DNA from: Oscillospiraceae bacterium
GTDB taxonomy: Bacteria > Bacillota > Clostridia > Oscillospirales > Acutalibacteraceae
NCBI GenBank assembly: GCA_015065805.1
Contig: SVPN01000001.1
Coordinates: forward strand, 1 to 64,000
Direction: 5' to 3'
DNA length: 64,000 nucleotides
The notes beneath the pieces were generated by a model, which did no database searches, was not told where the DNA came from, and saw nothing but the letters and a program-made list of their open reading frames with translations. The position numbers and the translations under genes were made by a program. Below are positions 1-64,000 of the stretch, in pieces. Each line of letters begins with the position of its first letter. Position 1 is the stretch's first letter.

Positions 1-304
1 TAAAATATCGTTCTTGAAAATACGTTAATTCTGCAATCTCTTCCCGTGTGAAAGTTATACCCTCCGGTGCGACTACCCATTTATGCTCTATATCATTCTC
101 ACGATTGATAATCGCTATAATTCTTCCGGTAAATTCAGAAACAGGCTCATTCACACCTAAAATATAAGCGTCCTCTTCTTCGCCATCTGCCGCCATTGTT
201 CCTTTAATATAACCATAGTTTATAGGATAATGTATATCCGGATGCTCAGGATGATAACTACCCAGAGGTCTGTCAACAGTTACAGTAACGATCGGACCTA
301 TCAT
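1..304 (-). CDS. Inorganic pyrophosphatase-like protein (partial, C-terminus off the window edge)
   Basis: Reverse-strand reading frame from ATG at 304: MIGPIVTVTVDRPLGSYHPEHPDIHYPINYGYIKGTMAADGEEEDAYILGV..., resembling soluble inorganic pyrophosphatase N-termini; runs off the left edge. Confidence 0.65.
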   Translation of the reverse strand, partial: MIGPIVTVTVDRPLGSYHPEHPDIHYPINYGYIKGTMAADGEEEDAYILGVNEPVSEFTGRIIAIINRENDIEHKWVVAPEGITFTREEIAELTYFQERYF

Positions 305-648
305 TTCGTATTCTCCTTTGCGGTGTTGATAGAGGCAATGAGAATTCGACGGATCGTTCCGCATTGATTATAAAGGTCAACAGCGGTTTCTCTGTTCAGA
401 ATGTCGGATTTTACGAACAACTCCAACCAGTATTCAGTCTCGTAACACTCTTTTAAGGCAATTTGCAATTTGGCAATAAAGTCAGGCTTTCCGTGGGCAT
501 AATTTGCTTCGTGAATGTTGGCACCGATTGAGGTGGCAGAACGCTCCAATTGATTGACAAGAGAATAATGTCCTTTGATCGTTTCACAGAGTTTAATTAT
601 CTTAATAGCGAAATCCATAGATAATTCAACGAGCTTATTTTCTTTCAT
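301..648 (-). CDS. Four-helix bundle protein (S23 / 23S rRNA intervening-sequence protein family)
   Basis: ORF 301..669; likely start MKENKLVELSMDFAIKIIKL at 648; ANIHEANYAHGKPDFIAKLQIALKECYETEYWLELF motif typical of the family. Confidence 0.75.
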   Translation of the reverse strand: MKENKLVELSMDFAIKIIKLCETIKGHYSLVNQLERSATSIGANIHEANYAHGKPDFIAKLQIALKECYETEYWLELFVKSDILNRETAVDLYNQCGTIRRILIASINTAKENTK

Positions 649-684
649 AGTCCTCACCTCTGCGGACATTATACCATATTGAAT

Positions 685-847
685 GAAATATTGCTACGCA
701 ATATGAAATAATCCTTCGGATTATGAAATATTTTGCCTTAACGGCAAAATGTGAAATAAAATTTGCCCATATTCGCGCAAGCGAATATTTCACATTTGCG
801 AAGCAAATATTTCATAGCGAAGCTATTTCACTTGCCCGCAAGGGCAA
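685..847. repeat. Cluster of at least seven different short perfect hairpins separated by GAAAT / ATTTC linkers
   Basis: Hairpins read directly: 688-704, 708-724, 730-750, 769-788, 794-808, 814-826, 832-847; linker orientation flips from GAAAT to ATTTC. Confidence 0.85.
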
Positions 848-855
848 ATTTCATT

Positions 856-900
856 GAAAAGAAACAACCTTTGTCTGGTAGACAAAGGTTGTTTCTTTTC
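856..900 (-). terminator. Long perfect hairpin, probable terminator of tRNA-Leu
   Basis: GAAAAGAAACAACCTTTGTCT-GGT-AGACAAAGGTTGTTTCTTTTC, 21-bp perfect stem abutting the tRNA 3' CCA. Confidence 0.8.
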
Positions 901-982
901 TGGTGCAGGAGATGGGACTTGAACCCACACTCCGAAGAACCGGCTCCTAAGACCGGCGCGTCTGCCATTCCGCCACTCCTGC
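901..982 (-). tRNA. tRNA-Leu (anticodon TAG)
   Basis: Reverse strand GCAGGAGTGGCGGAATGGCAGACGCGCCGGTCTTAGGAGCCGGTTCTTCGGAGTGTGGGTTCAAGTCCCATCTCCTGCACCA: 7-bp acceptor stem, long variable arm, GGTTCAAGTCC T-arm, encoded CCA. Confidence 0.95.
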
Positions 983-987
983 ATAAG

Positions 988-1015
988 AACTCCTGCGTTG
1001 AGAAACGCAGGAGTT
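988..1015 (-). terminator. Hairpin between the PHP-domain gene and tRNA-Leu
   Basis: AACTCCTGCGTT-GAG-AAACGCAGGAGTT inverted repeat. Confidence 0.6.
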
Positions 1016-1020
1016 TATAT

Positions 1021-1746
1021 TTATGGATTTGTCAAAAGGAAATCGTCGATCGTTTCGATGATTCTGCCGTCCGCAATCAGCTTGCCTTCTTTGGCAAACA
1101 AAGCGGCAACAAGATCGTCGTTGGTTCGTAGCCTGCGGTCAAAGCACAGACCTGCCGCACCGACCTTTTCACCGACGCGGTGGCAGTCCGCACCCGACAG
1201 TTGTCCAAGCTCAGGATGTGCCACGGCAAGAAGCATCGCTTTTGCATTCTGGCAGGCGCCGTTTGCGGCGTTATACACCTCAATGCCGTCAAGACAATGA
1301 ATGAACGGTTGCCATGTGGCGTCAATGTCCGGGCGCATACGGTACGGATGTGCCTGCGCGACATACCCGCCGTAGGCGTGAACGCGGTCACAATATTCCT
1401 CTACGGTCAAATCAGGGATATCGGCATTTTCGAGCAGGAAATCCAGATCGATGCCGTAGGTGAGGATCTCTTTTCCCCTGCCGACATAGTGTTCCCAGCC
1501 GAAATGCACGTCAAAATCGTGCGCATCACCGAATTCCTTTGCTGTAAGATAGGCTTCGTAATACCGACGCACGCGCTGTTCCCAGGGCCATTCCGTCGGA
1601 ACCGCACTGTAACCGCAACAGCAATGATCCGTGAACACCATTCCCGCATAGCCACCCTCATAAAACGAGCGTGCAATGTCTACCGCCGGTGCGGCAGCAC
1701 ATTTACTGCACTCCATACAATGCGCGTGGAATTCATACTTATACAT
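1021..1746 (-). CDS. PHP-domain metal-dependent phosphoesterase
   Basis: 241 aa; N-terminal EFHAHCMECS, FTDHCC, HPYRMRP, SGADCHR motifs. Confidence 0.75.
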   Translation of the reverse strand: MYKYEFHAHCMECSKCAAAPAVDIARSFYEGGYAGMVFTDHCCCGYSAVPTEWPWEQRVRRYYEAYLTAKEFGDAHDFDVHFGWEHYVGRGKEILTYGIDLDFLLENADIPDLTVEEYCDRVHAYGGYVAQAHPYRMRPDIDATWQPFIHCLDGIEVYNAANGACQNAKAMLLAVAHPELGQLSGADCHRVGEKVGAAGLCFDRRLRTNDDLVAALFAKEGKLIADGRIIETIDDFLLTNP

Positions 1747-1751
1747 AGCCG

Positions 1752-4373
1752 TTACCCAAGTGCCGCCATACTCTGATCGAGCAGAGCAAGCTTTTCTTCC
1801 AGACGAGCCGCCTGCTCACGCGCTGTTGCCACGATATTTTCAGGGGCTTTGTCGGTGAAGGCTTTGTTGTTCAGACGTGCCATCACACCGTCAAGCTGTT
1901 TTTGTACGTTGTCGCGCTCCTTCTGCAGACGGGCACGCTCTGCAGCAAGATCCACAAGCTCGTTCATCGGGATCTTGATGGTGGCATCGGAGGTAACGAT
2001 GCTGACAGCACCGTCCACAGCAAAGCTCTCGCCCACCTGCACCGCCGATGCGGAAGCAAGGCGAAGCATAAACGGTGCACCGTTTTTGAAGGTATCAACA
2101 AACGCGGTTTCGATGAACACCTCCGCTTTTTTGGAGGGCGGCACATTCATTTCGGCACGGCGGTTACGGATGGCGCGAATCGCCTCCATAATACGCTCCA
2201 TTTCGCGCTCTTCCGCGGCAAATGACAACGCCTCATCGTACACGGGCCACGCCGTCTTCATCAGCGTTTCACCGCTGTGCGGCAGGCTCTGCCAGATCTC
2301 TTCGGTCACAAACGGCATAAACGGATGCAAAAGCTGAAGCATACCGTTCATCACGTACACAAGTACGCGCTTGGCGTTCATCGCATCCTCGCCCTGCAGG
2401 CGGGATTTGCACAGCTCGATGTACCAGTCGCAATAGGTGTCCCAGATAAAGTCGTACAGCTTTTGCACCGCAATACCGAGCTCGAATTTCTCGAGATTTT
2501 CGGTCACGGCGGCAACCAGCGTATTGAACTTCGAGAGCACCCACTTATCCTCCATCGTGAGGGTTTCGGGCAAGGACAGCTCCACCTCGTCATCGCCGAT
2601 GTTCATCAGCACAAAACGGGCGGCATTCCACAGCTTATTGGCAAAATTGCGCGACGATTCCACCTTATCGGGCATAAAACGCATATCGTTTCCGGGGCTG
2701 TTACCCGTTGCAAGCATAAAGCGCAGAGCATCCGCACCGAATTCCTCGATCACCTTCAGCGGATCGATGCCGTTACCAAGCGACTTGGACATCTTTCTGC
2801 CCTTTTCATCGCGGACAAGGCCGTGGATGAGCACGTTGTCAAACGGAACCTCGCCCGTCTGCTCAAGACCCGAGAACATCATACGCATCACCCAGAACGG
2901 GATGATGTCATAGCCGGTGACGAGCGTATCGGTCGGATAGAAGTATTCGAGTTCGGGCGTCTTGTCGGGCCAGCCGAGCGTCGAGAACGGCCACAGTGCC
3001 GAGCTGAACCAGGTGTCCAGCGTATCCTCATCCTGATGCAGATGTGTGCATCCGCATTTCGGACAAACCGTCGGATCCTCGCGACCGACGATCGTCTCGC
3101 CGCACTCCGCGCAATACCACGCAGGGATGCGGTGACCCCACCACAACTGACGCGAAATACACCAGTCGCGGATATTCTCAAGCCAGTGGAAATAGGTCTT
3201 TTCAAAACGCTCGGGAACAAACTGCGTTCTATCGGTCTTGACCGCTTCGATTGCAGGAGCGGCAAGCTCTTTCATCGCCACGAACCATTGTAGTGACACG
3301 CGCGGTTCGATGGTCGTACCGCAACGGTAGCAGGTGCCGACATTGTGCACGAGGGGTTCGGTCTTGACAAGGAAGCCGCCCTCTTCCAGATCGGCAACGA
3401 TCGCCTTGCGGCACTCAAGAATGGTCATACCCTCATACTTGCCCGCAAGCTCGTTCATATGACCGTCTTCGGTGGTCACGGTGATGACAGGCAGATCGTG
3501 ACGCAGACCGACCTCGAAGTCGTTGGGGTCGTGTGCGGGCGTGATCTTCACAACACCCGTACCGAAATCCATTTCCACATAGGTATCGGCAACCACAGGA
3601 ATGGCTTTGTTGACGATGGGCAGAATCACGTTTTTGCCGACAAGCGCCTGATAACGCTCGTCATCGGGATGCACCGCGACAGCGGTATCGCCCAAAAGCG
3701 TTTCGGGACGGGTGGTCGCCAGCTCCAGATACTCATCCGTGCCTTCGATCGGGTAACGCAGATGATAGAACTTCGCGTCCATCTCCTTGAATTCCACCTC
3801 GGCATCCGAGATGGAGGTCTTGCAGTGCGGGCACCAGTTGATCATACGCTCACCGCGGTAGATCAGACCCTTTTCGTACAGACGCACGAACACCTCACGA
3901 ACCGCCTTGGAGCAACCCTCATCCATCGTGAAGCGCTCACGCTCCCAGTCGCAGGACGAGCCCAACTTTTTGAGCTGTTCAACAATGCGGTTACCGTAAG
4001 TCTCCTTCCATTGCCAGGCACGCACCATAAACGCATCGCGGCCGATACCTTCCTTGGTGAGCCCCTCTTTTGCCATAGCCTCGACGATCTTCGCTTCCGT
4101 GGCAATGGCGGCGTGGTCGGTGCCGGGCATCCACAACGCTTCGTAGCCCTGCATACGGCGCCAACGGATCAGGATATCCTGCAAGGTGTTATCCAGCGCG
4201 TGACCCATATGAAGCTGACCCGTAATGTTGGGAGGCGGCATCACAATGGTATACGGTTTTTTATCGGGATTCACCTCAGCGTGAAAATAACCGCCGTCCA
4301 TCCAGAAACGGTAGATGCGGTCCTCCACTTCCTGAGGCTCATACACTTTCGCCAACTGTTTTTTGTCTGCCAT
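1752..4373 (-). CDS. valS: Valyl-tRNA synthetase
   Basis: 873 aa; [15 protein letters not shown] (HIGH), [10 protein letters not shown] (KMSKS), C-terminal coiled coil [26 protein letters not shown]. Confidence 0.97.
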
Positions 4374-4588
4374 ATCACAGACCTCCTTAACTATTGCAGT
4401 TACTACATACTATACCACAAAATCCCTCTTCTTGTAAAGAGAAAACCGCGGGCTAAACGATAATAATTTTCGAAAAAGACAACTTTTCCGTCTTATTTTA
4501 CGTAAATCTTACGAAATACAGCTATCTTTTCGCCGAACTATTTGTTATAATAATATTGTATTTGTTCCGAGAAAGGCTGTGAACTCCT

Positions 4589-6334
4589 ATGAGAAAGACC
4601 AAAATCATCTGCACGCTCGGCCCTGCCACTGACAACGAAGAGGTTCTTCGCGAACTGATCCTGTCGGGGATGGACGTGGCGCGCGTGAATATGTCCCACC
4701 AGACACACGATGACCAGCGTGTGCGCATCGATACTCTCAAGCGTCTGCGAGAGGAGCTTGACCGTCCCGTCGCGCTTCTGATCGACACCAAAGGTCCTGA
4801 GATCCGTCTTGGAAAGATCAAGAACAAAACGGCTCAGCTGGTTCAGGGTCAGCTGTTCACCCTGACAGCTATCGAGTGCGAGGGCGACAGTCAGCGTGCC
4901 TCCGTCACCTGTAAAGAGCTTCCGCAGGACGTCTGCACGGGATGCCACATTCTGATCGACGACGGACTGATCGATCTGGTCGTCGAAGAGATCCACGACA
5001 ATGACATCGTTTGCCGTGTTCTGAACGGCGGTACCATTTCGTCCAGCAAAGGCATCAATGTCCCCGGTGTACGTCTGTCGATGCCGTTTATGAGTGACCG
5101 TGACCGTGCCGACATCGCGTTTGCCTGCGAAATGGATGCCGATTTCATCGCCGCCTCCTTCACACGTCGTGCAGACGACGTGATGCAGATGCGTCAGGAG
5201 CTTGAAAAGAATCACAACCACACCATCCGCATCATCGCCAAAATTGAAAACGGCGAAGGCGTGGACAATGTTGACGAGATCATCCGTATGTCCGACGGCA
5301 TTATGGTGGCACGCGGCGATATGGGCGTGGAAATTCCGCTTGAGGATATTCCCGCCATCCAGAAGGCCATCATCCGTAAAGCCTACAATGCCGGCTTGCA
5401 GGTCATCACCGCCACGCAGATGCTGGATTCGATGATGAAGAACCCCCGTCCCACCCGTGCCGAAACCACCGACGTTGCCAATGCCATTTACGACGGCACC
5501 AGTGCGATCATGCTGTCGGGCGAAACGGCGGCAGGTGCCTATCCTGTCGATGCGCTCAAAACGATGGCACGAATCGCCGTTCGTGCCGAAAAGGACATCG
5601 ACTACGCCAAGCGTTTCCGTAACCGCGATTTAGCAGGAGATTCTCCCAACGTCACAAACGCGATTTCCCACGCGACAGTGACAACCGCTCTCGATCTCGG
5701 CGCCAGTGCGATCATCACCGTTACCAAGTCGGGTATGACGGCAAGAATGATCTCCAAATTCCGCCCTCCCTGCCCCATTGTTTGCTGCACCACCAGTGAA
5801 ACCACTCGCCGTCAGATGAATCTGTCTTGGGGTGTGATCCCGATCATGGCGGAAGAAAAAGACAATATGGATGTACTGTTCGACCACGCCGTTGACTGCA
5901 CCGTAAAAGCCGGATGCATCAAAAACGGCGAGCTGGTCGTCATCACGGCAGGTGCTCCCTTAGGCGTTGCCGGTACTACCAATATGCTGAAGGTTCACCT
6001 TGTAGGCAACATCCTCGTGCAGGGTGTCAGCGCGACACCGCACACCGCCTGCGGCAATCTGTGTGTCGTTCAGAACGAAAAGGAAGCGTTTGAGAAGTTC
6101 CGTCCCGGTGATATTCTCGTCATCTCGCAGACGAGCAACCGCCTTCTCCCCCTCATCCGTGAAGCGGCGGGCATCATTACGGAGACCCCCGGTCTCAACA
6201 GCCACGCCGCGATTGTCGGTATGACACTGGATATGCCTGTACTGGTGGCGGCACAAAACGCCACCAAGATCCTCAAAAGCGGTACGACCGTGACGCTCGA
6301 CGGCGAACACGGCTGTGTGATGTATAAGAAATAA
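4589..6334 (+). CDS. pyk: Pyruvate kinase with C-terminal PEP-utilising (mobile) domain
   Basis: 581 aa; MRKTKIICTLGPATDN, MVARGDMGVEIP, C-terminal GLNSHAAIVGMTLDMPVLV. Confidence 0.97.
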   Translation: MRKTKIICTLGPATDNEEVLRELILSGMDVARVNMSHQTHDDQRVRIDTLKRLREELDRPVALLIDTKGPEIRLGKIKNKTAQLVQGQLFTLTAIECEGDSQRASVTCKELPQDVCTGCHILIDDGLIDLVVEEIHDNDIVCRVLNGGTISSSKGINVPGVRLSMPFMSDRDRADIAFACEMDADFIAASFTRRADDVMQMRQELEKNHNHTIRIIAKIENGEGVDNVDEIIRMSDGIMVARGDMGVEIPLEDIPAIQKAIIRKAYNAGLQVITATQMLDSMMKNPRPTRAETTDVANAIYDGTSAIMLSGETAAGAYPVDALKTMARIAVRAEKDIDYAKRFRNRDLAGDSPNVTNAISHATVTTALDLGASAIITVTKSGMTARMISKFRPPCPIVCCTTSETTRRQMNLSWGVIPIMAEEKDNMDVLFDHAVDCTVKAGCIKNGELVVITAGAPLGVAGTTNMLKVHLVGNILVQGVSATPHTACGNLCVVQNEKEAFEKFRPGDILVISQTSNRLLPLIREAAGIITETPGLNSHAAIVGMTLDMPVLVAAQNATKILKSGTTVTLDGEHGCVMYKK

Positions 6335-6346
6335 TCGCTATAAATG

Positions 6347-6385
6347 AAAAGCAGGAATTCTCAAAAAACGAGAATTCCTGCTTTT
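6347..6385. terminator. Bidirectional terminator between pyk and trxB
   Basis: AAAAGCAGGAATTCTC-loop-GAGAATTCCTGCTTTTTT. Confidence 0.9.
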
Positions 6386-6388
6386 TTG

Positions 6389-7294
6389 TTAATGAGTATT
6401 GACATACTCGCAAGCGGCAAGAGCGGCAATCGCACCGTCTGCCGCCGCTGTAGTGACCTGACGCACGGTCTTGGTGCGGCAATCCCCCGCTGTAAAGATG
6501 CCCGCGCATTTTGTCAGGCAATCCTCGCCCGCATCCACATACCCGCGCACATCCAGATCGATAAGATCGGAAACGATCTCATTTTGCGGTACCAGACCGA
6601 TTGCCACAAACATACCGTCAAGCGGCAACACATCCGTTGTACCGTCGGCGTTTGAGAGTTCAATTGCCTCGAGTGCTCCGTCACCGATCACGCGGCTGAC
6701 CGTGGTATTAAACCGCACGGTCACATTGTCGCGTGCCGCCAGTCGGTCGGCAAGTGCCTGCTCGCCCGTAAAGGACGGCAGATTCTGAATCACGTGCACG
6801 GTTTTGCAAAGATCGGCAAGCAACAGTGCTTCCTGCAAAGCGGAATTGCCGCCGCCGATGACCGCCACGGTTTTGCCTTCATAAAACGCACCGTCGCAAA
6901 CCGCACAGAAGGAAATGCCTTCACCGACAAGTGCTTCTTCCCCTTCAAGTCCGAGCATACGGTGCTTGGCACCCGTTGCAACGATCACAGCTTTGGCGGT
7001 AAACTCGCCTTCATCGGTGATCACGGTCTTGATCTCACCGTCAACAACACGCTGTACCTCGGCACATTCCACCTCGGCACCCTGCTCTAACACCTGCTCA
7101 ACGAGCTTCTCGGCAAACTCATTGCCCGAGAGCTCCAAAAACCCGGGAATGTTCTCCACTTTCGGCGAGTAGGTGATCTGCCCGCCGAAGGTGGCTTTTT
7201 CTAAAATCAGCACAGACTTGTTGGCACGGCGGGCATATAACGCCGCCGTCAGCCCCGCAGGTCCGCCGCCGATCACAATGATATCGTAAACCAT
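6389..7294 (-). CDS. trxB: Thioredoxin-disulfide reductase
   Basis: 301 aa; GGGPAGLTAALYARRANK, CAVCDGAFYEGK redox motif, GIFTAGDCRTKTVRQVTTAAADGA. Confidence 0.93.
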   Translation of the reverse strand: MVYDIIVIGGGPAGLTAALYARRANKSVLILEKATFGGQITYSPKVENIPGFLELSGNEFAEKLVEQVLEQGAEVECAEVQRVVDGEIKTVITDEGEFTAKAVIVATGAKHRMLGLEGEEALVGEGISFCAVCDGAFYEGKTVAVIGGGNSALQEALLLADLCKTVHVIQNLPSFTGEQALADRLAARDNVTVRFNTTVSRVIGDGALEAIELSNADGTTDVLPLDGMFVAIGLVPQNEIVSDLIDLDVRGYVDAGEDCLTKCAGIFTAGDCRTKTVRQVTTAAADGAIAALAACEYVNTH

Positions 7295-7306
7295 AGTCGA
7301 AACCCT

Positions 7307-9676
7307 TTATTGCGCCAGCATCTTTTTGATGTCGGACACACCCGTAAATTTCGTTGCTTCGCCGTCCTTGACAACCACAAGGGTCGGTGCCTGCTTGACG
7401 CCGAACGCCGTCGCCAGATCTGCGTGCTCGTTGGCAAGAAGCTTCTCATAGCCGACACCTGCTTTTTCAAGAGCGGCAACGGCGATCTTGCAGTTCGGGC
7501 AGGTCGCCGTAACAAACAGATAGTTGCCATCCGCAATCGCAGGTTCCTCACACGCACAAGCCTGCTCCTCTGATTCCAGAACGCCCGTATGGGTCAGGCG
7601 GGAATTCGCAATATCGTACACGCGACGATCCTTATATTCCTGTGCTTTACCGTCGTTCCAGTTCTGGACGGGACGGTAATAGCCGGTGATGCGGCTGTAG
7701 ACCTCGGTCTTTTCACCGCAATCGGGGCAAACATACACTTCGCCCGCGATATAGCCGTGGTTACGGCAGACCGAATAGGTCGGTGACAGCGTATAATACG
7801 GCAGACGATAGTTTTCGGCGATCTTGCGCACCAGTGCCGCCGCCGCTTTCCAGTCGGGCAGTTTTTCTCCGAGGAAGGCGTGGAACACGGTACCCGAGGT
7901 GTAAAGCGTCTGCAACTCATCCTGCACATCGAGAGCGGTGAAGATGTCCTCTGTGTAGTCAACAGGCAGATGCGAGCTGTTGGTATAATACGGTGTCTGA
8001 TCCTCGGTCTTCGCCGCCGTGATGATATCGGGATAGTGCTTGAGATCGTGCTTGGCAAGACGGAACGCCGTCGATTCGGCGGGCGTTGCCTCTAAGTTGT
8101 AGAGATCGCCGTATTCGACCTGATAGTCGGACAGACGCTCACGCATATGGTTGAGGACCTTCTTAGTGAATTCCTGCGTTTCCTTATGCGTCAAGTCGGC
8201 ACGGAGCCAGTTGGCATTGAGACCCACTTCGTTCATACCGACAAGGCCGATCGTGGAGAAGTGGTTGTTGAACGTACCGAGATAGCGCTTGGTATACGGA
8301 TACAGACCCGCCTCCAACAGCTTGGTGATAACCGTACGCTTCACCTTCAGCGAACGGGCGGCAATATCCATCAAACGGTCAAGACGGGCAAAGAAATCCG
8401 CCTCATCCTTTGCTAAATAGGCAATACGCGGCATATTGATGGTGACAACGCCCACAGAACCCGTGGACTCACCGCTTCCGAAGAAGCCACCCGACTTTTT
8501 GCGCAGTTCACGCAGGTCAAGACGCAGACGGCAGCACATACTGCGCACGTCGCTGGGCTCCATATCGGAATTGATGTAGTTGGAGAAATACGGTGTGCCG
8601 TATTTGGAGGTCATTTCAAACAACAGGCGGTTGTTCTCGGTATCCGACCAATCGAAATTGCGGGTGATCGAGTAGGTCGGGATGGGATATTGGAAGCCGC
8701 GGCCGTTGGCGTCACCTTCGATCATAATCTCGATGAACGCCTTGTTGACCATATCCATTTCTTTCTGGCAGTCCTTGTACTTGAAGTCCACCTCTTTGCC
8801 GCCGATGATGCAGTTGAGCTCAGCAAGGTCAGCGGGCACCACCCAGTCAAGAGTGATGTTGGTGAACGGCGACTGCGTACCCCAACGGCTGGGAGTGTTG
8901 ACGCCGTAAATGAACGATTCGATGCATTTTTTCACCTGCGAATACGACAGGTTATCAATCTTGACAAACGGTGCCAGATAGGTATCAAACGAGGAGAATG
9001 CCTGCGCACCCGCCCATTCGTTCTGCATAATGCCCAGGAAGTTGACCATCTGGTTGCAAAGGCTGGCAAGGTGACGCGCAGGTGCAGAGGTGATCTTGCC
9101 GGGAACACCGCCCAGTCCCTCCTGAATGAGCTGTTTGAGCGACCAACCGGCGCAATAGCCCGTCAGCATCGACAGATCGTGGATGTGGATATCCGCATTG
9201 CGGTGTGCATTGCCGATCTCGTCATCGTAGATCTCAGACAGCCAGTAGTTTGCCGTCACGGCACCCGAGTTGCTCAGGATCAGACCGCCGACCGAATAGG
9301 TCACGGTGGAGTTTTCCTTGACGCGCCAGTCACTGATGTTCAGGTAGTTGTCCACAATGGCTTTGTAGTCCACCATCGTGGCGTTGAGATTGCGGATCTT
9401 TTCGCGCTGACGGCGATAGATGATATACGCCTTGGCGACATCGTCATAGCCCGCTTTGATAAGAACCGATTCAACACTGTCCTGAATATGCTCAACCGAA
9501 ATCGCATCGTTTTCGATCAGCGGCTCAAACTGCGCCGTTACCTTCAGTGCAAGAAAGTCGATGATGTCGGGGGTGTAGTGACGCTGGCAGGCTTCAAACG
9601 CTTGCGTGATCGCCGCGCTGATTTTCAGCAGATCGAATGCAACGGCTTTACCGTCACGTTTTAAAACAGTATACAT
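7307..9676 (-). CDS. nrdD: Anaerobic (class III) ribonucleoside-triphosphate reductase with C-terminal thioredoxin/glutaredoxin-like domain
   Basis: Likely start MYTVLKRDGKAVAFD (ATG 9676, AAGGAG RBS); ATP-cone, CPDCGEKTEVYSRITGYYRP zinc/glycyl-radical motif, then ATCPNCKIAVAALEKAGV...QAPTLVVVKDGEATKFTGVSDIKKML. Confidence 0.93.
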   Translation of the reverse strand: MYTVLKRDGKAVAFDLLKISAAITQAFEACQRHYTPDIIDFLALKVTAQFEPLIENDAISVEHIQDSVESVLIKAGYDDVAKAYIIYRRQREKIRNLNATMVDYKAIVDNYLNISDWRVKENSTVTYSVGGLILSNSGAVTANYWLSEIYDDEIGNAHRNADIHIHDLSMLTGYCAGWSLKQLIQEGLGGVPGKITSAPARHLASLCNQMVNFLGIMQNEWAGAQAFSSFDTYLAPFVKIDNLSYSQVKKCIESFIYGVNTPSRWGTQSPFTNITLDWVVPADLAELNCIIGGKEVDFKYKDCQKEMDMVNKAFIEIMIEGDANGRGFQYPIPTYSITRNFDWSDTENNRLLFEMTSKYGTPYFSNYINSDMEPSDVRSMCCRLRLDLRELRKKSGGFFGSGESTGSVGVVTINMPRIAYLAKDEADFFARLDRLMDIAARSLKVKRTVITKLLEAGLYPYTKRYLGTFNNHFSTIGLVGMNEVGLNANWLRADLTHKETQEFTKKVLNHMRERLSDYQVEYGDLYNLEATPAESTAFRLAKHDLKHYPDIITAAKTEDQTPYYTNSSHLPVDYTEDIFTALDVQDELQTLYTSGTVFHAFLGEKLPDWKAAAALVRKIAENYRLPYYTLSPTYSVCRNHGYIAGEVYVCPDCGEKTEVYSRITGYYRPVQNWNDGKAQEYKDRRVYDIANSRLTHTGVLESEEQACACEEPAIADGNYLFVTATCPNCKIAVAALEKAGVGYEKLLANEHADLATAFGVKQAPTLVVVKDGEATKFTGVSDIKKMLAQ

Positions 9677-9722
9677 ATACGATTCTCCTTCTTTATTTGG
9701 TGTAATTTGTCGATTTGACCTC

Positions 9723-9751
9723 ATTATATCGTATATACTGTTCTTTGTCAA
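9723..9751 (-). promoter_or_regulatory. Sigma-A type promoter of nrdD (7.3-9.7 kb)
   Basis: Minus strand TTGACA-17 nt-TATAAT. Confidence 0.8.
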
Positions 9752-9775
9752 CACATCAGACACAAGATATTGTGT
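9728..9775. promoter_or_regulatory. Candidate pair of NrdR boxes
   Basis: 9760-9775 ACACAAGATATTGTGT (near-perfect NrdR box) and weaker 9728-9743 ATCGTATATACTGTTC, 32 bp apart, flanking/overlapping the promoter. Confidence 0.7.
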
Positions 9776-9811
9776 TTTTAAAAATTACAATCATGTAATC
9801 TTTTTTTCAGA

Positions 9812-10504
9812 CTATACACCGCGAAGTTCCACATTCTGCAGATGTTCCAACGCCGAAAACCGCATCAGATCAAGGGTTTCGCGCGATACCGCGTGCAAAT
9901 TCTGCCCGATCAGGTCACCCGAATCCACAAAATTCTGCAGATAATACGCAGGAGCACCTTGCAGCATTCGGGCGATCTCCCCTATATCTTGTACCGTGTG
10001 ATATTCCGCAACGACTGTGGTGCGGAATTCATAGCTGACACGGTTTTCGGATAACAGCGCGATACTCTCAAGGATCGGGGACACATCAAACTCTTCGAGT
10101 CCGACCGTCATCCCGTATTTTTCGGGGGTGTTTTTGATATCCATCGCCACGTGATCCACAAGACCGCGCTCGATCAGATTTTTGAGACGGTCGGGGTTAC
10201 TGCCGTTTGTATCGAGCTTTACAGCATAGCCGAGCGCTTTGACCTGCTCCAAAAACCGATCAAGAGAAGAATGCAACAGCGGTTCACCGCCCGTCACACA
10301 TACACCGTCGAGAATCCCCTGCCGTTTTTCCAAAAAACGCAGCACCTCTTCCTCGGAATATCGTTCGTGCGGCTCGCAAGGCAATACAAGAGACGCATTG
10401 TGGCAAAACGGACAGCGAAAATTGCACCCTTTTGTAAAAAGGGTGCAGGCGGTTTTGGTGGGATAATCGAGCAGGGTCAGTTTTAAGAAGCCGTTAAATT
10501 CCAT
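9812..10504 (-). CDS. nrdG: Anaerobic ribonucleoside-triphosphate reductase activating protein (radical SAM)
   Basis: 230 aa; KGCNFRCPFCHNASLV (CxxxCxxC-type cluster), CVTGGEPLL. Confidence 0.85.
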   Translation of the reverse strand: MEFNGFLKLTLLDYPTKTACTLFTKGCNFRCPFCHNASLVLPCEPHERYSEEEVLRFLEKRQGILDGVCVTGGEPLLHSSLDRFLEQVKALGYAVKLDTNGSNPDRLKNLIERGLVDHVAMDIKNTPEKYGMTVGLEEFDVSPILESIALLSENRVSYEFRTTVVAEYHTVQDIGEIARMLQGAPAYYLQNFVDSGDLIGQNLHAVSRETLDLMRFSALEHLQNVELRGV

Positions 10505-10510
10505 AATTCG

Positions 10511-11161
10511 TTACACTCCCAGTGCCTTTTTCACATCATAAGCACAAGCAGGGTCGTTCGGGACACCTGCTTCGTAAAATACCACCTGCCGCATCAGATC
10601 CTCTATCAGCCCGAGCAGGCGTTCATACAAGACGGCATCCTGCGGACGAAGCGTCTGCGACAGCAAGCGAAAGAGCGCTTCCTGAGGCGGCAAACGACGC
10701 ACCGATGTTTGCGGTGCACGCGTCAAAAATACGATCGCTTTAAGCGGCACACACACATTGCGGCTGAGCGGTCTTTTTCCCGAAAAAGGTGTTCCGCACG
10801 CATAAAACACGCCGTCCATCCGACGCAAAGCCGGTTTATCGTCGTTGATGATCTTCGCGCCGAGTTCCTTGCACCAGAAAGACGAGTGCGTGGATTTTCC
10901 CGTGCCGCTTGACGCCGAAAACGCGACAGCCTGTCCGTTATATTCCACTGCGGAGGCGTGAAGCAAAAAGCCGTCAAAGCCGATGAGCTGTTCATAAAAC
11001 GACGATGCCAGTGCGGCGTATTCTTCATATTCGTCACCCGCACCGACAACGGTCATTTGAGCAACGCCGTTTTCGCAACGGTACGGGTTGGCGCGGGACT
11101 GCGTAAGCGGGTATTGCGGTGACATTGACACGGTTATTCCCGCGACAGTATACAGCGGCAT
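10511..11161 (-). CDS. HPr kinase/phosphorylase-like P-loop protein
   Basis: Start probably MPLYTVAGIT (ATG 11161); LLHASAVEYNGQAVAFSASSGTGKSTHSSFW and INDDKPALRR resemble the HprK C-terminal fold. Confidence 0.65.
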   Translation of the reverse strand: MPLYTVAGITVSMSPQYPLTQSRANPYRCENGVAQMTVVGAGDEYEEYAALASSFYEQLIGFDGFLLHASAVEYNGQAVAFSASSGTGKSTHSSFWCKELGAKIINDDKPALRRMDGVFYACGTPFSGKRPLSRNVCVPLKAIVFLTRAPQTSVRRLPPQEALFRLLSQTLRPQDAVLYERLLGLIEDLMRQVVFYEAGVPNDPACAYDVKKALGV

Positions 11162-11195
11162 CGGTCTTCCCCTCCTCGTTTTTCGGATAAAACAA

Positions 11196-11230
11196 AACAC
11201 CCTGCCGTCTTTAGCGACAGGCAGGGTGTT
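11196..11230 (-). terminator. Hairpin terminator downstream of secG
   Basis: AACACCCTGCC-loop-GGCAGGGTGTT. Confidence 0.7.
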
Positions 11231-11246
11231 ATGAAGCAGAATGAAA

Positions 11247-11510
11247 TCAGCCCGCGGCACCGCCGGTGAGCAGATTGGTGACGATCATACCGACAAGAAC
11301 AATCACGAAGAACGCAATCGCGATATACTTCGTGAATTTTGCCAGGAACTGATCCCAGGTCTTTGCACGACCCTTATCCATAAACGTATCCGCCGCGCCG
11401 CTGATCGCACCGATGTTTGCCTGACGGCCCTGCTGAAGCAGAATGACCGCAATGATGATGATCGACGCAATGATGAGCACGATCGAAATCAAAATTTCCC
11501 AAATACCCAT
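11247..11510 (-). CDS. secG: Preprotein translocase subunit SecG
   Basis: 87 aa; two TM helices with LLQQGRQANIGAISGAADTFMDKGRAKTWDQFLAKFT. Confidence 0.9.
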   Translation of the reverse strand: MGIWEILISIVLIIASIIIIAVILLQQGRQANIGAISGAADTFMDKGRAKTWDQFLAKFTKYIAIAFFVIVLVGMIVTNLLTGGAAG

Positions 11511-11694
11511 AATGTTTGTACCTCCGAATCGACATAGCGATAGTATTTATAAAATAACGCACGGCAAATTATAACACAGTCTATCGGAAAATGCAAGCGA
11601 TTTTTAAAAATAATGAATAATTCTGCACAGACAGTGTTACACTACCGATTGTCAGCGATTACGTAACGAAACGCGTTTGCCGTAGCCGCTGTCG

Positions 11695-11740
11695 AAAACC
11701 GCTATCGGATAAGGTGAGCAACCTATCGGACAGCGGTTTT
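11695..11740 (-). terminator. Hairpin downstream of parC-like gene
   Basis: AAAACCGCT...AGCGGTTTT. Confidence 0.6.
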
Positions 11741-11746
11741 CTTGCT

Positions 11747-13993
11747 TTAGTCCAGTGTGAGCTGTTCGCCGAGATCTTCTTCGGTCAGCGACGAACCGGA
11801 TGCCGGAAGCGAACGCTTGCGGTAATGCGACGGCTTGACAAAGCGTCCCTCCGTATACAACTCGACCGCTTGCACACGGTGCTGACCGCGAAGCGTCATC
11901 ACCTGCACGCCGAGTGTAGTACGCGAGGTCTTTGCTGAGACGGCGCCCGAATTAACAAGCAGATAACGCCCCTGCGTCGATTCCATCACAAAATCGGTAT
12001 CCTCCGTAACGTGATACACCGCCACAAGCGGCGATTTATCGCTGTAGGCGCCGACAAGACGGCGGCGATTGGTCTTGGTAGCATACGCCGAAAGCTCCAC
12101 CTTTGCCACCTTGCCGTTTTCAAAGAAGAACAGCATATAGCCGCTGTAATCCTTGGTGTTGACCATATAGATCGCATTCTCACCGTCTTCAAAACCGAGC
12201 TTCGACGCAACATAATCGCCCATCACGCTGGCTTTGGTATCGGCAAAATCCGACGCCTTTGCCTTGTAGACCGTGCCTTTGTCCGAGAAAAACAGCAGGT
12301 CTGTGGCGTTTGTCGTCTCCACCGATTGCATCAGGCGGTCGCCCTCCTTGAGCTTTTGCTCGGCACTCATACGCAGTGACTGCGGGGTGATCTTTTTGAA
12401 ATAACCCTCTGCCGTAAAGAACAGCGTACACGCATAATCGGGAACCTCCTCTTCCTTGGAAGCGGTATATTCCTCGATATCGGTCGCGTACACGATCGAT
12501 GTTTTACGGGGCTGTCCGTGCTTTTTGATGACCGCCTTGAGCTCATCGATGATGATGCGGCGTACACGGGATTTACTGCGCAGGATATCCTCCATATCCG
12601 CAATATCCTTTTCCAACTGTTCAATATCAGCGGTGCGCTTGAGGATGTATTCGCGGTTGAGGTGACGCAGTTTGATCTCCGCCACGTATTCCGCCTGAAT
12701 CTGATCGATGCCGAAGCCGATCATCAGGTTCGGCACCACCTCTGCTTCCTCTTCGGTCGCACGGATAATCCGAATAGCTTTGTCGATATCCAGCAGGATC
12801 TTGGCAAGACCCTTGAGAAGATGCAGTCGTTCACGCGCCTTATCCAGGTCGTGTCCCACACGGCGACGGATGCATTCCATACGGAATGCCGTCCACTCCT
12901 CTAAAAGCTGTCGGACACCGAGCACCTGCGGCACACCTGCGATCAACACGTTGAAGTTACACGCAAAGCTGTCCTCAAGCGGCGTCATCGCAAACAGCTT
13001 TGCCATCAGTTTTTCGGGATCCGTATCCTTTTTCACATCAATGGTGATGCGAAGACCGTCAAGGCCGATCTCGTTGCGCACGTCGGTGATCTCACGCAGT
13101 TTGCCTGCTTTGACAAGCTCGATGATCTTGGCGATGATCGCTTCGACCGTCGTGGTTGCGGGAATTTCGGTGATATCGATGCAACGGGCGGCTTTGTCAT
13201 AGGTATAGACCGAACGCACCTTGACACTGCCGCGGCCGGTTTCGTAGATCTTATCGATCTCATCACGGCGATAGATCAACTGACCGCCGCCCGGGAAATC
13301 GGGTGCTTTGAGCGTATCCGCGATGACGTGATCGGGATCCTTCATCAGCGCAATCGCTGTTTCGCAGACCTCCGCCAGATTGAACGAGCAAATGTTGCTC
13401 GCCATACCGACCGCGATACCGACATTGTTATTGACAAGGATGGACGGGAAGCTCACGGGAAGAAGCGTCGGCTCCTTCATCGTCGCGTCGTAGTTATCAA
13501 CAAATTCGACGGTTTCCTTATCAATATCGCGGAACAGCTCCTCCGCAATGGGATCTAACTTTGCTTCGGTGTAACGGGACGCGGCGTATTCCATTTCGGA
13601 GGAATAGGCACGGCCGAAGTTACCCTTGGACATCACGTACGGATGTAAGAGTGCCTGATAGCCCCTCGACAGACGCACCATCGTTTCGTAGATGGCGGCA
13701 TCACCGTGGGGATTGAGTTTCATTGTCTGACCGACGATGTTTGCCGATTTTGTCAGACCGCCCTTGAGCAGTCCCATTTTATACATCGTATATAACAGCT
13801 TGCGGTGTGACGGCTTGAAGCCGTCGATTTCGGGAATAGCACGGGACATAATCACACTCATCGCATACGGCATATAGTTGCTCTCAAGCGTGTAGGTGAT
13901 CGCCTGCGATTCCACCAGGCCCGCGCCTTCAATATGGGTATTTTCAGGCAGTGTCAGGATTTTGCTTTCTGCCTTTTTACTCTTTTTCGCCAT
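11747..13993 (-). CDS. parC: DNA topoisomerase IV subunit A-type protein (ParC/GyrA family)
   Basis: SNYMPYAMSVIMSRAIPEIDGFKPSHRKLLYTMYKMGL, PHGDAAIYETMVRLS; likely start MAKKSKKAESK (ATG 13993). Confidence 0.88.
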   Translation of the reverse strand: MAKKSKKAESKILTLPENTHIEGAGLVESQAITYTLESNYMPYAMSVIMSRAIPEIDGFKPSHRKLLYTMYKMGLLKGGLTKSANIVGQTMKLNPHGDAAIYETMVRLSRGYQALLHPYVMSKGNFGRAYSSEMEYAASRYTEAKLDPIAEELFRDIDKETVEFVDNYDATMKEPTLLPVSFPSILVNNNVGIAVGMASNICSFNLAEVCETAIALMKDPDHVIADTLKAPDFPGGGQLIYRRDEIDKIYETGRGSVKVRSVYTYDKAARCIDITEIPATTTVEAIIAKIIELVKAGKLREITDVRNEIGLDGLRITIDVKKDTDPEKLMAKLFAMTPLEDSFACNFNVLIAGVPQVLGVRQLLEEWTAFRMECIRRRVGHDLDKARERLHLLKGLAKILLDIDKAIRIIRATEEEAEVVPNLMIGFGIDQIQAEYVAEIKLRHLNREYILKRTADIEQLEKDIADMEDILRSKSRVRRIIIDELKAVIKKHGQPRKTSIVYATDIEEYTASKEEEVPDYACTLFFTAEGYFKKITPQSLRMSAEQKLKEGDRLMQSVETTNATDLLFFSDKGTVYKAKASDFADTKASVMGDYVASKLGFEDGENAIYMVNTKDYSGYMLFFFENGKVAKVELSAYATKTNRRRLVGAYSDKSPLVAVYHVTEDTDFVMESTQGRYLLVNSGAVSAKTSRTTLGVQVMTLRGQHRVQAVELYTEGRFVKPSHYRKRSLPASGSSLTEEDLGEQLTLD

Positions 13994-13998
13994 CGCAT

Positions 13999-14442
13999 TC
14001 AAGCCTTTCTGTCCCATTTGATATATTGCTTTCGATTGAGGCGTTCTTCACAGCCGACTGCCGAGAAAAATGCCTGTGCGGCACGGCTGCCGCCGACAGA
14101 TGCACTGACCGCTTCGCAATTCATACGCAACGCCAGCTCCTCCGCTGTTGCAAACAGTGCCCTTGCCACACCCTTGCGGCGGTACTCCTTATCCACCGCC
14201 ACCGACACGACCGCCATTCGCGGAGCGCGGTAGGTACGGCGGTCAACGCGCAGATGAATATATCCAAGCATCGCGCCGCGATAAACGGCAACCAGCAAGC
14301 GCTCATCCGCGCAATCAAGAATCGCTTTGATCTGTCTTGCAACCTCCTGAACCGAAGAGGAAAGTCCGAAGCACGATTCATTCAGTGCGGCGATCACCTG
14401 CGCATCCTCTGCAACCGCGGGACAAACAGAAAAATTCAGCAT
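13999..14442 (-). CDS. GNAT-family acetyltransferase
   Basis: 147 aa; VVSVAVDKEYRRKGVARALFATAEELA acetyl-CoA binding motif; C-terminal FFSAVGCEERLNRKQYIKW. Confidence 0.8.
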   Translation of the reverse strand: MLNFSVCPAVAEDAQVIAALNESCFGLSSSVQEVARQIKAILDCADERLLVAVYRGAMLGYIHLRVDRRTYRAPRMAVVSVAVDKEYRRKGVARALFATAEELALRMNCEAVSASVGGSRAAQAFFSAVGCEERLNRKQYIKWDRKA

Positions 14443-14455
14443 CGCTTGTCCCTCC

Positions 14456-16441
14456 TCAGCTCAGATCCACATTTTCAAGATACATCGATCCGAATTCGGC
14501 AATGAAATCCTTGCGCCCCTGCAGGTTATCACCCAAAAGCACATCAAACATCATCGCTGTCTTCTCGGCATCCGCAGGCTCCACCTTCACAAGACGGCGG
14601 GTCGAGGGATTCATCGTGGTGAGCGACATCATCAGCGGGTCATTTTCACCGAGACCTTTGGAGCGCTGGATCGTGTAACGCTGTCCTTCCAGTTGTTTAA
14701 GGATCGCTGCCTGCTCCTGCTCATTATACGCAAAATACGTGTCGGTCTTGGTGTTCACCTCGTACAACGGGGTTTCCGCAATGTAGACATAGCCCTGCTC
14801 GATCAGCGTCGGCGTCAGGCGGTACAGCATCGTCAGCAACAGTGTGCGGATCTGGAAGCCGTCAACGTCCGCATCGGTACAAAGAATGACCTTGTTGAAA
14901 CGAAGCATTGACAGATCGAAGTTGACAAGGTTTTTGTTCGCCTTTGTTTTCACTTCCACGCCGCAACCTAAAACCTTGATAAGGTCCGTGATGATCTCAC
15001 TCTTGAAAATCTTAGTATAGTCAGCTTTGAGACAGTTGAGGATCTTACCGCGCACGGGGATGATTGCCTGGAAGTACGGGTCGCGCGCCTGGATACAGGC
15101 GCCCATAGCTGATTTACCCTCCACGATGAAGAGCTCGCGCTCGGCAACATCCTTACTGCGGCAATCCACAAAGGTGGACACGCGCGACATCAGGTCATTG
15201 CCCGATTGCAGGGTCTTTTTGATGTTCAGGCGGGTCGTTTCCGCCTTTTCACGGGAGCGCTTGTTGATGAGCACCTGATCGGCGATCTTGAGCGCTTCCA
15301 TCTTATTTTCAATGAAATAAATCTCCAGGTTCTGGCGCAGGAAATCCGTCATTGCCTCCTGGATAAACTTGTTGTGAACGGCTTTCTTGGTCTGATCGGA
15401 GAAGGTCGCGATGCTTGAGAAGCAGGACGACACAAACACAAGGCAGTCCTGAATATCCTGGATCGTGATTTTGGATTCATTTTTCAGATACTTGCCGTTT
15501 TGCTTCAAGAAGGCATCCATCTGCGACAGGAATGCCGATTTGAGCGCCTTTTCGGGTGCTCCGCCCTCCTCCAGCCAGCTGGAATTGTGATAATATTCGA
15601 TCAGGTTCTTGCGGTTAGAGAAGCAGAACGCCACATTCATTTTCACGCGGTATTCAGGCTTATCCGCACGATCGCGACCCGTGCGCTCACCCTCCCAGAA
15701 CTGAATACCGGTCAGCGAGTCCTCACCGACAAATTCCTTGACATAATCGATAATGCCGTTTTCATAAAGATAGGTTTCGGTTTCGAAGGTTTTACCCGTC
15801 TGAAAACGGAAATCAAACTGCACGCCGGGGTTGACGATAGACTGACGATACAGAATACCCGAAAAATACTCGCGCGGAATCGCAATATCCGTAAAGACCT
15901 CTAAGTCGGGCTTCCAACGAATGCGTGTACCGGTATCTTTTTTTGTGTAAGGTTCTTTTTGCAGACCGCCCACATTTTCGCCGCGCTCAAAATGGAGGGT
16001 ATAGCGGAAGCCGTCACGATGGATCTCGACATCCATATACTCCGATGCGTACTGCGTGGCACACGTACCAAGACCGTTCATACCAAGCGAAAACTCATAG
16101 CTTTCGCCGGAGGTGTTGTTGTACTTACCGCCTGCGTACATCTCGCAAAAGACCAGATCCCAGTTGTAGCGTTGTTCCTTGGTGTTGTAATCCACAGGAA
16201 TTCCGCGACCGAAATCCTGCACCTCGATCGAGCCGTCTTCAAAATACGTAGTGATAATGCGCGTGCCGTGTCCTTCACGCGCCTCGTCGATGGAGTTTGA
16301 GAGGATCTCAAACACCGCGTGCTCGCACGCCTCAAGTCCGTCCGAGCCGAAAATAATGCCCGGGCGTTTGCGTACGCGGTCGGCACCTTTTAATTGGGAA
16401 ATACTTTCGTTATCGTATTCGTTTGTTCTTTTCTTTGCCAC
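14456..16441 (-). CDS. parE: DNA topoisomerase IV subunit B-type protein (ParE/GyrB family)
   Basis: 661 aa; KRPGIIFGSDG, EILSNSIDEAREGHG, VEGKSAMGACIQARDP (toprim), KVILCTDADVDGFQIRTLLLT. Confidence 0.9.
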   Translation of the reverse strand: MAKKRTNEYDNESISQLKGADRVRKRPGIIFGSDGLEACEHAVFEILSNSIDEAREGHGTRIITTYFEDGSIEVQDFGRGIPVDYNTKEQRYNWDLVFCEMYAGGKYNNTSGESYEFSLGMNGLGTCATQYASEYMDVEIHRDGFRYTLHFERGENVGGLQKEPYTKKDTGTRIRWKPDLEVFTDIAIPREYFSGILYRQSIVNPGVQFDFRFQTGKTFETETYLYENGIIDYVKEFVGEDSLTGIQFWEGERTGRDRADKPEYRVKMNVAFCFSNRKNLIEYYHNSSWLEEGGAPEKALKSAFLSQMDAFLKQNGKYLKNESKITIQDIQDCLVFVSSCFSSIATFSDQTKKAVHNKFIQEAMTDFLRQNLEIYFIENKMEALKIADQVLINKRSREKAETTRLNIKKTLQSGNDLMSRVSTFVDCRSKDVAERELFIVEGKSAMGACIQARDPYFQAIIPVRGKILNCLKADYTKIFKSEIITDLIKVLGCGVEVKTKANKNLVNFDLSMLRFNKVILCTDADVDGFQIRTLLLTMLYRLTPTLIEQGYVYIAETPLYEVNTKTDTYFAYNEQEQAAILKQLEGQRYTIQRSKGLGENDPLMMSLTTMNPSTRRLVKVEPADAEKTAMMFDVLLGDNLQGRKDFIAEFGSMYLENVDLS

Positions 16442-16569
16442 GTTTTATACCGTACCTTTCCTGCAAAATCGCATATAAACGCATAGTAATAGTATTATTT
16501 TATACTACATTTTGTGGATTTGTCAAGTATCGATTCCAAATATAGCAAAAGTGACATTTTTGACGCAAA

Positions 16570-16598
16570 AAAGGGTGTGACGCACCGTCACACCCTTT
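16570..16598 (-). terminator. Hairpin terminator downstream of comF
   Basis: AAAGGGTGTGACG-CAC-CGTCACACCCTTT. Confidence 0.85.
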
Positions 16599-17297
16599 CT
16601 ATTTTGTCTCCTTCGGGACGGTCGCGGCAAAGACAAGTGCCGTGACCGTCTGCGCTCCGCCGATCTTCAGCATTTTGGCGCACTCGTGCAAGGTTGCGCC
16701 AGTTGTAATGACATCGTCTACTATCAGAAGCTTTTGTTCGCGCACATCGGCACAGCAATCGAACACGCCCAGCAGATTTCCCGAGCGTTCGGATTGATGC
16801 AACGTTTTCTGCGAACGGGTATCGTAAAGCTTTCGAAGTGCACGCGTAAACGGGATCCCGATCTGTTGTGCAATCTCTTTTGCAAGCAATTCGCTTTGAT
16901 TGTATCCGCGCTCCAGCTCTTCGCGCTTGAACATCGGCACAAAGGTCACGGCATCAAATGCCGCGGCATCCGCGTGTTTTCGAAGTGCTTTGACCATTTC
17001 ACTTGCCATAGATTCGATCTGATCGGCGTCGTCCTCCTTTTTGAGCGCAAGCACAGCACGCACCGCACCGTCCTCATACCGCACCGCCGCAATACAACGG
17101 TCATAATGACGGCGGTGAGAACGGCAGATACAACAGCTTTTGGTGCGTCCGCAACGATAACAAACGGGATCCTCCATATACGGGATATCAGGCAAGCAAT
17201 ACCGACAGGCAACCTCGTCGGGATCAACCACGCGGTCACAATACAAGCATCGGCGCGGAAAGAACATCCGCAATACCGCTTTTACCCACCTTCTCAT
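16599..17297 (-). CDS. comF: ComF family phosphoribosyltransferase-like protein
   Basis: Start MRRWVKAVLRMFFPRRCLYCDR (ATG 17297); CxxC zinc pairs; LLIVDDVITTGATLHECAKML PRPP-binding motif. Confidence 0.85.
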   Translation of the reverse strand: MRRWVKAVLRMFFPRRCLYCDRVVDPDEVACRYCLPDIPYMEDPVCYRCGRTKSCCICRSHRRHYDRCIAAVRYEDGAVRAVLALKKEDDADQIESMASEMVKALRKHADAAAFDAVTFVPMFKREELERGYNQSELLAKEIAQQIGIPFTRALRKLYDTRSQKTLHQSERSGNLLGVFDCCADVREQKLLIVDDVITTGATLHECAKMLKIGGAQTVTALVFAATVPKETK

Positions 17298-19507
17298 AGC
17301 GTCAGATCGCCGTCCTGAAGAATATAGGGCAAGCCCGTATAGCGCAACGTGCGTTTGTGGTTGTCCACCATTCGCTGTATCGTCTCCTGACTGCCGACAA
17401 GGACGATCAGCTGTTTGGCTCGCGTCACCGCCGTATACAGCAGGTTGCGGTAGCAAAGCTGGGGCTGTTGATGAAACAGCGGGATCACCACCGCATCAAA
17501 TTCACTGCCCTGACTTTTGTGCACCGTTACAGCATAAGCAGGTTCAAGGTCGCGCGCATCCTCGTGAGAATACACGGCCACACGGTCATCATACCGCACC
17601 TTCAGCGACTGTTCGCGGGTATCTACCGTCTCTAAAAACCCGATATCACCGTTGAACACGCCGCTTCCGACCTCCCCGTCATCCTTTGTCCACATAATAT
17701 CATAATTGTTGCGGGTGTGCATCACCTTATCGCCCTGACGGAGCACGCGTCCCTCCAGCGTGATCTCGGCTTTTTTCGGATCGGCAGGATTGGCAAGATG
17801 CTGAAGCATACGATTGAGCTCCACCGTGCCCAGTTCGCCCTTCCGTCCGGGGCACAGCACCTGCAGTCCCTCAAACAGAGAATGCCCGTAAGCGTCGGGT
17901 AAACGGCGCATACACAAGTCGGCGACTGTGCGACGCACCTCCTCGACACTGTTTTTGGCAAGGAAAAAGAAATCGCCGTTCTTTTGTGTCAGGATGGGGT
18001 AATCCCCCGCAACAATGCGGTGAGCGTTCTTGACGATTCCGCTTTCCATCGCCTGACGGAATACCTGTGTGAGTTGCACGGTAGGCAGAAGCTTGCTGTC
18101 GATCAGATCACCCAAAATACGTCCTGCACCGACAGCGGGCAGCTGATCGCAGTCGCCCACCAAAATCAGCCGACAGCCGATCGGCATGGCGCGAAGTAAC
18201 GCTTCAAACAGCAGGGTATCCACCATTGACATTTCGTCTACGATCACGGCATCGGCATCCAGCGGATTCTTTGAATCGCGGGCAAACACCAGCTCGTCCT
18301 CATCGTTCCACTGCACCTCCAAAAGGCGGTGTATGGTTTTCGCCTCCCGACCGGTCAGTTCACTGACGCGATTGGCGGCACGACCGGTAGGAGCCGCCAA
18401 CAGCACCCGCTCGCCGTAGCTTTCGAGAAGTGCTATAATACCGCGCAGAGTCGTGGTTTTACCTGTACCCGGTCCGCCTGTAAGGATCAATATCCCCCGC
18501 TCCACAGCCTCAAGGATCGCGCGCTTTTGCTCATCCTCGTACAGGATATGAAAATTCTTCTCAAGAGCGGTGATGCGCAGATCGATATCGTCTTTTTTCA
18601 CGGCAGGCATCGTCGAAAAATCGGCAACACGGGTGGCAATATAGCGTTCGGCGTGGTAGAGGTTCGGCAAAAACCACAGTGTATCCTTTTCGATCTCGAC
18701 ACGATGAAGCTCCATCCCCCGCTCCGACTCATACAGACGGTTTTCCACGCCTTCAAGCTCCGCGCCGAGCATCGACGCCGTTGTCGGCACAAGCTTACTC
18801 TGCGGCAGGCAAGTGTGCCCGTTGGACAGATTATGCCGCAGTACGTACTGAAGTCCCGCATCCACACGGCGCGGATCGTCGGGCGGACAGTGCAGCTCCT
18901 GCGCAATCGCATCCGCCCGCTCGAACCCGATACGCAAACCCGACGAACAGAGAATATACGGATTGTCACGCAACGTATCGACCGTTTTCATTCCGAACCG
19001 TTTGAAACAACGCACCGCTTCGGACGGTGTCAGACCGTATCCCGAAAACGCCAGCATCACCTCACGCAATCCGAACTGTGCCGCAAACGCCTCGCCGATC
19101 TCCTCCGCCTTTTTGACGGAGATTCCGCTGATCTGTGCCAGACGACGCGGTTCCTTTTCCATCACCGTCAAGGCACCGTCGCCGAAGGTCTGAATGATCT
19201 TCATAGCAAGTGACGGACCAATGCCCTTGATGGTTCCCGAGGCGAGATAACGATAGATCGCTGTCGTGTCGGTGGGAAGGTAGCGTTCGCACATCTGCGC
19301 GCGGAACTGCTTGCCGAAGGTTGCGTGTTCGACCCAACGCCCCCGCAGGCGAACCGTTTCGCCGACCGACACCATCGGCAATTCGCCGACCACCTTCCGG
19401 ATCCCGTCGGATTCCGTTTCGAGATCCATTACCGTCCAGCCGTTTTCCTGATTACGGAACACGATGCGGTCAACACTGCCGCAAAGCTCTTCTTCCACGC
19501 CGCTCAC
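17294..19507 (-). CDS. recD2: ATP-dependent RecD2-like DNA helicase
   Basis: 737 aa; LTGGPGTGKTTTLRGI, VDEMSMVDTLLFEALL, AYAVTVHKSQGSEFDAV, TAVTRAK. Confidence 0.9.
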   Translation of the reverse strand: MSGVEEELCGSVDRIVFRNQENGWTVMDLETESDGIRKVVGELPMVSVGETVRLRGRWVEHATFGKQFRAQMCERYLPTDTTAIYRYLASGTIKGIGPSLAMKIIQTFGDGALTVMEKEPRRLAQISGISVKKAEEIGEAFAAQFGLREVMLAFSGYGLTPSEAVRCFKRFGMKTVDTLRDNPYILCSSGLRIGFERADAIAQELHCPPDDPRRVDAGLQYVLRHNLSNGHTCLPQSKLVPTTASMLGAELEGVENRLYESERGMELHRVEIEKDTLWFLPNLYHAERYIATRVADFSTMPAVKKDDIDLRITALEKNFHILYEDEQKRAILEAVERGILILTGGPGTGKTTTLRGIIALLESYGERVLLAAPTGRAANRVSELTGREAKTIHRLLEVQWNDEDELVFARDSKNPLDADAVIVDEMSMVDTLLFEALLRAMPIGCRLILVGDCDQLPAVGAGRILGDLIDSKLLPTVQLTQVFRQAMESGIVKNAHRIVAGDYPILTQKNGDFFFLAKNSVEEVRRTVADLCMRRLPDAYGHSLFEGLQVLCPGRKGELGTVELNRMLQHLANPADPKKAEITLEGRVLRQGDKVMHTRNNYDIMWTKDDGEVGSGVFNGDIGFLETVDTREQSLKVRYDDRVAVYSHEDARDLEPAYAVTVHKSQGSEFDAVVIPLFHQQPQLCYRNLLYTAVTRAKQLIVLVGSQETIQRMVDNHKRTLRYTGLPYILQDGDLTL

Positions 19508-19544
19508 CTCTTTTCGTTTTGTATACCAGTATTATACACATCCG

Positions 19545-19844
19545 TCACGATCTTCGCAAGACCTCAGCACAAGAATTTCCAAGCAATACACGGACAATCT
19601 TCTCGGACTCCTCTGTACTTACGGTGCCATGCGTACAAAGCGGGACACGCCATTCCTTTGACAGCCATTTTCCGTACCGTATCTGCTGTTCCAGATCCTC
19701 CCGATCGTTCAGGATCAGTAACACCGACACATTCGGTCTCGACGGTCTGAGCAACCGTTGAGCAAGTGTCATCATTCCGCGCGCAAAGCCGTACAAAGCG
19801 AGCAACAGTACGATGCACAGCGCCGTTTTTTCCGCAACCCCCAT
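19545..19844 (-). CDS. Small membrane-anchored hypothetical protein
   Basis: 99 aa; one N-terminal TM segment, soluble remainder. Confidence 0.5.
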   Translation of the reverse strand: MGVAEKTALCIVLLLALYGFARGMMTLAQRLLRPSRPNVSVLLILNDREDLEQQIRYGKWLSKEWRVPLCTHGTVSTEESEKIVRVLLGNSCAEVLRRS

Positions 19845-19934
19845 ATGTTCTCACCCTTTCCGCAGACAACATCCCTCCTCTGCCCGCCTCTTGCCTGCTC
19901 TTTGGCAGTATATGCAAAAGAGGCGGACTATGAC

Positions 19935-19962
19935 AAAAGAGGTGTCGGATGACACCTCTTTT
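19935..19962 (-). terminator. Hairpin terminator downstream of deoD
   Basis: AAAAGAGGTGTC-GGAT-GACACCTCTTTT. Confidence 0.8.
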
Positions 19963-19966
19963 GTAT

Positions 19967-20668
19967 TCATATCAGTTCCAATGCAAGACGTACCATATCC
20001 GAGAAGCCTGTCTGGCGTTGTTCAGGCGGTAACGCCTCGCCCGTATACAGATGATCGGAAACCGTCAGGATCGTCAGCGCGCTTTTTCCCGCATAAGCGG
20101 CGTTCATATACAGTGCCGCCGCTTCCATCTCTACGCCCAAAACGCCCATACGCTTCCATTTGTCGCGGGCGGTCACATCGGCATTGTAAAACATATCGCT
20201 TGACAGCACATTACCGATGCGTACCGACAGCCCGAGTGCCTGTGCCGCATCCTGCGCACGTCGTAACAGCGCGTAATCGGCAAGCGGCGCAAAGGTGCCG
20301 GGAAGCCCGTACTGAGAGGCGTAGTTGGAGTCGGTGCAGGCACCCATCGCCAGCAGTACATCGCGCACCTTCACATCGTCGGCATAACCGCCTGCCGAGC
20401 CGATGCGGATGATCGTATCGACATCGTATTCGTGATACAGCTCATAGGTGTAAATGCCGATGGAAGGAATGCCCATACCGTGTCCCATCACCGACACGGT
20501 TTTCCCGTGATAGGTGCCTGTATAGCCGAGCATCCCGCGCACGGTATTGAAGCAGACCGCATCCTCTAAAAAGGTTTCCGCGATCCATTTGGCGCGCAAG
20601 GGATCTCCCGACATCAGTACCGTTTTGGCAATGGCTCCCTTTTCCGCTTTGTTGTGAGGAGTACCCAT
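19967..20668 (-). CDS. deoD: Purine-nucleoside phosphorylase
   Basis: MGTPHNKAEKGAIAKTVLMSGDPLRAKWIAE, GMGIPSIGIYTYELY, RIGSAGG, VEMEAAALY; likely start 20668. Confidence 0.93.
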   Translation of the reverse strand: MGTPHNKAEKGAIAKTVLMSGDPLRAKWIAETFLEDAVCFNTVRGMLGYTGTYHGKTVSVMGHGMGIPSIGIYTYELYHEYDVDTIIRIGSAGGYADDVKVRDVLLAMGACTDSNYASQYGLPGTFAPLADYALLRRAQDAAQALGLSVRIGNVLSSDMFYNADVTARDKWKRMGVLGVEMEAAALYMNAAYAGKSALTILTVSDHLYTGEALPPEQRQTGFSDMVRLALELI

Positions 20669-20828
20669 ACAGCAGACCTTCTTTCTGTTTTTCTTCATTA
20701 TATCATAATATCCGCGAAATTTTCAATTTGTTTACAGAATATTTTTCAAAAAACGATAGGCAAACAACATATTTTATGGTATTATCATAATAGTATATTA
20801 TAAAGTGATTCAGAAAGGAACTACATAT

Positions 20829-22193
20829 ATGGGAAATCCGAACTATTCCGACATTACACCTGCCGTGCGCAAGCTCGCAGCTGTCTGCATCGAAAACAGC
20901 CGTATTGAGCAGTCGCTTTACGATCACTATCAGGTAAACCGCGGTCTGCGCGACCTGAACGGCAAAGGTGTCCTGACCGGTCTTACCGAAATTTCGGAAA
21001 TTGTGTCCTCTAAAGAGGTGGACGGCAAAACCGTCGGCTGTGAGGGTAAGCTCTACTACCGCGGCATTGACATTGAAGACATCGTTGACGGCTTTGTAAG
21101 TGATCCGCATCCGGGCTTTGAAGAGATCACCTATCTGTTGCTGTGCGGTCATCTTCCGAGCAAGGAACAACTGGCAGAATTTCAGCAGACATTGGCAGGC
21201 TACCGCACACTTCCCACCAATTTTGTCCGCGATATCATCCTCAAAGCTCCCAGCAAGGATATGATGAACACCCTTGCCAGAAGCGTTCTGACGCTGTATG
21301 CGTACGATGACAACGCCAATGACATCTCCATTGACAACGTGTTGCGCCAATGCCTGCAGCTGATCGCTCTGTTCCCGCTTTTATCGGTGTACGCTTATCA
21401 GGCGTATAATCATTATCAGCTCGGACAAAGCCTGGTCATCCACCATCCCCAACCGCATCTCTCCACCGCAGAAAACATCCTGCATCTGCTTCGTCCCGAC
21501 AGTAAATACACAGAGTTGGAAGCCAAGATCTTAGACATTGCACTCGTGCTTCACGCAGAGCACGGCGGCGGCAACAACTCCACCTTCACCACGCACGTGG
21601 TATCCTCCTCGGGCACAGACACCTATTCAGTCATCGCCGCCTCCCTGGGCTCTCTCAAAGGTCCCAAGCACGGCGGTGCCAACATCAAGGTCGTGCAGAT
21701 GTTTGAGGATATGAAGCAGCAAGTCAAGGATTGGACGGATGAAGAGGAGATCATCACCTATCTGCGCGCTCTGCTTCACAAAGAAGCCTTTGACAAAGCA
21801 GGGCTGATCTACGGTATGGGCCACGCGGTATATTCCCTTTCCGATCCGCGTGCATGCATCTTCAGCCGCTATGTCGAACAGCTTTCCGAAGAAAAGGGAA
21901 TGCAAAAGGAGTATGTACTGTACTCAGCAGTGGAACGACTTGCCCCGAAAATCATCGCCGAGGAACGCCGTATGTACAAGGGTGTCAGTGCCAATATTGA
22001 TTTCTACAGCGGCTTTGTGTACCGTATGCTGGATCTGCCTCCCGAGCTGTATACCCCGATTTTTGCCATCGCACGTATTGCAGGCTGGAGCGCGCACCGC
22101 ATTGAAGAGCTGATCAATGCCGGCAAAATCATCCGCCCTGCTTACAAAAACGTTTGCGAACGCGGTGTTTATGTCCCGTTTGCCGATCGTTGA
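20829..22193 (+). CDS. gltA: Citrate synthase
   Basis: FEEITYLLLCGHLPSKEQL, LHAEHGGGNNSTFTTHVVSSSGTDTYSVIAASLGSLKGPKHGGAN; start MGNPNYSD at 20829 with AGAAAGGA RBS. Confidence 0.92.
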   Translation: MGNPNYSDITPAVRKLAAVCIENSRIEQSLYDHYQVNRGLRDLNGKGVLTGLTEISEIVSSKEVDGKTVGCEGKLYYRGIDIEDIVDGFVSDPHPGFEEITYLLLCGHLPSKEQLAEFQQTLAGYRTLPTNFVRDIILKAPSKDMMNTLARSVLTLYAYDDNANDISIDNVLRQCLQLIALFPLLSVYAYQAYNHYQLGQSLVIHHPQPHLSTAENILHLLRPDSKYTELEAKILDIALVLHAEHGGGNNSTFTTHVVSSSGTDTYSVIAASLGSLKGPKHGGANIKVVQMFEDMKQQVKDWTDEEEIITYLRALLHKEAFDKAGLIYGMGHAVYSLSDPRACIFSRYVEQLSEEKGMQKEYVLYSAVERLAPKIIAEERRMYKGVSANIDFYSGFVYRMLDLPPELYTPIFAIARIAGWSAHRIEELINAGKIIRPAYKNVCERGVYVPFADR

Positions 22194-22262
22194 CTTGACG
22201 AATCCCGTTTTTCGTGGTATAAATGATATGTATAAACAAATGATGTTTATCGGAGGTTTGTT

Positions 22263-23252
22263 ATGAAACGGATCACACGTTTACTTTCTTTCCTGTTAGC
22301 CTTCGTCATTCTGTTAGGTGCGACGCCGTTTTCGGCAACTGCTTCTGCAAGCGGTGACTATGAATACACGGTCAATGAGGACGGTACGGTCACCATCACC
22401 GCCTACAACGGAACAGACGCCGATGTGGTCATCCCTGCGCAGATCAACGGCGCGGATGTGACGGTGATCGGTGAAAATGCTTTCAAGAACACCGCTTCTC
22501 TTATCAGCGTTTCGTTCCCCGAGACGCTCACGACCATCGAACCGAATGCTTTTGAAGCGTGCACCTCTTTGAAAGCCGTTGTATTTCCCGATTCGCTGAC
22601 ATCGGTCGGCGATTACGCGTTCTTCAACTGCGGATCGTTGAACAGCGTCACCTCCACCCCGTATCTTTACGACATCGGCACACACGCCTTTCACAATACC
22701 TCGTGGTACATCAACGCTCCACTTGGTTTTCTGTATGTCGGACGTGTGCTGTACCGCTATATCGGTCTGACCGACGACAACGCTGTCATCCAAGTCCCGG
22801 ATTATACCGCGGCAATCGCGCCCAACGCCTTTGAAGGTCAATACAGGATCGACAAGATCCTGCTTCCTGTCGGCATCCGTCGCATCGGAACCTTCGCCTT
22901 TAAAAACTGCTACAACATCAGCGAAATCCGCATTCCGCCTTCCGTGACAGTTATCGGTGAACACGCGTTCTTCAACGCCGGTCCTGTCCTGAAGGGTGCC
23001 GCTGAATCTACGATTGATTCCTATGCAACCGAGCAAAAGCTTCCGTTTGAAGTCGATAATACTCTCGATTACCTTGACGGCGATATGGATAAAGACGGCG
23101 AGGTTTCCAGCTCGGATATCCGCGTGATGATGAAAGCGGTTGTCTTGTCGGAGGACTGCGATCACGAACGCTTCCTCAGCTGTGATATTGTATATGACGG
23201 CAAGATCACCACGGGCGATATCCGCGAATGGATGCAGTTGACCATCGCTTAA
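22263..23252 (+). CDS. Secreted BspA-like leucine-rich-repeat protein with C-terminal dockerin-like domain
   Basis: Signal peptide MKRITRLLSFLLAFVILLGATPFSATASA; LRR_5-type repeats; C-terminal DMDKDGEVSSSDIRVMMKAV and CDIVYDGKITTGDIREWMQL. Confidence 0.8.
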   Translation: MKRITRLLSFLLAFVILLGATPFSATASASGDYEYTVNEDGTVTITAYNGTDADVVIPAQINGADVTVIGENAFKNTASLISVSFPETLTTIEPNAFEACTSLKAVVFPDSLTSVGDYAFFNCGSLNSVTSTPYLYDIGTHAFHNTSWYINAPLGFLYVGRVLYRYIGLTDDNAVIQVPDYTAAIAPNAFEGQYRIDKILLPVGIRRIGTFAFKNCYNISEIRIPPSVTVIGEHAFFNAGPVLKGAAESTIDSYATEQKLPFEVDNTLDYLDGDMDKDGEVSSSDIRVMMKAVVLSEDCDHERFLSCDIVYDGKITTGDIREWMQLTIA

Positions 23253-23264
23253 TCCTATAAACTG

Positions 23265-23303
23265 AAAACCGCGTTTCCGAAAAATCGGAAACGCGGTTCT
23301 TTT
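23265..23303 (+). terminator. Terminator between LRR gene and convergent oxidoreductase gene
   Basis: AAAACCGCGTTTCCGA-AAAA-TCGGAAACGCGGTTCTTTTT. Confidence 0.85.
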
Positions 23304-24142
23304 TATTGTTCAAACGATTCTGTCACAGCAAACGCCGCAAGCAAGCCCTGTGCAACAGCAGTTGCCACCTGATACGGTTTGCCGACGCAATCCCCCGCCG
23401 CATACACACCGGGAATATTGGTTTGGTAGTGTTCATCCACCAATATACGATTGCCGTCCGTCGCAAGACCGCTGATCAGCGTTGCAGGAGCGGCGGCGTT
23501 TCTCAGAGCAAACACCACGTCGGCAGAAAGCGTGCCGCCGTCGGTGCGAAGCGTGATCGGTTCGCCTTCTTCCACCGCCTTCGGCGTTGCCTGCACAAAC
23601 GAAATCGTTTGTGCGAGGCCATCGGGACGGCGTTTACCGACCACTGTGACCTGCACTCCGATCTCGGTCAGCAACGCGGCTTCTTCTGCAAGATCATCCG
23701 CATCCCCGATAACGAGAGCGCGTTTGGAGCGGTAGAGCATACCGTCGCAGGTCGCACAGTAGCTGACGCCGCGTCCGATACGATCGTCCTCCCCTTCCAG
23801 GCGCTTCGGTATTGCCGCACCGATGGCGAGGATCACACGGCGTGACTCCGCCACATCGTTGCCGATCGCCACCATAAAGCGGTCTTTATACGGCGCGATC
23901 GACAGCACACGACCGTGACGGAATTCCGCCCCTGAGGACAGTGCGTCCTCCTTCATCTTTTGCAACATTTCAAGACCCGTTACACCCGCCATACCGACAT
24001 AGTTATCCACCTTCGGACTGCGAGCAAGCGGATTTGCCGTAATGTCGCTCGAGATGATCAGGCAGGTCTTGCCCCGCGCGCGAAGATTTACGGCAGCAGA
24101 AAAGCCTGCAGGGCCTCCGCCTACAATGATCACATCATACAT
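23303..24142 (-). CDS. NAD(P)/FAD-dependent oxidoreductase, TrxB-like
   Basis: 279 aa; GGGPAGFSAAVNLRARGK, SYCATCDGMLYRSK, PGVYAAGDCVGKPYQVATAVAQG. Confidence 0.85.
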   Translation of the reverse strand: MYDVIIVGGGPAGFSAAVNLRARGKTCLIISSDITANPLARSPKVDNYVGMAGVTGLEMLQKMKEDALSSGAEFRHGRVLSIAPYKDRFMVAIGNDVAESRRVILAIGAAIPKRLEGEDDRIGRGVSYCATCDGMLYRSKRALVIGDADDLAEEAALLTEIGVQVTVVGKRRPDGLAQTISFVQATPKAVEEGEPITLRTDGGTLSADVVFALRNAAAPATLISGLATDGNRILVDEHYQTNIPGVYAAGDCVGKPYQVATAVAQGLLAAFAVTESFEQ

Positions 24143-24156
24143 ACATCGATTTCCTC

Positions 24157-25557
24157 TCAGGCACGGTGCCAGCGAACGCCCTGCGGCGTATCCTCCAGCA
24201 CAATGCCCATTGCTTTGAGTTCGTCGCGAATACGGTCGGATTCCGCCCAGTTTTTCTCTTTGCGGGCTTGGGTACGCGCTTCGATCATCGCCTCGATCTG
24301 CGCATCGTCATCACCCTTTGCGGGTTGACGCTCGTACAGAAGGCCGAGAACATCCGTCAGCTCGCGGAACGCCGCACGCGCTTCCACGCACATTGATGCC
24401 GACAGTGCGTTGTCACGAAGTGCGAGGTTGATGTCCTTGACCATCTCGAACAACGCCGAGATCGCATCCGCCGTGTTCATATCGTCGTCCATCGCCTCAA
24501 TAAACTGCTCACGACGCTTGACAATGCTTTCCTTCATTGCCTCATCCGCAGTGCCGTCGCCACCGTTCTGTGCGGCAAACTCCAACGCAGAATCGCAGTT
24601 GTAAAGGCGGTCAAGTGCCGCAATGCCTTGCTCGATGATCTCGGCATTGTAGTTGATAGGCATACGGTAGGACGACGAAATCAGGAAGAAGCGGATCGCT
24701 TCGTAACCGTACTGATTCGCCACATCACGCACCGTGAAGAAGTTGTTGAGAGACTTGGACATTTTCTTATTATCGACATTAATGTAGCCGTTATGCATCC
24801 AATAGCGGGCAAACGGCACACCGTTGCAGCATTCGCTCTGTGCGATCTCGTTTTCGTGGTGCGGGAAGATCAGATCCTGACCGCCGCAGTGCATATCAAT
24901 GCTTTCGCCCAAATAGCGTCTCGCCATTGCCGAGCACTCAATGTGCCAGCCCGGGCGACCGTTGCTCCACGGAGACTCCCAATAAGGCTCGCCCTCCTTG
25001 GCGGCTTTCCACAACGCGAAATCCAGCGGGTCTTCCTTGTCCTCGCCAACCGAAATGCGCGCACCGCTTTCCAGATCGTCGATCGGCTGATGCGAGAGCT
25101 TGCCGTATTCCTCACATCTGCGGGTGCGGAAATACACATCCCCGTTGGCGGCTTTATACGCATAGCCCTTGCGCTCAAGCTCGGCGATAATGGCAATGAT
25201 CTCATCCATATTTTCGGTCGCTTTGGGATGAACGGTCGCTTCGCGGACACCAAGCCCCTTAGCGTCCGTCCAGAACTCCTCAATATAACGCTTGGCGATC
25301 ACATCATAGGTCGTGCCCTCTTCGTTTGCGCGACGGATGATTTTATCGTCGATATCCGTAAAATTCTGAACAAAGCGAACATCCATTCCGCGCCATTCCA
25401 GATAGCGGCGCAACACATCGAATACGCACAGCGGACGGGCGTTACCGATGTGAATATAGTTGTACACCGTCGGACCGCAGGCATAGATGCGGATCTTGCC
25501 TTCTTCCAAGGTCTGCAGTTCTTCTTTTTCACGGGTCATCGTGTTGAAAATTCTCAT
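24157..25557 (-). CDS. cysS: Cysteinyl-tRNA synthetase
   Basis: 466 aa; YACGPTVYNYIHIGNARP, GWHIECSAM, KKMSKSLNNFFTVRD. Confidence 0.96.
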   Translation of the reverse strand: MRIFNTMTREKEELQTLEEGKIRIYACGPTVYNYIHIGNARPLCVFDVLRRYLEWRGMDVRFVQNFTDIDDKIIRRANEEGTTYDVIAKRYIEEFWTDAKGLGVREATVHPKATENMDEIIAIIAELERKGYAYKAANGDVYFRTRRCEEYGKLSHQPIDDLESGARISVGEDKEDPLDFALWKAAKEGEPYWESPWSNGRPGWHIECSAMARRYLGESIDMHCGGQDLIFPHHENEIAQSECCNGVPFARYWMHNGYINVDNKKMSKSLNNFFTVRDVANQYGYEAIRFFLISSSYRMPINYNAEIIEQGIAALDRLYNCDSALEFAAQNGGDGTADEAMKESIVKRREQFIEAMDDDMNTADAISALFEMVKDINLALRDNALSASMCVEARAAFRELTDVLGLLYERQPAKGDDDAQIEAMIEARTQARKEKNWAESDRIRDELKAMGIVLEDTPQGVRWHRA

Positions 25558-25578
25558 AACGGATCCTACCTTTCCGAA

Positions 25579-26229
25579 TTATCCTTCATCGGACGCTCCC
25601 GTAAGAGCATCCAGTTGCTTTTTCATTTGCTCTAATTCCACACGCATTTTGCAAAGCTCCTGCGAAACAGGGTCGGGAATGTGGATCTGATCCAGCTCCT
25701 GATCCACCTTTTGCCCGTTACATCGCACCACGCGCGCAGGAACACCGACGGCGGTACAGTTATCGGGAATGTCGTTGAGCACCACAGCACCCGCCGCGAT
25801 GCGGACATTGTTGCCGATGCGGATCGGGCCGAGCACCTTGGCGCCTGCACCGACCATCACGTGATTCCCGAGGGTCGGGTGTCGCTTTCCTTTATCTTTA
25901 CCCGTACCGCCGAGTGTCACACCCTGATAAATCGTGCAATCATCACCGATCTCTGTGGTCTCACCGATCACAACGCCTGTGCCGTGGTCAATGAACAGCC
26001 GTTTACCGATCGTCGCATCGGGATGGATCTCGATATTCGTGCGACGCACACAGTTCTGAGAGATCCATCGCGCTAAAAACTTGAAACCGTGCTTGGAACA
26101 CCAATTGGCACGGCGATGAGCGCGCACAGCTTTCAGACCGTTGTATAGCAGTAAAATTTCAATTGTCGAGCGAGCCGCAGGGTCTTTTGTGCGGATCGTC
26201 TGAATATCCTCTCTGAGTTGCTTGAACAT
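25579..26229 (-). CDS. cysE: Serine O-acetyltransferase
   Basis: 216 aa hexapeptide-repeat protein; [45 protein letters not shown]. Confidence 0.92.
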
Positions 26230-26242
26230 TAAAACCGCTCCT

Positions 26243-26827
26243 TTAGCAGTCTTCTTTAAAATAGTGGCGGAATTGCCAGAAATACTGCACGCCCGAAATG
26301 CAGGTCAGCGCGACAGAAATCCAGATAAAGATCTGCGAAATCAGAATCGGCAACGAGGTGGCAATCGGCGGAAGCTGTGTAAGATATGCCGCACAAATAT
26401 CCTGCCACGTCAATGCGCACATCATCGCAATGATCGCAACATACTGCGCAACGGTTTTCAGCTTACCCGAAAAGCTCGCCGCCACAACCGTGCCGTCCTT
26501 TGCCGCCATCAGGCGCACAGAGGTCACCATAAACTCGCGCGTCATCACCAGCATCACAGCCCACACATCGGTCACGCCGATGGCAAGAAACACTAAAAAC
26601 GCCGCGGTTGTCAGCATTTTATCGGCGATCGGATCCAGAAACTTGCCCAGATTGGTCACAAGGTTGCGCGAACGGGCAATCTGTCCGTCAAAATAATCCG
26701 TCAGCGACGCCATGCCGAACACCGCCAATGCCGCTACATAATGAAACGGAAACGGCCACAGAAGAAGCACCATATAAAGAGGCACCATCAGAATCCGTGC
26801 CAGGGTCAGTTTATTCGGAAGATTCAT
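26243..26827 (-). CDS. pgsA: CDP-diacylglycerol-glycerol-3-phosphate 3-phosphatidyltransferase
   Basis: [54 protein letters not shown] (CDP-OH-P motif). Confidence 0.93.
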
Positions 26828-28153
26828 TTACACGCACTCTCCAATCAGATCCCAATCCATATAATCCGTGATCTCCACCTGCACGAGATCGCCCGCTTTT
26901 ACAGGCACATCAGCGGTGAAAAACACCTTGCCGTCAATGTCAGGCGCATCGGCGGCAGTTCTGCCGAACCAGCATTCGGCATATTTGTCAAAGCTCTCCA
27001 CAAGCACCGTGACCGTTTTGCCGATCTGTGCTTCTAACCATTCCTGCGAAATACGATCCTGCTGTTGCATCACAATATCGCGGCGCTTTTCCTTGACAGC
27101 TTCCTCGACCTGATCCGGCATTGATGCCGCTATTGTGCCCTCTTCCGCTGAATACGCAAAGCAACCAAGGCGCTCAAAGCGTGCATCCTGCAGGAACTCA
27201 CAAAGCTCTTCAAAATCCTCATCCGTCTCGCCCGGGAAGCCCGTCATCACGGTGGTACGCAACACGATCCCCGGAACCGCTTCACGAATATGCGCGATAA
27301 GTGCCGTCAGGCGTTCACGGTCACCTGTGCGGCGCATCGCTTCAAGCACCTTTCCGCTGGCGTGCTGCAACGGAATGTCCATATATTTCACGATCTTCGG
27401 TTGCGATGCGATCACACGCAACAAGTCCTCCGAAATATGCTCGGGATAGCAATACAGCAGACGGATCCACTCCAAGCCTTCAATCTCGCAAAGACGCTCT
27501 AAAAGCTCAGGCAAACGGCTTTCACCGTAAAGGTCTTTACCGTACAGCGTGGTATCCTGAGCGACAAGAATCAATTCCTTCACGCCGCTTTGAGCAAGAG
27601 CGGTGGCTTCCCCGACCAGTGTATCGATTTCACGACTGCGCAACCGTCCGCGGATGTGCGGAATAGCACAATACGTACAGCAGTTGTCACAGCCGTCACC
27701 GACGCGCATATACGCAAAGAACGACGGGGTTGTCAACACACGGGCACCGTCAAGCGACCAACACTGTCTGGAAGGGAAACGGTACACAGCGTTGTCATCC
27801 ATCACCGCGCTCACAATATCGGCAATGTCGCCGTTGGCCCCCAGTCCCAGAACCGCATCACACTCGGGGAGTTCGTCCGCAAGCTCCTGCTTATAACGCT
27901 GAGCGAGACACCCCGTTACGATCAGCTTCTTGATTTGCCCCTCTTTTTTGAGCTGGGCAAATTCCAAAATGGTCTCAATGGCTTCCTGCTTTGCCGATTC
28001 GATAAAGCCACAGGTGTTGATGATCACAACCTCGGCAAGCGCGGCATCCGCCACGATTTCCAAACCTGCCGTTTCCAATTTTGCAAGCATCAGTTCGGCA
28101 TCCATCTGATTCTTCGGACAGCCCAAAGACACCATTCCCACTCTGATTGCCAT
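26828..28153 (-). CDS. rimO: Ribosomal protein S12 methylthiotransferase RimO
   Basis: VGMVSLGCPKNQMDAELML; YMRVGDGCDNCCTYCAIPHIRGRLRSR; C-terminal TRAM; start MAIRVGMVS (28153). Confidence 0.93.
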   Translation of the reverse strand: MAIRVGMVSLGCPKNQMDAELMLAKLETAGLEIVADAALAEVVIINTCGFIESAKQEAIETILEFAQLKKEGQIKKLIVTGCLAQRYKQELADELPECDAVLGLGANGDIADIVSAVMDDNAVYRFPSRQCWSLDGARVLTTPSFFAYMRVGDGCDNCCTYCAIPHIRGRLRSREIDTLVGEATALAQSGVKELILVAQDTTLYGKDLYGESRLPELLERLCEIEGLEWIRLLYCYPEHISEDLLRVIASQPKIVKYMDIPLQHASGKVLEAMRRTGDRERLTALIAHIREAVPGIVLRTTVMTGFPGETDEDFEELCEFLQDARFERLGCFAYSAEEGTIAASMPDQVEEAVKEKRRDIVMQQQDRISQEWLEAQIGKTVTVLVESFDKYAECWFGRTAADAPDIDGKVFFTADVPVKAGDLVQVEITDYMDWDLIGECV

Positions 28154-28166
28154 AGTATCGGCTCCT

Positions 28167-28784
28167 TTATTCCTCATCTTCTTGTTCCAGGCGACTCCAC
28201 GCCCGTGCGGAAACCGTATACGAAAAACCGTATCTCGCCAGCATTCCTAACGCTTTTTCACGCTGTTTGGCATCCGCACAAGCGGTATACCGTTTTTTTC
28301 GAAGCATCGCAAGTGCCTGCTCTTCCTCGGTATCGTCAAGCTCTTCCACAGCCGCGGCGATCACCTCGCGCGAAAAGCCTTTTTCCTGCAACGCCATTGC
28401 AACACGCCGTTTCGGGTAAAGCTTGCGCTCCTGCATATCGCGCGCCAGCATCGACGCATATCGCGCGTCGTCGATCAGACCGCATTCGCAAAGGCGAGAG
28501 ACCGTTTCCTGCGCAAGCGGACGGTCGATTCCTGCGCGGAACAGCTTCTGAACAAGCTCACCGCTGCCATAGTCACGACCGGAAAGATAATACAGCGCTT
28601 TTTCGCGCGCGCGGTGAGACAACGATCGTTCACAAAGGGTCTGCCATTGTTCATCGGACAGATTGTCGCCGACAACCAACGCACTGTATTCCCATACGGT
28701 TTTGTCGATCTCACCTTGCTGTCCGTCATCAAAGGAGATCGTATACAGATGTTGTTTTGCAGGTTTCACCGAAACAACAAGCAT
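28167..28784 (-). CDS. recX: Regulatory protein RecX
   Basis: 205 aa; ALYYLSGRDYGSGELVQKLFRAGI, CGLIDDARYASMLARDMQERKLYPKRRVAMALQEKGFS. Confidence 0.85.
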   Translation of the reverse strand: MLVVSVKPAKQHLYTISFDDGQQGEIDKTVWEYSALVVGDNLSDEQWQTLCERSLSHRAREKALYYLSGRDYGSGELVQKLFRAGIDRPLAQETVSRLCECGLIDDARYASMLARDMQERKLYPKRRVAMALQEKGFSREVIAAAVEELDDTEEEQALAMLRKKRYTACADAKQREKALGMLARYGFSYTVSARAWSRLEQEDEE

Positions 28785-28914
28785 CTCTCTCCCACCTTTG
28801 CTTAAATCCGCCCCATACCATCAGGTTCGGATTCCTATAGATATACACGTTATCATTATATCTTTTTCTCTATAAAAATGCAATATGAAATCTTAAAAAC
28901 AACGGTGAATATTT

Positions 28915-28953
28915 AAAAAAAGGACAGAGACATACAGTCTCTGTCCTTTTTTT
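28915..28953 (-). terminator. Hairpin terminator downstream of zinc-ribbon gene
   Basis: AAAAAAGGACAGAGAC-ATACA-GTCTCTGTCCTTTTTTT. Confidence 0.9.
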
Positions 28954-28963
28954 CATTGGATAC

Positions 28964-29239
28964 TCAGCCTTCGGTTCTCTTTGCGTGGCAGGCGCTGCAG
29001 TACACATCGCGACCTTCACGGGGCTCAAACGGAACAACCGCTTCGCCGCCGCACTCTGCGCAAACCGTCGTGTACATTTTACGCTCGCCTCTGACCGCAT
29101 TCTTACGTGCATCGCGGCAAGCCTTGCAACGCTGGGGCTCATTCACAAAGCCCTTTTCGGCGTAAAACTCTTGCTCGCCGGCCGTAAAAACAAACTCCGC
29201 ACCGCATTCTTTACACACCAATGTTTTGTCTTCGTACAT
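28964..29239 (-). CDS. Zinc-ribbon domain protein
   Basis: 91 aa; four CxxC-type motifs (CKECG, CKAC, CAECGG, CSAC). Confidence 0.75.
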   Translation of the reverse strand: MYEDKTLVCKECGAEFVFTAGEQEFYAEKGFVNEPQRCKACRDARKNAVRGERKMYTTVCAECGGEAVVPFEPREGRDVYCSACHAKRTEG

Positions 29240-29358
29240 AATACTGTACCTCTCTTTGAAAAAATTTGCCTCTCGCCGAATTTCGGGGATGTATGTTTAC
29301 TGGTGGGTAAAACGGCCGGGCATAAATATTGTGAAATGCCAAAGCATTTAACACCTAT

Positions 29359-29952
29359 TTATTTGAGAACACTTTTGAGCTTCCGTCGGATGCGTTGAAT
29401 CGCATTGTCGATGGATTTTGCGGGCACTTGCAATATCTGCGCGATCTCACCGTAGGAATAGGAAGACATATGCAGGATCAGAACACGATATTCCAGTTCC
29501 GACAGTACACCTTTTAAACGGGATAAAAGAGCAAGCTCTTCTTCTTTTTCAAGCACAAACCGATCAGGAGAAAACACCTGTTCCTCCGTTTCGCCGTTGC
29601 TCAGCTCCATAGGCGACTCGTGCGGGATCTCCACCTCAGGTACCGACCGCAGAGCGTTAAGCAACCGACGACGGACACACACGCGGGCAAACGTCAGAAA
29701 CGATGCACCGCCATCCGTCCGATACGCTTTTGCGGCAGATAACAGCCCGAGCGATGCCTCCTGCAGCAGATCATCCGCATCAACAGCAGACGGACGAAAA
29801 CGGGCGGTTTCCTGACGGATCATCGGCATACAGATGTCTAACAGCAACTCGAATGCCGATTCATCTCCGAGGCGGATCCGTTCAAGTATGGTTTGCTCTT
29901 CCGAGAAATCTTCGCACAACGGCAACATATCACCCCGTATAAAAAGTGACAA
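29359..29952 (-). CDS. Sigma-70 family RNA polymerase sigma factor (SigH-like); TTG start at 29952 or ATG at 29928
   Basis: VDADDLLQEASLGLLSAAKAYRTDGGASFLTFARVCVRRRLLNALR; C-terminal SYSYGEIAQILQVPAKSIDNAIQRIRRKL. Confidence 0.85.
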   Translation of the reverse strand: MSLFIRGDMLPLCEDFSEEQTILERIRLGDESAFELLLDICMPMIRQETARFRPSAVDADDLLQEASLGLLSAAKAYRTDGGASFLTFARVCVRRRLLNALRSVPEVEIPHESPMELSNGETEEQVFSPDRFVLEKEEELALLSRLKGVLSELEYRVLILHMSSYSYGEIAQILQVPAKSIDNAIQRIRRKLKSVLK

Positions 29953-30024
29953 TCACCCGTTGCAATAGGAATACAACAGGTGATAGATAGGTAGTGAAAT
30001 AGTCGTATTTCTTTAGTATAAATT

Positions 30025-30053
30025 AGTATACTCTCTTTTTTTCTAAAAGTCAA
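30025..30053 (-). promoter_or_regulatory. Sigma-A type promoter of the SigH-like gene
   Basis: Minus strand TTGACT-17 nt-TATACT. Confidence 0.7.
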
Positions 30054-30136
30054 CTTGAATTTTGAAAAAAATTATTACATTTAGAAAAAAATTGATAAAA
30101 GGTGGTAATAGATTTGTATAAATTTACCAATGAACC

Positions 30137-30607
30137 TTATCGTTTGTTGGTACTTATCAACGGAAGCTCCCAATCGGAAAAGAAAAAAGTCATCGGCGGT
30201 TCATCAATTACCAGGGATCGGGGTAAACCCGACTCCTCATCAAACACGAGCCCCCCTGCTTGTGTCGGGGCGTGAGACGCCGTTGCGGCATTTAATGCAT
30301 CCGCAAGCGTACGGATCACCGAACATTGCGGCAGATAAGCAGCAGGAACATCCATCTCAACGCCGAGATACTCAAGACGAACGGTTTGACCGTCATACAG
30401 CATTGTCAGTCCTTGCAATTCCTGCGGTTGCGAAAATGTCAGCGTCGTTTTCGCGGGATCTGTGCGGTCAAGCTCTGCCGCAACCGACACTCCCTCCAAG
30501 GAGCACTCGACCCGACAACGAAAACCACTCACGACCGGAGAAGTCGATCGGACAGAGCAGGATGTAAGCAAACACAACCCAAGCAGTATACAAGCAAACC
30601 GATACAC
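30137..30607 (-). CDS. Putative lipoprotein of unknown function
   Basis: 156 aa; LLGLCLLTSC lipobox. Confidence 0.65.
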   Translation of the reverse strand: MYRFACILLGLCLLTSCSVRSTSPVVSGFRCRVECSLEGVSVAAELDRTDPAKTTLTFSQPQELQGLTMLYDGQTVRLEYLGVEMDVPAAYLPQCSVIRTLADALNAATASHAPTQAGGLVFDEESGLPRSLVIDEPPMTFFFSDWELPLISTNKR

Positions 30608-30613
30608 CGAGCA

Positions 30614-32218
30614 TCACCCTCGCTTTTCAAATTGCGAAAGCAACATCGGCAGTTCCCCGAGCAGATCCGTCGGGAGCATTCCCGTCTCGCTTAACCGCTG
30701 AGCAGTTCTGACTGCCGCTAAGCTGTGCAGATGCACGGCGGTCACACTCGCACGATACGGATCGGTACCCTGCGCAACAAGCGAAGCGATCATTCCCGCA
30801 AGCACATCGCCGCTCCCACCTTTTGCGAGACCCGAACACGGGACTGTATTGATGTACACCCGCTCACAAGGATCCGCGACCAACGTATGGGCACCTTTCA
30901 GAACGACAGTAGCACCGGTTTGCTTGCTCAGGCGAATGGCGGATGCAAAGCGATCACGCTCCACCTCTTCCACGGAACAGCCAAGCAAACGTGCCGCTTC
31001 TTTCGGGTGCGGTGTCAGCACCAGCGGTATACCGCTGTCGGACATTGCTTTCCATTCATCTATATGCCCGATATACGCATTTAGACCGTCCGCATCCAAA
31101 ATTTGCGGAACACGAAGCTTGGGAAGCAATTTGCGGATCATGGCGGCCGTGTGTTTATTGCGCGATAGTCCGGGTCCGCAAAGAAACGCAGCGGAGCTTG
31201 CGCCGTTGACCGCTCCCGTAATCTGCTGAACAGCAGAAAACGCAAGACCGCCGTCCTTCGTTTCCTCAAGCGGATGATACACCGCTTCCCACAGCTGTCC
31301 CGCTACAATCGGATAGATCGACGCAGGTAAAAACATATGCACAAGCCCGACGCCGAGACGCATAGCTGCTTTTCCGCTGAGCATAGATGCCCCCGCCATA
31401 CCGAAGCTACCCGTCAGGGAAAACACCGTACCGTAGGTACCTTTGTGAGAATCCGATCGACGGAAGGTCAGACCGGCAGGAACCGTGTCGCAAAGAATCG
31501 GATACACGTGAACGGCATATGTATGAACCAGATCCTGCGGGATACCGACATCAAACACGCGGATATCGCCGCACACAAACGCACAACGTTCATACTGCAT
31601 GCATCGTTTTTGCATTGTAAATGTCAGTGTATACGACGGTACAAGCAGCTGCGGATCAAACGCATCCTCATCCGCCTGCATACCGCTGGGAATATCCACG
31701 GCAACGATCGTGCCTTTTGAACGTTTGCGAACATCCTTAAACACACGTGTTACCTCTTCAGGCAACGAACCGTGAAAGCCGATACCGTACACGGCATCCA
31801 CCGCCACAAATCTTTCACATTCCTCCTCAACATCCTTATCCGGCATAACGTCGGCATATTGTTCGGAAGTATACTGTTCGGAAGGAATGATTCTCACATT
31901 CGGTAATTGTGACGCCTGACGGTACATCTCCTGCGCAATTGCCGTTTGCGGTTCCCCGAAGCGGATGACCGATACCGTATTGTCGGGAAATGCCTTTGCA
32001 AAGCACGTTGCCATCTTGTAGCCGTCACCGCCGTTGTTTCCCGCACCGCACAGAATCAATACGATCGACTCCGCATTGACAACTCCTTTGTTTATCAGAA
32101 AATCCGCCGCTCGGGAGCCGGCATTTTCCATCAGGGTCAGATAGGAAATGCCGTTGCGATCTGCTTGCTCCTCCAGCTCACGCAATCGACGGCTGTAAAG
32201 AAAGGATTCGTATCGCAT
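30614..32218 (-). CDS. nnr: Bifunctional NAD(P)H-hydrate epimerase / ADP-dependent NAD(P)H-hydrate dehydratase
   Basis: N-terminal LCGAGNNGGDGYKMA; C-terminal ADGLNAY, LTPHPKEAARLL, GLAKGGSGDVLAGMI. Confidence 0.92.
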   Translation of the reverse strand: MRYESFLYSRRLRELEEQADRNGISYLTLMENAGSRAADFLINKGVVNAESIVLILCGAGNNGGDGYKMATCFAKAFPDNTVSVIRFGEPQTAIAQEMYRQASQLPNVRIIPSEQYTSEQYADVMPDKDVEEECERFVAVDAVYGIGFHGSLPEEVTRVFKDVRKRSKGTIVAVDIPSGMQADEDAFDPQLLVPSYTLTFTMQKRCMQYERCAFVCGDIRVFDVGIPQDLVHTYAVHVYPILCDTVPAGLTFRRSDSHKGTYGTVFSLTGSFGMAGASMLSGKAAMRLGVGLVHMFLPASIYPIVAGQLWEAVYHPLEETKDGGLAFSAVQQITGAVNGASSAAFLCGPGLSRNKHTAAMIRKLLPKLRVPQILDADGLNAYIGHIDEWKAMSDSGIPLVLTPHPKEAARLLGCSVEEVERDRFASAIRLSKQTGATVVLKGAHTLVADPCERVYINTVPCSGLAKGGSGDVLAGMIASLVAQGTDPYRASVTAVHLHSLAAVRTAQRLSETGMLPTDLLGELPMLLSQFEKRG

Positions 32219-32240
32219 AACACCTGTCACTCCTTACGGT

Positions 32241-32762
32241 TTACATCTCGCGACGGGCACGGTCGGTCTCAATACGTACCTCACGTGAAAGCCCCTTGCA
32301 AAGTGCTTCCAGCACTTCACGGCTCGGCTCAAACAGCACCAGCGTGTAGCCTTTTTTGCCTTGGTAGGCAAAAGCCCAGGTCGCTTGATTTTTAGAGCGT
32401 GCCGCCATCACAATTCGGTCAAACTTCATATCCGACGGCACTTGCGCTACGGGCAACAGAAAATCAAGTTTTGCTCCGCGCACACGCACGATCTTTTTGC
32501 GCTCGCGCCTGGCAACGATCTGATCAATATCGATCTCACCGTTGGTAACTTCATATTCCACTTCCGTACTCTGCATAGACGCGACCCAGTAGATGCCAAA
32601 GCCGCTGAACGCCGCAATCGGAAGAAATGCCATCGGCAAGAAGATGAGCGATGCCGCGCACGCTCCGAGCAACACAACAACGGCACCGATCACCACCAGC
32701 ACACGCTTGGCGGTCATCGACTGTTTGACGATCTGTTCGCAAAACACATCCATTTGAAACAC
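32241..32762 (-). CDS. Conserved membrane protein of unknown function
   Basis: 173 aa; two N-terminal TM segments and soluble C-terminus. Confidence 0.6.
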   Translation of the reverse strand: MFQMDVFCEQIVKQSMTAKRVLVVIGAVVVLLGACAASLIFLPMAFLPIAAFSGFGIYWVASMQSTEVEYEVTNGEIDIDQIVARRERKKIVRVRGAKLDFLLPVAQVPSDMKFDRIVMAARSKNQATWAFAYQGKKGYTLVLFEPSREVLEALCKGLSREVRIETDRARREM

Positions 32763-32879
32763 CTCTTATATGAATACTTATACTCAGTATACCAGTTTCT
32801 TTTGGTTTTTGCAATGCTTTGGCTTGACCTTACGCCACTTTTTCGCTATGATATAGGATATACATAAGAGGTGAAAACA

Positions 32880-34118
32880 ATGAACTTTGAACAAGCAACT
32901 GCTTACCTGACATCCTTAAAACCCGCCGGCATACAGATGGGGCTTGAGCGTATGCACACTGCCTGCGAAGCCCTGTCCCATCCCGAGCGGGCGTATCCTG
33001 CCGTTCATATCGCGGGCACAAACGGAAAGGGTTCCACCGCCCGTATGATCGCCGCTATGCTGACCGCAAACGGATATCGCACGGGCTTATACACCTCTCC
33101 GATGATCACCGACATCACCGATATGATCCTGATTGACGGTGTTCCCGTGACGCCCAAGGAGTTTGCCGCGTGTGTCACGGCCGTGCGCCACGCCGTCCCT
33201 GAGGGTCTCTCCGAATATGAATGTCTGACAAGCGCGGTATTTGTCTGTTTTCAAAGACAAAAGGTCGATATTGCCGTGATCGAATGCTGTATGGGCGGTG
33301 AAACCGACGCCACAAATATCATCCCTCCCCCGCTTTGCGCAGTCTTTACGCCGATTGCAAAGGATCACACCGCTTTTTTGGGAGACACGGTCGAAGAGAT
33401 CGCCTCGTGCAAGGGCGGTATCATCAAAGACGGCTGTGATGTGATATGTGCCGCTTCGATGGACGAGGACGCGCTCGGAGTGCTTTTTGAAAAAGCCGCA
33501 CAACACGGTGCGACGGTTCACATTCCCGTTGCGGGAGAAACTGCTGAAATCGGTATAAACGGAACCCGTTTTCACCACAACAACCGCGAAGTGCGCCTGC
33601 GCCTTGCGGGTCATCACCAGCACGAAAATGCACTCACGGCTTTGCAGACAATGACCTGTTTACAGCGCCGCGGATTCCGTTTCGATGAAGAACGCGCTCT
33701 TGCGGCATTATCAGCGGTTACAATGCCGTGTCGGCAGGAAATCGTTTGCGAATCCCCGTTTGTAATGCTCGACGGCGCTCACAATCCGCACGGTATCGAA
33801 GCACTTTGCCGGACACTTGAGGAAATGCCGCTTGATACACTGGTGATCGGTATGCTCGCAGACAAAGACTGCGACAGCTGTCTGAAGCGTCTGGCTCCCT
33901 ATTTCAGGCGCATCATCTGCTGCACACCGCCCGATACACCGCGCGCACTGCCCGCCCGCGAGCTTGCGGCGACAGCATTGCAATATCACGCAAACGTATC
34001 CGTTATTTCCGATCCCGTCAAAGCCTTTACAGACGCCAAAAAAACCTCCGCATCCATTGTGGTCGGAGGATCGTTTTACACATCTTCGGTTGTAAGAAAA
34101 GCGATTATTTCAGAATAA
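32880..34118 (+). CDS. folC: Bifunctional folylpolyglutamate synthase/dihydrofolate synthase
   Basis: VHIAGTNGKGSTARMIAAML; GAHNPHGIEALCRTL; start MNFEQATAYL at 32880. Confidence 0.92.
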   Translation: MNFEQATAYLTSLKPAGIQMGLERMHTACEALSHPERAYPAVHIAGTNGKGSTARMIAAMLTANGYRTGLYTSPMITDITDMILIDGVPVTPKEFAACVTAVRHAVPEGLSEYECLTSAVFVCFQRQKVDIAVIECCMGGETDATNIIPPPLCAVFTPIAKDHTAFLGDTVEEIASCKGGIIKDGCDVICAASMDEDALGVLFEKAAQHGATVHIPVAGETAEIGINGTRFHHNNREVRLRLAGHHQHENALTALQTMTCLQRRGFRFDEERALAALSAVTMPCRQEIVCESPFVMLDGAHNPHGIEALCRTLEEMPLDTLVIGMLADKDCDSCLKRLAPYFRRIICCTPPDTPRALPARELAATALQYHANVSVISDPVKAFTDAKKTSASIVVGGSFYTSSVVRKAIISE

Positions 34119-34163
34119 AAAATTTTAAGCGGTCAATGAGCGTTACTCTCTCATTGACCGCTT
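34113..34163 (-). terminator. Intrinsic terminator of the minus-strand 34-35 kb transcript
   Basis: Minus strand AAGCGGTCAATGAG-loop-CTCATTGACCGCTT followed by AAAATTTTTTATTC; no U-tract on the plus strand. Confidence 0.85.
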
Positions 34164-34182
34164 ACATCATCTTCGGCTCCAC
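34162..34182 (-). other. Mini-ORF unit 8: GTG GAG CCG AAG ATG ATG TAA
   Basis: Preceded by AGAGGTATAGTCCC. Confidence 0.4.
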
Positions 34183-34247
34183 GGGACTATACCTCTTCTT
34201 TCTACAGATTTCGAAATTTGCAAGTCATCAGTTGGATTGATCAGACA

Positions 34248-34259
34248 TTACCTGTTCAT
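34248..34259 (-). other. Mini-ORF unit 7: ATG AAC AGG TAA
   Basis: Preceded by AAAGGAAACAGGACCA. Confidence 0.5.
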
Positions 34260-34346
34260 TGGTCCTGTTTCCTTTGAGTAGATTTTTCGACCGAAGCGAT
34301 TGCCTCGATTCAGATTTGAACATGTTTTTGTAAAGTTTGGATGAAA

Positions 34347-34355
34347 CTATCTCAT
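34347..34355 (-). other. Mini-ORF unit 6: ATG AGA TAG
   Basis: Preceded by GAAAGGGACACTCCA. Confidence 0.45.
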
Positions 34356-34435
34356 TGGAGTGTCCCTTTCGATTGTTACTGTTATCGTTTGGAATGCTCT
34401 GTTCAGTTTCCGTTCACCTTGTTCAGTGAACAAAT

Positions 34436-34447
34436 TTACATGTTCAT
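34436..34447 (-). other. Mini-ORF unit 5: ATG AAC ATG TAA
   Basis: Preceded by GAAAGGAACTTACTCCG. Confidence 0.5.
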
Positions 34448-34551
34448 CGGAGTAAGTTCCTTTCGTGATTTGATCCTTGTTATCGATTGATAACGATTTC
34501 AACTTATACTACGTGAAGATTTCGTACCTCATCTTTCTTCAGATTTTCGGA

Positions 34552-34563
34552 TTACGTGTTCAT
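34552..34563 (-). other. Mini-ORF unit 4: ATG AAC ACG TAA
   Basis: Preceded by GAAAGGACTTAACTCCG. Confidence 0.5.
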
Positions 34564-34806
34564 CGGAGTTAAGTCCTTTCACAGATCGTTTCATGGATTT
34601 ACTCGTCTCGGATAACGTTCCCTTTTCGTCATCCGTTTTGTGCTCTATTCAGTTGTGATCTATATGATGGGATATCTCTGTTTTCCGGTCTGTTTACCTT
34701 TTTCCGTTTCAGGAACGACAGGTTTCCGTATCAGGAAATCGAACTGTCTTTCAGCAGGCTCTTTCAAATGCGGTTTTTCGAGATCCTCTCATCGTATAAA
34801 GCTGAA

Positions 34807-34815
34807 TTAGTACAC
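34807..34815 (-). other. Mini-ORF unit 3: GTG TAC TAA (in frame with an upstream ATG at 34824)
   Basis: Preceded by GAAAGGATGAGTCCC. Confidence 0.4.
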
Positions 34816-34831
34816 GGGACTCATCCTTTCT

Positions 34832-34870
34832 CTACTCTTCTTTGGCGAACACATAGTTGCGAATTTTCAT
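34832..34870 (-). CDS. Mini-ORF unit 2: 12-aa peptide MKIRNYVFAKEE
   Basis: Strong AAGGAG 10 nt upstream of ATG; TAG stop just before unit 3. Confidence 0.5.
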   Translation of the reverse strand: MKIRNYVFAKEE

Positions 34871-34918
34871 AGGACAACAGCTCCTTCGCTTGTTGCTTTG
34901 TTGAACCATTCGCCTGAC

Positions 34919-34927
34919 TCAGCCCAC
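34919..34927 (-). other. Mini-ORF unit 1: GTG GGC TGA
   Basis: Preceded by AAAGAGGTGAGTCCG. Confidence 0.35.
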
Positions 34928-35024
34928 CGGACTCACCTCTTTCGAGATTTTACGAAGGGGTTTTCGGGCTCTTTTCCGATCCGTTTTTCGGATCTCTTTT
35001 TGTCCCTTCCCTTTCGTCACCTTT

Positions 35025-35053
35025 ACTATAGCACACGTTTTCGTGAATGTCAA
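35025..35053 (-). promoter_or_regulatory. Sigma-A type promoter for the 34-35 kb minus-strand unit
   Basis: TTGACA-17 nt-TATAGT; palindrome CACGAAAACGTG inside the spacer (35034-35045). Confidence 0.85.
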
Positions 35054-35121
35054 TAGTTTTTTTAAAAAAAGTTGAAAACTTATAGATATTTTGAATAGTT
35101 CATCTTTTTTGGCGTTTTCTC

Positions 35122-35150
35122 TTGACGCGGACAAAAAAACGCGGTACAAT
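35122..35150 (+). promoter_or_regulatory. Sigma-A type promoter upstream of the DUF1292 gene
   Basis: TTGACG-17 nt-TACAAT. Confidence 0.75.
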
Positions 35151-35233
35151 AAGAAAAGCGGGGTTCGTAAAACCCCTGTTTTTTACGCTCAAAACACGAT
35201 ATCGGCATATTTATGAACGGAGTTGCATACACT

Positions 35234-35545
35234 ATGACAGAAGAAATGCTTGACGGTTTCATTGACACCGTCGTTCTGATGGACGAAAACGGCGAACAGC
35301 AGGAGTTTGAGGTGCTTGACGGCATCCAGACCGACGACGCGCGCTACATCGCTCTTCTCCCCATTTTTGAAAACCCCGAAGAAGCGGTGGACTCGGACGG
35401 TGAGCTGCTGATCATGCGCGTAGAGGAAGAGGACGGCGGCGAAGTATATGTCACCATCGACGACGCCGAAGAATATGAAGACATTCTTTCGATTTTTGAA
35501 GAGCGTCTTTCGGAGTTTTACGAAATCGATCATCTGGACGAATAA
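35234..35545 (+). CDS. DUF1292 (YrzB-like) acidic protein
   Basis: MTEEMLDGFIDTVVLMDENGEQQEFEVLDGIQTDDARYIALLPI; start assigned at the second Met. Confidence 0.85.
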   Translation: MTEEMLDGFIDTVVLMDENGEQQEFEVLDGIQTDDARYIALLPIFENPEEAVDSDGELLIMRVEEEDGGEVYVTIDDAEEYEDILSIFEERLSEFYEIDHLDE

Positions 35546-35549
35546 GCTC

Positions 35550-35750
35550 TTTCCCCTGCGTAGTACGCGGACCGCTGTCTTATAACCCTATTACAGTATA
35601 ATTTCGGGAGCTTGGCTCCTGCGTCGGATTGCAGACCTCCCCGCCCGGCTTTGACCGTGTGCGGGACGAAGGGAGCGTGAAACCGCGGGGCGGCACCCAC
35701 CTGCTTTACTAATAGCAGGTTATCCTGACAGCATACGGCTATGTGGGGCT
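35550..35750 (+). ncRNA. ssrS: 6S RNA candidate (SsrS)
   Basis: 5' CCCCTGCGTAG..CGCTGTC pairs with 3' GACAGC..CTATGTGGGG; internal GGGGCGGCACCCACCTGCTTT...AGCAGGT is typical of the 6S 3' half. Confidence 0.72.
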
Positions 35751-35776
35751 AATTATATTTAAATGTATATTATCAT

Positions 35777-35817
35777 AAAAAGCTACCGTTATCCGAATCG
35801 GATAACGGTAGCTTTTT
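35777..35817. terminator. Bidirectional terminator between 6S RNA and the glycan operon
   Basis: AAAAAGCTACCGTTATCCG-AAT-CGGATAACGGTAGCTTTTT. Confidence 0.92.
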
Positions 35818-35818
35818 A

Positions 35819-36742
35819 TCAGAATGTATGTTGTTTAAGATACTCGCAATACTGAGCAATGCCCCGAGCAAACGGCATCATCGGTTCGGTATCGAACTCA
35901 CGGATCTTGCGGTTATCCAGAATAATGCGCTTGACATCCACTCCGCGCGCATTTTTGTAGGACACCTTCACCTCATAGCCAAGCTCGGAAAGCAAGGTCA
36001 GGATCGCGTTCTGGGAAACGCCCTCGCCGCTGCTGACGTTAAAGGTATCCTCTGCACCGCGATAACGGATAAGCGAATGGATCATACGGCACACATCGTT
36101 GATGTGGATATAATCCCGCACCGTTTCACCGTCTCCCCACACCTCGATCTCATCGCCGACAAGCGCCTTCTTCACAGCCGCGTCCACAAATCCGACGCCC
36201 TTTTTGTAATCTTGACCGGGGCCGTAAGGGTTCGCAACACGTGCGATGACAAACTTCGTTTTAAACTGAATATTAAAGGTGCGGATAATATTTTCGATGC
36301 AGATCTTAATGCAACCGTAGTGGTTGATCGGAGTCGTGCGCGATTCCTCCGTGATGGGCTGAACGGGCTGATCACCGTACACGGTTCCGCCCGATGACAA
36401 AAAGATCATTTTTGTGTTTGTGCCGACAAGCATTTCACAAAGCTTTGCCGTCTGCACCAGATCTTTTTCATAGCCCTGCATAAACTTCACGTTAGAATTG
36501 CCGGGTGTCACGGTGCTGATGGAATGGATGATGACATCCTGGTTATTGACCGCCGCGCTCAGCTGACGGTCATCAAAGAAGTCGCCCTCAATATAACGGA
36601 TGCCGTCCACACGGTTCTGCGGGGCAAACAGATCAAATGAGGTGACCGTCCAGCCCTGTTCCAAAAAGTATTCGCAAAGATTCCGACCGATAAAGCCCGT
36701 ACCGCCCAGAACCAGCACTCTGTTTTTAATCATCTTCCGCAA
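35819..36742 (-). CDS. NAD-dependent epimerase/dehydratase (extended SDR)
   Basis: VLVLGGTGFIGRNLCEYF, SSGGTVYG, NHYGCIK (YxxxK). Confidence 0.88.
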   Translation of the reverse strand: MRKMIKNRVLVLGGTGFIGRNLCEYFLEQGWTVTSFDLFAPQNRVDGIRYIEGDFFDDRQLSAAVNNQDVIIHSISTVTPGNSNVKFMQGYEKDLVQTAKLCEMLVGTNTKMIFLSSGGTVYGDQPVQPITEESRTTPINHYGCIKICIENIIRTFNIQFKTKFVIARVANPYGPGQDYKKGVGFVDAAVKKALVGDEIEVWGDGETVRDYIHINDVCRMIHSLIRYRGAEDTFNVSSGEGVSQNAILTLLSELGYEVKVSYKNARGVDVKRIILDNRKIREFDTEPMMPFARGIAQYCEYLKQHTF

Positions 36743-37946
36743 TCCCCTTCAGCAAGGCGTCACGAACCTTTTCTGCTTCCTTGACCCACGATGTACTCTG
36801 CGCAAACGCCAGGCCCTTGGCACGGATCTCATCCAGCTCGTCACGGTGTTCAAAGTAATACGCCATCTTCTCTGCCATACCCACGGGATCATAGTCAACA
36901 AGGATCGAATTATCCTCGTTCACAAGCCAGGTGCTGTTGTCACCCACCGAGCAGACCGCGACCGAGTTGGACGCCATAACCTCAAGCGGCAACAGCGAGA
37001 GGTTGGTGTTAGAGATCACAAAGCACATATCACACTGTGCATAAATCTCCGACAGCTGCTCGATCCCGAGGATGCCGAAGCTCTTGTGCTTGAACGGAAT
37101 CTCGTAGTTGCTCAGATCCCAGCCCGCAAAATACACCTCCAGATTGTCAACGCGCTTATCCAGCTCACGGAGTGCAAGCAGACCGAGCTCAAAGTCGCGG
37201 CGCGGTGTAACGGGACGTGCATAGAAGAACACACGGTTCACATCGTCCTTCTTCTCATAGGGCTTATAAATGTCCTTATCATAGGAGAAGCCGAAGCTTT
37301 CGGTCTGCATACCGTATTCATCACGAAGCTTATCCTTGAGCCAGTCACCCGCGGTGATACCGCGAAGCCCGAACTTGTAGGTGTTATTGGCAAACTCATA
37401 CTCCGATCCCATCGCATAAAAATACGGCTCAAAATCCTGCACAAAATAGAAGCGGGAGATCGTGTTTTCGAAATTGCGCACAAAATACGCCGTCTGCCAG
37501 GACGTGGCAATAGTCGCGTGCGCAAAGGTCGCGCGGTTGCAGTTACCGTAGCATTCCACACGTTCATCAAGAATGGAAAAATGCTCTCTCAGAAATGCCT
37601 TGAGCGTTGCGTCATCCTCCAGATGAGATTGCGGATTGTGGATGTAAATACGGCTGTGGAAGCCCATATTCTCTAAGTTGGAAATGAAGCGGAAGATGTT
37701 GATGTGACCGCCCGAGCCGGGTCCCATTTCGGGAATGATCCAGTTGAGGAGCTTCACCTCGTCGTTCTTGTGCTCCTCATACGCCGCCCGATCCAGCTCG
37801 ATCTTGGTCTGATCGACAATATAATGATAGAACGCAAAGACATCGACCTTATCGGCGATCTTGTCAATGTAATTACAAGCGCCGTCAATACCCTTTGTGG
37901 AAATGTAGTGATAGACCTTTTTAACAAAGCGGAACAGTTTTCCCAT
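36726..37946 (-). CDS. Glycosyltransferase, WsaF-like/GT4-like
   Basis: 406 aa; LLNWIIPEMGPGSGGHINIFRFISNLENMGF, RVFFYARPVTPRRDFELGLLAL, LLPLEVMASNSVAVCS. Confidence 0.78.
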   Translation of the reverse strand: MGKLFRFVKKVYHYISTKGIDGACNYIDKIADKVDVFAFYHYIVDQTKIELDRAAYEEHKNDEVKLLNWIIPEMGPGSGGHINIFRFISNLENMGFHSRIYIHNPQSHLEDDATLKAFLREHFSILDERVECYGNCNRATFAHATIATSWQTAYFVRNFENTISRFYFVQDFEPYFYAMGSEYEFANNTYKFGLRGITAGDWLKDKLRDEYGMQTESFGFSYDKDIYKPYEKKDDVNRVFFYARPVTPRRDFELGLLALRELDKRVDNLEVYFAGWDLSNYEIPFKHKSFGILGIEQLSEIYAQCDMCFVISNTNLSLLPLEVMASNSVAVCSVGDNSTWLVNEDNSILVDYDPVGMAEKMAYYFEHRDELDEIRAKGLAFAQSTSWVKEAEKVRDALLKGIAEDD

Positions 37947-37952
37947 GATGAC

Positions 37953-40900
37953 TCACTCCTTGCTTTTTTTAGCGTTGATCTGATCATACTGCTGCGAAAT
38001 ATGACGGTCTAAAAACCGTTGAAGCTTGGGCGGGTATGTGTGATACTTTCCGCCGATAAAGCCGCCGACATATTTGAACGTGTTACGCCACAGGCTGTAC
38101 CACGCCCATTTAATTTTGGCTTTTCGTCCGAGAGGCAGTGTGCGCAGATACTTGATATCGGAAATCAGGTGCTTGATCGCCGCGGGAATCGTGTAATACC
38201 ACGCGGGAACGATCAGGAATCCGTGCAGAGTGTACAGACTCTTGAACTCGTCATAATACCGCTTGAAATAGGTATGCAGCGGATAATCGTGCGAATGATA
38301 CACGGGAGCGTGCGGACAATACAGCTTTTTGTGTCCGAGCTCGATCATTTTTCGTGCCCATTTCTGATCCTCAGCGAAATTGACATCCTCATAAGGATGC
38401 AGCTCCCACACACTGCGGCGCAGGCAAGAGTTGTTATCCGAGAAGAACGCCAGCATATGGCGATAGCCCTCTTCCCGCTCGTAGCGCTCGGGATCCTCAA
38501 GCCAATACACCGTGTCATCCTCACCAAAGCCCTGAAAATGAATCTTCAGGTCACGCTGATCAAACACATTGCAATCGGGATACGGATAATGAATGCCGAA
38601 GCCGCCGACGATTTCGTCATCCTCATTCATCGCATCAATGAAATTCTGCAACCAGAATTCCGACGCAGGCTGGGCATCCTGTGTGATAAACACAATAAAT
38701 TTGCCCGTGCCCTTGGAGGCGCCGTAGTTCCGCGTTTTGCCGTGACCGAACTCGGACGGCTCGATCTCATACAGCGTAGCGCCAAACTGACGGATGGTGT
38801 CCACCGTATCGTCGCTTGAACCTGAATCCACACAGATCACTTCGTAACGATAGGTCGTTTTCTGATCATAAACAGCCTGAAGCACCTTTTTGAACAGCTC
38901 GCCGCCGTTTTTAGTCGGAATCACGATCGTGACATCCATCGGTCGGTCATCCTGCTGTGCGGGAGCATCTTGACAATGCCTCTCTGCTTCTGCTTTCAAC
39001 ATCCGATTCTCCTCCTCTAAATGCTCAATGCGCCTTTGTAAATGGTGACGGTCGATCAACCAGGAAGCCAGATCGTTCCAGGCAAATACCGTGTAGGATA
39101 TTGTCAGGGAGGTGTACCCTTTGTTGACAATGTTCATATACGGTACAGTATCAAAATACAGATTATCGCCGTCTGTGACAGGCTTATCGAACCACAGACC
39201 TTCCACCTCAACCGTCTCGCCGTTGAGCACGCCTGTTACCCGCGGCCGATGCATAAATACGGGAGTCTGCGCAAATTCTACGCGCAGCAATGCGGTTTGC
39301 TCATCAGGACGAACCTCAATGCACGCATACGCACTGTTCTGTGTGCGGGTCGCAAGCAAGCGTCCGCTGTCCGCGTCGGTGACGATCGTGCGGAACAGCA
39401 AATGATCCAGATCCACGCGGCGCAGATCGTAAACCGGCTGACCCGCACGCGCATAGAGCCGTTGCATATCATAACGCTCCGACGAAACATACCGCTGAAA
39501 ACGTTCCTCCATCTGCCAGAACAGCGGTACACACAACGGATCCACACCGACATACCGAAGAATCTCGGTGCGTTTTTCTTCATCAAGAACGCTGATGCCG
39601 TTATTCAGCATCAACGCACGGAACAGGATAAACGGCGCAGGAATCGCAAACGGCAGGATCCATTCATAATCGATGAGATTGATTTTATCATTGATAATGA
39701 AATTATCGGCAATCAGATCGATGACGGCGTACGATGTGCTTTTCACCGACACGGGAAGCGACACCGCACCGAACACCTTTTTAAACGTCTCATCGGGCTC
39801 AAACACCGTCGTATCCGTGATGCGCGAAACCGCCGATTTTAAAACATCCAGCGCCTCATACAACGCCTGATCGTCGTGATCCGCCACGGCATCGTCAATG
39901 ATCGCCGAGAGTGTTTTGCCTTTTATATATTCAAACTCCAGCGAGTTTCCGTCCGCCTTACAGTCGGCTACGTGAAACCGCTCATCCTCAAAATAGGTTC
40001 TAAGTCGTCCCTCGTATTCTTTCATACGATGAATATGCGGTGTTGACCGATCATCCGACGCAGTTTTCACGACCGTCCGACGGTCACCGAACTGCAAAAG
40101 CGACGTATGAATGCGGTAATCAAACCGCCGCTCTTTGCTGAATTTGGCAAAGATCACGCCACACGAGGGTCCCGTTTCAATAAAGAACGAATTGGCAAAC
40201 AGCGGAAACACACCGTAGCCGATAGCTGTGTTGAATACCGCGCCTTCATCGAACGTCAGCAATCGTTTGCCGTCAAAATTCCGAAGATTTTTGCAAAGCT
40301 GATGTTTTTTCGGGAGATACTCATCCGAAAAAACCGTCTCGCAGAACCGATAGTCAGGATACGGATAGCGGAAGGTAAAATCCTCAAAGCCCGCTTCGCA
40401 AAGCACGCTTTTCCAACGCGGAAGATCGTAGGTATATTCAGGAAGACCGCGATAGCCGTCCACGCTGTCATAAAAGCGTCCTGTGTACGGATCGCGACAT
40501 CCCGCCAAGAACATCATTCCGTTGCGGTTTTCACACGCGATCAGAAGCTTACCGTCCGCGTTGAGATGTCCGCGAATACAGATCAGCTGCTCTGCTGTCA
40601 GACACCCGCCCGTAAAAACTATATAATCAAATAACTGATCGCACGATGCCAGATACGACTCCGCATCCGCCACCGCCACCGTCAGCTCTTGTTCATCGCG
40701 CGGATACCGCAGACGCATCACTGCCGCTTGCGAATCATTCTCAACAAGTGTGGTAACGTGTCTGCCGTTGCCGAGCAATGCGCCCGTTACGGCTCCGAAC
40801 TGCCCCTTCAGCTCTAAAATGCAAGTCCCTGCACGGAACGGATACCATTCATACACATTAAAGCGGTGCGAAGACAGATTGGTCAGCGTAAAATAGGACG

Positions 40901-41021
40901 GATCGTCGCCGATCACATCATCGGGATCACGCGGATCCTCCAGAACACGACGCAACCATTCTTCTTGCTGTTCGGGAGTCATATCCGTATTCAGTTGGTA
41001 TGGTTGTTCATATGTCACCAT
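37953..41021 (-). CDS. Multidomain glycan protein: methyltransferase-like + kinase-like + coiled coil + GT2 glycosyltransferase
   Basis: 1022 aa; N-terminal GTCILELKGQFGAVTGALL...LNADGKLLIACEN; middle VVKTASDD...FEYIKGKTL...DLIADNFIINDKINLIDYEW; coiled coil RRIEHLEEENRMLKAEAERH; C-terminal MDVTIVIPTKNGGELFKKVLQAVYDQ...CVDSGSSDDTVD. Confidence 0.8.
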   Translation of the reverse strand: MVTYEQPYQLNTDMTPEQQEEWLRRVLEDPRDPDDVIGDDPSYFTLTNLSSHRFNVYEWYPFRAGTCILELKGQFGAVTGALLGNGRHVTTLVENDSQAAVMRLRYPRDEQELTVAVADAESYLASCDQLFDYIVFTGGCLTAEQLICIRGHLNADGKLLIACENRNGMMFLAGCRDPYTGRFYDSVDGYRGLPEYTYDLPRWKSVLCEAGFEDFTFRYPYPDYRFCETVFSDEYLPKKHQLCKNLRNFDGKRLLTFDEGAVFNTAIGYGVFPLFANSFFIETGPSCGVIFAKFSKERRFDYRIHTSLLQFGDRRTVVKTASDDRSTPHIHRMKEYEGRLRTYFEDERFHVADCKADGNSLEFEYIKGKTLSAIIDDAVADHDDQALYEALDVLKSAVSRITDTTVFEPDETFKKVFGAVSLPVSVKSTSYAVIDLIADNFIINDKINLIDYEWILPFAIPAPFILFRALMLNNGISVLDEEKRTEILRYVGVDPLCVPLFWQMEERFQRYVSSERYDMQRLYARAGQPVYDLRRVDLDHLLFRTIVTDADSGRLLATRTQNSAYACIEVRPDEQTALLRVEFAQTPVFMHRPRVTGVLNGETVEVEGLWFDKPVTDGDNLYFDTVPYMNIVNKGYTSLTISYTVFAWNDLASWLIDRHHLQRRIEHLEEENRMLKAEAERHCQDAPAQQDDRPMDVTIVIPTKNGGELFKKVLQAVYDQKTTYRYEVICVDSGSSDDTVDTIRQFGATLYEIEPSEFGHGKTRNYGASKGTGKFIVFITQDAQPASEFWLQNFIDAMNEDDEIVGGFGIHYPYPDCNVFDQRDLKIHFQGFGEDDTVYWLEDPERYEREEGYRHMLAFFSDNNSCLRRSVWELHPYEDVNFAEDQKWARKMIELGHKKLYCPHAPVYHSHDYPLHTYFKRYYDEFKSLYTLHGFLIVPAWYYTIPAAIKHLISDIKYLRTLPLGRKAKIKWAWYSLWRNTFKYVGGFIGGKYHTYPPKLQRFLDRHISQQYDQINAKKSKE

Positions 41022-41031
41022 ATCGCGTTCC

Positions 41032-42324
41032 TCATTTGTAAAATTCGTACGTCACGTCACTGTCCATATCGTAATATCCGACCGAATCCTTCGTGGAAAA
41101 CACCTCTAAGAAGCACACATCGTACAGTCGGTGATGAATGATCAGGTTGTCAATGTCATACCCTGTGCAGCTGACCGACAGCAAATACTGTCCGCCCTGC
41201 AGATTCATCGTCTGCTTGAAGGACACCACTACATCGGTTCCTGCCTCCACGCGGTCAAGGGTTTTGGATTCCAACATCGTGTTGGTGCCGGTAATCGGCG
41301 TACCCTTGCGATCCTTGATCGTAAAGGTGAAGATCGGATTATCGATCGCCTTGTGGAAGCGGACACGTGATTTGATGGTGAACTTCGTGCCCTTATCGAC
41401 CGTCGAGCCGATATTGCCTTTCTCGTCCACCACCGCATAGTCGATGATCTCCGCATCCTTCTCGCCGTATTCCACACAGTTGACGTTTTGCACCATACTG
41501 TTTTTCCACGCCGAGCCTTCCTCAAAGGACTGCGTATCGGCGGGTTCTTCGATCTTCGTTTCTACGACCTCTTGCTCATTTTCGTCATACTGATTGGCAA
41601 GGATCTTTTTGTAGATATCCACCACTTCGTTGGATTTTCCGACAGCAATCTGGTTGCCGCGATGGATCAGCAGACTGCGCTCGCAATATTTCAGGACCGA
41701 GCTCAGGTCGTGAGAAACAAACAAAATGGTCTTACCTTTGTCTTTGAACTCATTGAATTTGCGGAAGCATTTTGCCTGGAAGAAGATGTCGCCGACGCTC
41801 AGTGCTTCGTCCACGATGAGAATATCGGGATCGACATTGATCGCGACAGCAAATGCCAGACGCGCAAACATACCGCTCGAATAGGTTTTCACGGGCTGGT
41901 GGATGAATTCGCCGATTTCGGCAAAATCGATAATGTCCTGCACGCGTTCTTCCATCTCTTCGCGTGTGAAACCCATCATCGTGCCGTTGAGATAGATGTT
42001 TTCCACACCCGTATATTCCATATTAAAGCCCGCGCCGAGTTCCAAAAGAGCACTGATTTTGCCCTCGATCTCCACACTGCCCTGCGTCGGATTGAGAACG
42101 CCGGTAATGATCTTGAGCAGGGTGGATTTGCCCGAGCCGTTCGTGCCGATGATACCCACGCACTCTCCGCGACCGACCTCAAGAGAAATGCCGTTAAGGG
42201 CATAATGGTCGGTGTGATAGCTTTTGTGCGTCAAAGAAAGAGCTTCCTTCAGACGATCCATCGGCTTTTCATACAATTTATATACCTTTGTGACATCCGT
42301 CACCTTGATTACCGCTTCGCTCAT
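41032..42324 (-). CDS. ABC transporter ATP-binding protein with C-terminal Wzt-like carbohydrate-binding domain
   Basis: Walker A GTNGSGKSTLLKIITGVL, signature YSSGMFARLAFA, Walker B ILIVDEALSVGD; C-terminal beta-rich domain. Confidence 0.9.
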   Translation of the reverse strand: MSEAVIKVTDVTKVYKLYEKPMDRLKEALSLTHKSYHTDHYALNGISLEVGRGECVGIIGTNGSGKSTLLKIITGVLNPTQGSVEIEGKISALLELGAGFNMEYTGVENIYLNGTMMGFTREEMEERVQDIIDFAEIGEFIHQPVKTYSSGMFARLAFAVAINVDPDILIVDEALSVGDIFFQAKCFRKFNEFKDKGKTILFVSHDLSSVLKYCERSLLIHRGNQIAVGKSNEVVDIYKKILANQYDENEQEVVETKIEEPADTQSFEEGSAWKNSMVQNVNCVEYGEKDAEIIDYAVVDEKGNIGSTVDKGTKFTIKSRVRFHKAIDNPIFTFTIKDRKGTPITGTNTMLESKTLDRVEAGTDVVVSFKQTMNLQGGQYLLSVSCTGYDIDNLIIHHRLYDVCFLEVFSTKDSVGYYDMDSDVTYEFYK

Positions 42325-42337
42325 CGTTGTCCCCTCC

Positions 42338-43135
42338 TTACAGCACATCCGAGAAGTGCACCTTCAGTTTGCCGTACACTCTCTGTCCGATAAAGAACAG
42401 CACAACAACCACCGCCCAATAATAAATCGTCAGGCGCGGGTTTTGCCAGAACCAGCTTCCGCCCATCAACGAGCTGCGATAGCCGGACACAATGTAATAC
42501 ATCGGGTTGAACTTCAACACCGTCAACAGCATCGGATTGGACGCGATCAGGCTTTCGTTCCACATAATCGGACACATCCACATACCGATCTGAAGCAGAA
42601 TGTTCACGATCTGCGCAAAGTCACGGAAAAACGGCACAATGGACGCTGTCAGATAGGACAGCGCAAACACCAGGCAGATACACGCGATCATATAATACGG
42701 GATCTGCAGGAAATGCAAAGGCAGCGTATACCCGTTGGCAAAATAGATCACAACGGCAAATACGATGAAGAACAAATGCACAAACAGTGCCGACAGGATC
42801 TTCACAACGGGCAATACCTCGATTTTGAAAACCACTTTTTTGACAAGATAGCTGTATTCCACCAGACAATTGGTGGCAGACAGCAATGCCTCCGAAAAGA
42901 AAAACCACGGTACGATGCCCGCAATCAGCCACAGCACATACGGATATCCCGAATCAGTCGGTGCGGCACGGAAGCCGACCTGAAACACAAAAACATAGAT
43001 CAGGATCGTCACGATCGGTTGAACAAACGCCCAGAGTATACCGAAATAGGAGCCGGAAAAACGGGCTTTAAAATCGTTGAAGGATAGTTTTTTGATCAGT
43101 CCTAAGCTTGAGAACAACGTTTTCAGGAGTTTCAT
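42338..43135 (-). CDS. ABC-2 type polysaccharide/polyol exporter permease (Wzm/TagG-like)
   Basis: FKARFSGSYFGILWAFVQPIVTILIYVFVFQVGF; NPMYYIVSGYRSSLM; start MKLLKTLF at 43135. Confidence 0.9.
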   Translation of the reverse strand: MKLLKTLFSSLGLIKKLSFNDFKARFSGSYFGILWAFVQPIVTILIYVFVFQVGFRAAPTDSGYPYVLWLIAGIVPWFFFSEALLSATNCLVEYSYLVKKVVFKIEVLPVVKILSALFVHLFFIVFAVVIYFANGYTLPLHFLQIPYYMIACICLVFALSYLTASIVPFFRDFAQIVNILLQIGMWMCPIMWNESLIASNPMLLTVLKFNPMYYIVSGYRSSLMGGSWFWQNPRLTIYYWAVVVVLFFIGQRVYGKLKVHFSDVL

Positions 43136-43206
43136 CTTGTCACCCTCATTATATAGTCTACGGCACGGAATGCCGCCGTCATTGCTTGTATTTACATATT
43201 TATTAA

Positions 43207-43235
43207 AGTATACCACACATACCTATATTTGTCAA
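43207..43235 (-). promoter_or_regulatory. Sigma-A type promoter of the glycan export operon
   Basis: TTGACA-17 nt-TATACT on the minus strand. Confidence 0.8.
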
Positions 43236-43306
43236 TTTCCCAACACAAAGAGATTGCCCGCAAAGAAAAAGTCATACCCGCAACGATATGCAGGTATGAC
43301 CGGATA

Positions 43307-43750
43307 TTATTTTCCTGTCGAACCGAAGCCGCCTTCCCCGCGGTCGGTCTCTTCAAGCGAACCCGCTTCGATGAAATCCGCCGTCAGGTACGGGGCAATG
43401 ACCATCTGCGCGATGCGCTCACCGTTTTCGATGGTTTGCGCGATCTCGGAATGGTTGTGAAGCGCCACCATAATCTCGCCGCGGTAATCGCTGTCCACCA
43501 CACCGACCTTATTGGCAGGTGCCAGTCCGCGCTTGCAGGCAGTGCCGCTGCGGGCATAGATCAATCCTGCAAAGCCTGCGGGGATCTCCATTGCTATGCC
43601 GGTGTGCACAAACACGGTTTCGTGCGGTTGCACCGTCACGGCACCGTCTTTCAGAAGTGCATACAGATCCGCGCCCGCCGCACAGGGCGAGCCGTAGGAC
43701 GGGACGATTGCCTCGGGGTCCAGTTTCTTGATCTTTACGGTTTGTTTCAT
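43307..43750 (-). CDS. dut: dUTP diphosphatase
   Basis: GLIYARSGTACKRGLAPANKVGVVDSDYRGEIMVALHNHS, C-terminal RGEGGFGSTG. Confidence 0.95.
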   Translation of the reverse strand: MKQTVKIKKLDPEAIVPSYGSPCAAGADLYALLKDGAVTVQPHETVFVHTGIAMEIPAGFAGLIYARSGTACKRGLAPANKVGVVDSDYRGEIMVALHNHSEIAQTIENGERIAQMVIAPYLTADFIEAGSLEETDRGEGGFGSTGK

Positions 43751-43754
43751 AGCC

Positions 43755-44309
43755 TTAATCCTCCATAATATCACCGCTGCCCATTGTGCGCTTCCACACA
43801 CCTTCAAGCAAGACAGCCTCCCTGTCCGCTAACGAACGCGGCACATCTAAAACGCGCTGATTCGAAGAGCCGCGGAACAGCAAGGACACATCCTTAAGCT
43901 CCTGCACAAAGCGACCGTCCACCAGGACATCCAACAAGGACAGCAGCTCCGCCGCGTGATCCCCCACCGTGCCGCTTATCAGTTCTTCGAACGTAAAGCC
44001 CGAATAGCACCACACGGTTTTATCGGGATATTGCTTACGAAATGCCCTGAGCAGACCGATCAGTGTCTTTTGGTTTTCGGGCTCAAACGGCTCGCCGCCC
44101 AGAAGTGAGAGTCCCGCCACGTAGGAATGATCACACGCATTCAGGATCTCCTGCTGTGTTTTGTCGGTATACGGTGTGCCGTAGTCAAAATCCCACGCTT
44201 CGCGGTTGAAGCAGTTTTTGCAACGGTGACGGCATCCGCTGACAAACAGCGACACGCGCACACCGACACCGTTGGCGATATCGTTCTTTTTGATCGTTGC
44301 AACATTCAT
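43755..44309 (-). CDS. nrdG: Anaerobic ribonucleoside-triphosphate reductase activating protein
   Basis: VRVSLFVSGCRHRCKNCFNREAWDFDYG; GLSLLGGEPF. Confidence 0.93.
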   Translation of the reverse strand: MNVATIKKNDIANGVGVRVSLFVSGCRHRCKNCFNREAWDFDYGTPYTDKTQQEILNACDHSYVAGLSLLGGEPFEPENQKTLIGLLRAFRKQYPDKTVWCYSGFTFEELISGTVGDHAAELLSLLDVLVDGRFVQELKDVSLLFRGSSNQRVLDVPRSLADREAVLLEGVWKRTMGSGDIMED

Positions 44310-44312
44310 AGC

Positions 44313-46487
44313 TTACAGATGAAGCACGCGCTCTTTGATCTCCTGCGTGCGGCCTTGGTTCCAGAATTGCGTGCCGATGTATCCGCAGGTGCGGCGGGCA
44401 ACGTTGAGCTTGCTCTGATCGGTATTGCCGCAGTTCGGGCAACACCAGATCAGCTTGCCGTCATCATCCTGAATCTCGATCTCACCGTCATAACCGCACA
44501 GCTGGCAGTAGTCGCTCTTGGTGTTGAGCTCGGCATACATAATATGATCGTAGATAAACTGCATCACCGACAACACCGCATCGAGGTTGTTCTGCATATT
44601 GGGCACCTCGACATAGGAGATCGCGCCGCCCGGCGACAGTGCCTGGAATTTCGATTCCAGCTCGAGCTTTTCAAAGGCATCGATTTCCTCGGTCACGTGA
44701 ACGTGATAGCTGTTGGTGATATAGTTGCGGTCGGTCACACCCTTGATCTTGCCGAAACGCTTCTGCAGGCATTTGGCAAATTTGTAGGTCGTGCTTTCCA
44801 GCGGCGTACCGTAAAGCGAATAATCGATGTTTTCCGCCGCTTTCCACTTTGCCGTGTACTCGTTGAGCTTACGCATAATTTCCAGACCGAGTGCTTCGCC
44901 GTCCGCTTCCGTGAGCTTTTTGCCGTTGAGCGCGTACACGCACTCCCACAAGCCTGCGTAACCGAGCGACAAGGTGGAATAACCGCCGTGGAGATACTTA
45001 TCAATGGATTCGCCGCTCTTCAGGCGAAGAAGCGCACCGTGTTGCCAGAGGATCGGCGCGGCATCGGATAACGTGCCCGTAAGGCGCTCGTGACGGCACT
45101 GCAATGCGCGGTGACAAAGCTCCATACGCTCGTCGAAAATCTCCCAGAACTTTTCAATATCGCCCTGCGCCGACAAGCCGATATCCACCAGATTGATCGT
45201 CACAACACCCTGATTGAAACGGCCGTAATACTTCGGGTTGCCGTTTTCATCGACATACGGTGTCAGGAAGCTGCGGCAACCCATACAGGTGTAGCAATGA
45301 CCCTCGCCGTTTTTGTCGATTTTGTTCTGCAGCATCACCTTTTCGGAAATATAATCGGGCACCATACGCTTTGCCGTGCATTTTGCGGCAAGCTTTGTGA
45401 GATAATAATACTTGCTGCCCTCGTGAACGTTGTCCTCTTCAAGCACATAAATCAGCTTCGGGAATGCGGGGGTGACCCACACGCCTTTTTCGTTCTTGAC
45501 GCCCTGGTAGCGCTGGCGGAGAGTTTCCTCGATAATCAGCGCAAGGTCCGCTTTTTCCTGCTCGTTCTTTGCTTCGTTGAGATACATAAACACGGTCACA
45601 AAGGGAGCCTGACCATTGGTAGTCATCAGCGTGACAACCTGATACTGGATCATCTGCACGCCGTTTTTGACCTCTTCACAAAGGCGCTTTTCGGTCACAC
45701 GGTCGATCACCTCGTCGGAGATCGATTCATCGATACCGCGAAGCTCCTCCTCGACCTGCTTGCGGATCTTTTTGCGGCTGACATCCACAAAAGGTGCCAG
45801 ATGCGTCAGGCTGATGCTCTGTCCGCCGTATTGGCAGGATGCCACCTGCGCAATGATCTGTGTGGCAATGTTGCAGGCGGTGGAAAAGCTGTGGGGCTTT
45901 TCGATCAGTGTACCGCTGATGACCGTGCCGTTCTGGAGCATATCCTCTAAGTTGACAAGATCGCAGTTGTGCATATGCTGGGCGAAATAATCCGCATCGT
46001 GAAAATGGATGATGCCCTGATCGTGTGCCGCCACAATATCGGGAGGCAACAGAAGACGGCGGGTAATATCCTTGCTGACCTCACCTGCCATATAATCGCG
46101 CTGAACACTGTTGACGGTCGGGTTCTTGTTGGAATTTTCCTGTTTGACCTCTTCGTTGTTGCACTCGATCAGGCTCAGGATCTGGTCGTCGGTCGTATTC
46201 GACTTACGCACGAGCGCACGTGTATAACGATAGGTAATATAACGGCGGGCAACATCAAATGCGCGCTGATTCATAATCTGGTCCTCGACCATATCCTGAA
46301 TCTCTTCCACGGTCAGCGAGCGCCCCATATTCATTGCCGCCATCTCCACATCCTCGGCAATGCGGCGGATCTGGATCTCGGTCATACGGGAGCTGGGAAC
46401 CACGCTGTCGTTTGCTTTCGTGATCGCTACAATGATTTTTTCGCGGTCAAAAATCTCTTCCGAGCCGCTTCGTTTAATAATTTTCAT
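44313..46487 (-). CDS. nrdD: Anaerobic (class III) ribonucleoside-triphosphate reductase
   Basis: 724 aa; MKIIKRSGSEEIFDREKI ATP cone, CQLCGYDGEIE..CPNCG zinc site, VARRTCGYIGTQFWNQGRTQEIKERVLHL glycyl-radical region. Confidence 0.96.
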   Translation of the reverse strand: MKIIKRSGSEEIFDREKIIVAITKANDSVVPSSRMTEIQIRRIAEDVEMAAMNMGRSLTVEEIQDMVEDQIMNQRAFDVARRYITYRYTRALVRKSNTTDDQILSLIECNNEEVKQENSNKNPTVNSVQRDYMAGEVSKDITRRLLLPPDIVAAHDQGIIHFHDADYFAQHMHNCDLVNLEDMLQNGTVISGTLIEKPHSFSTACNIATQIIAQVASCQYGGQSISLTHLAPFVDVSRKKIRKQVEEELRGIDESISDEVIDRVTEKRLCEEVKNGVQMIQYQVVTLMTTNGQAPFVTVFMYLNEAKNEQEKADLALIIEETLRQRYQGVKNEKGVWVTPAFPKLIYVLEEDNVHEGSKYYYLTKLAAKCTAKRMVPDYISEKVMLQNKIDKNGEGHCYTCMGCRSFLTPYVDENGNPKYYGRFNQGVVTINLVDIGLSAQGDIEKFWEIFDERMELCHRALQCRHERLTGTLSDAAPILWQHGALLRLKSGESIDKYLHGGYSTLSLGYAGLWECVYALNGKKLTEADGEALGLEIMRKLNEYTAKWKAAENIDYSLYGTPLESTTYKFAKCLQKRFGKIKGVTDRNYITNSYHVHVTEEIDAFEKLELESKFQALSPGGAISYVEVPNMQNNLDAVLSVMQFIYDHIMYAELNTKSDYCQLCGYDGEIEIQDDDGKLIWCCPNCGNTDQSKLNVARRTCGYIGTQFWNQGRTQEIKERVLHL

Positions 46488-46514
46488 ACAAACGGTTCCT
46501 TTCTGTCACAATAT

Positions 46515-46561
46515 ATATGGTATTTTGTGGTTTCAACGGACAAAACCACAAGATTTTGTGT
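46515..46561. promoter_or_regulatory. Candidate pair of NrdR boxes
   Basis: 46546-46561 CCACAAGATTTTGTGT and weaker 46515-46530 ATATGGTATTTTGTGG, 31 bp apart, just downstream of the predicted -10. Confidence 0.6.
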
Positions 46562-46572
46562 TTCCGTGCTAT

Positions 46573-46601
46573 ATTATAACGACAGTGTCCCGTGTTGTCA
46601 A
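46573..46601 (-). promoter_or_regulatory. Sigma-A type promoter of nrdD-nrdG-dut
   Basis: TTGACA-17 nt-TATAAT on the minus strand. Confidence 0.85.
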
Positions 46602-46799
46602 CAGAAAAAGCACAAGATATCGCAAATTTTGTGTTTACAATTTTGAAACCATCCAAGATATTGTATAATTATGGTAAAAAGGATTGCATTCCCAAAGCGA
46701 ATATGCTACACTGAAAACGGTCAAAAAATTTTTTTGAAAACGTTTGTGACCAAACGCCTTGCTGATGCGTGTATATGACAGAAGGGAGACAACGGGGCT

Positions 46800-47276
46800 A
46801 TGCACAACGCCGAACACGACGCTTTACAAGCGGCATACGATGCCTATTCGGATCTGCTTTACCGCGTTGCTCTCTCCCACCTTCAGAACAGTGAAGATGC
46901 GCTGGATGCCGTTCAGGATGTGTTTTTGAAACTTCACACCTCCCGCAAATCCTTCCGCGACCGCGACCACGAACGCGCCTGGCTGTTACGTGTAACCGTC
47001 AACCGCTGTCACGACCTTGCCAGACGCCGCAACATCCGTGCCTACACCCCGCTTGAGGATGTGGAGCATCTTGCTTCGCAGGAAAACGAACGTCCGGCAG
47101 TGCTCCGTGAAGTAGACCTCTTGCCTCAGGGCCTGAAAAGTGCCGTGGTGCTTCACTATTTAGAAGGATTTTCAGTGGACGAAACCGCTTCTGTTCTGAA
47201 GCTCTCGCCCTCCGCCGTCAAGATGCGCCTGTCCCGCGCACGAGACCATCTGCGTTCTGCATTACAAGGAGAATGA
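46800..47276 (+). CDS. ECF-like RNA polymerase sigma factor
   Basis: ALDAVQDVFLKLHTSRKSFRDRDHERAWLLRVTVNRCHDLARRR; C-terminal HYLEGFSVDETASVLKLSPSAVKMRLSRARDHLRS. Confidence 0.93.
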   Translation: MHNAEHDALQAAYDAYSDLLYRVALSHLQNSEDALDAVQDVFLKLHTSRKSFRDRDHERAWLLRVTVNRCHDLARRRNIRAYTPLEDVEHLASQENERPAVLREVDLLPQGLKSAVVLHYLEGFSVDETASVLKLSPSAVKMRLSRARDHLRSALQGE

Positions 47277-47279
47277 CCT

Positions 47280-47789
47280 ATGTTCGACAAACACGCTGTT
47301 GACGACTACCGCTCGATTACAGCGCCCGATGCTCTGCGGGACCGTGTGTTCCGTGCCGCAGACAAGCCCAAGCGCTTGCCCGCCCGAATCGTTTCCGTCG
47401 TTGGCGTGATCGCCGCGTGCCTCGTGCTTCTTCTCACGATGACGTTGCGTCCCCATGTACAAAGCGATATCGTCTTTTCCGATGACCGTTCGCTGTCTTC
47501 AACCTCTACACTGAACGTTCCTGTCAGCATCTCTGCCAGAAGCAACGCCGCACAGTATGCCGCGTTTACCGTCTCCTGCGAGGGTTCCCTTACACTGGAT
47601 ACCGATGACAGTCTGTTCGTCTGCGACGAAGACGGCACGTTTCTTTCGGAATTTCCTTATAACACCTTTGGGGCTGTTTCCGTTTACTGGTATATCAACA
47701 CTCCCGAAGCGTCCTTTACCGTGAACGGCGTTTCCTACACACTGAACGCCGATGAAGACCGCGGTACGTTTACCATTGTGCAAGATTAA
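47280..47789 (+). CDS. Putative membrane-anchored anti-sigma factor/regulatory protein
   Basis: 169 aa; cytoplasmic N-terminus, one TM (IVSVVGVIAACLVLLLTMTL), extracytoplasmic domain; 3 nt after the ECF stop. Confidence 0.6.
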   Translation: MFDKHAVDDYRSITAPDALRDRVFRAADKPKRLPARIVSVVGVIAACLVLLLTMTLRPHVQSDIVFSDDRSLSSTSTLNVPVSISARSNAAQYAAFTVSCEGSLTLDTDDSLFVCDEDGTFLSEFPYNTFGAVSVYWYINTPEASFTVNGVSYTLNADEDRGTFTIVQD

Positions 47790-47815
47790 ATTTAAATAAA
47801 AAGGAGAAATCTACT

Positions 47816-48379
47816 ATGAAAAAAGTTCTTGCGATCGTTCTGTCCGTTCTGATGCTCGTGTCCCTCACCGCTTGCGGCGGCGAAAAGGCTCCCGCTAAGC
47901 TGGAAGGCGTCTCTGCTCCCGTGGATGTGCTCAGCACTGTCTGGGGTTCCTATGCGGATGATGAGAAATTCTTCGCTATGGGCGGCGACTACGAGAATAT
48001 GGTTGACAACGCTCCCGGCGCTGTTGACGTGACAAACGCCGAAACCATGCAGGCTCTGCTCGTCTGCCCCGCTGACGCTGCGGCTATGGTTGACGGTGCG
48101 GCTTCCCTGATCCACGGTATGATCGCCAACAACTTCACTGCGGGTGCTTACCACATCAAAGACGGTGCGGATCAGGCAGCATTCGTGACCGCTATGCAGA
48201 CGGCTGTCAAGGGCAACCAGTGGATGTGCGGCTTCCCCGAGAAGCTGATGATCGCGACTCTCGCGAGCGACTATGTTGTTGTGGCATTCGGCGCGGGCGA
48301 CATCATCGAGACCTTCAAGACGAAGCTCACCGCTGCTTACGACGTGACTGTCCTTGCTGTTGAGGAAGCTCTCGCGTAA
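47816..48379 (+). CDS. Putative lipoprotein of unknown function
   Basis: 187 aa; MKKVLAIVLSVLMLVSLTACGG lipobox. Confidence 0.75.
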   Translation: MKKVLAIVLSVLMLVSLTACGGEKAPAKLEGVSAPVDVLSTVWGSYADDEKFFAMGGDYENMVDNAPGAVDVTNAETMQALLVCPADAAAMVDGAASLIHGMIANNFTAGAYHIKDGADQAAFVTAMQTAVKGNQWMCGFPEKLMIATLASDYVVVAFGAGDIIETFKTKLTAAYDVTVLAVEEALA

Positions 48380-48410
48380 TCGAACCTCTTTATCGCAATC
48401 TTGCAAGTCA

Positions 48411-48447
48411 AAAGGGCTGTTGCTTAAACGGCAACAGCCCTTTTTTT
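48411..48447 (+). terminator. Terminator after lipoprotein gene
   Basis: AAAGGGCTGTTGC-loop-GCAACAGCCCTTTTTTT. Confidence 0.85.
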
Positions 48448-48463
48448 CAGGAGTTGAAATGTT

Positions 48464-49864
48464 ATGATTTTTTCCTCTGTTCCGTTTTTATACTATTTCC
48501 TTCCGATGACTTTGCTTGTCTATTTCCTGGTACCGCGTGCTTTTAAAAATGCGGTTCTGATGTGTGCAAGCCTTCTATTCTACGGCTGGGGCGAGCCTCG
48601 CTATCTGATTCTGATGGTGATTTCAGTCGCTGTCGGCTATATCGGTGGCTTACTGATTGAGAAATACCGCGGCACCAAAGCGGCATTATGGCTGACCTGG
48701 ATCACCGTCGGCATTCTTCTCAGCTTCCTTGCCTATTTCAAATACGCCAACTTCTTCATCGACAATTTCAACGCGATTACGGGACTGTCGGTTTCGTTCC
48801 TGCGCATTGCGCTTCCCGTCGGTATCAGCTTCTACACCTTCCAGATCCTGAGCTACGATGTGGATGTCTATCGCGGAGATGTGAAGGCGCAACGCAATGT
48901 CGTGGATCTGGCGGCATATGTGACGATGTTCCCCCAGCTCATTGCCGGTCCTATCGTGCGCTACAGCGATATTGAAGTGCAGCTGCGTGAACGCACGCAT
49001 ACCTTTGAAAAAATCTCGGCAGGCATCCGCCGCTTTGTCATCGGTCTGGGTAAAAAGATCCTGATCGCCGATGTGATGGCGGCACTGTGCGACACCTTCC
49101 GCGCCAGCGACGAGAAATCCGTACTGTTTTACTGGATGTATGCCATCGCCTTCTGCCTGAACATCTATTTCGATTTTTCGGGTTACAGCGATATGGCGAT
49201 CGGTCTGGGAAAAATCTTAGGCTTCAATTTTCTTGAAAACTTCAATTACCCCTATATTTCCGCTTCGGTCACCGAATTCTGGAGACGTTGGCATATGTCT
49301 CTCGGTTCGTGGTTTCGCGATTATGTATACATTCCGCTTGGCGGTAACCGCGTATCCAAGCCGCGATGGTTCTTCAACATTTTTGTTGTATGGATGCTGA
49401 CAGGCTTCTGGCACGGTGCGGCGTGGAACTTCATTCTATGGGGCTTGCTGTTCGCCGTACTGCTTGTGATCGAAAAGCTGTTCCTTCTCAAAGCGCTGAA
49501 CAAGCTGAAGGTGCTCAATCACGTGTACGTGCTCTTCTTTGTGATGATCAGCTTTGTGCTCTTTAATGCCGCGGATCTGCCGCAGGCATACAGCGATGTT
49601 GTGTCGCTGTTCGGCGCAGGCGGTCTGCCGCTTGTTTCGCAGGAGACGCTTTATTATCTGCAAAGCTATATGTGGATCTTCCTTGCGGCGATCATCGGCG
49701 CCACACCGTTGCCCAAGACAGTTGTCGGAAAGCTGATGAACACGAAGGTCGGTTCGGCGATCGGTACGGTTTTAGAGCCGCTTGTGCTGATCGGTTTGCT
49801 GACCGTGATGACCGCTTATTTAGTGGACGGCTCGTTCAGTCCGTTCCTGTATTTCCGTTTCTAA
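48464..49864 (+). CDS. MBOAT family O-acyltransferase (AlgI/DltB-like)
   Basis: 466 aa polytopic; MFPQLIAGPIVRYSDI, YFDFSGYSDMAIGLGKILGF, RWHMSLGSWFRDYVYIPLGGNR, VWMLTGFWHGAAWNF. Confidence 0.95.
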   Translation: MIFSSVPFLYYFLPMTLLVYFLVPRAFKNAVLMCASLLFYGWGEPRYLILMVISVAVGYIGGLLIEKYRGTKAALWLTWITVGILLSFLAYFKYANFFIDNFNAITGLSVSFLRIALPVGISFYTFQILSYDVDVYRGDVKAQRNVVDLAAYVTMFPQLIAGPIVRYSDIEVQLRERTHTFEKISAGIRRFVIGLGKKILIADVMAALCDTFRASDEKSVLFYWMYAIAFCLNIYFDFSGYSDMAIGLGKILGFNFLENFNYPYISASVTEFWRRWHMSLGSWFRDYVYIPLGGNRVSKPRWFFNIFVVWMLTGFWHGAAWNFILWGLLFAVLLVIEKLFLLKALNKLKVLNHVYVLFFVMISFVLFNAADLPQAYSDVVSLFGAGGLPLVSQETLYYLQSYMWIFLAAIIGATPLPKTVVGKLMNTKVGSAIGTVLEPLVLIGLLTVMTAYLVDGSFSPFLYFRF

Positions 49865-49879
49865 AGGAGGGATTCGCTT

Positions 49880-51007
49880 ATGAAAACCAATCTGAAATCG
49901 ATTTTGCAAACCGTTCTTGTCGGTGCATTCGTCCTGATTCTTTCCGTTACGTGCTGGTTCAAGCCCGCGGCGGCGGATTCCGCCACCGAACGCCGACCGC
50001 TTAAGCAGTTTCCGGCCGTGACCTTTGATTCGATCTTCAACGCCACCTCCGACAGCTCGTTTATGACGCAGTTTGAAAGCTACACGCTTGATCAGTTCCC
50101 GCTCCGCGATCCCCTTCGCACGCTGAAAGCACTGTCGGCACTGTATGTCTATCAGCTCAGTGACAACAACGACTACTACGTTTCAAACGGCGTGATCAGT
50201 CATATGGATTATGTGATCCACGACGAATCCGTTGAGTTTGCGTCGGGTCGTCTGCAAACGCTGTACGACGAAAAGCTCAAGGATAAGGCAAACAACATTT
50301 ATTTTGCGGCGATTCCCGACAAAAACACCTTCACTGCTCCCGACAGCGGTCATCTGTCACTGGACAACGATGCCTTTATCGGCGCGTTCAGAGAGAAGCT
50401 GTCCTTTGCGGAGTATATCGACATTCTGCCGCTTCTGAGCCTTGAGGATTACTACGCCACCGATACTCACTGGCGTCAGGAATCCATCGTTGATGTGGCA
50501 CAAGCTCTTGCGCAGGCAATGGGCACCACCCTGCCCGATGAGTATACCACCAACACCTCGGAGCATCCGTTTTACGGCGTGTATTACGGTCAGGCAGCAT
50601 TGCCCCTTGCGCCCGATTCGCTTCACTGGCTGACAAACTCCGTGATCGACGGTCTGACCGCCTACAACCACGGCACACAGCAGGCGCAACCGATCTACGC
50701 TTTGGATAAGCTGACGGGCAAGGATCCGTACGAGGTATTCCTCACAGGCGGTAAGACCGCCCCCATCACGATCACCAACCCGCATGCAACCACCGACAAG
50801 GAGCTTGTGATCTTCCGTGATTCGTTCACAAGCAGTATTGCTCCGCTGTTAGCACAGGGCTACAAAACGGTGACGCTGATCGATCTGCGCGAAACGATGC
50901 TCAATTCCGTTGACCGCGTGGTTGATTTTGAAGGAAAAGATGTGCTGTTCCTGTACAGCACCCTGGTCCTCAACAACAACATTGAGGGCGGCGAAAAGTT
51001 CAAATAA
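49880..51007 (+). CDS. DHHW-family (AlgJ/AlgX-like SGNH) protein
   Basis: 375 aa; N-terminal TM; LEDYYATDTHWRQESI; DKELVIFRDSFTSSIAPLLAQ. Confidence 0.88.
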   Translation: MKTNLKSILQTVLVGAFVLILSVTCWFKPAAADSATERRPLKQFPAVTFDSIFNATSDSSFMTQFESYTLDQFPLRDPLRTLKALSALYVYQLSDNNDYYVSNGVISHMDYVIHDESVEFASGRLQTLYDEKLKDKANNIYFAAIPDKNTFTAPDSGHLSLDNDAFIGAFREKLSFAEYIDILPLLSLEDYYATDTHWRQESIVDVAQALAQAMGTTLPDEYTTNTSEHPFYGVYYGQAALPLAPDSLHWLTNSVIDGLTAYNHGTQQAQPIYALDKLTGKDPYEVFLTGGKTAPITITNPHATTDKELVIFRDSFTSSIAPLLAQGYKTVTLIDLRETMLNSVDRVVDFEGKDVLFLYSTLVLNNNIEGGEKFK

Positions 51008-51018
51008 TTCGTTATCAA

Positions 51019-51060
51019 AAAAAACACAGCCTTTGCATTCGTGCAAAGGCTGTGTTTTTT
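51019..51060. terminator. Bidirectional terminator with TTCG tetraloop
   Basis: AAAAAACACAGCCTTTGCA-TTCG-TGCAAAGGCTGTGTTTTTT. Confidence 0.92.
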
Positions 51061-51074
51061 GGGTTTTAAAATTG

Positions 51075-51875
51075 TTATTGACCGGAAAGCTCCAATTCTG
51101 CATACAGCATTACGTGATCCGAATGATGATTCTCAAGCAAGCCGTAGGCATCTTCCGCAAGCGAGAATTCCGACGAAAAACAGATGTTATCAATCTTTCT
51201 GTCCCCTTCGGGATGCGTGATAAAGTCCGTTTCGGGATTGTTGATGTAGGTAAGCGGCTTGAGCACCTCAAACTCCCCGTAGGAATCCACGTTGAAATCA
51301 CCGACAAGAATGCAATTCTCCTTGTCTTTTACGGTGTTTGCAACGATTCGGAATTCCGACTGACGGATCGCGTCGCTGGCTATCGTGAGATGCGTATTAT
51401 AAAAATTAACAACCGTACCGTCAACATCGATCGCGGCGTGCGTAAGAAGGCGCCGTTCCACGGTCTTTCCGTTATTCAGCTCGATCTCGTCTGTTTCCGT
51501 TATCGGGTACTTCGAGAGAATCGCCGTGCCGTACGCACCACCCTCACCGTATGTATCCTCATCGCCGTAAAGATCAATGCATTTGAAGTAGGCGTAATAT
51601 TGCATACCGGTGTATTCCTTGAGCAACTCCATCGTATCGGCAAACTTGGAACGAACACAGAATTTATCAACCTCCTGCAGACCCACGATATCCAGATCTT
51701 TGGAAAGAATATCGTCAGCGATCGCTTTAAACTCGTGGTTGACCAATTCTCCGTTTTTGATATTGTAGCTACCGATCCTGAGTGTAAGCGGATCACGCGC
51801 CGAACACCCGGACATACTCATCATCCCCAAACACAAGAGTAATACAGCAAGGACAATCAAACGTGATTTTTTCAT
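51075..51875 (-). CDS. Endonuclease/exonuclease/phosphatase-family lipoprotein
   Basis: Lipobox MMSMSGCSA; RIGSYNIKNG, IVGLQEVDKF, LVGDFNVD, SDHVMLYAEL. Confidence 0.85.
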   Translation of the reverse strand: MKKSRLIVLAVLLLCLGMMSMSGCSARDPLTLRIGSYNIKNGELVNHEFKAIADDILSKDLDIVGLQEVDKFCVRSKFADTMELLKEYTGMQYYAYFKCIDLYGDEDTYGEGGAYGTAILSKYPITETDEIELNNGKTVERRLLTHAAIDVDGTVVNFYNTHLTIASDAIRQSEFRIVANTVKDKENCILVGDFNVDSYGEFEVLKPLTYINNPETDFITHPEGDRKIDNICFSSEFSLAEDAYGLLENHHSDHVMLYAELELSGQ

Positions 51876-51896
51876 AATGAACACCTTGCCGTTCGA

Positions 51897-52958
51897 TTAC
51901 AGAATAACCTCGTGACCCGTGCGGGCGGATTCATACGCCGCATCTAAGATGCGCATCATCTCAACGCCGTCCTTTGCGGGAGACACGCAGGTCTTGCCCT
52001 CACGGACACAATCGACAAAGTGCGCGATCTCATTGGTAAACAAGCCGTCAAACGAAAGTGCTGTCGGCATACAGAGATTGACGTTTGCCATATAATCGTT
52101 GATATTGGTGAACATCTCGAGTTCGGGATCGATCTTTGCGCCCGCTTTGGTGCCGAACAGCTCAATGGAACCGACATCCTGCTTGAGGTTCAGGCTGAAG
52201 CTCGCTTCCACATTCAGAACCGCGCCGTTGTCAAAGCGGATGATCGCCGATGCCAGATCCTCAACATCGCATTTCAGATCGGGGATCGCGTGGGACGGCG
52301 TGTAGCCCTTCTTATCCTTCACTTCGGGACGGTTATACAGCTTTTGGAAGGTTGCCGCATACACGGAGACAGGCTTCGGATTGCCGAGCAGATACCGCAC
52401 AAGATCGATCACGTGCACACCGAGGTCGATCAGAGGACCGCCGCCCGAATAACGCTTATCGCCGAACCAGCCGCCGGGATTGCCGTTGCGGCGCAGATAG
52501 TTGGCTTTGGCGTAATACAGCTCACCGAAGTGACCGTTATCAATGTAATCCTTCAGGATGGCGGCATCGTTGCCGTAGCGACGGACAAAGCCGATCATCA
52601 GCAGCTTGCCGTTCTTCTCAGCGGCCTCCTGCATTGCAAGGGCTTCTTCCGTGGACATCGCCATCGGCTTCTCACACAGCACGTGCTTGCCCGCATTCAG
52701 CGCGGCAATCGTGCAAGGAGCGTGCGCGGCATTCCAGGTGCAGACGCTGACCGCATCGATCTCGGGAAGGGCAAGCATCTCTTCAGCGCTTGTGAACAGA
52801 CGCTCTACGCCGTAGGTCTTACCCATCGCCTGCAGCTGTTCCTCGTTGATGTCGCAAAACGCATACAGCTCCACATTGGGGTTTGCCTGATAACCGATGA
52901 TGTGCGAGTGCGAAATACTGCCGACACCGATAATACCGACCTTGATTTTATCGCTCAT
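51897..52958 (-). CDS. Gfo/Idh/MocA family oxidoreductase
   Basis: VGIIGVGSISHSHIIGYQANPNVELYAFCDI; GKHVLCEKPMAMS; GGPLIDLGVHVIDLVRYLLG; start 52958. Confidence 0.92.
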   Translation of the reverse strand: MSDKIKVGIIGVGSISHSHIIGYQANPNVELYAFCDINEEQLQAMGKTYGVERLFTSAEEMLALPEIDAVSVCTWNAAHAPCTIAALNAGKHVLCEKPMAMSTEEALAMQEAAEKNGKLLMIGFVRRYGNDAAILKDYIDNGHFGELYYAKANYLRRNGNPGGWFGDKRYSGGGPLIDLGVHVIDLVRYLLGNPKPVSVYAATFQKLYNRPEVKDKKGYTPSHAIPDLKCDVEDLASAIIRFDNGAVLNVEASFSLNLKQDVGSIELFGTKAGAKIDPELEMFTNINDYMANVNLCMPTALSFDGLFTNEIAHFVDCVREGKTCVSPAKDGVEMMRILDAAYESARTGHEVIL

Positions 52959-53140
52959 AACAATTGACCTCCTTAAAAGGAAATGATTACAAATGCAGTC
53001 TATCACGAAACATACCAAAAGTCAACGCGATAAAAGCCGCATTAAAAAATTTGTAAGAAAAACGCAAAAAAGGCTTTTCTTTTTCATCGTTTCGCCATAT
53101 AATATTAGGAAGATCATTACATATTTAGGAGGCAACAACT

Positions 53141-54502
53141 ATGGCATCCTCTTTGGATAACATCCGCCGCGTGCATTTCGTCGGTATCGGCGGTTCGGGT
53201 ATGAGCCCGCTTGCCGAAATTCTGCACGAGCTCGGCTTTTCCATCAGCGGCTCCGACTGGGGCGAATCGGACAACATTCACCGTTTAGCGGGGCTCGGCA
53301 TTCCGATTTTTAAAGGACATTTTGCCGAAAATGTGGGTGACAGTGAGCTGGTAGTTTACACCTCCGCTGTCAGCGGCGACAATCCCGAGCTGGTTGCCGC
53401 CAAGGAACGCGGTATCCCGACGATCGAGCGCGGTATGCTTCTGGGAGAGATCTCCCGCCGCTACGGCAAAACCGTTGCGGTCGCAGGCACCCACGGCAAA
53501 ACCACCACCTCCTCGATGCTGTCACACACGCTTCTCAAGGCAGATATCGACCCGTCTGTTTTCATCGGCGGACGTCTGCCGCTGATCGGTGCAAACGGCC
53601 GCGCGGGTAAATCGGATATTATGGTCTGCGAAGCGTGCGAATTTCAGGACCATTACCTGTCAATGCGTCCTGCCATCGGCATCATCCTGAACGTTGATGC
53701 CGATCACCTGGAATACTTCGGTTCTCTTGAAGGCGTGATCGCTTCGTTCAACAAATTCTCACATCTGTGTGACACGCTCATCATCAATGCCGATGATGAA
53801 AACACGCGCAAAGCAGTTGACGGGATCGACAAGACGATCATCACCTGCGGACTGACGGACGGCTGTGAGTGGCAGGCGAAACATATTGTCTTCACCGAAT
53901 CCTACGGCTCTTACGATTGCTGGCACAACGGCGCATTCTTTGCGCACATCACGCTGGGCGTACCCGGCGAGCACAATGTCCTCAACTCCCTGACGGCAGT
54001 TGCGGCGGCGGTGCTGTGCGGTGCAACTGCCGAGCAGATCGCAAACGGTATTGCCGATTTCCACGGCGCAGGGAGACGCTTTGAATTTCTGGGCACCTTC
54101 GCAGGTGTCACGGTCGCCGACGATTATGCCCACCACCCCACCGAGATCACCGCTACCCTCACTGCCGCCAAGGCGATGGGCTACAAGCGGGTGTGGGCGA
54201 TCTTCCAGCCCTTCACCTTCTCGCGTACCGCCCGCCATTTAGACGATTTTGCCAAGGCACTGTCTCTTGCCGATACGGCGGTTGTCAGCGATATTATGGG
54301 CTCGAGAGAGCACAACACCTGGAATGTGCATTCCGATCAGATCACGGCCAAAATGGAAAACGGCGTGTACATTCCCGCCTTCCCCGAGATCACAGACTAT
54401 ATTCTGCAAAATGTGCAGGAGGGTGATCTTGTCGTGACAATGGGCGGCGGAAACGTGTATTATTGCGCGCGTATGATCGTTGAAAAGCTGAAAGAAGTAT
54501 AA
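53141..54502 (+). CDS. murC: UDP-N-acetylmuramate-L-alanine ligase
   Basis: RRVHFVGIGGSGMSPLAEIL; VAGTHGKTTTSSML; DDYAHHPTEI. Confidence 0.96.
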   Translation: MASSLDNIRRVHFVGIGGSGMSPLAEILHELGFSISGSDWGESDNIHRLAGLGIPIFKGHFAENVGDSELVVYTSAVSGDNPELVAAKERGIPTIERGMLLGEISRRYGKTVAVAGTHGKTTTSSMLSHTLLKADIDPSVFIGGRLPLIGANGRAGKSDIMVCEACEFQDHYLSMRPAIGIILNVDADHLEYFGSLEGVIASFNKFSHLCDTLIINADDENTRKAVDGIDKTIITCGLTDGCEWQAKHIVFTESYGSYDCWHNGAFFAHITLGVPGEHNVLNSLTAVAAAVLCGATAEQIANGIADFHGAGRRFEFLGTFAGVTVADDYAHHPTEITATLTAAKAMGYKRVWAIFQPFTFSRTARHLDDFAKALSLADTAVVSDIMGSREHNTWNVHSDQITAKMENGVYIPAFPEITDYILQNVQEGDLVVTMGGGNVYYCARMIVEKLKEV

Positions 54503-54527
54503 TATTATCCTGAGGAGGTTTATCACA

Positions 54528-55985
54528 ATGGATCACAAAGACACAAACGGCATCTACGATGCCAGAACACTCGGCATCCCGAAAATGCTTGTCCTCGGCG
54601 CACAGCATATGTTCGCGATGTTCGGCGCAACGGTGCTTGTCCCCCTGCTGACGGGACTGGATGTTGCCACGACGCTTTTGTGCGCGGGTCTCGGAACACT
54701 GCTTTTCCACCTGATCACGGGCGGAAAGATCCCCGCCTTCCTCGGCTCGTCGTTCGCCTTCCTGGGCGGATATGCGGCGATCACGGGACTTGCGGGAAAA
54801 GAAGGCTATGAAACCATGACCGCCGCACAGCTTCTTCCCTACGCCTGCCTCGGCGTGGCGTGTGCAGGCTTGCTGTATCTGGTACTGGCAGGCATTATCA
54901 AGCTTGTCGGCGTCAACAAGGTGATGAAATTCTTCCCGCCCGTTGTGACGGGTCCGATCATCATCGCGATCGGTCTCGGGCTTGCAGGCTCTGCAGTCAA
55001 CAACTGTCAGACCAACTGGTTGATCGCCTTTCTTGCTCTTGTGATCATCATCGTATTCAATGTCTGGGGCAAGGGGATGTTCAAAATCATTCCCATTCTG
55101 CTGGGTGTACTCGGTTCCTGTGCTGTGGCAACCGTACTCGCTCTTATCTGGGGCGAAACGATCACGGTTGTTGCCTCAGAAGCCACCCGCCAGATCACGC
55201 TGACGGACGGCACTGTCGCAACGGTTGTGGATCAGACCTTCAAGGAGGTCATCGCTTTGGGCGGCAACCCCGCCTTCCAGCTGTTTGATGTCACCGCACT
55301 GGAAAATCTCAAGAATGCGGCGTGGATCGGCTTCCCCATCGGCTGGGATCGCACCGTGTTCGGCGGTATCGAGTGGTCGAACGGCTCGCTGATCCTGTCG
55401 TCGATCATCGCCATTATGCCTATTGCACTTGCCACTATGATGGAGCATATCGGCGATATCTGCGCCATCAGCTCCACCTGCAACAAACAATTTGTGAAAG
55501 ACCCCGGTCTTCACAGAACTTTGATCGGCGACGGTCTTGCCACCTCGTTTGCCTCGCTGTTCGGCGGCCCTGCCAACACTACCTACGGCGAAAACACGGG
55601 TGTGCTCGCGCTCTCAAAGGTATACGATCCCCGCGTCATACGCATTGCGGCGATCTTTGCCACCGTGCTCAGCTTCTGCCCGAAGTTTGCCGCACTCATT
55701 CATCTGATCCCAACGGCAGTCATCGGCGGCATCTCCTTTGTGCTGTACGGTATGATCTCGGCAGTCGGTGTGCGTAATGTTGTGGAAAACAAGGTTGATT
55801 TCTCCAAGAGCCGCAACCTGATCGTCGCGGCGGTCATTCTTGTGTGCGCACTGGGTCTGACAGGCGGTATCACCTTCTCGGTGTTCGGCGTCGGCATCAC
55901 GCTGTCCGCACTGGCGGTCGCTTCGCTTGCAGGCATTATCCTCAACGCCATCCTCCCTGAAAAGGACGAGGTAAAAATCGAGTAA
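54528..55985 (+). CDS. Uracil/xanthine permease (solute carrier family 23)
   Basis: 485 aa polytopic; LGAQHMFAMFGATVLVPLLTG; GPANTTYGENTGVLALSKVYDPRV. Confidence 0.93.
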   Translation: MDHKDTNGIYDARTLGIPKMLVLGAQHMFAMFGATVLVPLLTGLDVATTLLCAGLGTLLFHLITGGKIPAFLGSSFAFLGGYAAITGLAGKEGYETMTAAQLLPYACLGVACAGLLYLVLAGIIKLVGVNKVMKFFPPVVTGPIIIAIGLGLAGSAVNNCQTNWLIAFLALVIIIVFNVWGKGMFKIIPILLGVLGSCAVATVLALIWGETITVVASEATRQITLTDGTVATVVDQTFKEVIALGGNPAFQLFDVTALENLKNAAWIGFPIGWDRTVFGGIEWSNGSLILSSIIAIMPIALATMMEHIGDICAISSTCNKQFVKDPGLHRTLIGDGLATSFASLFGGPANTTYGENTGVLALSKVYDPRVIRIAAIFATVLSFCPKFAALIHLIPTAVIGGISFVLYGMISAVGVRNVVENKVDFSKSRNLIVAAVILVCALGLTGGITFSVFGVGITLSALAVASLAGIILNAILPEKDEVKIE

Positions 55986-55993
55986 CATTCACA

Positions 55994-56028
55994 AAAACGC
56001 CCCTCTTGACGACCAAGAGGGGCGTTTT
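55994..56028. terminator. Bidirectional terminator
   Basis: AAAACGCCCCTCTTG-ACGAC-CAAGAGGGGCGTTTT. Confidence 0.9.
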
Positions 56029-56039
56029 GCTGTCTGTAT

Positions 56040-56732
56040 TTACCCTTTTATCAGATCCTTGATCACCTCACCTGCCAGCACAAGTCCCGCCGCAGACGGA
56101 ACAAACGAAATACTGGCAGGCAGACGGCGACCGCCCTCGGGCGGCACGACGGGCTCTTCCTTGGAATAGACCACCTTACAGGAGGTGATCCCGCGCAGCT
56201 TCAATTCACGACGCATCACACGTGCAAGCGGACAGACCGAGGTCTTGGTGATATCCGCGACCTCAAAACGCGTAGGATCCAGCTTGTTCCCCGCTCCCAT
56301 ACAGCTGATAACGGGAATCCCCAGTGCCTTGGCGCGCACGATCAGCTCCGTTTTGGCGGGAACGTGATCGACCGCATCGACAATATAGGAAAATAACGAC
56401 AGATCGATCTCATCTGCCGTTTCGGGCGTATAAAACAGCGCCTTTGTCTGCACCTCACAGGCGGGATGGATGTCCTTCACGCGCTCGGCGGCAACCTCCA
56501 CCTTGAGCCGTCCGACTGTCGAATGCAGGGCGATAAGCTGGCGGTTGATGTTTGTGACACTCACCGTATCGTTATCCACCAGCAACAGCTTCCCCACTCC
56601 CGCACGGGCAAGCGCCTCCACGACATAAGAGCCGACACCGCCGACGCCGAACACGGCTACCGAAGCGTTTTGAAGAGTTGTCACCGCCTCTTCACCGATC
56701 AGCATCGCAGTGCGTTCAAATTGTTGTGTCAT
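56040..56732 (-). CDS. tcdA: tRNA threonylcarbamoyladenosine dehydratase (ThiF/E1-like)
   Basis: ERTAMLIGEEAVTTLQNASVAVFGVGGVGSYVVEALARAGVGKLLLVDNDTVSVTNINRQ; ISCMGAGNKLDPTRFEVADI. Confidence 0.9.
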   Translation of the reverse strand: MTQQFERTAMLIGEEAVTTLQNASVAVFGVGGVGSYVVEALARAGVGKLLLVDNDTVSVTNINRQLIALHSTVGRLKVEVAAERVKDIHPACEVQTKALFYTPETADEIDLSLFSYIVDAVDHVPAKTELIVRAKALGIPVISCMGAGNKLDPTRFEVADITKTSVCPLARVMRRELKLRGITSCKVVYSKEEPVVPPEGGRRLPASISFVPSAAGLVLAGEVIKDLIKG

Positions 56733-57562
56733 AGTGTTTCATCCTTATCATAATGTTTCGTAAACGGGATGGGCGGTTTGCCGTCGCTGAGGCGGTAAGC
56801 GGGCAACATACCGACATTGACATTGTGCAAACTGCGGAAAAGCTGTGCATCCGCCTGCGGATGCTGTTGCTTGATATACACCAGAAGCTCCTTGGTTTCC
56901 TGCCGTTTAGAGCCGCCGCAACCCGCATCGGACAACGGACAGCCGCTGTGCAAAAAGGTGAGCGCACTGTTGATCTTCCACAGCTGAATATCGCGCTCCG
57001 CAACCGCATACAGCGGACGGATAAGCTCCATCCCCTCATAATTCTCCGCTTTCACCTTGGGCATCATCGTTTTGATTTCCGCACCGTACAGCATACTCAT
57101 CAGCGCTGTTTCCACCACATCATCGCGATGGTGTCCGAGCGCGATCTTGTTGCATCCGTGCTGCTGAGCCAGCTTATACAGCCAGCCGCGACGCATTCTG
57201 GCACACAGGTAGCAAGGAGAGCCGTCGGTCTGCTCCTCCACCACACGAAACAGCTCAACATTCTCGATCACAAGCGGGAGTTCGAGCGCTTCGCCGAGTG
57301 CTTCCAGCTGAGCGCGATCCTGCGCGGAATAACCGGGATCCATACACAAAAACACCAGTTCAAAGGGGTATTCGCTGTGGCGTTGGAGCTGCTGCATACA
57401 TTTCGCGAGCAGAAAGGAATCCTTGCCTCCCGAAATGCACACCGCCACACGGTCATTCGGACGGAGCAGTTCGTATTCCTTGAGAGCACCGACAAACGGT
57501 TGCCAGATGCTTTTGCGGTAGGTCTTGAAGATGGTTCGCTCGATGCGTTGACACTCCGTCAC
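56729..57562 (-). CDS. TtcA-like tRNA thiolation (2-thiocytidine) family protein
   Basis: PP-loop VAVCISGGKDSFLLAKCM; PCYLCARMRRGWLY; GHHRDDVVETALMSMLYG; GTG start at 57562 with GGGAGG RBS. Confidence 0.85.
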   Translation of the reverse strand: MTECQRIERTIFKTYRKSIWQPFVGALKEYELLRPNDRVAVCISGGKDSFLLAKCMQQLQRHSEYPFELVFLCMDPGYSAQDRAQLEALGEALELPLVIENVELFRVVEEQTDGSPCYLCARMRRGWLYKLAQQHGCNKIALGHHRDDVVETALMSMLYGAEIKTMMPKVKAENYEGMELIRPLYAVAERDIQLWKINSALTFLHSGCPLSDAGCGGSKRQETKELLVYIKQQHPQADAQLFRSLHNVNVGMLPAYRLSDGKPPIPFTKHYDKDETL

Positions 57563-57635
57563 GGTGGTCCCTCCCTTATCAGAATAAAACCAGTATAGCA
57601 TAATTTTAAGTTGAGCACAATACCGTAATTCGTAT

Positions 57636-57664
57636 TTGCTATACAGTAAAAACTGTGCTATACT
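57636..57664 (+). promoter_or_regulatory. Promoter/operator of the deoC operon
   Basis: TTGCTA-17 nt-TATACT with palindrome ACAGT-AAAA-ACTGT (57643-57656) inside the spacer. Confidence 0.65.
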
Positions 57665-57697
57665 GTGTATATACAGACTGAAAAGGAGACGATATCT

Positions 57698-58348
57698 ATG
57701 GACCGCTCGTATATCTTCGCTCACGTTGACCACACCCTCCTCAAGCCCACAGCAACCCTGTCGCAGATTTTTGCGCTGTGCGAGGAAGCGGTTACCTATC
57801 AGACGGCAAGCGTCTGCATCCCTCCGCGCTTTCTCAAGGCGGTAAAAGAGCGTTTCGGTGATGCGCTGACGCTGTGCACGGTGATCGGATTTCCGCTTGG
57901 ATATCAGACAACTGCCGTCAAGGTGGCGGAAACACGCGATGCCGTGGAAAACGGCGCCGATGAGATCGATATGGTGATCGCACTCGGCGATGTGAAGGAC
58001 GGCAATTTTGATGCCGTTACAAGCGAGATCAAAGCCGTCAAAGAGGCGTGCGGCGGCAAGCTGCTCAAGGTCATCATCGAAACCTGTTATTTAACCGAGG
58101 ATGAAAAAATCACCCTTTGTCACTGTGTCAGCGACTCAGGCGCGGATTTCATCAAAACCTCCACGGGCTTCGGCACAAACGGTGCGACCCTTGACGATAT
58201 TGCTCTGTTCAAAGCACACATTGCAGACGGCGTCAAGATCAAAGCGGCAGGTGGCATCCGCACCAAAGAGGATATGATCTCGTATCTTCAGGCAGGATGT
58301 GACCGCATCGGCACTTCGGGTGCTGTTGCCGCACTGGGTGGTGAATAA
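57698..58348 (+). CDS. deoC: Deoxyribose-phosphate aldolase
   Basis: FAHVDHTLLKPTATLSQI; TVIGFPLGYQTTAVKVAE; KVIIETCYLTEDE; IKAAGGIRT; start 57698. Confidence 0.95.
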   Translation: MDRSYIFAHVDHTLLKPTATLSQIFALCEEAVTYQTASVCIPPRFLKAVKERFGDALTLCTVIGFPLGYQTTAVKVAETRDAVENGADEIDMVIALGDVKDGNFDAVTSEIKAVKEACGGKLLKVIIETCYLTEDEKITLCHCVSDSGADFIKTSTGFGTNGATLDDIALFKAHIADGVKIKAAGGIRTKEDMISYLQAGCDRIGTSGAVAALGGE

Positions 58349-58351
58349 GCT

Positions 58352-59521
58352 ATGAAACGGATATTCTGGATCGTTGCGGACAGCTTCGGCATCGGCAATG
58401 CCCCTGACGCGGCTGTGTTCGGTGACGAGGGCGCCAATACCCTTCGTTCGTGTCAGCAAAGCGGTAAGCTCCGCCTGCCCGTGATGCGCACAATGGGCCT
58501 TTTCAACATTGACGGCGTGACGGGTGAACTCCCCGTAGAGCGACCGACCGCGTGCTTTGGCAGATTGCAGGAAGCCTCCGCGGGAAAGGACACGACTGTC
58601 GGGCACTGGGAGCTTTGCGGACTGACAAGTCACGCGCCCTTGCCCACCTATCCGAACGGTTTTCCCGAGGACATTCTTGCGAAGCTGAAAGCCGCCTTCG
58701 GCAGAGATATTCTGTGCAACAAGCCCTATTCGGGCACAGCGGTGATCGCCGATTACGGCGAGGAGCATCTCAAAAGCGGTGCGTTGATCGTCTATACCTC
58801 TGCGGACAGTGTCCTGCAGATCGCGGCGCACGAGGAGCTTGTACCGCTTGATGAGCTGTACCGCTGTTGCGAAGCGGCACGTAGCATTATGCAGGGTGAG
58901 CACGGTGTCGGCCGCGTCATTGCGCGTCCCTTCATCGGCAACGCAACCGACGGTTTCACCCGCACGGCGAACCGACACGATTATTCGCTTGTTCCGCCGC
59001 AGGATACGGTGCTTGACTGCATCCGTGCAACGGGTAAAGAGGTCATCGGTGTCGGCAAAATATACGATATTTTCGCAGGCAAGGGGATTTCCCGCACCGT
59101 CCGCACCCAAAACAACGCCGACGGCATCAAGCAGACGCTTTGCCTGATGAAGGAAGACTTTGAGGGTCTTTGCTTTGTGAATTTGGTGGATTTTGATATG
59201 GTGTACGGTCATCGCCGCAATGTAGCGGGCTATGTGAACGCTCTCAACGAGCTGGACGACGCCTTGCTCGACATGCTCGGTGCGATGCGCAAGGACGATG
59301 TGCTGATCCTCACTGCCGATCACGGCTGTGATCCCGCATTCAAGGGTACCGATCACACGCGTGAATGTGTGCCGTTGCTGATCTCCTCGCCAATGCTTCA
59401 CAGAGGGGTCAATTTAGGCACGCGGGATACGTTTGCCGATCTCGGGGCAACCGTTGCCGAATGGCTCGGCGCTCTCCCGCCGAATGACGGCACAAGTTTT
59501 GCAAAGGAGCTGATCCTGTGA
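58352..59521 (+). CDS. deoB: Phosphopentomutase
   Basis: RIFWIVADSFGIGNAPDAAVFGDEGANTL; GKDTTVGHWELCG; LTADHGCDPAFKGTDHTRE. Confidence 0.96.
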   Translation: MKRIFWIVADSFGIGNAPDAAVFGDEGANTLRSCQQSGKLRLPVMRTMGLFNIDGVTGELPVERPTACFGRLQEASAGKDTTVGHWELCGLTSHAPLPTYPNGFPEDILAKLKAAFGRDILCNKPYSGTAVIADYGEEHLKSGALIVYTSADSVLQIAAHEELVPLDELYRCCEAARSIMQGEHGVGRVIARPFIGNATDGFTRTANRHDYSLVPPQDTVLDCIRATGKEVIGVGKIYDIFAGKGISRTVRTQNNADGIKQTLCLMKEDFEGLCFVNLVDFDMVYGHRRNVAGYVNALNELDDALLDMLGAMRKDDVLILTADHGCDPAFKGTDHTRECVPLLISSPMLHRGVNLGTRDTFADLGATVAEWLGALPPNDGTSFAKELIL

Positions 59522-59913
59522 ACGAGTACCAAAAGCTGATCGATGCCGCCGCGGCCGCAAGGCAAAAAGCGTATACTCCGTATTCTCAATTTGCCGTCGG
59601 TGCGGCGCTGCTCGGCGGAGACGGCGTAATTTACACGGGATGCAACGTTGAAAATGCGTCGTACGGTCTAACCTGCTGTGCCGAACGCACTGCGCTTTTC
59701 AAAGCCGTATCCGCGGGAACACGGCATTTTCTGGCGCTTGCCGTTGTAGGCGGTGATGTCGGCGAAGGCATCGGCACGCCCTGCCTGCCGTGCGGTATCT
59801 GCCGACAGGCGCTTTCCGAATTCTGCGATGACGATTTGCCGATCATAGCGGGAAACGGCGAGATGACCACGCTCGGCGAACTGTTCCCCAATGCCTTCCG
59901 ATTGGAGAGATGA
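59518..59913 (+). CDS. cdd: Cytidine deaminase
   Basis: YTPYSQFAVGAALL; GCNVENASYGLTCCAERTALFKAVS; PCGICRQALSEF. Confidence 0.96.
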   Translation: MNEYQKLIDAAAAARQKAYTPYSQFAVGAALLGGDGVIYTGCNVENASYGLTCCAERTALFKAVSAGTRHFLALAVVGGDVGEGIGTPCLPCGICRQALSEFCDDDLPIIAGNGEMTTLGELFPNAFRLER

Positions 59914-59916
59914 GCA

Positions 59917-61230
59917 ATGACAATGGTGGATATCATTTTAAAGAAAAAACGCGGTGAAGCCCTTACCGATGACGAGCTTCGGTTCTGGATCAACGGTGTA
60001 GTGGATAGATCCGTTTCGGATTATCACAGTGCGGCATTGCTGATGGCGATCTGCTTTCAAGGTTTGAGTGAACACGAAACCGCCACGCTGACCGAAGCGA
60101 TGATGCGCAGTGGCGATGTGGCGGATCTGAGCGATATTGACGGCTTTACGGTTGATAAGCACTCAACGGGCGGTGTCGGTGACAAAACCACGCTGGTGGT
60201 TGCACCTCTTGCCGCCGCCTGCGGACTGAAGGTCGCCAAAATGTCGGGGCGCGGTCTCGGACACACGGGCGGCACAATCGACAAGTTGGAATCTATCGAC
60301 GGTTTTCAGACAACCTTATCCGCACAACGCTTCACGCAGATCGTCAAGGAGCACGGGCTGTGCGTCATTGCGCAAAGCGGCGATATTGCCCCTGCCGACA
60401 AGGCGCTATACGCTCTGCGTGATGTGACGGGCACAGTGGACAATCTCTCGCTGATCGCTTCATCCATTATGTCCAAAAAGCTGGCAAGCGGTGCAAAAGC
60501 ACTGGTTCTGGATGTAAAAGCAGGAAGCGGTGCGTTTATGAAAACCGCCGAGGATGCCATCGCTCTTGCCAAGGCGATGGTGGACATCGGCACGCGACAC
60601 GGACGCGAGGTAACGGCACTCATCACCGATATGGACCGACCGCTCGGATTTGCTGTCGGCAATGCCTTAGAGGTGCGTGAGGCCATCAACACGCTTAAAG
60701 GCAACGGCCCTGCGGATTTGACGGAGCTGTCTCTTTCCATCGTCACGGCGATGCTCACAATGGCCGGTCACGGAAGCGAAGCGGATTGCCGCAAAGAGGC
60801 AGAAACGGCGTTGTCAAGCGGAAATGCACTGAAAAAGCTTCGCGCAATGATCCGTGCACAAGGCGGCGATGACGCGGTGATCGACAACGACGATCTGCTC
60901 TGCCCCGCTCCGTATTCTTTGGCGGTGACGGCTCCCGAAAACGGCTATATTGTAAAAACCGATACCGAAGCCATCGGTCGTGTCTGTACGCTTTTAGGAG
61001 CAGGACGCACCAAAAAGGACGATCCCATCGATATGGGTGCAGGCTTGATTCTGCACAAAAAGACCGGTGATGCGGTTTGTGCGGGAGAAACGCTTGCTGT
61101 GCTGTATGCTTCTGAAGAGCATCTGCTCACTGTCGCGCGGGATGCGTTTTTGAGTGCTGTCCGCATCGGAGTTCAAAGCCCATCAACCCCTCCCATTATT
61201 CTCAAAACCGTCACAGCAAAGGATATCTAA
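59917..61230 (+). CDS. pdp: Pyrimidine-nucleoside phosphorylase
   Basis: DKHSTGGVGDKTTLVVAPLAAACGLKVAKMSGRGLGHTGGTIDKLESI. Confidence 0.95.
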   Translation: MTMVDIILKKKRGEALTDDELRFWINGVVDRSVSDYHSAALLMAICFQGLSEHETATLTEAMMRSGDVADLSDIDGFTVDKHSTGGVGDKTTLVVAPLAAACGLKVAKMSGRGLGHTGGTIDKLESIDGFQTTLSAQRFTQIVKEHGLCVIAQSGDIAPADKALYALRDVTGTVDNLSLIASSIMSKKLASGAKALVLDVKAGSGAFMKTAEDAIALAKAMVDIGTRHGREVTALITDMDRPLGFAVGNALEVREAINTLKGNGPADLTELSLSIVTAMLTMAGHGSEADCRKEAETALSSGNALKKLRAMIRAQGGDDAVIDNDDLLCPAPYSLAVTAPENGYIVKTDTEAIGRVCTLLGAGRTKKDDPIDMGAGLILHKKTGDAVCAGETLAVLYASEEHLLTVARDAFLSAVRIGVQSPSTPPIILKTVTAKDI

Positions 61231-61233
61231 CAA

Positions 61234-61270
61234 AAAATGTGCTGTCACCGTTTGTGTGACAGCACATTTT
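61234..61270. terminator. Bidirectional terminator
   Basis: AAAATGTGCTGTCAC-loop-GTGACAGCACATTTT. Confidence 0.88.
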
Positions 61271-61273
61271 AAT

Positions 61274-63649
61274 TTATATACGGATCTCCTTGCCGCCGAG
61301 AAGCGGCACCAGCTCCTCTTTGCAGGTCAGGAATAAAATCTGATGTCGGGCGGCGTGCTCCTGCAACAACGTACACGACCGCGCTGTGCGCTCGGCATCC
61401 ATATTGGCAAACGGGTCATCCAGCACGATCACACCGCCGCCTTCGGGAAACAGATGGTCAAGCATGGCTAAACGGAAACTGAGCGACACCGTTTCCTTCG
61501 TACCCTCGGACAAGCGCGCAAAATCCACCTCGCGTTCCTTGCTGTAAAGGCGCATATCCAGCCGATCCGCGTCGGGAAATTCACAGGTGAGGCGATCATC
61601 GGAAATCTGTGCCAGATTCCGCGCAAAGCGCACTGCCAATTCCACCATCGGATTATTGGCTAACTGCTCCTTTTGCGCAAGAAACACCTCCTTGATATGC
61701 AACCAATGCGCTAAGCACTCCTTCTGACGGGTGAGAAACCGCTCTGCCGCGTCGGCGGTTTCTTTCGGATCGCCGTGCAGGCCCTCTTTATAACCTGCCA
61801 GATGTCCCGCGGCAACGGTTTTCGCCGTCAGAGCCTCTTCCTTGCGACGCTGGGCATCGGCAAGAGTCGTTTGCAATTGCGTCAGATAGGCCTCGGGATC
61901 GGCAACGCAGGCGAATTTCTCGGGAATATCTGCCGAAACCGCCAGAGAGGCTTTGGCCTTTTCCATCTCCTGCGTCACATCAAACGCACGGATTTTTGCC
62001 GCATCGGCCGTGCCGTATTCCTGTTCGTATCCTTGCACAAGGGTTTCGGTCACGGCAAGGAAACGCGCGATATCCTGACCGCCGCAAAGCGCACGGATGT
62101 CACGGAGAATCGCTTCGTCATCACGCACCTCCTGTGAGCAGGCAAGCGCGGCCGTCTGCAGGCTTTCGAACGAGGTATCACCAAGCAATGTACTCAGACG
62201 GCTGTTAACCGATTCCAGTGAACGACGCGCATCGGCGATCTGTATAGCGCGTTCGTTGAGCTCCTCAAGCGAGGAAACGCCGTATGCCGCGAACACGGTT
62301 CGGACGATCCCCTGCTGTTGATTCAATTCATCGGCGATTCCCTGCGCATCCACATTGGCAGGCGACAACCGCATCTCCATCACACCGTCCACGCAAACCG
62401 TCACCGCTTCGGTGATCGCCACGGTGTCCTCCTTGATCTCCAGCACCTCATTGGTGCGTACCGAGCGGATCTCCACCTTGTGACCGTCAAGCATCCGCAC
62501 AACGGCAGTCAGATTCATACCGCAAAGCGCATTCTGAAGACGCAGGATCTCTTGCTGTGCCCGACGCACCGACGCGATCTCTTCGGCAGAGGGACAGCTT
62601 GTGTTTTCAAGCACAACCCCAAGGTGCTGTTGCTCCTGCACTAACGTCTGTGCCGCCTGATAGCGTGTCAGAACCGCACGGGATTGCTGTTCTGCCTGCA
62701 GGGCACGCGCCGTTTCCAGTGCGTTCAACAATGTCGGCCATTTGTCAAGAACATCCCTCAGCTTTGCAACCTCCGCCTCCAAGCGGGACAATTTCTCTTT
62801 TCTCTCCGCACAAACAGCGAGCGTTGCCGCCAATTCGCGGAATTCATCAAACGCCGCCTGCGCAAGGCGCACCTCTTCCTCTGCTTTGATGCAGACAGCG
62901 GCTGTGCGGTCGGCTTCCGTTTCCAGCTGTTCGATATCCTGCAGTACCTTGACCGCATCCTCCCAATCGTAATATGCCTTGAGGATCACGCCGAGTCCCG
63001 ATGACCAGCGCGCGGAGCGTCTCACGGGGCGGTCAAGCTCAAGATCCCAGTGCTTGCCGAGCAATTCCTCGATTTTGGCATCGATCGCCTGCCCGACGGC
63101 ATCCACGGATACACCGTCACATTCTGCCGCCGCCATCGTCACCGCATCGGCAATCTCCTGCTTGCCCTGAGCGGTTTTAGAAGCAGACAGCAACGTTTCC
63201 AAGGCGTGATCCGCATCGCGCTGAGAGGTGAACAGCAATTGGGAGTACACCCCTTCGCCGTACACAAGTGCCTCACGAAGAAGCGTTTCAACGGTTTTGG
63301 CATCACGCACAACGCCCGCGGGTGTGGACAGCATACAGCGCGCATCCACTCCCCAGTCCTTCAACAAGGTATACATACCGCTATCCGTTTCAAACGCCAG
63401 CTTTCCGTCCGCAAAATCGCCCTTCACCCGACTACCCTTCATCGCACTCGGGAAATACCGTTCCATAAAATCCTTATCGGTTCTGCCGTCCAGCTTCGCA
63501 TTCTGGAACAGGGTGCGCGCGATCAGATTAACAAGCGTGCTTTTGCCGCTTTCATTTTTACCGAACACAACATTGATACCGCTGTCAAAACGCACATCGG
63601 TATCGCGAAGTCCTGCAAACTGTGTGCAGGAAACCGAATGAAGTTTCAT
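61274..63649 (-). CDS. SMC/Rad50-like AAA ATPase (YhaN-like)
   Basis: 791 aa; Walker A GKNESGKSTLVNLIA, long coiled coils, C-terminal LSEGTKETVSLSFRLAMLDHLFPEGGGVIVLDDPFANMD. Confidence 0.85.
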   Translation of the reverse strand: MKLHSVSCTQFAGLRDTDVRFDSGINVVFGKNESGKSTLVNLIARTLFQNAKLDGRTDKDFMERYFPSAMKGSRVKGDFADGKLAFETDSGMYTLLKDWGVDARCMLSTPAGVVRDAKTVETLLREALVYGEGVYSQLLFTSQRDADHALETLLSASKTAQGKQEIADAVTMAAAECDGVSVDAVGQAIDAKIEELLGKHWDLELDRPVRRSARWSSGLGVILKAYYDWEDAVKVLQDIEQLETEADRTAAVCIKAEEEVRLAQAAFDEFRELAATLAVCAERKEKLSRLEAEVAKLRDVLDKWPTLLNALETARALQAEQQSRAVLTRYQAAQTLVQEQQHLGVVLENTSCPSAEEIASVRRAQQEILRLQNALCGMNLTAVVRMLDGHKVEIRSVRTNEVLEIKEDTVAITEAVTVCVDGVMEMRLSPANVDAQGIADELNQQQGIVRTVFAAYGVSSLEELNERAIQIADARRSLESVNSRLSTLLGDTSFESLQTAALACSQEVRDDEAILRDIRALCGGQDIARFLAVTETLVQGYEQEYGTADAAKIRAFDVTQEMEKAKASLAVSADIPEKFACVADPEAYLTQLQTTLADAQRRKEEALTAKTVAAGHLAGYKEGLHGDPKETADAAERFLTRQKECLAHWLHIKEVFLAQKEQLANNPMVELAVRFARNLAQISDDRLTCEFPDADRLDMRLYSKEREVDFARLSEGTKETVSLSFRLAMLDHLFPEGGGVIVLDDPFANMDAERTARSCTLLQEHAARHQILFLTCKEELVPLLGGKEIRI

Positions 63650-63650
63650 A

Positions 63651-64000
63651 TCACGCGTCCTCCTTCAGGTCTTGAAGAAGCTCATACATCAGCTGTGCTT
63701 CTTTGGGATCGTCGAGCAATGCTGTCAGCAGTCCCGCCGAAAAAGAGGTTTCGGGAAATTCCGATTCGATGAGCTCCTTGGAGATCAGGCGACTGAGCGC
63801 GTGATCGCGATAGGTTCCTTCCGTGAAGCGTGCAAGGGCGTTTTCAAGAATGACGGCGCGGTTTTCATATTCCTGCACCGACACCGCACCGCTGAGCACC
63901 AGATCCACCACCGTGCGATCCGACAACGGTGCCAGCGCCGTTTTCAGGGTGTCTTCCATCGTATCTGCTGTCAGCGTCAACGGCAGGCGCACAAACCGCA
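63651..64000 (-). CDS. C-terminal part of a DNA-repair exonuclease/metallophosphoesterase (YhaO-like), truncated by window edge
   Basis: Open frame upstream of and nearly abutting the YhaN-like gene; RDHALSRLISKELIESEFPETSF; identity inferred mainly from gene neighbourhood. Confidence 0.5.
   Translation of the reverse strand, partial: RFVRLPLTLTADTMEDTLKTALAPLSDRTVVDLVLSGAVSVQEYENRAVILENALARFTEGTYRDHALSRLISKELIESEFPETSFSAGLLTALLDDPKEAQLMYELLQDLKEDA

Follow-up and report, generated by a model that had tools for sequence, protein, structure and literature searches.

Minigenes and start-stop sites have been regarded as oddities of leaders and phages, and their effects were mostly seen on overexpression. 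In the bar genes of phage lambda and the toxic two-codon minigenes, a Shine-Dalgarno sequence (SD) is followed by a start and, after just one or two codons, by a stop; they are associated with peptidyl-tRNA drop-off, and sequestration of ribosomes and tRNA is expected of them. They are single sites or artificial constructs. The leader minigenes of LEE1, LEE4, axe-txe and ycbK, ORFs of two to six codons with an SD of their own, regulate the next gene in cis, and mRNA protection has been proposed for them (PMC8708949). Short ORFs can inhibit translation via release of peptidyl-tRNA, and growth inhibition by minigenes is documented for E. coli (PMC8708949; references in PMC10192219). The STAB-SD of cry3A resembles an SD and matches the 16S rRNA 3' end, away from any normal gene start. 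It is single, 5' proximal and devoid of start or stop; it binds 30S subunits without initiating and blocks RNase J1, and 30S docking can protect RNA (PMC4113751). Finally, CsrB, CsrC, RsmY and RsmZ are stand-alone RNAs with tandem short GGA-containing repeats.

Here we examined a window of 64,000 nucleotides from an Oscillospiraceae bacterium. An earlier note on this DNA had proposed that it encodes an RNA of tandem translated minigenes, which might act as a translation sensor, a ribosome or initiation sponge or a peptidyl-tRNA sink. Like the systems above, its units combine an SD at a workable distance, a start and a stop within few codons, as is characteristic of minigenes. Unlike bar and the toxic minigenes, the arrays comprise up to 12 cassettes in a chromosomal RNA of their own, are conserved across genera and carry an extended 16S complement. 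Unlike the leader minigenes, the window array ends in a terminator and serves no downstream gene. Our searches, mostly broad and covering open-licence papers, found no published description of such an RNA.

The features of the locus are listed in Table 1. The RNA is present as a single copy in its own genome and the region 34120..35024 lacks a long ORF. The extent given in the earlier note, 34162-34944, was too short as it left out the promoter and most of the terminator. In an alignment with two genomes of the same genus, G159 and G240, both promoter and terminator were conserved. Strong promoters were likewise present at the array loci of relatives; TTGAC at -35 occurred in 36/36 syntenic loci with a unit, loci which had been chosen by a promoter rule. 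For the window RNA and 14 related loci no Rfam family (OLE, GOLLD, ROOL, HEARO, raiA or other) matched above its gathering score. A tmRNA was dismissed as ARAGORN detects only a tRNA-Leu in the window. A Gut-1 RNA was noticed beside tRNA-Leu at window positions 782-982.

Table 1. Features of the array locus and its neighbours in the window.
Feature	Positions	Strand	Basis or remark
Autonomous RNA, about 900 nt	34120..35024	minus	promoter and terminator; convergent with a folC-like gene
Promoter TTGACA-17-TATAGT, TG ahead of -10	35025..35053	minus	11/12 consensus matches
Unit 1, CGAAAGAGGTGAGTCC-G-GTG GGC TGA	34919..34944, ORF 34927-34919	minus	PWM 20.4
Unit 2, SD AAGGAG, putative micropeptide MKIRNYVFAKEE (ATG AAA ATT CGC AAC TAT GTG TTC GCC AAA GAA GAG TAG)	34832..34886, ORF 34870-34832	minus	relatives keep in-frame stop
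Unit 3, GAGAAAGGATGAGTCC-C-GTG TAC TAA	34807..34832, ORF 34815-34807	minus	PWM 17.0
Conserved block without unit (GATATCCCATCATATAGATC..CAACTGAATAG)	34640..34685	minus	same-genus alignment
Unit 4, GAAAGGACTTAACTCCG ATG AAC ACG TAA	34552..34580, ORF 34563-34552	minus	counterparts in relatives
Unit 5, GAAAGGAACTTACTCCG ATG AAC ATG TAA	34436..34464, ORF 34447-34436	minus	counterparts in relatives
Unit 6, CGAAAGGGACACTCCA ATG AGA TAG	34347..34371, ORF 34355-34347	minus	PWM 10.8
Unit 7, CAAAGGAAACAGGACCA ATG AAC AGG TAA	34248..34276, ORF 34259-34248	minus	sequence only
Unit 8, AGAAGAGGTATAGTCCC GTG GAG CCG AAG ATG ATG TAA	34162..34200, ORF 34182-34162	minus	counterparts in relatives
Intrinsic terminator, 15-bp stem (34163-34127) and T tract	34117..34163	minus	sequence and fold
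DUF1292 gene, divergent, synteny anchor	35213..35545	plus	PF06949, E 2.9e-16
6S RNA (RF00013), directly after DUF1292	35550..35753	plus	48.7 bits, cut-off 46.4

The strong terminator and the convergent gene leave no regulated gene downstream on the same transcript, and a leader or attenuator class was rejected for the window RNA. That mini-ORFs of this kind regulate a downstream gene is most improbable for the arrays, since no shared downstream gene was noticed among the array loci read. Speaking for it are two loci, L198 and L004, in which single units precede genes, and family f13, where pairing is possible between the first-unit SD (GGUGAGUCC) and GGACUCGCC within the ORF of that unit.

All eight units were found on the minus strand exactly as they had been listed before. 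TCC is located ahead of the start in seven of eight, the exception being unit 7 (ACC), and the SD-start distance is identical in units 4, 5 and 7 (AGGA plus 10 nt). Unit 8 ends at the terminator stem. For counting, a unit was defined by an SD core 4-12 nt ahead of ATG or GTG and a stop within 12 codons; 2000 dinucleotide shuffles served as control. The 908-nt RNA contained 10 matches, two of which are nested ATGs of unit 8, compared with 1.89 ± 1.48 in shuffled sequence, and none of the 2000 shuffles reached 10. When the stop was limited to 4 codons 8 matches remained (shuffled, 0.77), and with TCC required ahead of the start there were 7 (shuffled, 0.08). Nowhere else in the 64-kb window did we find a comparable 908-nt stretch; the next best outside the region had 5 matches, none with TCC. 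Thus, the shuffled-sequence check envisaged in the earlier note, together with sliding windows, ruled out chance or an AT-rich artefact as the source of the units. The claim of a decayed ninth copy (AAAAGGGAACGTTATCCGAG..) was less fortunate. Aligned relatives show AAAAGGGATCGTTACAAA at this place, with neither TCC nor start; therefore, its descent from a minigene is not evident.

When 300 family genomes were searched at the DNA level, long matches were obtained in two same-genus genomes and short unit-motif matches in others. In the comparison of the window with G159 and G240, six units retained SD, start and in-frame stop. The stop codons interchange (unit 1 TGA/TAG/TAA; unit 2 TAG/TAG/TAA; unit 3 TAA/TAG/TAG; unit 5 TAA/TGA/TGA), and in some units codon 2 differs among the three genomes. 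The counterparts of unit 1 are GTG GCG TAG and GTG GCT TAA, those of unit 4 ATG AAC GGT TAA and ATG AAC GGA TAA, those of unit 5 ATG GAC AGA TGA and ATG AAC AGG TGA, and those of unit 8 GTG GAG CCG AAC AAG CAT TAA and ..CAG TAA. The peptide of unit 2 corresponds to MKKRMWFYAKEN and MRKRIFRYVKES in the relatives, with the in-frame stop retained, and to MKRKRFFLLKEF in G037. Unit 3 was found in other genera as well. Unit 6 lacks an aligned counterpart in the same-genus relatives, which have other units nearby.

In many of the family's genera, related arrays occupy the same place, divergent from a DUF1292 gene with 6S RNA behind it. Searching 200 genomes with the unit 3 pattern and up to two mismatches gave at least 52 matches among those listed versus two for the reversed pattern. 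Because loci should not be picked by the motif itself, DUF1292, present in 165/200 family genomes, was taken as locus anchor and the upstream regions were read; folC as an anchor in named genomes led to one distant relative only. A promoter divergent from DUF1292 was observed at 51 loci. A position weight matrix (PWM) of the 16 bases ahead of the start detected 135 sites in forward direction, whereas the opposite strand had 9 and reversed sequence 18. The PWM had been trained on units having start and stop; therefore, training-free anchors were also applied, with 98 forward sites against 12 in the reverse complement and 22 in reversed sequence. In about two thirds of the units the start follows one base after the motif. 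An in-frame stop within 4 codons was present in 42 of 64 RTG units versus 15.3 for shuffled downstream bases, and the other two frames had 8 and 17. RTG units after the first stopped within five codons without exception (34/34). Units without a quick stop were for the most part first units; these encode micropeptides of 10-30 amino acids which are related to one another. This in-frame stop pattern is the one expected in sequences under selection for start and stop in a single reading frame. The closest spacing among 59 intervals was 47 nt, leaving room for one ribosome on each unit. Arrays had 1 to 12 units; some loci hold only one.

Taken together, comparison of sequences shows a free-standing unit with tandem cassettes in which SD, start and stop are kept by selection. 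The homologue alignment suggested in the earlier note supports it in this respect: SD, start and stop are conserved, codon 2 and linkers vary, and stop-codon swaps and frame-specific stops extend across many genera. Judged from these patterns the cassettes very probably are translated. Possibly the RNA is a polycistronic micropeptide mRNA, with MxSEEP-like first-unit peptides of 10-30 residues and a basic MKxxR..KE peptide, or else a source of formyl-Met di- and tripeptides as signals, and the start-stop units serve for tuning. First-unit ORFs are related across genera with an acidic N-terminus, unit 2 is conserved within the genus and a distant family has MSPK(E/D)M-like readings whose stop falls on the same codon. 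The longer ORFs, i.e. unit 2 and the first unit in many relatives, probably do encode small conserved peptides. Yet most units have 2-3 codons and codon 2 is variable (15 different codons among 42 short units); therefore, most cannot carry a specific peptide, which makes this explanation rather improbable.

The similarity of the unit motif extends beyond the SD core to the entire 16S-tail complement (AGAAAGGAGGUGAUCC). The consensus of the match in the cassettes is AAAAGGGUGAGUCC, with the start codon one base further on. Because the organism's own 16S gene was not found in the draft assembly, duplex energies were calculated with what we take to be the conserved Firmicutes tail. The tail GGATCACCTCCTTTCT occurs exactly in one array genome (G127) and one-mismatch matches are present in G127 and G157, none of them a proven 16S gene. 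The predicted duplexes averaged -13.8 kcal/mol; shuffled units had -7.05, and the stretches ahead of long window ORFs, which form a crude set of genes with the first ATG as start, had -8.5. About 4 kcal/mol are contributed by the GGAUCA part of the tail. Since the modelled duplexes are stronger than controls, the conserved UCC probably belongs to the 16S pairing, for which a bulged G is needed.

About a quarter of the units have AAG, AAA or ACA in the start position; therefore, minigene translation cannot explain everything. Of the proposed tandem translated minigenes the conservation of SD, start and stop and the shuffles uphold the core, whereas the start-less quarter is beyond a pure minigene model. 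The start-less units had an in-frame stop within four codons in 18/27 cases versus 6.8 expected (0/2000 shuffles); frame +1 also had 13. Within the RNA they seldom occupy the first place and frequently the last. In 26/30 a GTG or ATG is in frame at -8 from the motif end. It is doubtful that GTG at -8 is the real start because no SD spacing remains. Start-less units, mostly with an in-frame stop and an upstream in-frame GTG, were read on the RNA strand at L065, L081, L098, L126, L137, L147, L152 and L160. Two genomes from a distant family within the class contain a similar terminal unit, and three copies have their stop at the same codon.

Taken alone, the AAG/AAA/ACA units would qualify as STAB-SD, i.e. 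as 16S complements which do not direct initiation; the start-bearing units with their in-frame stops do not belong to this class. Docked ribosomes might then shield the RNA in cis from a 5'-3' exonuclease or Rho, as with STAB-SD or leader mini-ORFs, and the function would reside in other segments. This would suit the start-less units, the single units near the transcript 5' end at L198 and L004, and the unit-free block conserved within the genus. We consider it unlikely nevertheless. One 5' site suffices for protection, yet up to 12 units run to the 3' end, and a STAB-SD needs neither start nor stop, yet the units conserve both. Further, linkers diverge between genera and no shared core of the tested block was seen outside the genus. 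Within the block, CATCATATAGAT was found in G037 too, and in the predicted fold the block may pair with the upstream GATGAGAGGATCTC.

The fold of the whole RNA was stabler than shuffles (z-score -6.2, terminator included). Local folding of five units was weak, z being close to 0 for all but unit 1, which had -1.3 (range about -1.3 to 0.3), and local GGR..UCC hairpins were discarded as a conserved feature. This bears on a sponge of the CsrB/RsmZ type in which GGA repeats titrate an RNA-binding protein. The repeated A-rich GGA/GGG motifs, the array layout and the AAG units without start would agree with it, whereas the weak local hairpins do not. CsrA (PF02599) was detected in 0/18 array genomes, 15 of those at least 90% complete, and a CsrA sponge was rejected. 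Unlike CsrB, CsrC, RsmY and RsmZ, the array repeats contain a start and an in-frame stop, and protein binding does not account for frame-specific stops or stop swaps. Titration of a protein is very unlikely on these grounds.

As SD, start and stop were kept through evolution, the design of the RNA seems to serve the capture and retention of ribosomes and not the production of a normal protein. The best of several explanations, to which we give an even chance, is that a stand-alone RNA of start-stop minigenes constitutes a multi-site ribosome-capturing RNA; we infer a function as ribosome sponge or sink. 30S subunits would bind tightly via the long 16S-tail match, initiate, and terminate almost at once, normally after two or three codons and within reach of the same SD. 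Ribosomes then would reload or short peptidyl-tRNA would be released, and each RNA would thereby hold several ribosomes. In this way the RNA would reversibly drain or buffer initiating ribosomes together with initiator tRNA. In translation it would loosely match what the neighbouring 6S RNA does by holding RNA polymerase. This reading is based on the 16S pairing, the unit spacing, the published inhibition by short ORFs and 30S docking. The weak local structure of the five units, the strong promoters of relatives and the synteny with 6S RNA also speak for it. The likeness to 6S RNA, capture of a core machine, is proposed by analogy only; 6S RNA mimics an open promoter for RNA polymerase and has no structural likeness to the array RNA. 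Several observations speak against a sink: about a quarter of the units lack a start; first units often encode peptides of 10-30 residues, which a sink does not need; single units upstream of secreted-protein genes (L198, L004) hint at a cis role; and array length varies down to the single-unit loci. The picture drawn in the earlier note is altered by three facts, the free-standing location beside DUF1292 and 6S RNA, the first-unit micropeptide in many relatives and the start-less quarter. Tentatively, we propose that a dedicated chromosomal RNA, back to back with the DUF1292-6S RNA unit, holds several initiating ribosomes per molecule by its near-full-length 16S-tail complements and sets the pool of free ribosomes, so that one locus would harbour RNAs sequestering RNA polymerase and ribosomes. 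If true, a conserved stand-alone minigene RNA would be a natural ribosome-occupying device and would found a new class of regulatory RNAs among gut-type bacteria; with it one could test directly whether RNA serves cells to store or throttle their ribosomes. It would also be a warning that RNAs labelled noncoding may be densely loaded with ribosomes and encode no protein.

6S RNA was in the same place at 10/10 array loci tested, and in most family genomes searched for both it follows DUF1292 directly. The pair looks like a conserved unit; to our knowledge no functional link between DUF1292 and 6S RNA has been described. The strict motif was present in 52/297 genomes of the order and in 29/292 of the class. 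Several of the matches outside the family belonged to gene leaders or to RNAs of another kind; true arrays were observed in the window's family. Family f13 has a different RNA with the first unit only, not beside DUF1292 in the stretch read, and no Rfam match was obtained for its loci L175 and L177. The RNA at L175-L179 is driven by a promoter and has extended conserved blocks (GAAACGATCAAGGTGATAGCT, GGCCGATGGGCATACTGATGAGTATG); its MV(S/T)EE..FAGLAA(A/T)L micropeptide is conserved too. At L198, on contig C49 of the window's own genome, and at L004 the single unit is a 5' leader mini-ORF before a probable secreted-protein gene. A further array, L199 (G118, C5), lies at another genomic site; it diverges from an unrelated gene and has three units of 4-5 codons that begin with GTG. 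The minus strand of L202 (1200-2000), which comes from a distant Clostridia genome, carries two adjoining promoter-terminator RNAs, each ending in GAAAGGGGTGAGTCC, and a similar RNA is present at L205.
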